A stretch of DNA of 39,304 nt. Source: Nitrospirota bacterium. Its GTDB lineage: Bacteria; NPL-UPA2; JAADIA01. Position numbers and translations under genes: made by a program. Shown piece after piece: positions 1 through 39,304 of the stretch (positions are counted from its first letter, which is position 1; each line of letters begins with the position of its first letter). Location: the NCBI GenBank assembly GCA_013151555.1, contig JAADIA010000083.1, positions 1 through 39,304 on the forward strand. Reading direction: 5' to 3'. The notes beneath the pieces were generated by a model. It saw nothing but the letters and a program-made list of their open reading frames with translations, was not told the origin of the DNA and ran no database searches.

Positions 1-500
1 CGGCCGGAAAGCTTACCATAACCTTTTAATTTTCCCACTTCGAAGAAGACGTCTCCATTAATTTGATAAGCATACCCTTTTTTGATCAACTCTTTGATGA
101 TCTCAAGCATCTCCGCAATATGTTCAGTAGCCCGGGGATAATAGTCGGCCCTTTTTACTCCTAACCTGTCCAGGCACTGGAAATATTCCCGGATATACCT
201 TTCCGCAATATCCCCGACCAACTTTTTCAAATCCCCTTCTTGCTTCTCCCCTCTCAATTCCCGGGCCCGGGCGATTATTTTATCATCTACATCAGTAAAA
301 TTCTGGACATAATTCACCTTGCACCCTTTATACTCCAAATAACGCCGGATGGTATCGAACGCTACATAAGCCCGGGCATGTCCAAGATGACACTCGTCAT
401 AAGCAGTTACTCCGCAGACGTATATCCCTACCTCCCCTTGCTGGAGAGGCACGAACTTTTCTTTCCGTCTCGTCAAACTATTGAAGACTTGCAGTCCCAT
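1..500 (-). CDS. cysS: cysteinyl-tRNA synthetase, N-terminal part (cut by window edge)
   Basis: Charges tRNA-Cys with cysteine in the cytoplasm. The reverse strand reads from an ATG at 500 for 166 codons and runs off the window, so only the class I catalytic N-terminus is present. Visible family marks are the zinc-ligand/ATP region YVCGVTAYDECHLGHAR, whose HLGH is the HIGH motif, and the block NFTDVDDKII, which is highly characteristic of CysRS. CysE, which makes the cysteine precursor O-acetylserine, lies on the same strand at 6781-7488, but a 6 kb signalling block separates them. No defect is seen in the part present. Confidence 0.96.
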   Translation of the reverse strand, partial: MGLQVFNSLTRRKEKFVPLQQGEVGIYVCGVTAYDECHLGHARAYVAFDTIRRYLEYKGCKVNYVQNFTDVDDKIIARARELRGEKQEGDLKKLVGDIAERYIREYFQCLDRLGVKRADYYPRATEHIAEMLEIIKELIKKGYAYQINGDVFFEVGKLKGYGKLSG

Positions 501-642
501 AACTTACCCCTGACTATAGATACTCTTAACCTGCCAGCTTCTTCCTTTTTTTAAAACAGGTGCACCGCTAAATGCTTCTCCTGAGCTCGTTTAAGATAGA
601 CATTCAGCAAGAAGAAAATACGTCGCCTGGCGTCGCATTTTT

Positions 643-672
643 TTAAGGGGGGATAACTCTATCCCCCCTTAA
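643..672. repeat. perfect 13-bp inverted repeat, TTAAGGGG type
   Basis: TTAAGGGGGGATA, a 4-nt loop ACTC, then the exact complement. Neither strand has a T-run after the stem, so it is not a standard terminator. Similar TTAAGGGG...CCCCTTAA hairpins occur near 32096-32124 and 37483-37525, which suggests a dispersed intergenic motif. Confidence 0.75.
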
Positions 673-847
673 CGTTCCCTTGCCACGACTTGTTCTCCCC
701 CACCCCTTCAGAGAACACAGTCAGGGGAAATCTTTCCCTAAATAACCCCTTGAAGCAGAGCAATATAAGCAAAAAAGCTTCTGTTGTTCTATCCCTCGAG
801 AAAAAGAGATAACACTTCAAAGATGTTTCATCATATCAAAATTTTTG

Positions 848-876
848 TTGCCAAGCAAGAACTATCTTGGTAAAAT
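848..876 (+). promoter_or_regulatory. probable sigma70 promoter of the STAS gene
   Basis: TTGCCA at 848-853, a 17-bp spacer, and TAAAAT at 871-876, about 65 bp upstream of the ATG at 943. Confidence 0.5.
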
Positions 877-942
877 CCATCAATAGATACCTATACCAAT
901 ATTCTCCAGCAAGTAGCTTATCAGGGGAGTAAAGAGAACCAT

Positions 943-1461
943 ATGAATCAAGAGGCTTACTTGAAAATCGGGCGGAGGCAGCAGTCCGTCATCTTTAAAG
1001 TATCCGGTCGGGGAACCATTCGGAACAGTCCACCTTTGGAAAATTTAGCTCTGGCAGCCCTAAAGGAAGGAGAAGCCAAGGAAATCATCATCGACTTAGA
1101 AGATTGTCTCTATATGGATAGTACCTTCATGGGAACTCTGGTAGGAATCAATGCCGCCCTTTTAAAGAAGGGCAACCGGAAATTGATAATAGTTAATGCC
1201 AACGACCGCAACAAACACCTTCTGAGCAACCTCGGCCTTTCCCGCATCATGGAGTTAAGGAATAAGGTAGGAAAATTTGAAACGGAATGGGAACTGATCG
1301 TAAATGCGCCCCTGAAATCAAGGGTCCTGGCTAAACATATCCTTGCCGCTCATAACTCCTTAGAGAAGATAGACGCTCAAAGCAAAGCCCGCTTTAGCGA
1401 AGTGAAAAGACTCCTCTTAGAATCCCTGTCTCAGGAAAAGCCATCCGCCTCAAAGGGCTAA
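943..1461 (+). CDS. STAS-domain protein (anti-sigma factor antagonist-like)
   Basis: Residues about 5-110 form a STAS domain as in SpoIIAA/RsbV proteins. The signature is IIIDLEDCLYMDSTFMGTLVG, in which D59-S60-T61 matches the loop whose serine is phosphorylated by a partner anti-sigma kinase in known systems. Residues 110-172 are a charged helical extension not present in the minimal 110-residue antagonists. The start is preceded by GGGGAG at 924-929, a rather long spacing. The last 12 bp overlap the 3' end of the convergent PEP-CTERM gene. No kinase or phosphatase partner lies in the window, so the sigma factor or output it controls is unknown. The family assignment is firm; the role in partner switching is inferred. 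Confidence 0.85.
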   Translation: MNQEAYLKIGRRQQSVIFKVSGRGTIRNSPPLENLALAALKEGEAKEIIIDLEDCLYMDSTFMGTLVGINAALLKKGNRKLIIVNANDRNKHLLSNLGLSRIMELRNKVGKFETEWELIVNAPLKSRVLAKHILAAHNSLEKIDAQSKARFSEVKRLLLESLSQEKPSASKG

Positions 1462-2409
1462 TTTTTTATCCGACTTCTTTCTTGCCAGCCAGGTTAAGCT
1501 CAGCAAGCCGGAACCAAAGAGAAGAAAAGTGAACGGTTCGGGGATAGGCTTAGCTAAACCCAATACATTTATAGGCTCGCCCAGCACCCCAATATTAGTG
1601 GTAGGAACGTAGGTATTCCCACTCTTTTCGTACTGGTCATTTATATCTATGGTGAAAAAGTAATTAGGATCTTTCTCCTTTTCAATGCCGTACAAAACCC
1701 CTGTCTGCCGATCGAAAGCAATGTCAGTAACCCCATCACGTAATGCAATGGTGTCAGGTCCGGTAGAAACATATCCTATCAGAGTTGCTGCCCCGGTAGA
1801 AGTATCGGCCCGGAATAGATTGTTTGACCAGTCGTCAACTCCATAAACCCCCCCGGTAACCGTATCATATGCTAGCGCCCATACCAAATCAATGTCTGTG
1901 CCGGTAGGAAGGTCTTCATCAAATCGCTTTGCCTTGGGAACAGCAGCTCCCGTGCTTTGATTTATAGTGTATAAACGCTCGAAATCTGTCCCGTAAAGGA
2001 TATCATGAACCGGATCGTAAGCTAATTCCTTGATGTCGGAGCCGAATGAACCCACAATCTCCCCCCCACCTGTTGTAACATCAATCTTCCATAATTCCTT
2101 CTGTCCCTCTGTCTGCGCTCCGTAAACCTTGCCTGGATAAGGACTTTCAGACAGACCCTGGATTAGAACCGAACCGGATGCCCCTATTTGACCGATATCA
2201 GAAGCTGCTCCATTTGAACCAATACTTTTGAGGTAACTGGTAGGATTATCGGTAACCTCATCATAGACGACATCCGAGGCAAACATATAGGCCGCTCGCG
2301 CCGGGGCGGAAATGATCCCGGTAATAATTAGATAAATGAGGAAGGTAAAGGTGAGAAGAAAGAAACCTTTAACCAAGAAAAAACTGTGTCTTGTTTTAGA
2401 ACTGAACAT
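1450..2409 (-). CDS. PEP-CTERM sorting-domain protein with propeller-like repeats
   Basis: A secreted or surface protein of about 319 residues. The N-terminus has a basic stretch followed by a hydrophobic helix (about residues 13-36) ending in an APARAA-like signal cleavage region. The body repeats units of the type DPVHDILYGTD, DTVTGGVYGVDD and DRQTGVLYGIE, resembling beta-propeller blades. The C-terminus IPEPFTFLLFGSGLLSLTW followed by ARKK is a classical PEP-CTERM signal: PEP motif, membrane helix, basic tail. In characterised cases an exosortase cleaves this signal. I prefer the ATG at 2409, with AGGGG upstream, over a TTG two codons earlier. The gene is convergent with the STAS gene. TTGACA and TAGGAT separated by 18 bp lie upstream on this strand. 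No exosortase is in the window. Confidence 0.88.
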   Translation of the reverse strand: MFSSKTRHSFFLVKGFFLLTFTFLIYLIITGIISAPARAAYMFASDVVYDEVTDNPTSYLKSIGSNGAASDIGQIGASGSVLIQGLSESPYPGKVYGAQTEGQKELWKIDVTTGGGEIVGSFGSDIKELAYDPVHDILYGTDFERLYTINQSTGAAVPKAKRFDEDLPTGTDIDLVWALAYDTVTGGVYGVDDWSNNLFRADTSTGAATLIGYVSTGPDTIALRDGVTDIAFDRQTGVLYGIEKEKDPNYFFTIDINDQYEKSGNTYVPTTNIGVLGEPINVLGLAKPIPEPFTFLLFGSGLLSLTWLARKKSDKKLAL

Positions 2410-2526
2410 TTCCAACCCCTTTCTTTAAGCTTTTTTTACTCCGCTTCTCGTCTATAATAGGTGAGTTATCCTACCACCTTTTCTCTATCCTTGTCAAGAA
2501 GAAAAATAAAAAAAATCGCCGCACCC

Positions 2527-2555
2527 TTGACAAAACGGTTATATTTGGATATAAT
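2527..2555 (+). promoter_or_regulatory. consensus sigma70 promoter of the riboswitch-controlled operon
   Basis: TTGACA at 2527-2532, exactly 17 bp of spacer, and TATAAT at 2550-2555. Both hexamers are perfect. Transcription would start near 2562, about 50 nt before the aptamer core, so strong constitutive initiation with control downstream by the riboswitch is the natural reading. Confidence 0.85.
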
Positions 2556-2599
2556 TACTTTCGAGCTTAAGAGAAAACGATTGTTCCTCTCAAGGGTTC

Positions 2600-2692
2600 A
2601 TATCCGAAAAGGCAAACTCGGAGAAATCCGGGGACGCAAAGTCATAGGGTCTAAGGTAGGTGCTTCCTGCTAAGACAGCCTGGCGTACCGAT
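2600..2692 (+). promoter_or_regulatory. cyclic di-GMP-I riboswitch aptamer (GEMM-I)
   Basis: Matches the GEMM-I architecture in order: GGCAAA (2611-2616); a hairpin CUCGGA / UCCGGG capped by a GAAA tetraloop (2617-2632); the invariant core GACGCAAAG (2633-2641); the receptor strand GGGTCTAAGG (2647-2656); its partner GCTAAGACAGCC (2669-2680); and the closing TGGCGTACC (2681-2689). Such aptamers bind c-di-GMP and control motility, pilus and adhesion genes. Here the aptamer lies between a perfect promoter and a hairpin with a T-run, ahead of a HAMP protein and a pilin-like protein. Whether binding turns the operon on or off cannot be read with certainty. Confidence 0.9.
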
Positions 2693-2732
2693 AACGAGGT
2701 ATCGCCGGAGAAGTAGGAAAACTTGCTAAGAT

Positions 2733-2774
2733 AGCCAGACTACCGAAGATACGGTAGACTGGCTCTTTTATTAT
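2733..2774 (+). terminator. intrinsic terminator / expression platform of the c-di-GMP riboswitch
   Basis: AGCCAGACTACCG (2733-2745), loop AAGATA, then CGGTAGACTGGCT (2752-2764) with one internal A-A mismatch, running into TCTTTTATTAT. Its 5' arm and the bases before it (from 2714) closely copy the aptamer's 3' half at 2656-2690, so the two may compete for the same partner. Confidence 0.8.
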
Positions 2775-2844
2775 ATATGATATTCCTCCCCCTTTACAAA
2801 ATCCTGAAACCATGATATGCTCCCCTAAAAGGGAGGTGAGACCA

Positions 2845-3441
2845 ATGGAAAAAAGGAGGAGGAAACTTATTGTTAACCGGCAATTTCAGTCTAAATATCT
2901 GGTTCTAACGCTGGGGTTGATGATTGTAGTTGCTGTGATATTAGCCTGGATAACTTTTTACATTAACTGGTCACGCTTGAGCAGCAACTACCCCCAAATA
3001 CTCGTAGAAAGGGGCTTATACCAGGTTTTCCAACAGATAAGCGGGACTATTTTCTGGACGAACCTGGCAATAATTTTCGTTGCCGTCTGCGTGGGAGGAA
3101 CCTTAGTTTTAGTGGCTTCCCAGCGTATTGCCGGCCCTTTAATCCGCTTCAAAAAAGTCGCTGAGTCCATTGCCGAGGGGGAACCGGTCACTACGATAAG
3201 GTTGCGAAAAAAAGACGAGTTGCGAGGAACAGAAAAAGACATCAACAAGATTATAAAAGCTGTGAATGAGTTACAGTCGAAGAATAGCGAGATGAATAAA
3301 GAGATATCCAACATCAGAGAAAAATTATCTCATAATCTGGAGCGGGAAATAATCTCCCGAGAAAGTTTAGCAGCAACGGTTCAGCAGTTAGCGGAGATGG
3401 TTACCAAATTTCGCTCTACCAAGTCTGAGCAGAGGAGGTGA
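2845..3441 (+). CDS. HAMP-domain inner-membrane protein
   Basis: A 198-residue protein with two membrane helices (about residues 19-41 and 70-91), a short periplasmic segment between them, a HAMP-like linker beginning near RIAGPLIRFKKVAESIAEGE, and a coiled-coil C-terminus to the end. There is no kinase, cyclase or methyl-accepting domain, so it is a stand-alone signal relay or scaffold rather than a complete receptor. The chosen ATG has an excellent GGGAGGTGAG seven bases upstream; an upstream ATG at 2812 lies before that RBS and is unlikely. The gene is the first in the c-di-GMP riboswitch operon, and the next gene begins 7 bp after its stop. Its role is unknown. A sensor or assembly partner for the pilin-FecR protein is inference. 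Confidence 0.8.
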   Translation: MEKRRRKLIVNRQFQSKYLVLTLGLMIVVAVILAWITFYINWSRLSSNYPQILVERGLYQVFQQISGTIFWTNLAIIFVAVCVGGTLVLVASQRIAGPLIRFKKVAESIAEGEPVTTIRLRKKDELRGTEKDINKIIKAVNELQSKNSEMNKEISNIREKLSHNLEREIISRESLAATVQQLAEMVTKFRSTKSEQRR

Positions 3442-3448
3442 AAAAACT

Positions 3449-4309
3449 ATGAAGAAAAAATTTGCCAGGAGAAAAGGTTTTACCCTCATTGAACTGCTGG
3501 TAGCGATAGCGATAATTGCTGTCCTCACCGGTATGGGAATAAGATCTTACTCTTCCCTGATGAAAAGGGTAAAAGAAGCTTCCTCCCAGACAAACCTCGC
3601 TGCCATCAATGTTGCCCTGAACATGTACAAAAAGGACCAGGGAAATTTCCCCCCCGATGGAAAAGGTAGCGACCTATACACAGCTTTAGCGGAATATGAG
3701 GTAGGGAAAACCCTCTTCATGAACCCCTATAATGGCAAGAACAGCGAGAATCTTTATGTGAACCGCACCTTCGATGAGCAAGACAAGGCCTTCGTCCTTG
3801 CCAACCCTTCCACCAGGAAGAAAGAGACAACGGTTCTCCTTTTCGGCCACGAACCTCAGAAGCTGCCTCTGCAAGAAGTTACCTATGGTGGGAACCCGAT
3901 CAAACCGGGAGAAACGGTAACCGGAGGCGTTATGGATTTCGGCGGAGGGACCACGGTAAAAGCAGACCCCGGGACGAAAATGATGTTAATCCAGTCATTT
4001 GAATTAGCGGATGGGACTCCCTACGGACTGGTAAGAGTCGACGATGCCGGAAAAGTGAAGGTAAAGGTCACTCCGGGCTGGAAGTTTGAGGTAATCACCC
4101 CCGCCGCTATCGCCGGCGTTGAGGGAACTCAGTTTATAGTAAAGGTGATTGATAAGACAGAGACAGAGATAGATGTAACTAAAGGCAAAGTCTGGGTTAC
4201 AGAGCGGACAGGGAAAGGAAAGACGATCGTTACCGCAGGAAGAACAGTGAGGGTAAAGAGGGGTAAGCCGCCAATCTCAGAGGATAATGGTCACCACGAT
4301 AATGGTTAA
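3449..4309 (+). CDS. type IV pilin-like N-terminus fused to a FecR-like domain
   Basis: 286 residues. The N-terminus RRKGFTLIELLVAIAIIAVL is a type III (class 3) prepilin signal: processing after G10, F11 as the new N-terminus, and E15 as the +5 glutamate. Residues about 11-110 look like a GspG/pilin-type pseudopilin (long helix, then NMYKKDQGNFPPDGKG). Residues about 165-270 read as a FecR-like module, with ITPAAIAGVEGTQFIVKV followed by a strand-rich segment DVTKGKVWVTE and VTAGRTVRVKRGK. FecR domains normally sit in periplasmic anti-sigma or surface proteins, so a pilin-anchored version would place the domain in a pilus tip or secretion pseudopilus. It is translated with the HAMP gene (RBS GAGGAGGTG in the preceding stop region). 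A terminator follows. Confidence 0.85.
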   Translation: MKKKFARRKGFTLIELLVAIAIIAVLTGMGIRSYSSLMKRVKEASSQTNLAAINVALNMYKKDQGNFPPDGKGSDLYTALAEYEVGKTLFMNPYNGKNSENLYVNRTFDEQDKAFVLANPSTRKKETTVLLFGHEPQKLPLQEVTYGGNPIKPGETVTGGVMDFGGGTTVKADPGTKMMLIQSFELADGTPYGLVRVDDAGKVKVKVTPGWKFEVITPAAIAGVEGTQFIVKVIDKTETEIDVTKGKVWVTERTGKGKTIVTAGRTVRVKRGKPPISEDNGHHDNG

Positions 4310-4344
4310 CCAGTAATGGTCAGACTTAGAGAATAGTACAAGCT

Positions 4345-4397
4345 AAGGCAGGGGTGCAGATGATAGCAAAACATCGAGCTCCTCTGCCTTGTTTTTA
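4345..4397 (+). terminator. intrinsic terminator after the pilin-FecR gene
   Basis: AAGGCAGGGG (4345-4354) pairs with CTCCTCTGCCTT ending at 4390. An inner GATG/CATC pair shortens the loop, and GTTTTT follows directly. The CHASE2 gene downstream therefore either depends on read-through or has its own promoter. Confidence 0.75.
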
Positions 4398-4493
4398 AGG
4401 ACAGACTACAAGATTAAGACAAGTTTTGTTTTCTTTTAACCCTTCAAGTTCAACCCTTGTGTTGATAAAGTCTTTTTCGGCAGGGAGTAAAGA

Positions 4494-6752
4494 TTGAGTA
4501 AGAAGATAAAAGAAAAAGGGTTCTTCTTGCTCGCCGGTTTGTTAATCGGCGTCCTGGTCCTGCTTCTGAACGAAATGGGAGTATTCGAACGTTTGGAGCT
4601 GATGACTCTTGACCTGAGGTATAAGGTTAACGAAGGGAAGCGATATAAGAGAAATGAAGTCGTCCTGGTAGTCATCCGGCCTGAAGATATTAAGGAATTA
4701 GGGAAATTTTCTTCCTGGCCCCGTTCTTACTATGCTCAGGTCATCGACCAGCTCCGCGAAGCAGGGGCAAAAGTCATTTGCTTCGACCTTTTTTTCACCT
4801 CCCCTCGCTCGCCGGATAAAGATCGTCTTCTCATAGAAGCTACCCGGAAAGCCGGGGATGTCCTCTATCCTGTCTTCTACCCTCAGAACCTGACGGAGGA
4901 GATGTTTCGGGGTGGACCCGCCTTCGTTCCTGAACTGAAAATGAATATCCCGGAATTAGCCGAGGCCGCTGCCGGTCAGGGACACATAAACCTGCAAGTG
5001 GATATAGACGGAAAGGTAAGAAGGGTTCCCTTTGCCATCTCCTACGAAGGGGAAATTTTTCCCGCCACCGGTTTGCTCAGCGTCCTGAAGTACCGGGACA
5101 TCCCCCTGAAAGAACTAAGGCAAAAGGGGGATTTTCTCTATGCCGGGGACTACAAAATCCCCCTGGATGAGAAAGGGAATATCTTAATCAAAAACTTCGG
5201 CATCATGGGAGGAGATGAAATTCCCTGGTTTCACTTTGCCGATGTGAAAGCAGGAAGAATCCCTAAGGAATTTTTCCAAGGAAAGATTGTCATTGTTGGT
5301 TATACCATTTCCGGGGGAACAAAAACGGATATCTACCTCACCCCCCGGGAGCGCCAGTTCGGAGTTACCATCATCGCCAGTCTCATCGATACCATCCTGA
5401 GGCGAGATTTTCTCCGATATTTACCTCTAAGGATCAACAGCCTTATTATTTTTTCCGTATCTCTTGTCTGGATTCTCATTATGACGGGAGGAGATTTTCG
5501 CCGTAACACCCTTTTAACCGCAGGATTAATCGTCGCCGAAGGAGGAATTTCCGTCTATCTCTTTGAGAAGCCGGGAATCATCCTCGAGGTTATTCCCTTA
5601 TTAACGGTTATCTTCTCTAATTATATCCTGGGCACCATTGTGGTAAGTAGAAAAACTGATTTAGCTATGCAAGAAGGAGAGAGACGCCTGAAGATGTTTC
5701 AGGAGATGGCCAAGACGACGACTTCGTCCCTGGGGGAAAAAGGCTCTCTTGACTTTATCGTCTCTCGCATTGCTCAGGCGGTAAGAACAGAACTTTGCAT
5801 TCTGCGCGAGTTCGATAAAGAAACCGGAACGTTGAAGCTTGCGGCTACTTATGGTTTAGAGGAAGATATAAGAAATCCGGATATATTCGAGTTCGACCTG
5901 AAGTTAGCCGAGGAAGCTATCGCCTCATCGGAACCGTTACTCATTCGCAGGGAAGAGGACTCATCTACAGGCGAGAAAACTTCCGTTATGTATAGCGTCC
6001 TGAGAATAAAAGGCGAAGTAATCGGGACGATTTCCGTTCGCGGAAAGGTTGCCCCCACTTCCCGAAATACCTTTTTCACCAAAGAGGATGCGGATCTCTT
6101 TGCTACTCTCTCTTACGAAGCTACCGTAGCGGTAAAGAATGCCCAATTATACCGGGAAGTTCAGAAACTCTTCGTGGATGCAGTAGCCTCCCTGGCAGCC
6201 ACCATCGATGCCAAGGATTCCTATACTGAGCATCATTCAGAGCGAGTATCCCTTTACTCTATAGCTATTGCCGAGGAATTGGAACTTTCCCAGAAAGATA
6301 AAGAGGCCCTAAAGTTAGCCGCTACCCTGCATGACATCGGGAAGATCGGAGTACCCGAATCCGTACTGAAGAAACCGGGAAAACTGACCGACGAAGAATA
6401 TAACGAAATGAAACTCCATCCTGTCAAGGGAGCCCGGATAATGGAACATATCGGCCAGTTACAACCGATTATCCCCGGGATGCGCCATCACCACGAGCGT
6501 TACGACGGGAAAGGCTACCCCGACGGGTTAATGGGAGAGAGTATCCCGCTCATGGGCCGGATTATTGCCGTAGCCGATACCTATGATGCCATGACCAGCG
6601 CCCGTCCCTACCGGGGAGCCTGCACTCCGGAGGTTGCTTGCCGGGAAATCAAGAAAAATATGGGCACTCAATTCGACCCCCGGATTGCGGAAGCTTTTCT
6701 TCTCGCCTCCTCCAAGGGTAAGATATCCTCATTAAGCTTGGAATCCGTATGA
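4494..6752 (+). CDS. CHASE2-GAF-HD-GYP protein, predicted c-di-GMP phosphodiesterase
   Basis: 752 residues starting at a TTG with GGGAG seven bases upstream. In order: an N-terminal membrane helix (about 8-25), an extracytoplasmic CHASE2 sensor (about 30-295; DLRYKV, WPRSYYAQVIDQLREAGAKV, PRERQFGV), three membrane helices (about 305-385), a GAF domain (about 400-550) and an HD-GYP domain (about 560-740). The catalytic marks are complete: H613-D614 in HDIGKIGVP and HHHERYDGKGYPDG with GYP at 674-676. HD-GYP enzymes hydrolyse c-di-GMP to pGpG or GMP. CHASE2 and FecR genes are often neighbours in bacteria, and here a FecR-bearing pilin lies just upstream in a c-di-GMP-riboswitch operon, suggesting envelope sensing coupled to second-messenger removal. 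Confidence 0.93.
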   Translation: MSKKIKEKGFFLLAGLLIGVLVLLLNEMGVFERLELMTLDLRYKVNEGKRYKRNEVVLVVIRPEDIKELGKFSSWPRSYYAQVIDQLREAGAKVICFDLFFTSPRSPDKDRLLIEATRKAGDVLYPVFYPQNLTEEMFRGGPAFVPELKMNIPELAEAAAGQGHINLQVDIDGKVRRVPFAISYEGEIFPATGLLSVLKYRDIPLKELRQKGDFLYAGDYKIPLDEKGNILIKNFGIMGGDEIPWFHFADVKAGRIPKEFFQGKIVIVGYTISGGTKTDIYLTPRERQFGVTIIASLIDTILRRDFLRYLPLRINSLIIFSVSLVWILIMTGGDFRRNTLLTAGLIVAEGGISVYLFEKPGIILEVIPLLTVIFSNYILGTIVVSRKTDLAMQEGERRLKMFQEMAKTTTSSLGEKGSLDFIVSRIAQAVRTELCILREFDKETGTLKLAATYGLEEDIRNPDIFEFDLKLAEEAIASSEPLLIRREEDSSTGEKTSVMYSVLRIKGEVIGTISVRGKVAPTSRNTFFTKEDADLFATLSYEATVAVKNAQLYREVQKLFVDAVASLAATIDAKDSYTEHHSERVSLYSIAIAEELELSQKDKEALKLAATLHDIGKIGVPESVLKKPGKLTDEEYNEMKLHPVKGARIMEHIGQLQPIIPGMRHHHERYDGKGYPDGLMGESIPLMGRIIAVADTYDAMTSARPYRGACTPEVACREIKKNMGTQFDPRIAEAFLLASSKGKISSLSLESV

Positions 6753-6780
6753 GCGAGGACGACACCCTTGCAAGGCTCTA

Positions 6781-7488
6781 TTAATCTTTGGCTTTCCTCC
6801 ACTCTATCAGTTCTTTTTCCACCTCATCTATATGATGCTGAAGTTTTTCCAATCTCTCGGTTAGAGGATCGGGAAGATGGGTATGGTCCAAGCTGGCCCC
6901 GGGGATCTTCTCTCCCTTACGCCTGGCAATCCTTCCCGGGATGCCGACTACGGTGGAATGAGAAGGGACCGAACGGATAACCACAGCATTAGCTCCTACC
7001 TGAACATCATCTCCGATAGTGATATTTCCCAGAACCTTTGCTCCTGCTCCCACAACGACATTATTCCCCAAAGTAGGATGACGTTTCCCTCTCTCTTTTC
7101 CCGTTCCTCCCAAGGTTACTCCCTGGAAGAGAGTAACATTATCTCCCAGGACAGATGTTTCTCCAATAACCACTCCCATACCATGGTCGATGAATAATCC
7201 TTTCCCAATTTTCGCTCCCGGATGGATCTCAACTCCCGTAACATGGCGAGTTAACTGAGAGATTAAACGGGGAAAGACGGGAATTTTCTTCCTGAAAAGA
7301 GAATGAGCCAGGCGATGGGAAATGATCGCCTGCAAACCCGAGTAAGTTAAGAGAACTTCCAGAGAACTAACCGCCGCCGGATCCCGCTCAAAGCAAGCTT
7401 TTATCTCATCCCGGAAGATAAGAGAAATGAAAAAGAGTTTTAAGGCTAACAAGCCAAATAGGACTAAAAGGACATAAAAAATAATCAT
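6781..7488 (-). CDS. cysE: serine O-acetyltransferase with N-terminal membrane anchor
   Basis: Makes O-acetyl-L-serine from serine and acetyl-CoA, the first step of cysteine synthesis. 235 residues. The left-handed beta-helix hexapeptide repeats are clear, and the active-site region IDHGMGVVIGETSVLGDN and the segment ANAVVIRSVPSHSTVVGIPGR are typical. Unusually, the usual start (near RDEIKACFERDPAAVSSLEVLL) is preceded by about 26 residues, MIIFYVLLVLFGLLALKLFF and on, that form a membrane helix. The ATG at 7488 has GGAGGAGAA upstream, so the extension is probably real. The C-terminal tail is charged and helical. Same strand as ispF and ispD, and convergent with the CHASE2 gene 28 bp away. 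Confidence 0.93.
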   Translation of the reverse strand: MIIFYVLLVLFGLLALKLFFISLIFRDEIKACFERDPAAVSSLEVLLTYSGLQAIISHRLAHSLFRKKIPVFPRLISQLTRHVTGVEIHPGAKIGKGLFIDHGMGVVIGETSVLGDNVTLFQGVTLGGTGKERGKRHPTLGNNVVVGAGAKVLGNITIGDDVQVGANAVVIRSVPSHSTVVGIPGRIARRKGEKIPGASLDHTHLPDPLTERLEKLQHHIDEVEKELIEWRKAKD

Positions 7489-7565
7489 GTTTTCTCCTCC
7501 ATTTTTTCTCCAACATGTTTCACCTTAGCATAATCTCCCCTGGAAAGCAAAGGGGTAATTCCTCA

Positions 7566-7669
7566 ATGGCCATAAAGAAGGCCGGGAAGAAAATCACCAA
7601 GAAGACGACTAAGAAAAAGGTAACTAAAAGAAGGTAACTAAGAAGAAGGCGGCCAAGAAAAGAAGATAG
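7566..7669 (+). pseudogene. short lysine-rich basic protein gene, frameshifted
   Basis: From ATG 7566 the plus strand encodes MAIKKAGKKITKKTTKKK and stops at 7637. One frame over, from 7634, the same Lys/Thr/Ala pattern continues as VTKKKAAKKRR to a stop at 7669. A single-base indel in an A/G-rich run near 7626-7634 would join them into a histone-H1-like basic peptide of about 34 residues. AGGGG lies about 15 bp upstream. The bias to lysine codons on one strand across the break argues for a once-coding sequence, but assembly error or chance purine richness cannot be excluded. Confidence 0.4.
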
Positions 7670-7761
7670 CAGCACTCGAGAGAGTTGACCATTTGCTCTT
7701 ATGGGAGCCATACCCTGAGGGATTTTTTCGTTTCCACTTAACGGACCCTAACAACTCGACT

Positions 7762-8232
7762 CTATCTTGTCAGGGTAACTACAGCGTAGGCAGCTATTCC
7801 TTCTTCCCTACCTGCAAACCCCAGTCCTTCGGTGGTAGTAACTTTAATATTTATTAACTTCTCACTTACTTTGAGGATAGGGACAAGTTTATCTTTCATA
7901 CCCCTCAGATAAGGAGATAACCTTGGTTTCTCAGCCACAATAATCGAATCAACATTATTGATTATAAAATGTTCTCTCCTGATAATCTCGCAGATTCTCC
8001 CTAAGAGAATCAGGCTGGAAATACCTTTATACTGAGGATTATAATCAGGAAAATGCTGTCCTATATCCCCTTGCCCCGCCGCCCCCAAAAGGGCATCACC
8101 CAGAGCATGCAGGAGAACATCACCATCAGAATACCCGGCTAATCCTTTGGGGAAAGGAATCTCTACTCCCCCTAAAATTAATTTCCTTCCCTCCACCAAC
8201 TGATGCACATCAAACCCCATCCCAACTCGCAT
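7762..8232 (-). CDS. ispF: 2-C-methyl-D-erythritol 2,4-cyclodiphosphate synthase
   Basis: Converts CDP-ME 2-phosphate to MEcPP in the non-mevalonate isoprenoid pathway. 156 residues, the usual length. Metal ligands are in place: D8 and H10 in GFDVH, and H42 in SDGDVLLHA. Further marks are DIGQHFPD and [17 protein letters not shown]. Residue 34, usually His in a GHSDGD context, is Tyr here (GYSDGD). It follows ispD on the same strand across a 187-bp gap, the common ispD-ispF order. Confidence 0.97.
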
Positions 8233-8419
8233 CTTTATCTCCTTCTATCATACTTATCAGGCAGGTAATTTCCGATGAGCATTTAACTACGGACTGAGCC
8301 TGCTTATGAGGCCAAGCAAGGGGTAGGGGAAGCCGGAACTGACCAAAGGGAATTCCGGAGGGGTATCCCCGCCCCGAGCGCAGGCCGAATGGCGAGGGAG
8401 TAGTTTAGCGAAGAGGAAG

Positions 8420-9157
8420 TTAACTGCCTGAACCCCTCTCCCTCAATATCGCCTCGGCAATTATCAAGTCTTCCGGGGTAGTAATCTTTATATTCTCATG
8501 GGAGCCCTCAATCACCTTGACCGGATGTCCTATCCTTTCCACCAGGGAAGCCTCATCGGTTCCATAGAAATTCTCTTCCTGAGCCCGGGAACAAGCCTCT
8601 TTGATTAAATTGATCTCAAATCCTTGCGGCGTCTGAATGGACCAGAGACGGTCCCGATTCAGAGTCCTCTCCACAAACCCCAGCCCGTTTCCCTCTTTGA
8701 TGGTATCGGTAACGGGAACAGCTGTAGCCACAGCTTTATGAACCTTGGTTTCCTCAATAGTTCTCTGGATTATCTCCCTGGTAATGAAAGGACGAACACT
8801 GTCATGAATGAGAACAATATGACAATCTTCCCTTACCATCTTCAAAGCATTATAGACAGAATCCTGTCTTCTCTCCCCCCCAACCACCACCCTCTTCACT
8901 TTTCGCAAACCAAACCTCTTCACGATGTCCCGCTGGCAGCAATCGATCTCCGTTTCTCCTATCGCTAAGATAATCTCCTCAACAAAAGGACATTTCTCAA
9001 AGACAAGCAAAGTATGAACGAGAATAGGCCTCCCCCCCAGAGGAAGATATTGCTTGCTCACCTTTTTTATCTTCATCCTCTCTCCCCGGCCAGCCGCGGG
9101 AATGATGGTTGTGACCTTCAAAGAGGAACTCCGCTCGGACTCAATCTTAGCAGGCAT
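8420..9157 (-). CDS. ispD: 2-C-methyl-D-erythritol 4-phosphate cytidylyltransferase
   Basis: Joins CTP and MEP to give CDP-ME, upstream of IspF in the same pathway. The nucleotidyltransferase signature IIPAAGRGERMKIKKVSKQY (residues about 18-37) and the catalytic-region motifs LIHDSVRPF, AVPVTDTIKE and QTPQGFE are all intact. 245 residues from the ATG at 9157. A TTG at 9121 has GGAG seven bases upstream and gives 233 residues, closer to the family's usual length of about 230, so the real start may be 9121. The gene lies after the ATPase operon, separated by the hairpin-rich gap 9158-9391. Confidence 0.96.
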   Translation of the reverse strand: MPAKIESERSSSLKVTTIIPAAGRGERMKIKKVSKQYLPLGGRPILVHTLLVFEKCPFVEEIILAIGETEIDCCQRDIVKRFGLRKVKRVVVGGERRQDSVYNALKMVREDCHIVLIHDSVRPFITREIIQRTIEETKVHKAVATAVPVTDTIKEGNGLGFVERTLNRDRLWSIQTPQGFEINLIKEACSRAQEENFYGTDEASLVERIGHPVKVIEGSHENIKITTPEDLIIAEAILRERGSGS

Positions 9158-9180
9158 TATTCATATCCCGGGCAAGAATA

Positions 9181-9392
9181 ACTGAAGAACTAAAAAAAAC
9201 TAAAGAACCCAAAAAAGTTCTTGTGTTTCTCGCCGTATAGGAAATTATAAAAGATATTAACCACAGAAGCACGGAACGAAAGCAACATGGAAGGATTAGT
9301 TTTTTTCGCGTTTCAGTACTTCAGTGGTTATAAAGTTTTCTCGCTTATTAATCTTTTAAGTTTTTCAGTTCTCAGGTTCTTTAGTTCTTTGT
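9181..9392. repeat. nested long imperfect hairpins of repeated words (ATPase D to ispD gap)
   Basis: Outer arms are built on AAGAACTAAAG (9181-9212) and its complement TTTAGTTCTT with AGTTCTCAGG (about 9356-9390). Inner arms are AACCACAGAAGCACGGAA (from 9259) against TTCAGTACTTCAGTGGTT (about 9311-9328). No gene is seen in this 234-bp gap. Confidence 0.7.
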
Positions 9393-10012
9393 TAGCGGCC
9401 ACTGACCATCTCCTTCACCTTCATAAGGCGAGTGAGATTTCCTCTTTCCCTCTCACTGAGCTTCATCCCGATGGAACGAATAGTTTCTTCCAGGTTAGGA
9501 ATGAGGATATATTCCAGAGCATTTACCCGACGGCGTGTCCTCTCTATCTCTTCGGCCATAAGCTCAATCCATTGCTCTACTTCAGCTAATCTCATCATCG
9601 AAGGTAGCGCTTCCGAGAAAAGGGAAAGAGCTATGTCCAGGTTTCCCGAGGTTCCCACCAGACCATAGCAAAAAATATCCCCTTCCTCCACAAGCTCAAA
9701 GTGGGGGAGGCGAAGATTCATTACCGGAACCACCTCAGTGATAACGGTAGCTTCTCTCCCAGGGCAGAGGAGCGCCTCCTCTAACATTTCTCCCGGCATA
9801 ACCCCTCGGGCGGAGAGAAAGTTATTGTAAGCTGCCCGGAGTTTCTCTTCTACCCCCTCCCGCAATTTTTTGCTCTCTTCACTCAGCGAGAGAAAACGCT
9901 TCATCAATTCTTCCTGTTTATCCTTGAGCAGCTTATGTCCTCTACGAGCCAGGAACAACCTCTTCCTGAGGCGCAATAGCTCCATACGATTGGGATTGAC
10001 GGAAAGATGCAT
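9392..10012 (-). CDS. atpD: V/A-type ATP synthase subunit D
   Basis: Central rotor stalk subunit that links the A3B3 head to the membrane ring. 206 residues, the normal size, almost entirely long coiled coils at both ends. The N-terminal pattern VNPNRMELLRLRKRLFLARRG and the C-terminal RTRRRVNALEYILIPNLEET are typical of the family. Last gene of the nine-gene leftward operon; subunit B lies upstream across a hairpin-containing gap. Confidence 0.95.
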   Translation of the reverse strand: MHLSVNPNRMELLRLRKRLFLARRGHKLLKDKQEELMKRFLSLSEESKKLREGVEEKLRAAYNNFLSARGVMPGEMLEEALLCPGREATVITEVVPVMNLRLPHFELVEEGDIFCYGLVGTSGNLDIALSLFSEALPSMMRLAEVEQWIELMAEEIERTRRRVNALEYILIPNLEETIRSIGMKLSERERGNLTRLMKVKEMVSGR

Positions 10013-10036
10013 TTTTAGTAATCCTTTGACACGAAC

Positions 10037-10150
10037 AGGATTAAGTAGTAAGTTATAAGTTGTAAGTTGTAAGGATTAAGTTTTTTTGTTTTTTTTCGTT
10101 TTTTTCTTAATACTTAATTCTTAATACTTAATACTTAGTCCTTAATCCTC
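10037..10150. repeat. long imperfect hairpin of TTAAG/CTTAAT words (subunit B to D gap)
   Basis: The left arm repeats AAGTTATAAGTTGTAAGTTG and GGATTAAG (10037-10080). A T-rich loop follows, and the right arm repeats CTTAATACTTAATTCTTAAT and CTTAATCC (10106-10148). The arms are complementary in many registers. Confidence 0.7.
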
Positions 10151-10164
10151 AATACTCAACCCTA

Positions 10165-11535
10165 TCATTTTTTTAAATATTTCTCTATATACTCCGGACG
10201 GATTCTTTTCAGTTCTTCCACAGGAAGCATACTCAGAAGCTTCCAGCCTAAATCCAAAGTCTCCTCAATGGTCCGGTCTTCATTCTCCCCCTGAGCAATA
10301 TATTCTCCCTCAAAACGGTCGGCAAAGCTGAAAAACAATTTATCCGTCTCGCTCAGGGCTGCCTCCCCCAGGATAACGGCCAACTCCTGGGCCTCTTTTC
10401 CCCGGGCATAAGCAGCAAATAACTGGTTGAAGACATCGGAATGGTCCTCCCTTGTTTTTCCTTTCCCAATCCCCTTATCCTTTAGTCGAGATAAAGAAGG
10501 AAGAACATCTATCGGAGGATAGAGTCCTTTTTTATGAAGCTGCCGGCTTAAGATTATCTGTCCTTCGGTAATATACCCGGTTAAGTCAGGAATGGGATGA
10601 GTCTTATCGTCCTCGGGCATGGTGAGAATAGGCATCATAGTGATGGATCCTTTTCTGCCCTTAATCCTTCCCGCCCGCTCATACATACTGGATAAATCCG
10701 TGTAAAGATAGCCGGGATAACCTCTCCGTCCCGGAACTTCCTTGCGGGCGGCCGATATCTCCCTCAGGGCCTCGCAATAATTGGTCATGTCGCTGAGAAT
10801 AATCAAAACGTGCATATCTTTCTCAAAAGCCAGGAACTCCGCCGCAGTACAGGCCATACGAGGAGTAGATATTCTCTCGATGGCCGGGTCATCGGCCAGA
10901 TTCATGAAGAGAACCGCCCGGTCAATAGCTCCCGTTCGCCGAAAATCGGAGATGAAATAATCCGATTCTTCAAAGGTGATCCCCATCGCCCCAAAGACAA
11001 CGGCAAATTCCTCTTCCTTTCCTACAACCTTGGCCTGCCTGGCCACTTGGGCCGCGATTTGCGGATGGGGAAGTCCCGAACCGGAAAAGATAGGAAGCTT
11101 CTGGCCCCGCACCAAGGTATTCAAACCATCAATGGCCGAGATGCCCGTCTGGATAAATTCGGAAGGATAATCCCGGGCGTAAGGATTAATAGGATTCCCA
11201 TTGATATCCAATCTCTTCTCCGGAATTATTCTCGGACCTCCATCTATAGGTCTCCCCAGCCCGTCGAATACTCTTCCTAAAAGGTCCGTGGATACACCCA
11301 GTTCCACTCCCTTACCCAGGAATTTCACCCGGCTCCCGAAGATGTTCACCCCGCTGGAACCCTCGAACAACTGCACCAGGGCCAGTTTCTTATTGACCTC
11401 CAGCACCTTCCCCCGCCGGATTTCCCCGTCAGGAAGCTCCAGCTCAACCAGCTCCTCATACTTCACTCCGGAGACCTCATCCACAAGAACAAGAGGACCA
11501 ACAATCTCTTTCACCGTTAGATATTCTTTAGCCAT
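10165..11535 (-). CDS. atpB: V/A-type ATP synthase subunit B
   Basis: Regulatory, non-catalytic nucleotide-binding subunit of the A3B3 head. 456 residues. Diagnostic segments are [36 protein letters not shown] in place of a P-loop (normal for B subunits), [20 protein letters not shown] and [12 protein letters not shown]. No defect. It lies between subunit A (11825) and subunit D (10012) in the expected archaeal-type order. Confidence 0.98.
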
Positions 11536-11558
11536 GCTTCCCCCTCAAAGTAACTGAT

Positions 11559-11765
11559 AACCACGAGGACACGAAAGAACGAGAACACGAAGAAAATCCT
11601 CTGAATTTCTTTTGACAGCCTGGCAGCCGCAGGCAGGATGAACAGGATTTTAAATTTTTTCCTGTAATTTATAATTTTAATCCTGCTTTTATCCTGGGAA
11701 CCCTGTCAGAATAATTTTCGAACATTACCTTAACATTTTAGTCTTTTTCGTGCTTTCGTGGTCAA
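11559..11765. repeat. two nested long imperfect hairpins (subunit A to B gap)
   Basis: Outer arms: AACCACGAGGACACGAAAGA (11559-11578 and on) against TTTCGTGCTTTCGTGGT (11746-11762). Inner arms: CAGGATGAACAGGATTTTAA (from about 11633) against TTTTAATCCTGCTTTTATCC (about 11675-11694). A CAGCC/GGCAG palindrome lies at 11615-11635. No gene. Confidence 0.7.
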
Positions 11766-11824
11766 TTTTGTACTTTTTATCTTCTTTCTCAGCGTTCTCA
11801 GCAGTTAAATGCATTTTTTATTCT

Positions 11825-13573
11825 TTAGTTGTCCATCATTTGTGCTTTTACCTTCTCCTCAAGTTGGTCAAATGTCTGAATTTTATCCTCCGGGATATAT
11901 TTCATCCGGGCTATCTCCTCTTTTACCGGCAGGGAAGCTAACTTCTTAAATTCCATCCCTTCCTGAAAAGCTTTCTGAGCCTGATTGTGGAAAAGGATGA
12001 TCGCCCGAAGCATTCTATACTGTTTAGCAAAAGAGGTATAAGTATCCACCTCATGGAAAGCGTTCTGATGAAGGAAATCTTCCCGCAGGGACTTGGCCGT
12101 ATCCAGGGTTAACCTGTCCTGAGGAGAGAGAGCATCCACACCCACCAGCCGGGCAATCTCTTTAAGCTCCGCCTCCTGCTGTAATATCTTCAAGGCCCCT
12201 TTTCTCATATCCGCCCAGTCCTCAGCCACTTCTTTACGAAAATATTCCTCTAAGTTATCTATATACAGGGAATAACTGGATAGCCAGTTGATAGCCGGGA
12301 AATGTCTTTCATAAGCTAACCAGTCCTCTAAGCTCCAGAATACCTGGACCACCTTCAAAGTAGCCTGGACCACAGGATCGGAAAGGTCTCCCCCGGGAGG
12401 AGAAACCGCTCCGATGACGCTCAAAGCTCCCTCCCGACTATCGCTCCCCAGACATTTCACCCGTCCTGCTCGCTCATAAAACTGAGCCGCTCGGGTAGGC
12501 AAGTAGGCCGGATAACCTTCCTCTCCGGGCATCTCCTCCAACCGTCCCGACATCTCTCTCATCGCCTCCGCCCATCTCGAGGTGGAATCAGCCATCAAGG
12601 CTACACTATAACCCATGTCCCGGAAATATTCGGCAATAGTAATAGCCGTATAGATGGAAGCCTCCCGGGCAGCTACCGGCATATTGGAAGTATTCGCTAC
12701 CATGACAGTACGGTTAATCAGCTTGTCACCGGTACGGGGATCGTCCAACTCGGGGAACTCCATGAGAACATCGGTCATCTCATTCCCCCTTTCCCCACAG
12801 CCACAATAGATGATAATCTGGGCGTCGCACCATTTAGCTAAAGCATGTTGAAGAACCGTCTTGCCGCTTCCAAAAGGTCCGGGGACGCAGGCCGTTCCCC
12901 CTTTGGCTACAGGGAAAAAGGCATCTACTACTCTCTGGCCGGTAATGAGAGGAATATCCGGGGAGATCTTCTCCCGATAAGGTCTCTCCTTCCGTACCGG
13001 CCAGCGCTGGAGCATATTCACTTCCACCACCCGGGAATCGGTCTTGATCCTCGCTACCGTCTCCTCCACAGTAAATTCTCCGCCCTTGATCTCTTCCACT
13101 ACTCCCTGCAGGCCGGGCGGAACCAGGATCTTGTGAACTACTGTCGGAGTCTCCTGGACCGTGCCCAGGATATCCCCCGCAGAGACTTCATCTCCTGCTT
13201 TCAACGAGGAGGGTTGGAAAGCCCATTTCTTCTCCCTGTTTAGAGCGGGGACATCCACTCCCCGGGTGATATAATCACCCACTTCTTCCCGGATAACATT
13301 CAGAGGACGCTGGATGCCATCGTAAATAGACCGGATGAGTCCGGGACCCAGCTCCACACTGAGAGGTTCTCCGGTAGAGAAAACAGGTTCTCCCGGCCCT
13401 AATCCTCCTGTCTCTTCATAGACCTGAATAGAAGCTTGGTCTCCGCGTAACTCAATAACCTCTCCAATCAGCCTTTTCTCGCTCACCCGAACCACATCGT
13501 ACATCTTGGCCTCGTTCATTCCTTCGGCCACCACCAGAGGTCCGGAAACCTTAATTATTGTCCCTTGTTCCAA
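11825..13573 (-). CDS. atpA: V/A-type ATP synthase subunit A (catalytic)
   Basis: Catalytic nucleotide-binding subunit of the head. 582 residues, normal length. The Walker A motif GPFGSGKT is at residues 232-239 (K238), and the non-homologous region that distinguishes A subunits from F-type beta lies before it (about 110-200). Further marks are [39 protein letters not shown] and [19 protein letters not shown]-like sequence. It is upstream of B and downstream of F. The 173-bp gap before it holds a hairpin repeat rather than a promoter that I can recognise. Confidence 0.98.
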
Positions 13574-13601
13574 TGTTTTTCTCCCCTACAAGTTAACTCA
13601 C

Positions 13602-13742
13602 TTCGCTCGTAATTGGAAATTGAAGATTTTAAATTTTAAATTGCAAATTTATAAAGATCAAAACCTAAAATTCATATTTTTCATTTTAAAATTTTCAATT
13701 TATAATCTACAATTTCCAATTCAACCCGCCTCAGGCGGGTTG
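13602..13742. repeat. long AT-rich imperfect hairpin plus CCGCCT palindrome (subunit F to A gap)
   Basis: AATTGGAAATTGAAGATTTT (13611-13630) and following TTAAATT words face AAATTTTCAATTTATAATCT and CAATTTCCAATT (to 13721). Immediately after is the perfect palindrome CAACCCGCC-TCA-GGCGGGTTG (13722-13742). Confidence 0.75.
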
Positions 13743-13746
13743 CCCA

Positions 13747-14049
13747 TTATATATCCGTCCCTATAGCCCTTCTTGTATTCTGCCTTAACCTTTCCAGAGC
13801 CAGTCCCCGGCTACCCCGGGGATCCGGGATGAAAGCTACTGCCGGCAGAGGCTTTTCCCGTATCTCCTCCAGAATATCTTTCAGAGCCTCGGCAAAATCT
13901 TCGCAGATGAAGATAGCCGCATAGTTACCATTCTTGATAGAGGTCAAAGCTTGAGCAGCTTCTTCCCCCGTCTCCACAGGGAAAACAGAAACTCCCAGGG
14001 CTTTAAACCCCAGGATATAATCTTTCCCTCCGATCACCGCTATTTTCAA
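13747..14049 (-). CDS. atpF: V/A-type ATP synthase subunit F
   Basis: Small rotor-associated subunit that contacts subunit D and the regulatory side of the head. 100 residues with the expected Rossmann-like start MKIAVIGGKDYILGFKALGV, then AIFICEDFAEALKDIL, typical of NtpG/AhaF proteins. It sits between subunit C (40 bp upstream) and subunit A. Confidence 0.93.
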   Translation of the reverse strand: MKIAVIGGKDYILGFKALGVSVFPVETGEEAAQALTSIKNGNYAAIFICEDFAEALKDILEEIREKPLPAVAFIPDPRGSRGLALERLRQNTRRAIGTDI

Positions 14050-14088
14050 AATCTACCTCACTATGTCAAGCAGGAAAATCCCGGGCTG

Positions 14089-15102
14089 TCAATAAACATC
14101 TCTCAGCCGACTTCTGAGCAAATCCACCGCTAACCCGTTTAACTTTCCCACCATAATCATCCGGATCATCTTTATTTCGTTCTCCCGGGCCAGGAAATAG
14201 GCAACGATGGGTTCCAGACCAAAGACGATATACTTAGCCCGCTTCAGGAAAGAGATAAGATGATTATCCGCCAACCGTTCTAATTCCGACCAGGAACGAT
14301 GCTCCTGTCGATATTTAATTCCCTCAGAGACCAGGGCTCCATAAGAAGTAGCGGAAAGAAGTAAAGCAAAATTATTCATTGGCTCCTCATAGGACTTCAG
14401 AAAGAGACTTTTATCCAATTTCCCTCCTTCTAAAAAGACTTCCCCGAAGAAGCTTTTATCCTTCTTCAATTCCCTTACCCGGAGAACACTTCTAATATTA
14501 GTTAAGTCAACGCAAATCTGAACATATTCTCTCAAAAAAGGATGGCCGTTCTCTCTCGTCCTTTGAGAAAACAGGGCATACATCTCTCTATCGAGGATGA
14601 CATCTATTCGCTGGGCATCATGGGTTTCCCGAAAAGCTTTTGCCGCTTTCTCCGCTGCCATCCGCAGCTCCCGGGGCAACTCCCGGTAATCGTCTTCCTC
14701 TACTATATTTTCCATCTTCACCGGTCCAATGAGCCCGGCATCTATTAAAGGTCGGGACTTGGAACTCGGCAATTGGCTCCCCAGACCTTTAATCTTGAGG
14801 AGCACTTTCAGATTATGGAAATCGTATCTCAGCCGGAAGATATCCGTCAACTCCGTATCCTGCGATAGGTCAGAGACAAGACGGAGAACACTTTTCAGCT
14901 CCCCGTTCAAAGCCTCCTCAAAACCCCGGGTCTCTTTTAATTCCGCGAGAAAAGGACCATAAACGGTATCCGACAAGGTTTTCAAAACCTCTTCGGCATT
15001 CCGAGCCTCAACCAAGCTATCAAACCGGGATTTATCCAGGAGCCGGGGTTCCAAAGCCCTAATTCTCCCCACCGCATAAGCATATCTGGTGTCATCAGAC
15101 AT
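14089..15102 (-). CDS. atpC: V/A-type ATP synthase subunit C
   Basis: Funnel-shaped socket protein that connects the central stalk to the proteolipid ring (V-type d subunit). 337 residues, all-helical. The start MSDDTRYAYAVGRIRALEPR and the segment TDIFRLRYDFHNLKVLLK are family hallmarks. Located between subunits E and F. Confidence 0.95.
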   Translation of the reverse strand: MSDDTRYAYAVGRIRALEPRLLDKSRFDSLVEARNAEEVLKTLSDTVYGPFLAELKETRGFEEALNGELKSVLRLVSDLSQDTELTDIFRLRYDFHNLKVLLKIKGLGSQLPSSKSRPLIDAGLIGPVKMENIVEEDDYRELPRELRMAAEKAAKAFRETHDAQRIDVILDREMYALFSQRTRENGHPFLREYVQICVDLTNIRSVLRVRELKKDKSFFGEVFLEGGKLDKSLFLKSYEEPMNNFALLLSATSYGALVSEGIKYRQEHRSWSELERLADNHLISFLKRAKYIVFGLEPIVAYFLARENEIKMIRMIMVGKLNGLAVDLLRSRLRDVY

Positions 15103-15244
15103 AAGGCACCTTCGGTGCTAACAGGCACAGAGGCACTAAGGCACAGAGGCTCAGAGTTAAAAAACTGCAACAAGTATTGGTTCTTATTCTTCCTTTGTGC
15201 CTTTGTGCCTTTGTCACTTTGTACCTTCTCTACATTTTTACGAT
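15103..15244. repeat. imperfect hairpin of GGCAC / GTGCC words (subunit E to C gap)
   Basis: GGCACAGAGGCACTAAGGCA (15124-15143) faces CCTTTGTGCCTTTGTGCC (15192-15209). A small extra hairpin AAGGCACCTTCGGTGCT lies at 15103-15119. No gene. Confidence 0.7.
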
Positions 15245-15841
15245 TCAGGAACCAAACAGGATCCCCGCTACCTCAGATTCCAGCTCTTCCCGTTTCTCCT
15301 GGAAAAGGGAAGTAAAGGTATTGTTTATTTCTATTCTCCCGGCCTTGAGGATAAAACCCCCTTGGAACTCTCTTCTTTCAGAAGAAAGTTTCAGCTTTCC
15401 CGGTCGGCCCTTCGAGCTTAGTTCCTCGTTAACTTCTTCCAGGAAGGCAGAATTTATCAGCTTCTCTTCCGGGGAAATAATTACTTCCTCCTCCCCCGAT
15501 TCCACCGTCTCCAGAAGCATTTTCTTAATCGCCTTCCGATATTCTTCCTCCGGGAGATGCTCGAGATGATTCGAAGCCTTCCGGAAAGCTTCTTCAATCA
15601 GGTTTTGTTTCCTTTCCAAGAGCTTCTTCCGGACCTCCAGGTTGGCCATGGTTAAAATCCTCTTCCTTTCATCCCGGATGGAATCCCGAGCAGCATGCAG
15701 AATTTTCTCTTTGAGAGAAACCGCTTCTTTCCCGGCTTCCTGAAGGATCTTTTCTGCTTCCCCTTCAGCTTCTTTCTTTATCTGCTCAGCCTCCTTACCA
15801 CCATCTTCTTTAATCCTTTTCAGGATATCTTCAAAAGCCAT
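15245..15841 (-). CDS. atpE: V/A-type ATP synthase subunit E
   Basis: Peripheral stator stalk subunit that pairs with subunit H to hold the head. 198 residues. A long charged coiled coil (about 1-100, rich in Glu, Lys and Ala) is followed by a mixed C-terminal domain with GGFILKAGRIEINNTF, matching the GGxxxxxGxxxxxxT pattern of the family. It begins 7 bp after the stop of subunit K. Confidence 0.95.
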   Translation of the reverse strand: MAFEDILKRIKEDGGKEAEQIKKEAEGEAEKILQEAGKEAVSLKEKILHAARDSIRDERKRILTMANLEVRKKLLERKQNLIEEAFRKASNHLEHLPEEEYRKAIKKMLLETVESGEEEVIISPEEKLINSAFLEEVNEELSSKGRPGKLKLSSERREFQGGFILKAGRIEINNTFTSLFQEKREELESEVAGILFGS

Positions 15842-15848
15842 GTTTACC

Positions 15849-16340
<492 letters not shown>

Positions 16341-16412
16341 TCACTATCGGCCTTGGGTCCTCCCCAAAGCCCGCGCAATTGTACCCAACAATTCGGAGAA
16401 TTTCCCCCGCTT

Positions 16413-18401
16413 TTACCCCAAACCTACTTCGCTTTCCACCCTAACATATTCGTTTTGTACCTTGAACGGTTCGAAAGGTTCCCCTCCTCCCTCAAAGAAA
16501 TAGGGGAAAAACTCTACGAACTGGAGTCGGCTGCTATGCACAAAGCTCCCCAGAGTATTAATGGCAATATTAAAAAGATGGCCTCCGATAAGAACGATTA
16601 TCATGGCTATCCAGCCAACAAAAGGAACCATCTGCCGGGCCAGAAGAGCAACGATATTCACCACCATGGCGATCACTCCCGTGGCCATCCCCAGGGCCAT
16701 CAAGCGCGAATAGCTCAACACATTTCCTAAGAGGTTCTTCAGCCCATCCAAAAGTAATACCAAACCCAAACCCACACCGACCGCCTTTCGTTTTCTGACT
16801 AATCCACTGAGCACAACCCGGCTAAAACAACCTCCGATAAAGAGCCATTTCCCCAACACGACCCCATTTCCCCCCAGGATATTCTTGCCCAGGATAAGAA
16901 ATAATACCCCCAGGAAAATTATTAACCAGGACCCTTCCACAAAAACGGCATCGGCCCATTCCCTATCCTTTATATTCCTGAAGAGCTTGATAACCGTTCC
17001 GAAGCAGACCTGAATGAATCCCAGGGCCAGAGACAACTTGAAGAAGACCATAGGCTGAGTGAGAGGGTTGAAGAGAACGATTGCTTTAAGGGGGTGAAGG
17101 AAAGAAGGCAGTTTCCCCAACTCTATTCCGAACCACCCCCCGGTAAGAGCCCCGGCAATGAAGGTAGAAACTCCCCCCAGAAAAAGAAGTTGAAAAAACT
17201 TGCGTCCCCCCCCTTTCATCTTCTTCAATCCCAGCCAACTCAAAAACATGAGGATGAGACCATAACCGGCGTCAGTCAGGCACAAGCCGAAGAAAAGGAA
17301 AAAGAAAGGAGATAAGAAAGGGGTAGGATCAAGCTCCCGGTGATGAGGGAACCCATAAAGATTGGTTACCACCTCGAAAGGTTTTACCAATTTTCTGTTT
17401 TCCAGAGCAACCGGCGGATACTCACCTTCCCCGGGCTCAATTCGGGTAATGGCCACCTGGGGGAATTTTTTTTCCATACCCTTCTCAAAATCCAGGAAAT
17501 CTTTTTTCCTCAGCCAACCGGTCAAAAGGAAAGTCTTCCGGGTCTCGGCAAAAAAGTTCTGAATATGTTTTCTCTCGCGCAGGTTAGTCAGATGGTCATA
17601 AACAGCAGCTAATTTTGGCCTCTCCTTCAATAAATCCCGGCTTTTTCCTCTCAAAACTTCTTTCTCTTCCTCTATCTGAAAGAGGCGCCTGGAAATATTT
17701 TTGAGAATTTCCTCCGGCTTCCCCTTGAGCAAAGGAAGAGAAACGGGAATAAACTTAAATTCTTTCAGGATAGGGGCTATCTTCTCATCATGGGATTTAT
17801 GATAAACAAGGAGACAATATTTAAGCGTTTTTGTCTCCTTCACCATCTCGAGGGAAACTTCAGAGGCAACTTCCGCCAGACTCCCTTCCATTTCCGGGAA
17901 GAGACGAGAGGGAACCGTTCCGGGAACGACCTTCGTCTCCCTTGTCTCCCTTATTTCTTCTAAAGGCAGCTCCAGACATCGCCAGGGAGTAAGTTCTTTC
18001 TCCTCCCTCAGTAAACGCTGGTGTTCACTTTCCAGCCCTTTGAGGCTCCCTTCCAACTCCTGGCAGGTTTGACAAACTCTTTCGTAGTCAAAATTATGGA
18101 GGATATCAAGGAACTCCTTTTGGCTCAAGCTCACTTTGGCCGGCAGGAAGGACTCCGCCAGACTCCTCTTTTGAAAACCCTCTAAATAATCCAGGCCATA
18201 GCCCAACTGCAGGCGCTTCTTCTCTAAGTCCTCATCCTTGACGTCTTCCCGAAGAAGGAACTGTTCGTAAGGGGAATCCTTCAAGGTTTCCCTTAAATCG
18301 GTGACCTGCATCATCCCCAGCCTCTGGAGCTCTTTAACCACCCCTTCCCTCGACTCCTTATGGCCAAGGAGCTGGACCTTCTCCATTCGACTTAAACCCA
18401 T
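16413..18401 (-). CDS. atpI: V/A-type ATP synthase subunit I (stator a-subunit)
   Basis: Membrane stator that forms the ion half-channels. 662 residues: a cytoplasmic N-terminal half with coiled coils (about 1-320), then about seven to eight membrane helices. The conserved arginine needed for ion release is in LSYSRLMALGMATG, and the terminal GGHLFNIAINTLGSFVHSSRLQ-type motif is intact. Placed between subunits H and K. Confidence 0.97.
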   Translation of the reverse strand: MGLSRMEKVQLLGHKESREGVVKELQRLGMMQVTDLRETLKDSPYEQFLLREDVKDEDLEKKRLQLGYGLDYLEGFQKRSLAESFLPAKVSLSQKEFLDILHNFDYERVCQTCQELEGSLKGLESEHQRLLREEKELTPWRCLELPLEEIRETRETKVVPGTVPSRLFPEMEGSLAEVASEVSLEMVKETKTLKYCLLVYHKSHDEKIAPILKEFKFIPVSLPLLKGKPEEILKNISRRLFQIEEEKEVLRGKSRDLLKERPKLAAVYDHLTNLRERKHIQNFFAETRKTFLLTGWLRKKDFLDFEKGMEKKFPQVAITRIEPGEGEYPPVALENRKLVKPFEVVTNLYGFPHHRELDPTPFLSPFFFLFFGLCLTDAGYGLILMFLSWLGLKKMKGGGRKFFQLLFLGGVSTFIAGALTGGWFGIELGKLPSFLHPLKAIVLFNPLTQPMVFFKLSLALGFIQVCFGTVIKLFRNIKDREWADAVFVEGSWLIIFLGVLFLILGKNILGGNGVVLGKWLFIGGCFSRVVLSGLVRKRKAVGVGLGLVLLLDGLKNLLGNVLSYSRLMALGMATGVIAMVVNIVALLARQMVPFVGWIAMIIVLIGGHLFNIAINTLGSFVHSSRLQFVEFFPYFFEGGGEPFEPFKVQNEYVRVESEVGLG

Positions 18402-18530
18402 ACAAGTTAACTCCCTACGGTCGCAACTTGAATTGCAAATTGAAGATTGTAAATTTTAAATTGTAAAAAACTTATTTTGCTATTTGCGATGATGTTTAGA
18501 CATTACTTCTAACGGCTAAACAGTCATACC
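18402..18530. repeat. AT-rich hairpin-like gap between subunits H and I
   Basis: TCGCAA at 18420 faces TTTGCGA near 18483, and in between are repeated AATTGCAAATTGAAGATTG and TTTAAATTG words similar to those at 13602-13721. No gene. Confidence 0.5.
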
Positions 18531-18839
18531 CTACGGGATAATCTTCTTCACAATAAATAAGACGGCCTCATCAAGGTTTTTGCCGGCGGTCCCGTTTAGT
18601 TTCTCCGCCTCCCCGTTCTCTTTCTTCCAGATTAATTCAGCCTCAGCTTCCGCTTCCGCTACCGCTTTTTCTCTTAAGGAAGCCGCTTCTTTCTTCGCTT
18701 CTCTTTCCGCTTCGGCTAACAGGACATTACCTTTCGATTTCGCCTTCTCTACAATTCGGGTAACTTCTTTTCGGGCAGTCCGGATAATCTGCTCGCTTTC
18801 TTCCTCTGTTTTCCGGATTTCATCGATAATCTGCGTCAA
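18531..18839 (-). CDS. V/A-type ATP synthase subunit H (stator, coiled coil)
   Basis: 102 residues, almost wholly a right-handed-type coiled coil rich in Glu, Ala, Lys and Arg (residues about 5-85), as expected for AhaH/subunit G partners of subunit E. The start is a TTG with GGAGGAG eight bases upstream. First gene of the ATPase operon, with a probable promoter at 18923-18952. Assignment rests on position, length and coil pattern rather than on motifs. Confidence 0.8.
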   Translation of the reverse strand: MTQIIDEIRKTEEESEQIIRTARKEVTRIVEKAKSKGNVLLAEAEREAKKEAASLREKAVAEAEAEAELIWKKENGEAEKLNGTAGKNLDEAVLFIVKKIIP

Positions 18840-18922
18840 AATTTCTCCTCCGGCCTGAGGTTAGCCCCTCTATTTCGTTCGGGACCAACTTAACAGTAAA
18901 TTATAAAACGACTCACCAAGCC

Positions 18923-18952
18923 ATTTTACCTCATACCCTTCCCCCTCGTCAA
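18923..18952 (-). promoter_or_regulatory. probable sigma70 promoter of the V/A-ATPase operon
   Basis: On the minus strand TTGACG (18952-18947), an 18-bp spacer and TAAAAT (18928-18923), about 85 bp upstream of subunit H. Confidence 0.55.
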
Positions 18953-19016
18953 CAAAAATTTTATGGAATGATTGGGCGATGGGCAGCAGGCAAAACCTGT
19001 TTTGGGATAGACCACC

Positions 19017-20138
19017 TTAAGGGGAAGACAAAGAAGGATTACTGAGAAAAGATTTGACGGCTCCGCAGACCTCTTCGATCTCTTCCCTGGTCAGCTCGGG
19101 AAACATAGGCAGGGAGATAACTTCCTGAGAACACTTCTCAGCCACCGGGAAGTCACCCTTTTTATAACCGAGATGTTCATAGGCTTTCTGAAGATGAAGG
19201 GGAAGGGAATAATGCGTTCCGGTAGCTATCCCTTGAGATTGCAACCATTCTTGTAAACCATTCCTGTCTTTCGTCCGAACTACGTAAAGATGATATACAT
19301 GTTTAGCATACTCTCTCTCAACAGGAGTTATCACTTCCATTCCGGCCAATAGCTCGTTATATAACTTAGCATGTTGACGGCGGTTCTTATTCCAGGAAGA
19401 GAGCCTCGTAAGCTTTACCCTGAGAATAGCTGCTTGCAGAGCATCCAGCCGATAGTTGAAACCTTCCACTATATGTTCATACTTTTCCCGCTGGCCGTGG
19501 TTCCGGAGAAGTTTTACCTTGTTCGCAATCTCCCTATCGTTGGTAACTACTATTCCCCCATCCCCGTAAGCACCTAAGTTCTTACCCGGATAGAAGCTGA
19601 AACAGCCCACCGTTCCCAAGACACTTACTTTCTTTCCCCGATATTCCGCTCCATGAGCCTGGGCAGCATCCTCAATGACCTTCAACCCATATTTATCGGC
19701 CAGAGCCAAAATAGGCTCCAGGTCAACGGGATGACCATAGATATGCACCAGCAATATAGCCTTTGTCTTCTTGGTTATCTTTTCCTCTATGCAAGAAACA
19801 TCTATATTATAATCTTCAGGGTTTATATCAACGAATACCACCTTTGCTCCCACATAGGAAATAACCTCCACGGTGGCCGTAAAAGTGTAGGGAACAGTAA
19901 TTACCTCATCTCCTTTCTCCACCCCTGCCGCAAGGAGAGCCAGATGTAAAGCTGCCGTCCCCGAGCTTACCCCAATAGCGTATCGGGACCCACAGAAAGA
20001 GGCAAACTCGTTCTCAAACTGTCGGACCTCCTCTCCCAGGATAAAAGCAGAACTTTCCATAATCCTGGTCATTGCTTCCTTGACTTCATCTTTAATCTCT
20101 TCATACTGTCTATTTAAATCAACCAATGGTATCGTCAT
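19017..20138 (-). CDS. DegT/DnrJ/EryC1/StrS-family PLP aminotransferase
   Basis: A sugar aminotransferase-type enzyme that normally transfers an amino group to a nucleotide-linked keto-sugar. About 373 residues. Motifs: YAIGVSSGTAALHLAL (cofactor phosphate region), VIEDAAQAHGAEYRGKKV (aspartate facing the pyridine nitrogen) and FSFYPGKNLGAYGDGG with the Schiff-base lysine. I chose the ATG at 20138 because GGGGAGG lies four bases upstream; an upstream start at 20180 would add 14 residues ahead of the conserved PLVDLNRQY opening. It follows the membrane glycosyltransferase by about 50 bp on the same strand, suggesting a shared role in an envelope glycan. The substrate cannot be told. Confidence 0.93.
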   Translation of the reverse strand: MTIPLVDLNRQYEEIKDEVKEAMTRIMESSAFILGEEVRQFENEFASFCGSRYAIGVSSGTAALHLALLAAGVEKGDEVITVPYTFTATVEVISYVGAKVVFVDINPEDYNIDVSCIEEKITKKTKAILLVHIYGHPVDLEPILALADKYGLKVIEDAAQAHGAEYRGKKVSVLGTVGCFSFYPGKNLGAYGDGGIVVTNDREIANKVKLLRNHGQREKYEHIVEGFNYRLDALQAAILRVKLTRLSSWNKNRRQHAKLYNELLAGMEVITPVEREYAKHVYHLYVVRTKDRNGLQEWLQSQGIATGTHYSLPLHLQKAYEHLGYKKGDFPVAEKCSQEVISLPMFPELTREEIEEVCGAVKSFLSNPSLSSP

Positions 20139-20191
20139 TTTAACCTCCCCACCACAAATGACCCGGACTTTCTCAATCAAAAGTTAAAGGC

Positions 20192-21508
20192 TCAGGTCCC
20201 TTTTTTAAAGACTTTCCCGCACACCCTTTCCGGGCCCTCTGTAGTTAATTTTCTGCTTTCCTGTTTAAAAATAAGATAAATCATATAGAGATTAACTGCC
20301 GAGAAGACCGAACGGAAGATAGCAATGACCTTATAAGGCTCAAAGAATCTTCTCATTACCTCCACCGGACTAGGTAGATTAATAAAATATTCCAGGTTTA
20401 AAGGAGTGAACAGATACCCGGCCGTCAACCGCCCGCCATAGAGAGTATAAATGAAATAAGTAAAAACCTGGATAATAAAGAGTCCCAGAAACCTTTTGTC
20501 CTCCAGGATATACAGACCCAGGAAAGGAATCGTCCACATAAAGAACTGGCGGTGGAAAAAAGAAGTGGCAAAGAAAAGAAGGAAGATGGAAAGAGAGTAT
20601 TTCAGGATACCCTCAAACGGTTTAAATTCCCCCCTATGGTAATAAGCATGAAAGATAAGGAAGGTATAACCGACGATAAAGATATATACATTATCCCGCA
20701 ACCCCAAATTAAAATTCATGCTGAGGAAATAATCGACAAGAGGGTTCCCCATAAGCTGTCCCACCTCGCTTTGTTGTCCCAGTAAAGCTGCAAAGACAGC
20801 CATAATTCCTAAAGGGAGAAGCCCCCAGAAAATTAACCTAAGACGTTCCCGGGTATTTTTCCCTAAGATGATGATGGCCGGGATAAAGAGAATCAGAGGA
20901 TAAAGACGGAGAGCGGCGCTTATCCCCAGCATGAGAAGCGCTAAATAAAAGCGTTTGCTCTTGACATAATAAAGGCTGCCCAGGATAAAGAAGATAGGGA
21001 TAACCTCAAACCGTCCGTAGATATAAACGACAAAGATGCTTACCGGGTTAATCATCCAGAACTTGAAGAGGAAAAGCCGTTTCCTGGAATCGGTTGCCAG
21101 ACGGTTAAGGAAGAAGAGGCAGCCAAAATCGAAGAGGAGAAAAGGAAACTTTAAAAGAAAAAGGGTCCGGAAGATATGAGGCCGGCTGACAAAAGTGAAG
21201 AAAGTAGAAAACATCCGCTCTATCTCCGCCGGAGTATTGGGATGAGTCGGAGTCCAGGGATGAGTCCAGATAGTTTCGTAGTAAGGCATCAAAGGAGTGA
21301 AAATCCAGAGGAAAAAAGCATGGATATAATGGAGGAGCAGCTGGGAAGCTCCCAGGGAGAACTCGTGGTGATAAACAATGAGATGGGCTCTCCAGTAGAA
21401 CCAGAGCAAGTCCGGAGCCGCACTTATCGGCATGAAGATGAATCTCAAGAGGAGCCCTATCCCTATCCACTTAATAAAAGTGTTCCTGGGAACCTCTTTT
21501 TCTATCAC
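20192..21508 (-). CDS. multi-spanning GT-C-like glycosyltransferase
   Basis: 438 residues with about ten to twelve membrane helices. The segment NPVSIFVVYIYGRFEVIPIF followed by a helix and AALRLYPLILFIPAII resembles the GT87/DUF2029 mannosyltransferase-like group, which uses polyprenyl-phosphate sugars outside the membrane. An acidic pair near the first loop (AAPDLLWFYWRAH) could be the catalytic site. The start is GTG at 21508, with GAGGTGG close upstream. It is divergent from the ECF sigma gene, so the 220-bp spacer is shared. The glycosyltransferase call rests on topology and local resemblance. Confidence 0.65.
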   Translation of the reverse strand: MIEKEVPRNTFIKWIGIGLLLRFIFMPISAAPDLLWFYWRAHLIVYHHEFSLGASQLLLHYIHAFFLWIFTPLMPYYETIWTHPWTPTHPNTPAEIERMFSTFFTFVSRPHIFRTLFLLKFPFLLFDFGCLFFLNRLATDSRKRLFLFKFWMINPVSIFVVYIYGRFEVIPIFFILGSLYYVKSKRFYLALLMLGISAALRLYPLILFIPAIIILGKNTRERLRLIFWGLLPLGIMAVFAALLGQQSEVGQLMGNPLVDYFLSMNFNLGLRDNVYIFIVGYTFLIFHAYYHRGEFKPFEGILKYSLSIFLLFFATSFFHRQFFMWTIPFLGLYILEDKRFLGLFIIQVFTYFIYTLYGGRLTAGYLFTPLNLEYFINLPSPVEVMRRFFEPYKVIAIFRSVFSAVNLYMIYLIFKQESRKLTTEGPERVCGKVFKKGT

Positions 21509-21662
21509 TCGCCACCTCGCTTTCTCTCCCTATCCAACCTTCTCTATAATCCTACCAAAGATAACCCTCCATAGCAAGAAAAAGCGCAGAATCTCACTCA
21601 AAACCTCCCCCCTGATTATCTAAAGAGAAGATTTGCCTCCGGGCAAAGGCCATGGTACGCTG

Positions 21663-21732
21663 AAGAAGGTAACATTTTAAGGGATCAAAGCATCTATATA
21701 GTGAAAGGCAAGAAAAGGGAGAACGGAAATGA
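21663..21732 (+). promoter_or_regulatory. ECF-type promoter, RBS and start of the sigma gene (copy 1 of a 70-bp repeat)
   Basis: GTAAC (-35, AAC motif) followed by a T-rich stretch, about 17 bp, then CATCTATA (-10 like), as in many ECF sigma promoters. The block ends with GGGAGAACGGAAATGA, containing the RBS and the ATG of the sigma gene at 21729. The same 70 bp recurs at 30090-30159 with four differences, suggesting a common regulon with autoregulation. Confidence 0.75.
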
Positions 21733-22466
21733 GCACAAACGAAGCCGAACTTATAAAGAGCGTAAGGCAAGGAAACATGACCGACTTCACTCCCCTTGTC
21801 GAGAAATATCAGACCGTGGTTTATGGTTTAGCCTTCAGTCTGGTGGGAGACTTCTCCACGGCCCAGGATATTGCTCAGGAAACCTTCATAACCGCTTACA
21901 AGAAACTTAATCAACTTCGCTGCCCGGAAAAGTTTCCCGGCTGGCTGAAAAGGATCACCCTGAATACGGCCAGGATGTGGCTGAGGAAACGAAAAGAGAT
22001 TCCCTTTAACGAAGGCGAAGAAGAAAAGTGCGTCTATGACCAACCGGTAGCAGCAGAGGGAACGGAAGGAAAGGAGTTCCGGGAGGAAATAATGAAACTA
22101 ATCAACTCCCTCTCCGAGAAAGCCCGCTTGCCGGTAATGCTCTGCTATCTGGACGACATCCCCTACAAGGAAGCCGCCAAATTTCTTGGCATCCAGGAGA
22201 ACACCCTCCGAAAGAGGCTCCATGATGTCAAGGGCAAGCTCCAGAAACAGATAGTGGAAATAGCCGGGAGAACCCTCCAGGAACACAGACTACCCCGGGA
22301 CTTCGCATCCAGATGTATCTGCGGCTGCGAAAGAAGCAAGAAAGCCAAAAAAAAGGGGGTGAAGAAAATGTCCAAGAAAAAGAAACCGAATAAAGAGCAA
22401 CCCAAAGCCAAGACCAAGTCTTGCGGCTGCGGATGTATTTCGGGAAAGAACAAAAAGACGACTTAG
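21729..22466 (+). CDS. ECF RNA polymerase sigma factor with Cys/Lys-rich C-terminal tail
   Basis: 245 residues. Region 2 spans about 15-90 (VVYGLAFSLVGDFSTAQDIAQETF, with FPGWLKRITLNTARMWLR) and region 4 about 120-178 (LSEKARLPVMLCY, YKEAAKFLGIQENTLRKRLH). After LPRDFASR the normal fold ends and a tail follows: CICGC at 196-200, a run of lysines, then CGCGC at 232-236. Cys-rich C-termini occur in metal-responsive ECF factors such as the CorE type, so a metal- or redox-sensing tail is possible but unproven. No anti-sigma gene is adjacent. An ATG at 22368 inside the tail has GGGGGTGA six bases upstream and could give a separate 32-residue Lys/Cys peptide. Confidence 0.9.
   Translation: MSTNEAELIKSVRQGNMTDFTPLVEKYQTVVYGLAFSLVGDFSTAQDIAQETFITAYKKLNQLRCPEKFPGWLKRITLNTARMWLRKRKEIPFNEGEEEKCVYDQPVAAEGTEGKEFREEIMKLINSLSEKARLPVMLCYLDDIPYKEAAKFLGIQENTLRKRLHDVKGKLQKQIVEIAGRTLQEHRLPRDFASRCICGCERSKKAKKKGVKKMSKKKKPNKEQPKAKTKSCGCGCISGKNKKTT
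22368..22466 (+). CDS. possible internal-start Lys/Cys-rich small protein within the sigma tail
   Basis: In frame with the sigma factor, ATG 22368 would yield a 32-residue peptide, MSKKKKPNKEQPKAKTKSCG and then CGCISGKNKKTT. A strong GGGGGTGA sits at the right distance upstream. It may be a separately translated copy of the tail, or the tail may be an originally independent small gene fused by read-through. There is no direct proof of internal initiation. Confidence 0.3.
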   Translation: MSKKKKPNKEQPKAKTKSCGCGCISGKNKKTT

Positions 22467-22479
22467 TACCACAACTTCT

Positions 22480-22515
22480 CCCCTGGCCCCCCCTTTTATT
22501 AAAGGGGGAAAGGGG
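22480..22515. repeat. C-run/G-run inverted repeat after the sigma gene
   Basis: CCCCTGGCCCCCCC and GGGGGAAAGGGG flank an AT loop. No T-run follows on either strand, so it is a weak terminator candidate at best. Confidence 0.5.
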
Positions 22516-22634
22516 AGGATGCAAACTAAGCCTTAAAATTCTCAGCCCCAAGCTAAGACTGTAATCCGGGAAGAGAATTACTTACTTATAGTAGAGAGAG
22601 CCGAAGATGATGAGATCTTTGCTTTTCATTTCCC

Positions 22635-22985
22635 CTACATCTCTTTGGCAAATCTCACAATTCTATCCCTTGTATCGTCTTCCAGATCCTCGAAAGCTAT
22701 TCCCACTTCGTAGTCAGTCATCTTATGGGGAAATAGATGGTAGTGTTCTTGGTACCAGCTTACCTTCCCCCGGCACTTTATAGATTGCTCCTCATCAGGC
22801 AGAAGTAATTCTATTCCGACAATGGAACTTACTTCCGGTTGTTCCTTCATGATAAGATCGGTTCCACCCCCACCGATATTTTGAATAATAGCTTCCCCGG
22901 GTTCTTTTCCTTGCATTTTCACCCAGGCAACAAGATGGCACGATCTCCTCAAGAATTGTCTTCTTTTCCTCCCACCCCAGATCAT
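22635..22985 (-). CDS. PilZ-domain protein with variant c-di-GMP motif
   Basis: 116 residues, a single PilZ beta-barrel. The N-terminal RxxxR motif is present (R9 to R13 in RRQFLRR). The second motif, normally D/N-x-S-x-x-G, reads NIGGGG (N36 to G41) with Gly in place of Ser. Later strands such as GKVSWYQEH and DYEVGIAFEDL are typical. PilZ domains bind c-di-GMP and regulate motility or exopolysaccharide; the Ser-to-Gly change may alter affinity. The gene stands alone between the sigma factor and the carbohydrate genes, with its own likely promoter at 23095-23124. Confidence 0.85.
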   Translation of the reverse strand: MIWGGRKRRQFLRRSCHLVAWVKMQGKEPGEAIIQNIGGGGTDLIMKEQPEVSSIVGIELLLPDEEQSIKCRGKVSWYQEHYHLFPHKMTDYEVGIAFEDLEDDTRDRIVRFAKEM

Positions 22986-23094
22986 CCCTTAAGCACTCCC
23001 AATAGTCTCAACCTAATCACCTTCCAAGATAAAACTTCTGACTCTCACGTTTTCCTTATTCCATAACGGCAAAGAAACCTTACCACTTACGACG

Positions 23095-23124
23095 ATTATA
23101 ATAGTAGCACTACTTCCGCTCCAA
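23095..23124 (-). promoter_or_regulatory. probable sigma70 promoter of the PilZ gene
   Basis: Minus strand TTGGAG (23124-23119), an 18-bp spacer and a perfect TATAAT (23100-23095), giving a leader of roughly 100 nt before the ATG at 22985. Confidence 0.5.
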
Positions 23125-23172
23125 TTCAAGCAGAATTTAGCATCAGAATTTTCTGGAACTTACCTTCTTTCT

Positions 23173-23238
23173 AAATAATAGGGACAGACACTATTAAATC
23201 CCGCTTTGCTTACTCGACCTGCTTCTTGGTAAAAGACT
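23173..23238 (+). mobile_element. MITE-like element, truncated left end (copy 1)
   Basis: Begins AATAATAGGGACAGACACTA and continues ATTAAATCCCGCTTTGCTTACTCG to TTCTTGGTAAAAGAC, matching the left third of the full copies at 28214 and 31622. The right part and right inverted repeat are absent. It lies in the 498-bp non-coding stretch 22986-23483, which otherwise holds only the second repeat (23251-23300) and the PilZ promoter. Confidence 0.8.
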
Positions 23239-23250
23239 TTGTTTTCTTTC

Positions 23251-23300
23251 AAAGGGGACAGAGCCCTTTATTTTAGCCCTTTTTGTTTTCTTGGTCTTCC
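23251..23300 (+). repeat. second dispersed repeat (AAAGGGGACAG type), copy 1
   Basis: AAAGGGGACAGAGCCCTTTA, then TTTTAGCCCTTTTTGTTTTC and TTGGTCTTCC. An inverted copy occurs at 31451-31502 with a few changes. AAAGGG/CCCTTT forms a small hairpin at its start. Confidence 0.7.
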
Positions 23301-23483
23301 CGGATTTATACATTTTAAGGTTCGACTTATCTTTTTCTCAATTCGTTTAATAAACCAAAAAACTATATCGGGGATTCTTCAGAGATTTGATCTATGGAAA
23401 GGAGTATCAAAAATTGACAAAGGAGTTCACCTCAGTTAATATTAACAGGACATCCCTTAAAAAACAAAGGACTTGGTAAAAAA

Positions 23484-24443
23484 ATGGATAACTCCGAGAA
23501 TTGGCAGGATGTGCATGGAGCAAATTATATTCCCTCCTATGCCCGGAACAGTATAGAGATATGGGAAAACTTTAACCCGGAGGTAATAGACCGGGAGTTA
23601 GGATATGCTCAATCCCTGGGTTTAAATAGTGTTAGGGTATGGCTGGATTATCGTCCCTACGCACACAACCCGGGTTTGATGTTAAAAAGAATAGAGGCCT
23701 TCTTATGCTTATGCGATAAACATAAGCTCACGGTTATCCTTATTCTGTTCGATTCCTGCGGGATAGAAGAAAAAGACCTTAGAGAGAAAGGAGAAAACCT
23801 CCATTGGAAAAGATGGATAAAGAATCCCGGCTATGATTATTTATTTCCCGAACATTGGGACAGGTTTAAAAAGTATATTAAGGATATTGTCGGAACATTC
23901 CTCAACGATCATCGCGTTTTAGCCTGGGATGTAATGAACGAACCCTGGTGTCAAATAAAACCGGATAATGATGAGCAGAAAAGAGTTATTATGAGGTTTG
24001 TTAAACATTTTGCCAAACAGGTCCGGAACCTAAACCCTGACGCCCCAATTACTATCGGCGTTACCACACTTGACCGGGCTGAACAGGTGGAGGATTTAAT
24101 CGACTTGATCAGCTTTCACAGCTATGATACCGAACCGGAAAAGTGGGAGTTACTGCTGAAAAAGGCAAATCAATATGCCAAACTTAAAGGAAAGCCTATC
24201 CTTCTGACCGAATGGGGCTACCCTGCCTGGGGAACGGAAGTTTCCGCAGGAAGATTACTAACAGATAAGGATCAGTTAGACTTTTATGAAAAGATTATGC
24301 CCTTGGTCAGAGAGTCAAAGATTGGCTGGTATTTTTTCGACCTCATTATGGGATATGGACCTTTTGCCCGGATAAGTATCCTTAAGCCCAATGGGGATAG
24401 ACGTCCATCTGCCCTGATAATAGAAAAATATCTTGGAGAATAA
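23484..24443 (+). CDS. GH5-like clan A glycoside hydrolase
   Basis: 319 residues, a single TIM-barrel domain. Clan A marks: R51 in SLGLNSVRVW, the acid/base E153 in AWDVMNEPW, H212/Y214 in ISFHSY, and the nucleophile E243 in ILLTEWGYPAW, giving the strand 4/strand 7 retaining pair. No signal peptide is seen at the chosen ATG, so the enzyme appears cytoplasmic unless the start is wrong; AAAGGA lies about 12 bp upstream. The polymer or oligosaccharide substrate is unknown (cellulase, mannanase and others share this layout). First of three carbohydrate-related genes interspersed with MITE copies. Confidence 0.85.
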   Translation: MDNSENWQDVHGANYIPSYARNSIEIWENFNPEVIDRELGYAQSLGLNSVRVWLDYRPYAHNPGLMLKRIEAFLCLCDKHKLTVILILFDSCGIEEKDLREKGENLHWKRWIKNPGYDYLFPEHWDRFKKYIKDIVGTFLNDHRVLAWDVMNEPWCQIKPDNDEQKRVIMRFVKHFAKQVRNLNPDAPITIGVTTLDRAEQVEDLIDLISFHSYDTEPEKWELLLKKANQYAKLKGKPILLTEWGYPAWGTEVSAGRLLTDKDQLDFYEKIMPLVRESKIGWYFFDLIMGYGPFARISILKPNGDRRPSALIIEKYLGE

Positions 24444-24575
24444 AATTCTGATGAGGAGAAAAGATCGTTACCTATGTCCCCGTTCGCTCAAAAATAAAAA
24501 GCCCCACAATGGTGAGAGCTACCAGGCAGGAGAGGACTATCATTTACGTCTTATCCGGTCCTGAGGAGGTTCGGT

Positions 24576-25628
24576 ATGACTCTTAAACACGTGCTTATTG
24601 GGTTGTGGGTCTGTCTTTCACTGGTATGGGTCGCGGGATATTCCTCCACGGTGGCTGCGCCGTCTGAAGGAAAGCAGTCCGCGAAACAGCCGGAAGAAAA
24701 ACAGGCCGGGAAGTCCGGGCAACCGAAGCAAACGAATGAGCTGCAGCCATTGCCCGAGGGGCTGGGGTTAGCCGCGAAGTATCCCGGCGACAAAGGCATC
24801 GAAAAAGATCCTGCAGTAGTGTTCGCAGACGATTTCGAGGACAGTGCATCTGCCGCGGACCTGCGTAAGAAATGGGACGTGGTTATCCACCCCGGCAACA
24901 TAAGCATCGCGGACGAGTCCGCCAAAAACAGCGGTAAAAGATCGCTTCTGCTGACCATAAAGAAGCGGACCTCCGGGATCGCCACGGGAGTGGCCAAGCT
25001 GCTCAAGGGGAAGGAGGCACAGGACGTGCTTTTCCTGCGTTGGTATACCAAGTTCGACAAGGACTGGTTCGTGCCGAGCGGGTCCGTGCATAACGGCGGG
25101 TCGATATCCTCCCAGTACTTCCCCGGTGGGCGCGCGACCCCGGGCGTGCCCGGCAACGGGCGCAACAAGTTCCTGGCCAACTTCGAGAACGAGAACTCGA
25201 CCGGCAAGACACCCGGCAACATGAACATCTATCTCTACCACGCAGAGCAACCCACCCGCTGGGGCGACCACTTCTATCCCTCCGGCAAGGTTCTACCCTT
25301 CTCCTGGAAGCGGTCCGGCACTGCCACATTCGGCAAGCAGTTTGTAGGCAGACCGGACTTTTCACCCAAACGGGGCGTCTGGCTCTGTTACGAGTTCATG
25401 GTAAAAGCCAACACCCCGGGCAAACACGACGGCCGCATCGGCATGTGGCTTAACGGCAAACTGATCGGAGACTTCCCGAACCTTCGCATGCGGGACATCA
25501 AAAGCCTCATGATCGACCGCTTCGGAGTCGGGGTATACATCGCCAAAAACACCAAGCGCACAAACAGAAAGTGGTACGACAACATAGTCGCAGCCACCTC
25601 ATACATCGGTCCAATGGTCACAAAATAG
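24576..25628 (+). CDS. secreted jelly-roll (polysaccharide lyase-like) protein, GC-rich
   Basis: 350 residues. The N-terminal MTLKHVLIGLWVCLSLVWVA is a signal peptide, followed by a Gln/Lys/Pro-rich linker (about 30-60) and a beta-sandwich domain (about 75-345) with VFADDFEDS, LFLRWYTKFDKDW and RIGMWLNGKLIGDF, a pattern seen in concanavalin-like lyases and sugar-binding domains. I cannot assign a substrate or see a certain active site. The gene is much richer in G+C than its neighbours: bases 25081-25140 are 41/60 G+C by hand count, against 24/60 at 23701-23760 in the GH5-like gene, which suggests recent transfer. RBS GAGGAGG upstream. Long open frames on the other strand are a by-product of the composition. 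Confidence 0.7.
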   Translation: MTLKHVLIGLWVCLSLVWVAGYSSTVAAPSEGKQSAKQPEEKQAGKSGQPKQTNELQPLPEGLGLAAKYPGDKGIEKDPAVVFADDFEDSASAADLRKKWDVVIHPGNISIADESAKNSGKRSLLLTIKKRTSGIATGVAKLLKGKEAQDVLFLRWYTKFDKDWFVPSGSVHNGGSISSQYFPGGRATPGVPGNGRNKFLANFENENSTGKTPGNMNIYLYHAEQPTRWGDHFYPSGKVLPFSWKRSGTATFGKQFVGRPDFSPKRGVWLCYEFMVKANTPGKHDGRIGMWLNGKLIGDFPNLRMRDIKSLMIDRFGVGVYIAKNTKRTNRKWYDNIVAATSYIGPMVTK

Positions 25629-25665
25629 CAGCGCCATGGCCGGAAGGACCCTCCGAGAGTTACAT

Positions 25666-25743
25666 AATAATAGGGACAGACACTATTAAATCCCGCTTCG
25701 CTTACTCGGACAGCTTCTTGGTAAAGGGCTTAATCATCTATCC
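25666..25743 (+). mobile_element. MITE-like element, truncated left part (copy 2)
   Basis: Starts AATAATAGGGACAGACACTA and reads through TACTCGGACAGCTTCTTGG to AATCATCTATCC, about 78 bp identical in layout to the left part of the copies at 28214 and 31622. It ends where the palindrome of 25748-25767 begins. Confidence 0.8.
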
Positions 25744-25747
25744 TGTC

Positions 25748-25767
25748 ATTCCCGCGAAAGCGGGAAT
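25748..25767. repeat. ATTCCCGC palindrome, dRS3-like
   Basis: ATTCCCGCGAAAGCGGGAAT, a perfect 8-bp stem with a GAAA loop, preceded by TGTC. Near-identical hairpins are common dispersed elements in several bacteria (for example the dRS3 repeats of Neisseria). Confidence 0.8.
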
Positions 25768-25772
25768 CCATG

Positions 25773-26440
25773 TCATCGTTCCGGCACGGCTTTGGCATCG
25801 TCAATGTATATTTGCCCTTTGCCCATTACGTCCACGGTGAAAACCACGGAGTCTACAGCAAGGTTCCCCGTTCCTCGAAGCAGCGGTTCATTCTTGCTCC
25901 GATTTCTTATTACGGCTACACCCTCTATCTTCTGCCATTGCCCATTGAATTTTCGCAGGTAAACTGTGGTCCATTGTCCTCCCAGATATTTCCCATCCTT
26001 GTTATAACGATAAAACACTATAGCAACATAGGGATTTACGTTCTCTCTTTCCAGGGAACCTTTCACCCAGAGCGAGTATTTAATTTTCTCTCCATCCTTC
26101 ATAGAGATGGGATTGGAGTTTGCTATCAAGGTTCTATGCCGGTTGTTTTGCGAGATTTCCGGGACAACCAAGAGGCAATTTTTCCCGCTGTGCGGCATTA
26201 CTCCCGGGATCGTCGCTATCTTTAACCGGGCCGGAAACGCTTTCGGATTTAATAGCCGCCAGCCGTCGACCTTTAATGAGGCTTCAAATCCCGGATTTTC
26301 CAGCCGGTTGCCATTAACTCTTGCCTTCCGGGGCTTGATAAATTCAGAAGCAATGAGAGCCACCCTTTTCCCGTAAATTGTCTTGCCTGCTTTTGCCTTT
26401 GCCTCATTCAAATATCCCCAGAGTTCATTTATTGTCTTAT
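25773..26440 (-). pseudogene. C-terminal part of the DUF4838 protein with CBM-like domain (after frameshift)
   Basis: Continues the upstream DUF4838 gene in another frame. Reading this frame back past its listed TTG gives LLYPNKTINELWGYLNEAK, the natural continuation of the DUF4838 C-terminal helices. Residues from about NRLENPGFEA onward form a beta-sandwich like CBM4/9 carbohydrate-binding modules (YSLWVKGSL, WQKIEGVAV, GQIYIDDAKAV). The frame opens only after a stop near 26447, so one base has been lost or gained between roughly 26425 and 26447. On its own it has no signal peptide and no good RBS. Confidence 0.75.
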
Positions 26441-28111
26441 TCGGGTATAACAGAGGCTCAAACTAATCCTCTTGCTTTTATCCGGGTTCATCCACACCTC
26501 TTCCGCCCGGGTAAAGAATTGTTTCATCGGCTCCCTTGCCGGACCGTAAAACTTGCTGTAGTAATCATCCAAAAGCTTGTCCACGTTCTGGTCCGCATCC
26601 CACAGGAGACTGCCGGTTAAATAAAACATCAGACTTAGCATACCCCGGTCGTAGAATTTCTTGGCTTCGTTTCCCTTCCAGGTCTCCGCTTCAATGAATT
26701 CTCCCCGGGAGACGCCTTTTAACCTCTTGAAATCCTTAGAGATAACATGGGAAAAGATTACCGGTATCCCCTCCAGGGGATATTGAAATGGAGAATGAAC
26801 GTAATAATTATAGTACTCCCAGATGTAGGTCCGCTTGGCTTTCTTCTGCCATTGGTCAATGAAGAGGTTCATCCGTTTTTGGTAGTCCCGGTCCCAGTAA
26901 TTGCATCTCCTCTTGGTAATCATTACCGCTACATTAGGACTTAATTCTTTTATCCGGGACGGCGGCTGACGATACTGTTCATAGGCTAACCCGCCAATCC
27001 ACCGGTCCGGGTTGGTCTTATAGACTTCCTTGGCCACGTCGTTAACGAACTTCCAGACGTAATTGGAGTACTGGTCCTCAAAAGGTTTATTCAGGTCATA
27101 CTGGGCCCGGCTGCGGGCATCCTGCGACCAGCCTTTTATGTACATAACGTCATTCGGCACCACCGGGTAGAGCTTCCGGTGCGGGTATTTGTCAAAATAC
27201 CCCCGGATATACTGCACCCAAAGACGCAGGGTGAGGGGATTGGCTAAATCAAAATTGCCCTCGCCCCAATTAGTCTTCCGTCTCTCCGGGGGAGCTTCAG
27301 TCTGCCGTTTACCGTCAACAAGAGAGAATATCTGCGGATACTTCTGACTATATTCCGGGTTAGAGCGGTAAAAACGCCAGAAGGAATGGTTGATATCCAC
27401 CGGCCAGGGGGCGCCGAAACCAATCCTTCTATACCATACCGCCGCCGCGGGGTCCTGGGAAAAAGAAAAGGCATACAAGCGCCGGTAAGTAAAATCAGGT
27501 TCTTTTTTATAGCTGAGGGCCTTAACCGTAATTGTCTGCTGCTGTGGAACTACCTCCCCGATTTTCCCCGGCATAAACCATCTCACCCCCAGAAAAGTTC
27601 TTAGGAAGTTATACACCGCATATAGCGACCCGGTCTCACCGTAAGCACTCAACCCGGTCTTTCTATCATAATACTCGTTGTTCTTACTATTGATACCCCA
27701 TCCGAATAATGACTGGATCGGTTTACCCCCGTAATCTCTTCCCACCAGGGCCAGCCAGTTATCTTTAGCTATGACCCTGAACCCGTCCGGTTTCAAGCCG
27801 TCTACCCTTAGGCCCAACTTTTTCGTGTAGGCGCTCGGCCCCACAAATATGTAGTTGATATTTTTCTTTATATTTGCATCACGCCCGGCCCGTTCTATCT
27901 TTAATTCCGCCCCGGCAATCTTCTTTATATAATCCCTTAATTCCCCAGCGGCATACTCCGCCGTCCTTGTCGGCTGCGCGGCAATAACAATCCTTGCCCG
28001 GGGAACACCTTTCTCAACAATAACCATGGCCTCGGCGGTAAGCACAGAAAAAACCGTTAACATGCTTGCCAAAAGTAAGCGCATCCATCCCTTTCTCATC
28101 AAGACAGACAT
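26429..28111 (-). pseudogene. DUF4838 protein with GH67-N-like domain, N-terminal part (frameshifted)
   Basis: 560 residues before a premature stop. A signal peptide (MRKGWMRLLLASMLTVFSVL, ending near AEA) leads into an alpha-glucuronidase N-terminal-like domain (about 30-160: AEYAAGELRDYIKKIAGAEL) and a long DUF4838 barrel (about 180-540: DINHSFWRFY, WGEGNFDLANPLTLRLWVQY). The last residues SLCYTRIRQ diverge from the family because of the frame change; one base restores the reading into the ORF ending at 25773, giving about 770 residues in all. Such proteins are associated with uronic-acid-bearing polysaccharides, but the activity is not established. The break could be real decay or a sequencing error. 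Confidence 0.8.
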
Positions 28112-28149
28112 CCTTTCTCTCCCAGAGTATTTTTATGGAATGAGGAACC

Positions 28150-28181
28150 TTCCCCGCAACTTGTAGCTGCGGGGGAAGATA
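28150..28181. repeat. inverted repeat CTTCCCCGCA / TGCGGGGGAAG
   Basis: Ten-base arms with one bulge around ACTTGTAGC. No T-run. It is located just upstream of the DUF4838 start, in a 656-bp non-coding stretch (28112-28767) that also holds MITE copy 3 and a terminator near 28419. Confidence 0.55.
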
Positions 28182-28213
28182 TTCATCTCCAAAATTTTAC
28201 TTTCTCTGCTCTG

Positions 28214-28392
28214 AAATAATAGGGACAGACACTATTAAATCCCGCTTCGCTTACTCGGCCATTCTTGGTAAAAGACTTAATCATCTATCCACTTTCTTGC
28301 ATCTTCTCTCGATAAACGTCAATGTTCCTAATGAACATCTTGTCAATGATTTGAGTCACTCGTCAAATAAATAAGTGTCTGTCCCTATTTTA
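28214..28392 (+). mobile_element. MITE-like element, full length with terminal inverted repeats (copy 3)
   Basis: About 178 bp. The left end AATAGGGACAGACACTATT and the right end AATAAGTGTCTGTCCCTATT are inverted repeats. The interior (CGCTTACTCGG, TCTTGGTAAAAGAC, GTTCCTAATGAACATCTTG) matches copy 4 almost base for base. There is no transposase inside. The opposite strand carries a short open stretch MFIRNIDVYREKMQESG, possibly a remnant of the parent element. Similar GGGACAGACACT ends are found near RAYT-type transposases. Confidence 0.85.
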
Positions 28393-28418
28393 AAACATCC
28401 CCATCATTTTTCCTCAAA

Positions 28419-28446
28419 TAAAAAAAACCCCACCAAGAGTAGGGCT
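28419..28446 (-). terminator. intrinsic terminator downstream of the PEP-CTERM/DUF1566 gene
   Basis: On the minus strand CCCTAC-TCTTG-GTGGGG followed by TTTTTTTTATT. It lies about 320 bp beyond the stop of the PEP-CTERM gene; no other minus gene lies between. Confidence 0.6.
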
Positions 28447-28767
28447 CTCTTTAATTCAACTGCCGATGCAAAACTCCAACGCACTGTAAAAGCAATTCTA
28501 CCAAACCTGACCCCTCAAGGCAAGAAAAGAAATCCCTGCCCGAATTTCAGGTTCAAAGCAGATGGCAAGCCGGACGATTTACCTGACGAAGCTCCGGGAT
28601 AGATTGAATTTAATAAAAGAGAAGCAACGTAATTATAGGAGGGTTTTTTTGCAGAGCATTCCTGGACAAGAATTGACTCTGATGCACTTTGCAACGCAAA
28701 AGGGCGCTATGTTTTCCCCTGTTCCACCTATTTTATTTCCCCATCTACCTATCGCGGTCCGCCTCCC

Positions 28768-29493
28768 TTACCGCTTCTTCCTCCCGGCAACAAGCCCTGC
28801 CAGTCCAGTGGCAAGGAGAAGCAACGTCCCCGGTTCCGGGATTACATTACCGGGGCGCACTGCCCAGGTATAGGGATAAGTGCTTGTCTTGTAGAACGCG
28901 GTCTGGTACCCATAGACGAAACGGAAGAACCACGCATAATCCGGAGTGGCAGCATCCGCGGTATCCGACCAGTAGGCATAGGGCAGCAGGTTAGTAAAGG
29001 GGCCGGTGTTGTTTAACCCCCAGCCCAGTTGGGGACTACTACCAGAAGTATCGTAATACCCCAGGTTCCCCAGATTTATATAATACATGTAGGCCATCTC
29101 GCTGCCGGTGCTACCTGGATATACCGAACCCGGAGCGCCGACATTATACCCTACGTCAGTGGAACCATCATAACTAAAGATATAGTTATTATACTCATAA
29201 CTCGTCCCATTAACAGGGAGTGTTTGTGGCAACCGCCAGTCAGTATAGGTATAATCACGCACTGAATCGTAATAGGATAAGGTGTCAGCCCAGGTCACAG
29301 CCTGGGACCAGGTCATCATCCCATCTGCATCGTAACCTGAAGTCTGCGCATAATTGGCATCCTGGAGCCAGGTGATATCCAGCACATTATCGTAGATAAG
29401 CCCACCTCCTTGATTAATAAGCAAAGCCTGGGCCGGAAGCGAAAACCCCAGAAGCACCGATACGGTAAGCAATAAAGCCGATAACCTTTTCAT
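28768..29493 (-). CDS. PEP-CTERM protein with DUF1566-like domain
   Basis: About 241 residues from the ATG at 29493, chosen for the strong GGAGAGGAGAGAG directly upstream; a GTG at 29511 is upstream of that RBS. A signal peptide (MKRLSALLLTVSVLLGFSLP, AQA) leads to a DUF1566/Lcl-like fold beginning LIYDNVLDITWLQDANYAQT and containing TDWRLPQT and YWSDTADAATPDYAWFFRF. The C-terminus VIPEPGTLLLLATGLAGLVA and GRKKR is a canonical PEP-CTERM sorting signal for exosortase. The upstream region carries a sigma54 promoter and a structured leader, matching the known sigma54 (PrsK/PrsR-associated) control of many PEP-CTERM genes. The protein is rich in Tyr, Ser and Gly, as in extracellular matrix proteins. 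Confidence 0.92.
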   Translation of the reverse strand: MKRLSALLLTVSVLLGFSLPAQALLINQGGGLIYDNVLDITWLQDANYAQTSGYDADGMMTWSQAVTWADTLSYYDSVRDYTYTDWRLPQTLPVNGTSYEYNNYIFSYDGSTDVGYNVGAPGSVYPGSTGSEMAYMYYINLGNLGYYDTSGSSPQLGWGLNNTGPFTNLLPYAYWSDTADAATPDYAWFFRFVYGYQTAFYKTSTYPYTWAVRPGNVIPEPGTLLLLATGLAGLVAGRKKR

Positions 29494-29525
29494 CTCTCTC
29501 CTCTCCTTCACAAATCCCTCCTTGA

Positions 29526-29545
29526 CCTCCCTTTTTCAAGGGGGA
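29526..29545. repeat. CCTCCCTTTTTCAAGGGGG inverted repeat
   Basis: A short G-run/C-run hairpin just upstream of the RBS of the PEP-CTERM gene. It belongs to the same AAGGGG/CCCCTT style as those near 643 and 22480. Confidence 0.45.
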
Positions 29546-29566
29546 TTGGGGAAGGGGTTAAGAAAA

Positions 29567-29595
29567 CACAAAAAATCCCAGAGTTATAACCCCGG
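29567..29595 (-). terminator. terminator-like hairpin in the sigma54 leader
   Basis: On the minus strand TCCCGGGGT-TATA-ACTCTGGGA (nine pairs, two of them G-U) followed by TTTTTTGTGTTTT. It lies between the sigma54 promoter (29722-29737) and the PEP-CTERM start (29493), so it would stop transcription in the leader unless an alternative fold forms. Confidence 0.65.
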
Positions 29596-29711
29596 GACAA
29601 TCAAACCCGCACTTGTTCCTTCCGCTATATTCAAGGAAACGGAACCGCTCACGAAACTATTCCACCGGCTTCGTCTCACACACACTCTCTCTTCCAGATA
29701 TAATACATATA
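29596..29711 (-). promoter_or_regulatory. 5' leader of the PEP-CTERM gene, candidate regulatory RNA
   Basis: About 115 nt between the expected sigma54 start and the terminator-like hairpin. A hairpin GTTCC-G-TTTCC / GGAA-G-GAAC can form within 29604-29645. I do not recognise a known riboswitch in it. The pairing with a downstream terminator suggests attenuation, which is inference. Confidence 0.35.
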
Positions 29712-29721
29712 TACATTATCC

Positions 29722-29737
29722 AGCAATTTTCGTGCCA
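29722..29737 (-). promoter_or_regulatory. sigma54 (RpoN) promoter of the PEP-CTERM gene
   Basis: Minus strand TGGCACGAAAATTGCT, a perfect fit to the sigma54 consensus TGGCACG-N4-TTGCW with the invariant GG and GC spaced correctly. Requires RpoN and an enhancer-binding activator. Start expected near 29711. The non-coding stretch 29494-30155 holds this promoter, the leader and, further right, ECF promoter copy 2. Confidence 0.85.
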
Positions 29738-30089
29738 GGTTCTCCTCTAAGAAAAAATTATTTTGATTTATTTACTTAAGTAATGCTCAGACCAAAGCTT
29801 ATGAAAAGGGAAAATTCCATTTTCCCGGTTTTGCATCTCCCTGCAATTTATCCAAACGTTCAAATAAAAGCACCTCCCTTCCTCAAAAATCAAGAAAAAA
29901 GCCACCTAAGGCATTGCTACACCATAAATTAACTGAAATGTTGATATTTATCAACCTGTGTTTAAGTGGATTAAAGAAGACAGGCGCCCCCTTTAACTGA
30001 GGGATCTTCACCATCGAGTGAGCCGTATCAAGCAACGCGAAGGGTCGCACCCACCACCACTTCACGATTACCATGAATAAATCGGGCCA

Positions 30090-30159
30090 AAGAAGGTAAC
30101 ATTTTAAGGGGTAAAAGCATCTATATAGTGAAAGGCAAGAACCGGGAGAACGGAAATGA
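30090..30159 (+). promoter_or_regulatory. ECF-type promoter/RBS/start block (copy 2 of a 70-bp repeat)
   Basis: 66 of 70 bases match 21663-21732, including GTAAC, the T-rich spacer, CATCTATATAGTG, and GGGAGAACGGAAATGA. The ATG carried over by the repeat (30156) opens a 25-codon reading frame that ends inside the next gene. Likely recognised by the ECF sigma factor encoded at 21729. Confidence 0.75.
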
Positions 30160-30233
30160 AAAAGAGTGAAAAGGAAAAAGGGAGAATGAAAAGCTATGGA
30201 CTTTCAGCTAACAAAAGACCAAAACCTGGTTAG
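30156..30233 (+). CDS. short leader ORF overlapping the acyl-CoA dehydrogenase start
   Basis: The ATG supplied by the duplicated ECF promoter block encodes MKKSEKEKGRMKSYGLSANK followed by RPKPG and a stop. It overlaps the first 38 bases of the acyl-CoA dehydrogenase in a different frame, with GGGAG upstream. It could be a translational-coupling leader or simply a by-product of the promoter duplication. Confidence 0.35.
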   Translation: MKKSEKEKGRMKSYGLSANKRPKPG

Positions 30234-31341
30234 AGAGACAGCCGGAAAAATCGCTCAGAAGGAATTAGCACCAAGAGCCGCTGAAGTTGACAGAACCCAT
30301 TCTTTCGTCCAGGAAGGACTTAACAAATTAAAAGATGCAGATATATTAGGATTAGCGATTCCCCCCGAATACGGAGGAATGGGAATGGACACTCGAGCCT
30401 TTGTCCTGGTTATAGAAGAAATCGCTAAGGCTTGCGGCTCTACGGCCCTGGCAACGGTTTCCCACTCTATATGCTCGTATATTGTCTTATGCGCCGGAGA
30501 CGACAAACAGAAAAAGAAGTATTTGCCCGGCATGGCAAAAGGAGAAAGACTCGGAGCCTTCTGCGTTCACGAGTCAAACTGCGGCTCAAATGCTCTGGCC
30601 CTGGAGACAAGAGCCGTAGCAGAAGGAAATGAATACATTGTCAATGGTTCAAAGATATTCATAACCAACGCTCAAGAGGCGGAGATTTATGCAGTTTTAG
30701 TGCGCACAGATCTTTCTAAGGGACCTCAAGGAATATCCATGCTTCTCATCGAGAAAGACACTGAAGGACTTTCCTTCGGTAAGAAAGAAGAAAAAATGGG
30801 TCTCAGAGGAACATCCAGCCGGGAACTCTTTTTCCAGGACTGCCGGATTCCCCAAGCAAACCTTTTGGGAAAAGAAGGAGAAGGTTTAAAAGCCGTAGGT
30901 CAAGCGATTATTGGATTTGGCTTCTTGGGAGCAGCGGCTATTTCCTCGGGGCTCGCTCAGGCGGCTTTAGATACTTCTATCAAACATGCAAGAGAAAGGG
31001 TTATTGCAAGAAGTCCTATAGGCGCAAATCAGTTAATACAATCTTTAATTACAGAGATGAGTTTAGGGGTAGATACGGTAAGGGCCCTTCTCTATTCAGC
31101 CGCGGCAAGAAGGGATACAAACCCTCCCGGACCTATCGTGGATGCCTTGAAAGTAAAACTCTATGCCTCTGAGGTAGCCATAGATGTTACGAACAAAGCC
31201 CTACAGGTTCACGGAGGTCACGGCTATTCCAGAGATTTCCCCCTTGAGCGGTACTATAGAGATGCTCGCGGACTTACTCTGCATTTTAAAACCACGGAGT
31301 TACTCAAGGCCGATATCGGGAAAATGCTTGTAGGCTTATAA
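30196..31341 (+). CDS. acyl-CoA dehydrogenase, atypical active site
   Basis: FAD enzyme of the acyl-CoA dehydrogenase fold, 381 residues, with the normal three-domain order. Motifs: IPPEYGGMGMD, GAFCVHESNCGSNALALETRA (FAD/substrate loop), NGSKIFITNAQEAEIYAVLV, KMGLRGTSSRELFF and LQVHGGHGYSRDFPLERYYRDARG. In most family members the catalytic glutamate lies in IYEGT just after YRDA; here the aligned stretch reads LHFKT, with Phe in place of Glu. The alternative glutamate of isovaleryl-type enzymes also appears missing (GFGFLGAAA). It may use another base or be a specialised enzyme. Its RBS is GGGAG about 12 bp upstream, and it lies behind ECF promoter copy 2. No electron-transfer flavoprotein gene is adjacent. 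Confidence 0.93.
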   Translation: MDFQLTKDQNLVRETAGKIAQKELAPRAAEVDRTHSFVQEGLNKLKDADILGLAIPPEYGGMGMDTRAFVLVIEEIAKACGSTALATVSHSICSYIVLCAGDDKQKKKYLPGMAKGERLGAFCVHESNCGSNALALETRAVAEGNEYIVNGSKIFITNAQEAEIYAVLVRTDLSKGPQGISMLLIEKDTEGLSFGKKEEKMGLRGTSSRELFFQDCRIPQANLLGKEGEGLKAVGQAIIGFGFLGAAAISSGLAQAALDTSIKHARERVIARSPIGANQLIQSLITEMSLGVDTVRALLYSAAARRDTNPPGPIVDALKVKLYASEVAIDVTNKALQVHGGHGYSRDFPLERYYRDARGLTLHFKTTELLKADIGKMLVGL

Positions 31342-31367
31342 AAAATGAGGCCGTTTTATTTCATCGA

Positions 31368-31445
31368 CTAAATTATCCAGGCAACCCTTATCTCACTTTC
31401 CAATACTTTAAATTCCTTGTCCCAGGTTATCAGTTCTCCTTCATG
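31368..31445 (-). pseudogene. possible PIN-domain (VapC-like) C-terminal remnant
   Basis: The minus strand reads EGELITWDKEFKVLESEIRV then AWII and a stop, resembling the last strand/helix of PIN toxins (a Thr/Ser-x-Asp-x-x-F pattern). The frame closes upstream at once, where the AAAGGGGACAG repeat begins, so only about 25 codons remain. A tentative call. Confidence 0.35.
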
Positions 31446-31450
31446 TTACA

Positions 31451-31502
31451 GGAAGACCAAGAAAAACAAAAAGGGTTAAAATCAAAGGGCGCTGTCCCCT
31501 TT
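31451..31502 (-). repeat. second dispersed repeat (AAAGGGGACAG type), copy 2, inverted
   Basis: Reverse complement of the 23251-23300 copy with small changes (AAAGGGGACAGCGCCCTTTG, then a TTTTAACCC form). It joins directly to the transposase-like remnant at 31504. Confidence 0.7.
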
Positions 31503-31503
31503 A

Positions 31504-31596
31504 AAACTTACCAAGGATTTTATAAAGCAAATGGAGGAGAAGTTCAATATCGACAATATCCGCTTAAAAAGAGGATGGCCAAGGAAGATTAAATAG
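31504..31596 (+). pseudogene. REP-associated (RAYT/Y1) transposase C-terminal remnant
   Basis: The plus strand encodes KLTKDFIKQMEEKFNIDNIR then LKRGWPRKIK and a stop. RAYT-type Y1 transposases typically end in a helix followed by a basic RGRPRK-like tail, which this resembles. There is no N-terminus with HUH or catalytic Tyr. The repeat at 31451-31502 sits on its 5' side. Confidence 0.5.
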
Positions 31597-31621
31597 AACC
31601 GTCCCTTTTTACTGCATGTGG

Positions 31622-31797
31622 AAATAATAGGGACCATTAAATCCCGCTTCGCTTACTCGGACAGCTTCTTGGTAAAGGACTTAATCATCTATCCACTTTC
31701 TTACATCTTTTCTCGATAAAGTCAATGTTCCTAATGAACATCTTGTCAATGATTTGAGCCACTCGTTAAATAAATAGTGTCTGTCCCTATTTTTTTC
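31622..31797 (+). mobile_element. MITE-like element, near full length (copy 4)
   Basis: Same interior as copy 3 and an intact right end AATAGTGTCTGTCCCTATT. The left terminal repeat has lost about eight bases after AATAGGGA. Same orientation as the other copies. The non-coding stretch 31342-31919 contains this element, the two remnants at 31368 and 31504, and the tRNA terminator. Confidence 0.85.
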
Positions 31798-31879
31798 TGA
31801 AATTCTTTAAAGTTTCTTTCTCTTCCTCCTTTTCTTGAAGAAGAGCCAAGAAGGTATATAGAATTGTGTGTTTGGTTAT

Positions 31880-31911
31880 AAAATAAAAAGCCCCGCGCAT
31901 AGCGGGGCTTT
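31880..31911 (-). terminator. intrinsic terminator of tRNA-Gln
   Basis: Minus strand AGCCCCGC-TATGC-GCGGGGCT (perfect 8-bp stem, 31909-31889) followed by TTTTTATTTT. Confidence 0.9.
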
Positions 31912-31919
31912 GTTTAGTT

Positions 31920-31995
31920 TGGCTGGGGGAGGAGGGCTCGAACCTCCACTTACCTGATCCAGAGTCAGGCGTGTTACCAGTTACACCATCCCCCA
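31920..31995 (-). tRNA. tRNA-Gln (anticodon CUG), CCA encoded
   Basis: 76 nt including CCA. Acceptor stem TGGGGGA/TCCCCCA with the U1-A72 pair typical of tRNA-Gln, D-loop AACTGGTAA, anticodon stem CCTGA/TCAGG with loop CTCTGGA (anticodon CTG), T-arm GGAGG-TTCGAGC-CCTCC, discriminator G and genomic CCA. Transcribed leftward, with a terminator directly after it. Such tRNA genes are common integration sites, and the accessory region begins on its 3' side. Confidence 0.95.
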
Positions 31996-32009
31996 ATATT
32001 AAGTTAGGC

Positions 32010-32124
32010 TGCCGACGGCAGCAGACTTCGCTTACGCTCACTAACTTCCATAGGGACGTCACCCCCTATGGCGCTCGCTTCACTCTCTGTCACCCCTTAA
32101 GGGGGTTCAGATTAACCCCCTTAA
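32010..32124. repeat. two hairpins upstream of tRNA-Gln
   Basis: GCTGCCGACGGCAGC near 32010-32024, and TTAAGGGGGTT / AACCCCCTTAA (32096-32124), the latter of the same type as the 643-672 hairpin. They fall in the leader between the tRNA promoter and the tRNA. Confidence 0.55.
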
Positions 32125-32176
32125 CAACCCTAATCCGCTTAGCAATCTCAACTTTGAAATTCCTAAACTTTATTTA

Positions 32177-32206
32177 AATTTACCATAAAAAATAGCTGGT
32201 TGTCAA
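32177..32206 (-). promoter_or_regulatory. possible promoter for tRNA-Gln
   Basis: Minus strand TTGACA (32206-32201), an 18-bp spacer and TAAATT (32182-32177). It lies about 180 bp upstream of the mature tRNA, leaving a long leader, so the assignment is moderate. Confidence 0.4.
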
Positions 32207-32224
32207 AGAGAAAGTTAGTGCGGG

Positions 32225-33223
32225 TTAAATCCTTAACTTTTTCAGTTCCTCTTCCCCCATGGGAGAGACGACGATAGACTGGATTTCCCCTTCCGGGAGC
32301 TTCCAGTATTCGACTTTAAGGGTGGGCTCTCCTTTGCCCTGGCCGTAGCGGGCAGTAATGGCCGAGGCGGCGACTATCTCTTCTTTAGTCAGTTCCCCCC
32401 GGGCAACGGCAATGGGGCCGGGGAAATCGGCGGCCCGGAAACATATATCCCCGGCCTGAGCCAGGGTAAGGAGTTTCACATTTTCTCCTTCATCTCTCCC
32501 TACTATTAATTTAGCTCGGGGAGAAAAACGGAAATGTCTCCCCTGCTTGAGAAGCTGGACATCGTTAAGGGTCGCTTCACTATGCTGGAAAAGGTCCCGC
32601 AAGCGGGCAGCAAAGGCAGCATCGGTAAGAAGACAGCCGCCGGCAGGACAGGGATAATCTTTGATTTCCAATTGGGCGGCCAGTTGCATTTGCGGCTTTC
32701 GGGAACGTCCTTCGATATCCAGCAATTTTTCCCGGTCTATCCAGCCTTCCTTTTCGGGAATGGTGGGCTCGAACAGTTTAGCGGAAAGCGGCCGGAGAAT
32801 TAATCCTTCCAATCCCGCTTCCCTCTCGATGAGCCTCATGGCATCCCGCCGTTGGGACATGGGTCTCTCCCCCAGGACTTCGCCGGTAATAAGGAAAGAA
32901 GCTCCAACCTCTTTCATATACTCTCTTGCCTTCCGGAACATATGGATACGGCAGTCAAGACAGGGGTTCATATTCTTTCCGTAACCATGACGGGGATTTT
33001 TCACTACCTCCAGGTATTCCCGGGAAACATTGAAGACTTTCAGGGGAATACCAAACTCTTCCGAGACTTTCTTTGCTTCCAGGCGGCAGGAGCTATGAGA
33101 GGTACAAGTGCAGAATACCGTTAAAAAATTTATTGCTTCCACTTCTATCCCCTGTTCTAAAACAAGTTTCACTGCCAGGGTACTATCCAATCCTCCGCTT
33201 AATAAGGCTATGGCTTTAATCAA
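32225..33223 (-). CDS. PP-loop ATPase, MnmA/ThiI-like tRNA thiolation protein
   Basis: 332 residues. The PP-loop SGGLDS (9-14) adenylates the target base in tRNA thiolases. Cysteines are positioned like those of the MnmA/ThiI group: CTCTSHSSC (C38, C40, C46), NPCLDC (C88, C91) and YPCPAGGC (C192, C197). The C-terminal 120 residues (about 210-332) add a domain with FSPRAKLIVGRDEGEN that resembles the RNA-binding NFACT-R-like segment found in some relatives. Likely makes a thiolated tRNA uridine, perhaps with an iron-sulfur cluster, but which position is modified cannot be told. Followed by the tRNA-Gln gene on the same strand. Confidence 0.8.
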   Translation of the reverse strand: MIKAIALLSGGLDSTLAVKLVLEQGIEVEAINFLTVFCTCTSHSSCRLEAKKVSEEFGIPLKVFNVSREYLEVVKNPRHGYGKNMNPCLDCRIHMFRKAREYMKEVGASFLITGEVLGERPMSQRRDAMRLIEREAGLEGLILRPLSAKLFEPTIPEKEGWIDREKLLDIEGRSRKPQMQLAAQLEIKDYPCPAGGCLLTDAAFAARLRDLFQHSEATLNDVQLLKQGRHFRFSPRAKLIVGRDEGENVKLLTLAQAGDICFRAADFPGPIAVARGELTKEEIVAASAITARYGQGKGEPTLKVEYWKLPEGEIQSIVVSPMGEEELKKLRI

Positions 33224-33254
33224 TTTATTCCTCCCGAGATTTTAAAATACTTCG

Positions 33255-33480
33255 CAACCACAGATAAACATACATCCAAAACCCAAAAACTATTCTGACA
33301 GGATTATGAATAACTACAAAAAAACTTAACCACAGATTACCCAGATTTTCACAAGATTAGAACTGAGAACTGAAAGGGAAACCAAATATTAAGTCTTTGT
33401 CCGGGTAAATCTTGTGAAATCTCGTGGTTTATACTTTGCCCTTAATTTTTTCCTGAGCTCTCAGTGGTTAATGTTTTATA
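33255..33480. repeat. long imperfect hairpins of AACCACAGAT words, entering the 3' end of the next gene
   Basis: AACCACAGATTACCCAGATTTTCACAAGAT (33328-33357, quoted in two overlapping runs: AACCACAGATTACCC and AGATTTTCACAAGAT) faces ATCTTGTGAAATCTCGTGG (33409-33427). Outer words AACCACAG (from 33255) and CTCTCAGTGGTTAATG (33459-33474) also pair. The right outer arm lies within the last codons of the gene ending at 33442. Confidence 0.7.
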
Positions 33481-34311
33481 TTTTGACAAAATTCCTTCAT
33501 GGAAGGGGCAGAGTTCGTAGTCTCCTCCCATTTGAGCAGCGATTAATTCTTCCTGCCAGTGAGCATTGTAGAGCCGGCAGTTTTTATCGTGGCAGAAAGG
33601 GTCTCCCGTCAGATGAAAGAAGAGAGCTTGCAAAGAATAACCTTTCCCTATTTCGGTCAGACGTTCATCGTCATAATCAATGAATCTTCCTTTAAACTCC
33701 TTCTTCATTTCGAGAATACCGGCATCTCCTTTGCCGAGCATCTCATACTGGCGGCGGAGCAGGTAAAACTCTCTCGGTTTAGCCGGAGCCTCTACGATTC
33801 CCGTAGTAGAGATAAGGTTAGGAATCCCATAGACACTCGCCCGGGCATGATACCTCCTATCGTTCTCATCCCAGGTACCGAAAAGTTGATTGGTGAAAAC
33901 GAGATGGAGATGCTTCCGGCCCAGATGTTCCCGGGGAATTAGTTCAGAGAAGAGCTTCTGCAAACAGAAGCCATCGTAAAAAATCCCCGCGGGTTTTGAC
34001 GCCGGAGTCTGCAGATACCTCTTTTCGTATTCAATCTCTCCGCGCAACGGTGCGGAGAAGGTCTCTTCCTTATCCAAACAGCGCACTTTAATCCCGGCTA
34101 ATTTCCCGGCCAGACGCTCCTTCTCTTTCTCCCTCTCTTCTCCGGAAAGACAGGAAAGATACCCGACCAGCAAAGAATCTTGCCGTTGGACCTTAACATT
34201 TCCTAACCTTTTCCTTAAATAAACAGCCAGCTCATCCAGATCAAGGACCGGAGAGGCTCCTTCCTGATAAAGATGGATTTGCTCGGGGAAACAAAGATTA
34301 AAAAGAGACAT
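33442..34311 (-). CDS. DUF6775-like protein with Cys/His cluster
   Basis: 289 residues, no signal peptide. An N-terminal FNLCFPEQIHLYQEGASPVL and the DELAVYLRKRLGNVKVQ pattern resemble DUF6775 proteins, and a C-terminal segment contains CHDKNCRLYNAHWQEELI and ELCPFHEG: C-x4-C ... C-x2-H, a likely metal site. A TG(I/V)VEAPAKPREFYLLRR segment lies in the middle. Function unknown. The final residues TLTTESSGKN are encoded by the dispersed hairpin repeat 33255-33480, suggesting that the C-terminus was altered by repeat insertion. It follows nadX on the same strand by about 30 bp. Confidence 0.6.
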   Translation of the reverse strand: MSLFNLCFPEQIHLYQEGASPVLDLDELAVYLRKRLGNVKVQRQDSLLVGYLSCLSGEEREKEKERLAGKLAGIKVRCLDKEETFSAPLRGEIEYEKRYLQTPASKPAGIFYDGFCLQKLFSELIPREHLGRKHLHLVFTNQLFGTWDENDRRYHARASVYGIPNLISTTGIVEAPAKPREFYLLRRQYEMLGKGDAGILEMKKEFKGRFIDYDDERLTEIGKGYSLQALFFHLTGDPFCHDKNCRLYNAHWQEELIAAQMGGDYELCPFHEGILSKYKTLTTESSGKN

Positions 34312-34344
34312 CGCTTTTTTATTATACTTTCTTCGGGAGAAAAC

Positions 34345-35151
34345 TCAGGTTCCTATCCTAACAGGGCTGACGATGGCTTCCAGAGTAGCAATAGCAGAGA
34401 GAATAGCCAGGAAACTGGTTTTGGGATTGGAAGGGGAAGGAAGGTTCTCTGTACGGCTGATTAATCTCCCAAACTCTCCTTCTATCTTTATTTCATGAAC
34501 ATTATGGGAAGTTTTAGGGTCAGCGACAATTTTCACCCGGGTTTTGGCCGGCCCTATTCCTGCCAGACTGAGGGTTGCGGCAACATTGATGTTCCGGGGA
34601 AAACCTTCTACGGCTTCCTCGGCAGTCCCTTCAAAAACTGTTTCCTCTTCCGTCAAGGCATCTAAATCAATCCCTGCTTTCTCCAGATGGGGAGCTCCTT
34701 TCAAACCTGCCGGAGGTTTTCGGGTAGTTAAGATAACCGAATCTATCCTCCCGGCTGCCGCAGCTTTAACCCCGTCCAGACCCGCCAGAGCGCCGGAGGG
34801 CAGATAAATCCGAGCCCCCTTCTCCTGAGCTAACCGGAAGAGATGCATCTTCCCCAAAAGTCCACCCACGCTCATCACCATTATATCTTTACCCTGGCTC
34901 AAAGTTTTCTCAGCTATTGCGGCAACGGCAGAAGAAGAAGCACACTCTATCACTAAGGCAACCTCATCAATCAACTCCTCGGGGGAGAGAACCCGGGGTA
35001 CAGGAAAAACATTCTTGGATAATTTCCGGGCTTTCTCTTCATCAACATCAGCGACAGCTACCAAATCCGCTCCAGGAATCCGGCTGCCTATAGCCTTGCC
35101 TAACTCGCTACCAATCGCTCCACAACCAATAATTCCAACCTTTAGCTTCAT
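34345..35151 (-). CDS. nadX: L-aspartate dehydrogenase
   Basis: Oxidises L-aspartate to iminoaspartate with NAD(P)+, feeding quinolinate and NAD synthesis. 268 residues. The Rossmann motif [17 protein letters not shown] (about 5-21), [28 protein letters not shown] and the catalytic-histidine segment [12 protein letters not shown] fit the NadX family. Its start overlaps the panD stop by 4 bp (ATGA), so the two are translated together; both use aspartate. No nadA, nadB or nadC lies in the window. Confidence 0.94.
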
Positions 35152-35501
35152 CTCTCTTTTATCCTGTTTTTCTCATCCACAAAAATTATCTTGGGCTTAT
35201 GAATTTTTGCTTCCTTGCTATCCATAGTGACATAGGAAATAATGAGGATGGTATCTCCGGGCTGACCCCAACGCGCAGCCGGGCCGTTGAGACAGATGGT
35301 TCCGGACCCTTTCCCGCCGGTCATACAGTAAGTCTCCACCCGGCTTCCGTTATGGAGATTCACCACCTGCACTCGTTCATAGGGCAGGATATCCGCCGCC
35401 AGGAGCAAATCTTCATCGATAGTAATGCTGCCCATGTATTTGAGGTTGGCTTCGGTAATCGTCGCTCCATGAATCTTGGACTTACACATCGTCCGTTGCA
35501 T
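35148..35501 (-). CDS. panD: aspartate 1-decarboxylase proenzyme
   Basis: Makes beta-alanine for pantothenate from aspartate. 117 residues from the ATG at 35501, chosen because GGAGGT lies seven bases upstream; a longer frame to 35528 adds nine residues without support. [20 protein letters not shown] and YMGSITID are typical; the Gly-Ser between G24 and S25 is the self-cleavage site that generates the pyruvoyl group. The C-terminal tail ([17 protein letters not shown]) is also family-like. Downstream of panC across a hairpin gap, and overlaps nadX. Confidence 0.97.
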
Positions 35502-35524
35502 CGCTTTACCTCCAGGAAAACCTT

Positions 35525-35656
35525 GCAATCATAGATAAACACAGGTAAAAAACCACAAATTTATTTTCTCACCGCAGAGCTTGCAGAGCACGCAGAAGAT
35601 TATTCCTTTTTAAATATTTCTCGCTTTCTCAGCGACCTCGGCGTTCTCAGCGGTAA
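35525..35656. repeat. imperfect hairpin of CAGAG / CTCAG words (panC to panD gap)
   Basis: ACCGCAGAGCTTGCAGAGCA (35571-35590) and CGCAGAAG face CTTTCTCAGCGACCTCGGCG and TTCTCAGCGGT (35624-35654), complementary in several registers. No gene. Confidence 0.7.
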
Positions 35657-36502
35657 TTATGCTTCGAAGATTATATTATCAATCAGTCTCGTCTTCCCCA
35701 TCCATACCGCCAGGGCAACAAGAACTTTGCCTTCTATTCTTTCCCGTTCCTCAAGGGTTTCCCCGTCAACAATAGAGATATAATCTATCCGGGCCTGTTT
35801 TTCCTTTTTAATCATCTCTTCCATTTGCCGGATAACCCTGCGGCTGTCTCTTTCCCCCGCCTCAAGCATCCGGCGAGCTTCCTGTAAAGATTTATATAAA
35901 ACAGGCGCCGCCCGACGTTCTTCCGGACTCAGGTAAGCGTTGCGGGAGCTTAAAGCCAGGCCATCTTCTTCCCGGATAATAGGAAGGACCTTAACCTCTA
36001 CCCCCATGTTCAGGTCCTTGACCATCTTCCTGATAAGGAGAGCCTGCTGGGCATCTTTCTGTCCGAAATAAGCGCTATGGGGACTGACGATATTAAACAA
36101 CTTGGCAACGACAGTAGCTACTCCCCGAAAATGTCCCGGACGGAAGCGTCCACAGAGCGACTCACTTAATCTTTCCACTTCAACGAAGGTGTGGTATCCC
36201 TGAGGATACATCTCTTTTGAGGAAGGGACAAAGAGAATATCCACCTTTTCTTCTGCCGCTAACTTTTTATCTCGTTCCAAGTCCCGGGGATATCGCTCAT
36301 AATCCTCGCCTCTGCCAAACTGAGTAGGATTGACAAAAATGCTCACTACGAGAACATCGCTATCTTTTCCCGCCTGGCGGATGAGACTGAGGTGTCCCTG
36401 GTGAAGATAACCCATAGTGGGGACAAAACTGATGGTCTTGCCGGCTTCCCTTATTTTTTGAGAAAGGGACTGCATTTGAGAGATTTTCTTTACGAATTCC
36501 AC
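35657..36502 (-). CDS. panC: pantothenate synthetase
   Basis: Condenses pantoate with beta-alanine using ATP. 281 residues, usual length. Nucleotide-binding HxGH: PTMGYLHQGHLSLIRQ (about 28-43). Further motifs FVNPTQFGRGEDYERYPR, GRFRPGHFRGVATVVAKLF, FGQKDAQQ and SSRNAYLSPEERR are intact. It precedes panD on the same strand and begins 3 bp after the stop of the unknown gene at 36506. No panB is in the window. Confidence 0.98.
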   Translation of the reverse strand: MEFVKKISQMQSLSQKIREAGKTISFVPTMGYLHQGHLSLIRQAGKDSDVLVVSIFVNPTQFGRGEDYERYPRDLERDKKLAAEEKVDILFVPSSKEMYPQGYHTFVEVERLSESLCGRFRPGHFRGVATVVAKLFNIVSPHSAYFGQKDAQQALLIRKMVKDLNMGVEVKVLPIIREEDGLALSSRNAYLSPEERRAAPVLYKSLQEARRMLEAGERDSRRVIRQMEEMIKKEKQARIDYISIVDGETLEERERIEGKVLVALAVWMGKTRLIDNIIFEA

Positions 36503-36505
36503 CCT

Positions 36506-36949
36506 TTAACCCAAACCCCTCCTCGCTTTTAACATTGAGAGAGTAGCAGCCATCTGGCGCGAGGCATATCCAGATTCCTCTACCAGAACAGTTGCCGTGG
36601 GAATATGCCAGTATTCAGGACAACCATCGGAACCGATTCCCTTATACATAAGATTGGAACCAAAGCCAATTACACCATCAGTTCCTATTCTAACAACCGG
36701 GCTGACCGCAGGAGCAATATCTCTCTTCAGCCTTTTTTTAATCACCCGGAACTTCTTTAATCTCCTTTTCTCCTTACGAGCTTCCTTTAAGGAAATTTCC
36801 TCCCATTGGGTTTTTCCTTCTGCCGTCTTCACTTCTGCAAAAGCCCGAGCCGGAAGCTCACTTATCCGGAGAACTTCGACTACTTCTAATTGTTTTTTCT
36901 TCCCTATCCTCAACTCTTCTCTCCAGGATTTAACCACAAGAGCGACCAC
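36506..36949 (-). CDS. unrecognised conserved-looking protein in the panC operon
   Basis: 147 residues, no signal peptide or membrane helix. The N-terminal half is charged with a basic helix (KEARKEKRRLKKFRVIKKRL). The C-terminal half has VVRIGTDGVIGFGSNLMYKG, PEYWHIPTATVLVEESGYAS and RQMAATLSMLKARRG, which look folded and conserved, but I cannot name the family. It ends 3 bp before panC begins, so it is probably co-translated and may take part in pantothenate or a neighbouring pathway; that is only guilt by association. Confidence 0.6.
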   Translation of the reverse strand: MVALVVKSWREELRIGKKKQLEVVEVLRISELPARAFAEVKTAEGKTQWEEISLKEARKEKRRLKKFRVIKKRLKRDIAPAVSPVVRIGTDGVIGFGSNLMYKGIGSDGCPEYWHIPTATVLVEESGYASRQMAATLSMLKARRGLG

Positions 36950-37012
36950 CGGATAAAGCCACGGATAGAATTAAATCCATACTCTTTGGCGAAATAGGTG
37001 CAATCTACAGTT

Positions 37013-37414
37013 TCATAAAACAGCCGTTAGGTTGAGCACCTTTTCCTCAACAAAGATAGGAACGCTTGCCCGCAAGGCCAGAGCAATAGCATCGCTGGGC
37101 CGGGCATCCACCTGCACCTCCTCGCCAACAGCCGTCTTCAACATTAGTTTAGCAAAGAAAGTCCCCTGCTCCAAATTATCAATGACGACTTTCTCCACCG
37201 TTGCCCCTAACTGCTCTATGGTCCTTTTCAGAAGGTCATGAGTAAGGGGCCGGGCCGTCTTCATCCTTTTCACCTTGATCTTTATAGCCTCAGCTTCAAA
37301 GATGCCAATAACTATAGGAAGCAACCGGCCGTTACCTTCCTTCTCCCTCAATATAATAAGTTGTTCCCCTCTTCGATCATCCATCCTTATCTGGAAAAGC
37401 TCCATCTCAGCCAT
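37013..37414 (-). CDS. bifunctional nuclease (BFN, DUF151) family protein
   Basis: 133 residues from ATG 37414, chosen because AAGGAGAAG lies just upstream; a longer start at 37435 adds seven residues. The signatures are EGNGRLLPIVIGIFEAEAI, RPLTHDLLKRTIEQLGATV and VDARPSDAIALALRASVPI-type sequence, the core of DUF151. Plant members have RNase/DNase activity; the bacterial role is unsettled. It lies between folK and the panC group. Confidence 0.93.
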   Translation of the reverse strand: MAEMELFQIRMDDRRGEQLIILREKEGNGRLLPIVIGIFEAEAIKIKVKRMKTARPLTHDLLKRTIEQLGATVEKVVIDNLEQGTFFAKLMLKTAVGEEVQVDARPSDAIALALRASVPIFVEEKVLNLTAVL

Positions 37415-37436
37415 TAGCTTCTCCTTAATGAGCACA

Positions 37437-37640
37437 TCACTTAGCGCAGCTAAGTGATAAGTGCGAATTAACTCCGCCGCTTAAGGGGAAATTATCGGAG
37501 AGAATTTCCCCTTGTTTAAGCAAGTGAGTAAGCACATCGTCCGCCTCAGGCGGATAATAAGTGCAAATTAACTCCGCTGCCTAAGTGAAAAATTATCGCC
37601 GCACTAACCTTCACCAAAACCGATAACCTCACTCACCTTT
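37437..37640. repeat. direct and inverted repeats in the folK to DUF151 gap
   Basis: ATAAGTGCGAATTAACTCCG (from 37457) recurs as ATAAGTGCAAATTAACTCCG (from 37556). Between them are CTTAAGGGGAAATT facing AATTTCCCC near 37483-37525, and the palindrome CCGCCTCAGGCGG (37541-37553), also seen at 13725-13740. Confidence 0.65.
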
Positions 37641-37665
37641 ATTTTATTCCAAGGCCCCTTAGGTG

Positions 37666-38136
37666 TCAACATTTTTTGTTTTTTAGCTTCTTCTGCAAAT
37701 AGGATATCGTTTTACTCAACCCCGGATGAACAGTTTCCGGAGCTATCTCCACCAAGGGAGTAAGGACAAAGGCTCGCTCGGGAAGAAGAGGATGAGGGAT
37801 CTCTAAACCTTCCTCTTTTATAACCAGATCCCCATAGAGAAGAATATCCAGATCGATAATGCGTGGCCCCCACTTCCGCCCTTTCTTCCGTCCCAATCGT
37901 CTCTCTATAGCCTTGAGAGTATCCAGAACATCGCGAGGAGAAAGCTCCGTCTCCATTTCCAGAACGCCATTCAAGAAAAAAGGTTGATCTTTCACCCCTT
38001 CCGGTTCCGTTTCGCAAAGAGAGGAAACCTTGACTACTTTAACTACTTCTCTTTCCTCAAGCAACCTCACCGCTTCTTGAATATTTCTCTTCCGGTCCCC
38101 TAAGTTGGAACCCAGACCTAAGAAGACTTTAGGCAT
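37666..38136 (-). CDS. folK: 2-amino-4-hydroxy-6-hydroxymethyldihydropteridine diphosphokinase
   Basis: Pyrophosphorylates the pterin in folate synthesis. 156 residues, the normal size. The opening VFLGLGSNLGDRKRNIQEAV, the SSLCETEPEG loop, PFFLNGVLEMET, and the signature RKWGPRIIDLDILLYGD with IPHPLLPERAFVLTPLVEIAP are all present. First of a leftward run with DUF151, the unknown gene and panC; the dapL end lies 90 bp upstream across a hairpin. Confidence 0.98.
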   Translation of the reverse strand: MPKVFLGLGSNLGDRKRNIQEAVRLLEEREVVKVVKVSSLCETEPEGVKDQPFFLNGVLEMETELSPRDVLDTLKAIERRLGRKKGRKWGPRIIDLDILLYGDLVIKEEGLEIPHPLLPERAFVLTPLVEIAPETVHPGLSKTISYLQKKLKNKKC

Positions 38137-38143
38137 AAGCTAA

Positions 38144-38220
38144 CAGACCTAAGACCTAAGACTTCAGACCTGAGACAAAAACTAAAAATCCTTTAGTCTA
38201 TAGTCTATGGTCTATCGTCT
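38144..38220. repeat. imperfect hairpin of AGACCTAAG / TAGTCTATA words (dapL to folK gap)
   Basis: AGACCTAAGACCTAAGACTT (38146-38165) with CAGACCTGAGAC faces TTTAGTCTATAGTCTATGG and TCTATCGTCT (38192-38220). AGAC units on one arm oppose GTCT units on the other. Confidence 0.7.
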
Positions 38221-38223
38221 AAT

Positions 38224-39304
38224 TTATATTTTCAAGCTGTTCTTGAACCGTTCCATGGCCTCGGTTAACCTCTCATCGGAAACGGTGAGAGATATACGGA
38301 AGTAACCTTCGCCGTATTGACCATAGGCAGAACCGGGAGGCACCACCACCGCTGTCTTATCGAATAACATAGTGACAAAATCCCGGGACTTCATCCCGCC
38401 GGGAGTAGGTATCCACAAATAGAATGTCCCCGGGGGAGGCTGATAATTCCAGCCGAGAGAATTCAGGGTTTCCACTACCAGGTTCCGACGCCGACGGTAG
38501 AGGGAAAGCATCTTCTCGACATTGTCCCGGCATTCTCTCAAGGCGGTTATCCCGGCAAACTGGATAGCGTTGAAAAGACCCGAATCGGTATTCGCTTTCA
38601 TCTTGGACATGGCCGCAATCAACTGCGGATTACCTACGGCCATACCGATGCGCCAGCCGGCCATATTATAGGGTTTGGAAAGAGAATTCAGTTCCACCGC
38701 CACTTCCTTTGCTCCGGGGAGAGAGAGAAGACTTAACGGTTCTTCACCCTCAAAGACTATCTCGCTATAGGGGTTATCATGACAAATGGCGATCTCGTTC
38801 TTTCCGGCGAATTCTATCAGTTCCTTAAAGAAATCCCTGGTAGCTACGGCCCCGGTAGGGTTATTAGGATAATTCAAATAGATAGCGGTAGCTCTCTTCA
38901 CTATTTCCGCCGGAATATCCTCGAGCCGGGGCAGAAAACCGTTATCGGGCCGGATAGGCAAGGAATAAGGTTCCCCTCCTGCAAACCAGATGCTGGGACG
39001 ATAACCGGGATAACCGGGATCGGTGACTAAAACGATATCTCCGGGATCAACGACGGCCAGGGCAAAGTGATGACATCCTTCCTTCGAGCCGATTAAAGCC
39101 AGCGCCTCGGTCTCCGGATCCAGGGAAACGGAATAGCGGTCGGCATACCAGTCTGCTACCGCCTGGCGGAAAGCAAGCATTCCTTTTTCTTCGTCAGTAG
39201 GATAACGATGGTTCTCCGGTTTATGCGCCTGACGACACAATTCTTCCACTACCGCTTCCGGAGTCGGTTCTACCGGATCCCCTACGGCTAAGCTGATAAC
39301 ATCG
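38224..39304 (-). CDS. dapL: LL-diaminopimelate aminotransferase-like, partial
   Basis: PLP-dependent class I/II aminotransferase, predicted to make LL-diaminopimelate directly from tetrahydrodipicolinate for lysine and peptidoglycan. The frame runs off the window (it begins DVISLAVGDPVEPTPEAVVE), so the N-terminus is missing. Marks are PENHRYPTDEEKGMLAFRQAVA, YLNYPNNPTGAVA, DNPYSEI, and the cofactor lysine in SLSKPYNMAGWRIG. The opening GDPVEPTP and HRYPT fit DapL better than aspartate aminotransferase, but this is by pattern only. Last residues FKNSLKI; stop at 38224. Confidence 0.85.
   Translation of the reverse strand, partial: DVISLAVGDPVEPTPEAVVEELCRQAHKPENHRYPTDEEKGMLAFRQAVADWYADRYSVSLDPETEALALIGSKEGCHHFALAVVDPGDIVLVTDPGYPGYRPSIWFAGGEPYSLPIRPDNGFLPRLEDIPAEIVKRATAIYLNYPNNPTGAVATRDFFKELIEFAGKNEIAICHDNPYSEIVFEGEEPLSLLSLPGAKEVAVELNSLSKPYNMAGWRIGMAVGNPQLIAAMSKMKANTDSGLFNAIQFAGITALRECRDNVEKMLSLYRRRRNLVVETLNSLGWNYQPPPGTFYLWIPTPGGMKSRDFVTMLFDKTAVVVPPGSAYGQYGEGYFRISLTVSDERLTEAMERFKNSLKI

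Follow-up and report, generated by a model that had tools for sequence, protein, structure and literature searches.

A predicted pilin-anchored FecR-CHASE2 operon with a c-di-GMP phosphodiesterase output behind a GEMM-I leader

Genetic linkage between FecR and CHASE2 proteins is known from Campylobacterota (PMC9239204) and Burkholderiales (PMC5192318). The Campylobacterota cluster encodes a CHASE2-adenylate cyclase, a cAMP phosphodiesterase, a FecR protein and a TPR protein, so that FecR is linked there to a membrane receptor of the CHASE2 type, and the output is an enzyme of cyclic-nucleotide metabolism. The biofilm-linked BiofilmReg operon of Burkholderia encodes an RR, a LysM-FecR protein and a CHASE2 histidine kinase, with the FecR gene placed directly before the CHASE2 receptor gene. 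GEMM-I aptamers joined to a transcription terminator have been described for Geobacter metallireducens pilM and Clostridioides difficile Cd1 (PMC9262584). Elements of all these systems meet in one operon of a Nitrospirota bacterium, in the window analysed here (the whole 39,304-nucleotide stretch of contig JAADIA010000083.1). The best reading is that it represents FecR-CHASE2 signalling in a new variant, anchored by a pilin and acting through a c-di-GMP phosphodiesterase.

Proteins and conservation of the operon

The coding part of the operon comprises the following features.

2845-3441, + strand: HAMP-like membrane protein of 198 aa with two TMs and a predicted coiled coil, without an output domain
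3449-4309, + strand: prepilin-FecR fusion of 286 aa, with a type IV prepilin N-terminus, a GspG-like middle and a FecR domain
4344-4398 (hairpin 4344-4390), + strand: strong hairpin and U-rich tract between the pilin-FecR and HD-GYP genes, a probable terminator or attenuator
4494-6752, + strand: CHASE2-GAF-HD-GYP protein of 752 aa, a predicted phosphodiesterase

An earlier note on this DNA had proposed the three-gene order HAMP, pilin-FecR and CHASE2-HD-GYP, which Pfam matches bear out. The pilin-FecR fusion that it described is equally well founded, as both parts exceed their Pfam cut-offs. The class III prepilin signal GFxxxE is followed by a hydrophobic helix (N_methyl, 35.2 bits; TIGR02532; TM 13-31), and the FecR domain (PF04773) scores 36.7 bits against a cut-off of 24, which the relatives also pass. 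Homology extends over the full length of the protein in two other phyla; the G, F and E of the G-F-x-x-x-E motif are invariant in 10 aligned homologues, and the FecR core FEV[IV][TA]P..I[AT]GV.GT is near-invariant. A single-sequence AlphaFold model of the fusion had a mean pLDDT of 48 and was not used. Classical FecI-FecR iron signalling, with its adjoining ECF sigma factor and TonB receptor, was rejected: Pfam matches of the ORFs next to the FecR gene include neither a sigma factor nor a TonB receptor.

The HAMP assignment of the first protein is tentative. Its two TMs are present and paralogues from the same genome exceed the HAMP cut-off, but its own Pfam HAMP match (E 0.05) falls below it. 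Matches to the TM-HAMP parts of the CpxA and WalK models reach about 5e-7, under those models' own cut-offs. The protein is encoded upstream of pilin-FecR in 20 of 20 assessable relatives, and the same HAMP family adjoins a CHASE2-cyclase in another genome.

The third protein contains CHASE2 (1.3e-44), HD_5 (5.6e-41) and GAF_3 (1.7e-7) domains, all above the Pfam cut-offs, and aligns over GAF and HD-GYP to the c-di-GMP phosphodiesterase PmGH from Persephonella marina (PDB 4MCW, PMC4159591), to which it adds CHASE2 and membrane segments. The HD, H, HHExxDGxGYP and D motifs are all present. The catalytic residues, previously called complete, include seven of the eight PmGH metal ligands, the E185 position being occupied by a Tyr as in the Y/F subfamily. 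The protein probably degrades c-di-GMP. It reads DSYTEHH where the relatives' operon copies have the DRETGxH of the trinuclear (E/D-T-G) subfamily, and in a tree of sequences chosen by likeness to this genome's protein the Y-type and E-T-G-type enzymes split with a support of 1.0. It is thus doubtful that the enzyme is a simple orthologue of its counterparts.

The earlier proposal also depended on linkage of the three genes across the family, and this linkage is strong. A second phylum keeps the order in 18 of the 19 loci that could be fully assessed, and pilin-FecR occurs there in 21 of 35 genomes; at these 18 loci the strand is kept as well, and the genes mostly overlap or nearly touch. The FecR gene directly precedes the CHASE2 receptor gene on the same strand both here and at the 18 loci. 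The enzyme is not obligatory, since genome G132 has pilin-FecR and HAMP without CHASE2-HD-GYP, and a third phylum yielded, in three genomes, just the HAMP/pilin-FecR pair, with no CHASE2 and with pilin-FecR in several copies. The proteins studied here branch deeply, and their identity to the second-phylum copies is only 26-32% for pilin-FecR and 25-30% for the HD-GYP protein, which leaves a recent transfer of the operon from that phylum unsupported. The HD-GYP domain here belongs to another subfamily than the relatives', so a separate assembly of the module is possible.

We propose, with a probability of about 0.5, that the three proteins make up a single signalling unit in the inner membrane, with FecR-CHASE2 coupling and c-di-GMP degradation as its output, behind an OFF-type GEMM-I leader. 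The type IV prepilin anchor would hold the FecR domain in the periplasm, where it would signal to the periplasmic CHASE2 domain; the HAMP-like protein would be the membrane partner of the pilin, and the HD-GYP domain would degrade c-di-GMP. Other FecR-CHASE2 operons suggest, by analogy, a physical contact between these two domains, and we infer which way the signal runs and that the HD-GYP protein is an active enzyme. The fusion could instead be a mere minor pilin or pseudopilin, its FecR-like beta domain serving as an adhesin or structural tip, next to a co-regulated HD-GYP protein that sets c-di-GMP for pilus control without any FecR-CHASE2 contact. Resemblance of the FecR part to the spirochaete surface-protein models Lsa33 and LipL45 (adhesins/lipoproteins), below their cut-offs, fits that explanation, as does the occurrence of pilin-FecR without CHASE2 in G132 and, in multiple copies, in the third phylum. 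We find it rather unlikely, since the order with CHASE2-HD-GYP is fixed at 18 loci and since in unrelated operons, too, CHASE2 proteins repeatedly have a FecR partner.

A GEMM-I leader shared with the type IV pilus operon

The leader upstream of the three genes contains the following elements.

2527-2555, + strand: sigma-70 promoter, TTGACA-17-TATAAT
2601-2692, + strand: c-di-GMP-I (GEMM-I) riboswitch aptamer
2640-2741, + strand: predicted antiterminator P3', in which the aptamer P3 5' strand (2640-2671) pairs with a mimic of the P3 3' strand (2712-2741)
2680-2708, + strand: anti-aptamer candidate, a hairpin that competes with the aptamer's 3' side
2733-2769 (hairpin 2733-2764 and U-run), + strand: intrinsic riboswitch terminator

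The promoter, aptamer and terminator announced by the earlier note were all recovered. The promoter matches the consensus at 12 of 12 positions, is the sole such site found in the region, and is conserved in a paralogous leader on contig C82. The suggested covariance search matched RF01051 over the whole model (positions 1-87 of 87) at 64.0 bits, above the curated cut-off of 35 (E 2e-10). The terminator has a 12-bp stem of -18.8 kcal/mol followed by UUUU. In GEMM-I aptamers, guanine at the 5' junction position marks the c-di-GMP type and adenine the cGAMP type. Guanine, not adenine, occupies this ligand-selecting position here, and AAAAGGCAAAC agrees with the RF01051 consensus; by its sequence the aptamer is of the canonical c-di-GMP type, with c-di-GMP as its predicted ligand. 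This position is reported to guide ligand selectivity (PMC9262584).

Minimum-energy folds alone give no answer as to the polarity of the switch, as the terminator forms in the constrained and the free fold alike; the ligand-free fold also contains the anti-aptamer hairpin, which is likewise present, nested, in the alternative P3' helix. The alignment score of the P3 3'-strand mimic was reached by only 1 of 2000 dinucleotide shuffles, and 25 of the 26 P3' pairs are kept in the paralogous leader. Since the terminator arm mimics an aptamer strand, the fold analysis predicts that the leader is most likely an OFF switch. Without ligand, the P3 5' strand would pair with the downstream mimic, which overlaps the terminator arm, and cause antitermination; bound c-di-GMP would lock P3, let the terminator form and halt transcription. 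This polarity is a prediction because the ligand-free minimum-energy fold permits the terminator, the antiterminator lying 1.4-1.5 kcal/mol higher in both leaders.

The opposite polarity, implied by the earlier note, would have c-di-GMP induce HAMP/pilin-FecR and the phosphodiesterase by read-through, giving homeostatic negative feedback. It has a precedent in the GEMM-I-class leader before the Geobacter pilus operon (pilM), which acts as an ON switch (PMC9262584). pilM senses cGAMP, and the aptamer here is of the c-di-GMP type. In pilM aptamer and terminator are mutually exclusive; here they can coexist, a logic similar to that of the Clostridioides difficile OFF switch Cd1 (PMC9262584), and the alternative helix excludes both together in both leaders. 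We therefore regard an ON switch as unlikely. Unlike pilM and Cd1, this leader would form its alternative helix with a second copy of the 3' strand of P3 that lies further downstream, and it offers a concrete strand-mimic expression platform that is open to testing.

The paralogous leader belongs to the genome's type IV pilus operon, whose PilB carries an MshEN domain. From promoter through terminator the two leaders are identical at 219 of 244 positions (90%); downstream, identity falls to 36/100. Each of the genome's two riboswitches serves pilin genes, and six GGDEF matches were found in the genome. RF01051 was found in none of the 35 genomes of the second phylum, nor in the relatives' operon loci, although the same search does give matches in genome G000. 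The riboswitch is thereby rejected as an ancestral part of the module, and the idea of a self-contained module, riboswitch included, is not supported. The 90% identity of the leaders argues that the module and the main type IV pilus operon share the GEMM-I leader by duplication and that the module is wired into a c-di-GMP pilus regulon; both operons should thus respond to c-di-GMP. The duplicated leader shows an existing operon being drafted into a riboswitch regulon.

Possible co-transcription and feedback

The gap between the pilin-FecR and HD-GYP genes measures 184 bases, whereas in intact relatives it does not exceed 43 bases, and holds the hairpin at 4344-4398 (-24.8 kcal/mol, an 11-bp closing stem followed by GUUUUUA), the energy of which was reached by 0 of 200 shuffles. 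Co-transcription of the HD-GYP gene is not assured because of this gap and its terminator-like hairpin. Both, together with the deviating HD-GYP subfamily, make it possible, if not the favoured reading, that the enzyme is an independent transcription unit and that the riboswitch controls only the HAMP/pilin-FecR pair, without any loop. Against this, no sigma-70-like site with at least 9 matches lies in the gap (best 8/12), and in the relatives the genes overlap or come close to touching.

A feedback loop from riboswitch to HD-GYP protein is a plausible inference. As the leader is a predicted OFF switch, the loop, if real, should be positive rather than homeostatic: with read-through into the HD-GYP gene, high c-di-GMP would lower its own destruction, giving a bistable system from which the second hairpin would partly insulate the enzyme.

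Pilus building and c-di-GMP level may thus control each other in this genome. In an extended version of the proposal, which we consider quite improbable, pilin-FecR would be a movable sensor whose partition between the membrane pool and the growing pilus sets FecR-CHASE2 contact. Pilus extension or retraction would feed directly into c-di-GMP degradation, and c-di-GMP would act back on the pilus genes and on this operon through the duplicated OFF riboswitches with their strand-mimic terminator arm.

Comparison with known systems

In the literature searched, work on FecR with HD-GYP, or on pilins with a c-di-GMP-I riboswitch, did not include the combination present here. In the Campylobacterota cluster cAMP is the nucleotide, and the protein that contains FecR is described as an outer-membrane one (PMC9239204). 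Here a type IV prepilin carries FecR, and c-di-GMP is the predicted substrate of the HD-GYP protein; the operon also adds a HAMP-like protein and has no TPR gene. BiofilmReg uses a histidine kinase output and LysM (PMC5192318), in place of which HD-GYP and a pilin anchor are found here. Through this conserved operon, type IV pilin chemistry is genetically linked to the breakdown of c-di-GMP in phyla that are uncultured and in which neither process has been studied. If pilin-FecR does report the pilus state to CHASE2, the path from surface contact or pilus activity to c-di-GMP would become testable with three genes. Such a receptor has a precedent in PilS, which is reported to be a membrane receptor that reads inner-membrane pilin (Kilmury and Burrows 2016); there a histidine kinase binds the pilin itself, whereas here the ligand is presumed to be the FecR domain that the pilin carries.

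A pilin-FecR operon shared between phyla

The operon begins with a HAMP-like gene (2845-3441, + strand), and its leader and remaining genes are as follows.

2527-2555, + strand: sigma-70 promoter, 12 of 12 consensus positions, 17-base spacer
2601-2692, + strand: c-di-GMP-I riboswitch (RF01051), whole model, cmscan 64.0 bits (cut-off 35)
2733-2769, + strand: terminator hairpin, 12-bp stem, then UUUU
3449-4309, + strand: prepilin-FecR fusion (pilin-FecR), Pfam N_methyl and FecR, both above curated cut-offs
4494-6752, + strand: CHASE2-GAF-HD-GYP protein, Pfam CHASE2, GAF_3 and HD_5, all above curated cut-offs

The promoter, GEMM-I aptamer and terminator proposed in the earlier note are all present, and the covariance search that it suggested returned RF01051. 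The pilin-FecR protein has one transmembrane segment (residues 13-31) and is 31% identical over 262 columns (E 2e-23) to a protein of G132, a genome from a second phylum. A profile built from these two sequences was searched in 386 genomes and then in 35 genomes of the second phylum, 21 of which contain pilin-FecR (three with partial copies, cut by contig ends or split between two frames). We examined the neighbourhoods of 20 of the second-phylum loci and of G132, recovering missed ORFs. In each of the 20 assessable cases the HAMP-like gene lies upstream; CHASE2-GAF-HD-GYP follows immediately downstream in 19 of 20, G132 being the one without it. All three genes occur together at 18 loci. The fusion, gene order and linkage read earlier from the window are borne out. 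Genes in intact copies overlap or are separated by a few tens of bases at most; locus L192 of genome G414 carries an extra pilin gene between HAMP and pilin-FecR. A third phylum has pilin-FecR in 3 of 44 genomes, twice paired with HAMP and never beside CHASE2. In the window's own phylum it was found in one of nine genomes, that of the window, and broader sampling around the second phylum (385 genomes) revealed no further phylum. The prepilin motif, including its +5 Glu, is retained in all complete copies, which suggests that the anchor is under selection as a pilin, beyond a mere membrane helix. Of the stretches observed, the FecR core FEVITPAxIAGVEGT is conserved best.

The HAMP-like protein comprises two transmembrane segments and a HAMP-like region. 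Its direct Pfam HAMP match is weak (E 0.05, below the cut-off); it aligns, at scores short of their own cut-offs, with the transmembrane-HAMP portions of the CpxA and WalK models, and its paralogues on contigs C59 and C84 of the same genome exceed the HAMP cut-off. This small HAMP family is widespread; at 8 of 35 loci it has pilin genes as neighbours, compared with 3% of other nearby genes. A family member is fused to a pilin in genome G137, and in G181 the family adjoins a CHASE2-cyclase. An unusual in-frame fusion of a HAMP-like protein with a whole prepilin (360 aa, pilin motif at residue 188) lies at locus L114 (5953-7035, - strand). The sole other FecR locus of the window's genome, on C59 (L082:6101-13219), encodes a HAMP-like protein, a SurA-like lipoprotein, a subtilase-like PEP-CTERM protein, a 696-aa FecR protein and a TPR protein. 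In genome G008 (L085:8079-14439), a pilin/HAMP pair neighbours a run of numerous tiny ORFs, roughly 60-120 aa each.

Origin and logic of the riboswitch leader

The window's genome contains two GEMM-I elements. The second, on contig C82 (L084:14712-14803, - strand), is a near copy of the first and heads a type IV pilus operon encoding a pilin, PilB with MshEN and PilC, with PilM/PilN and others further downstream. Between the -35 box and the terminator, 219 of 244 columns are the same in both leaders, against only 36 of 100 downstream of the terminator. RF01051 was found in none of the 35 second-phylum genomes, nor, at gathering threshold, at the operon loci of relatives. The riboswitch thus does not hold as part of a self-contained module, as first described; it appears to be a local addition, the module having been placed under a leader belonging to a type IV pilus regulon. 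Another c-di-GMP riboswitch within a pilin/HAMP cluster was observed at L097:122-2911, where a pilin and a HAMP-like gene are followed by a c-di-GMP-I-GGC element (RF03167) and a DUF7305 protein whose N-terminus resembles PilX. PEP-CTERM-like protein ends were seen in the window at 1450-2415 and 28768-29511 (both - strand), one of these genes being divergent from the riboswitch promoter.

The stretch preceding and within the 5' arm of the terminator duplicates the 3' strand of aptamer helix P3 (TGCTAAGAyAGCC..TACCGA), a match equalled in 1 of 2000 dinucleotide shuffles. With the terminator arm paired upstream, fold computation gave the same best structure in both leaders: the mimic (2712-2741) forms a helix with the P3 5' strand (2640-2671) and encloses a nested hairpin (2680-2708). 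Its energy exceeds the minimum by only 1.4 kcal/mol in one leader and 1.5 kcal/mol in the other. In the second leader 25 of 26 pairs are retained, three with changed bases. This helix is incompatible with both aptamer and terminator, whereas those two are mutually compatible, so c-di-GMP is predicted to turn the leader OFF, although fold energies alone are not proof. The logic is that of the Clostridioides difficile OFF switch Cd1 and differs from that of the Geobacter metallireducens pilM ON switch (PMC9262584).

Two kinds of HD-GYP enzyme and a possible feedback loop

The catalytic residues had been described as complete. The HD-GYP motifs are indeed present; however, at the position of bridging Glu185 in PmGH, the Persephonella marina GAF-HD-GYP phosphodiesterase (PDB 4MCW, PMC4159591), the window enzyme has Tyr, which places it in the Y/F subfamily. 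All relatives with a readable domain carry D-R-E-T-G, of the E-T-G subfamily. Their HD-GYP motifs are retained except in genomes G386 and G269, where HQE replaces HHE and one metal ligand is lost (L187:1545-3899 and L190:1577-3895); these two proteins are perhaps degenerate sensors. In a domain tree whose outside proteins were sampled with a bias to window-like ones, window and relatives split with support 1.0, so HD-GYP proteins of two types occupy the operon slot. Behind this lies either a swap of the catalytic domain or two separate origins of the pairing, and both histories would favour a functional tie.

The HD-GYP gene follows pilin-FecR after 184 bases, which contain a hairpin of -24.8 kcal/mol with a U-rich tail and in which no good promoter was found. 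Six GGDEF matches in the genome point to proteins that can supply c-di-GMP, the ligand that the HD-GYP enzyme would degrade. With read-through and an OFF switch, the loop would be positive. The feedback proposed from the sequence is therefore possible, but it would not have the sign that might be expected at first. The window also encodes, at 22635-22985 (- strand), a PilZ-domain protein that is probably another c-di-GMP receptor.

Comparison with known FecR-CHASE2 systems

In the simplest reading, in which we infer each protein contact, the HAMP-like, pilin-FecR and CHASE2-HD-GYP proteins would form a membrane unit where pilin-FecR reports pilin or envelope state to CHASE2, the HD-GYP output of which would tune c-di-GMP. 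Each operon part is already known. In a literature survey with most subscription papers outside its scope, we did not find a pilin-anchored FecR with CHASE2-HD-GYP conserved across phyla. FecR proteins turn up repeatedly next to CHASE2 receptors, namely adenylate cyclases in Campylobacterota (PMC9239204) and histidine kinases in Burkholderia (PMC5192318). The window differs from both in carrying FecR on a prepilin and in having HD-GYP as the output.
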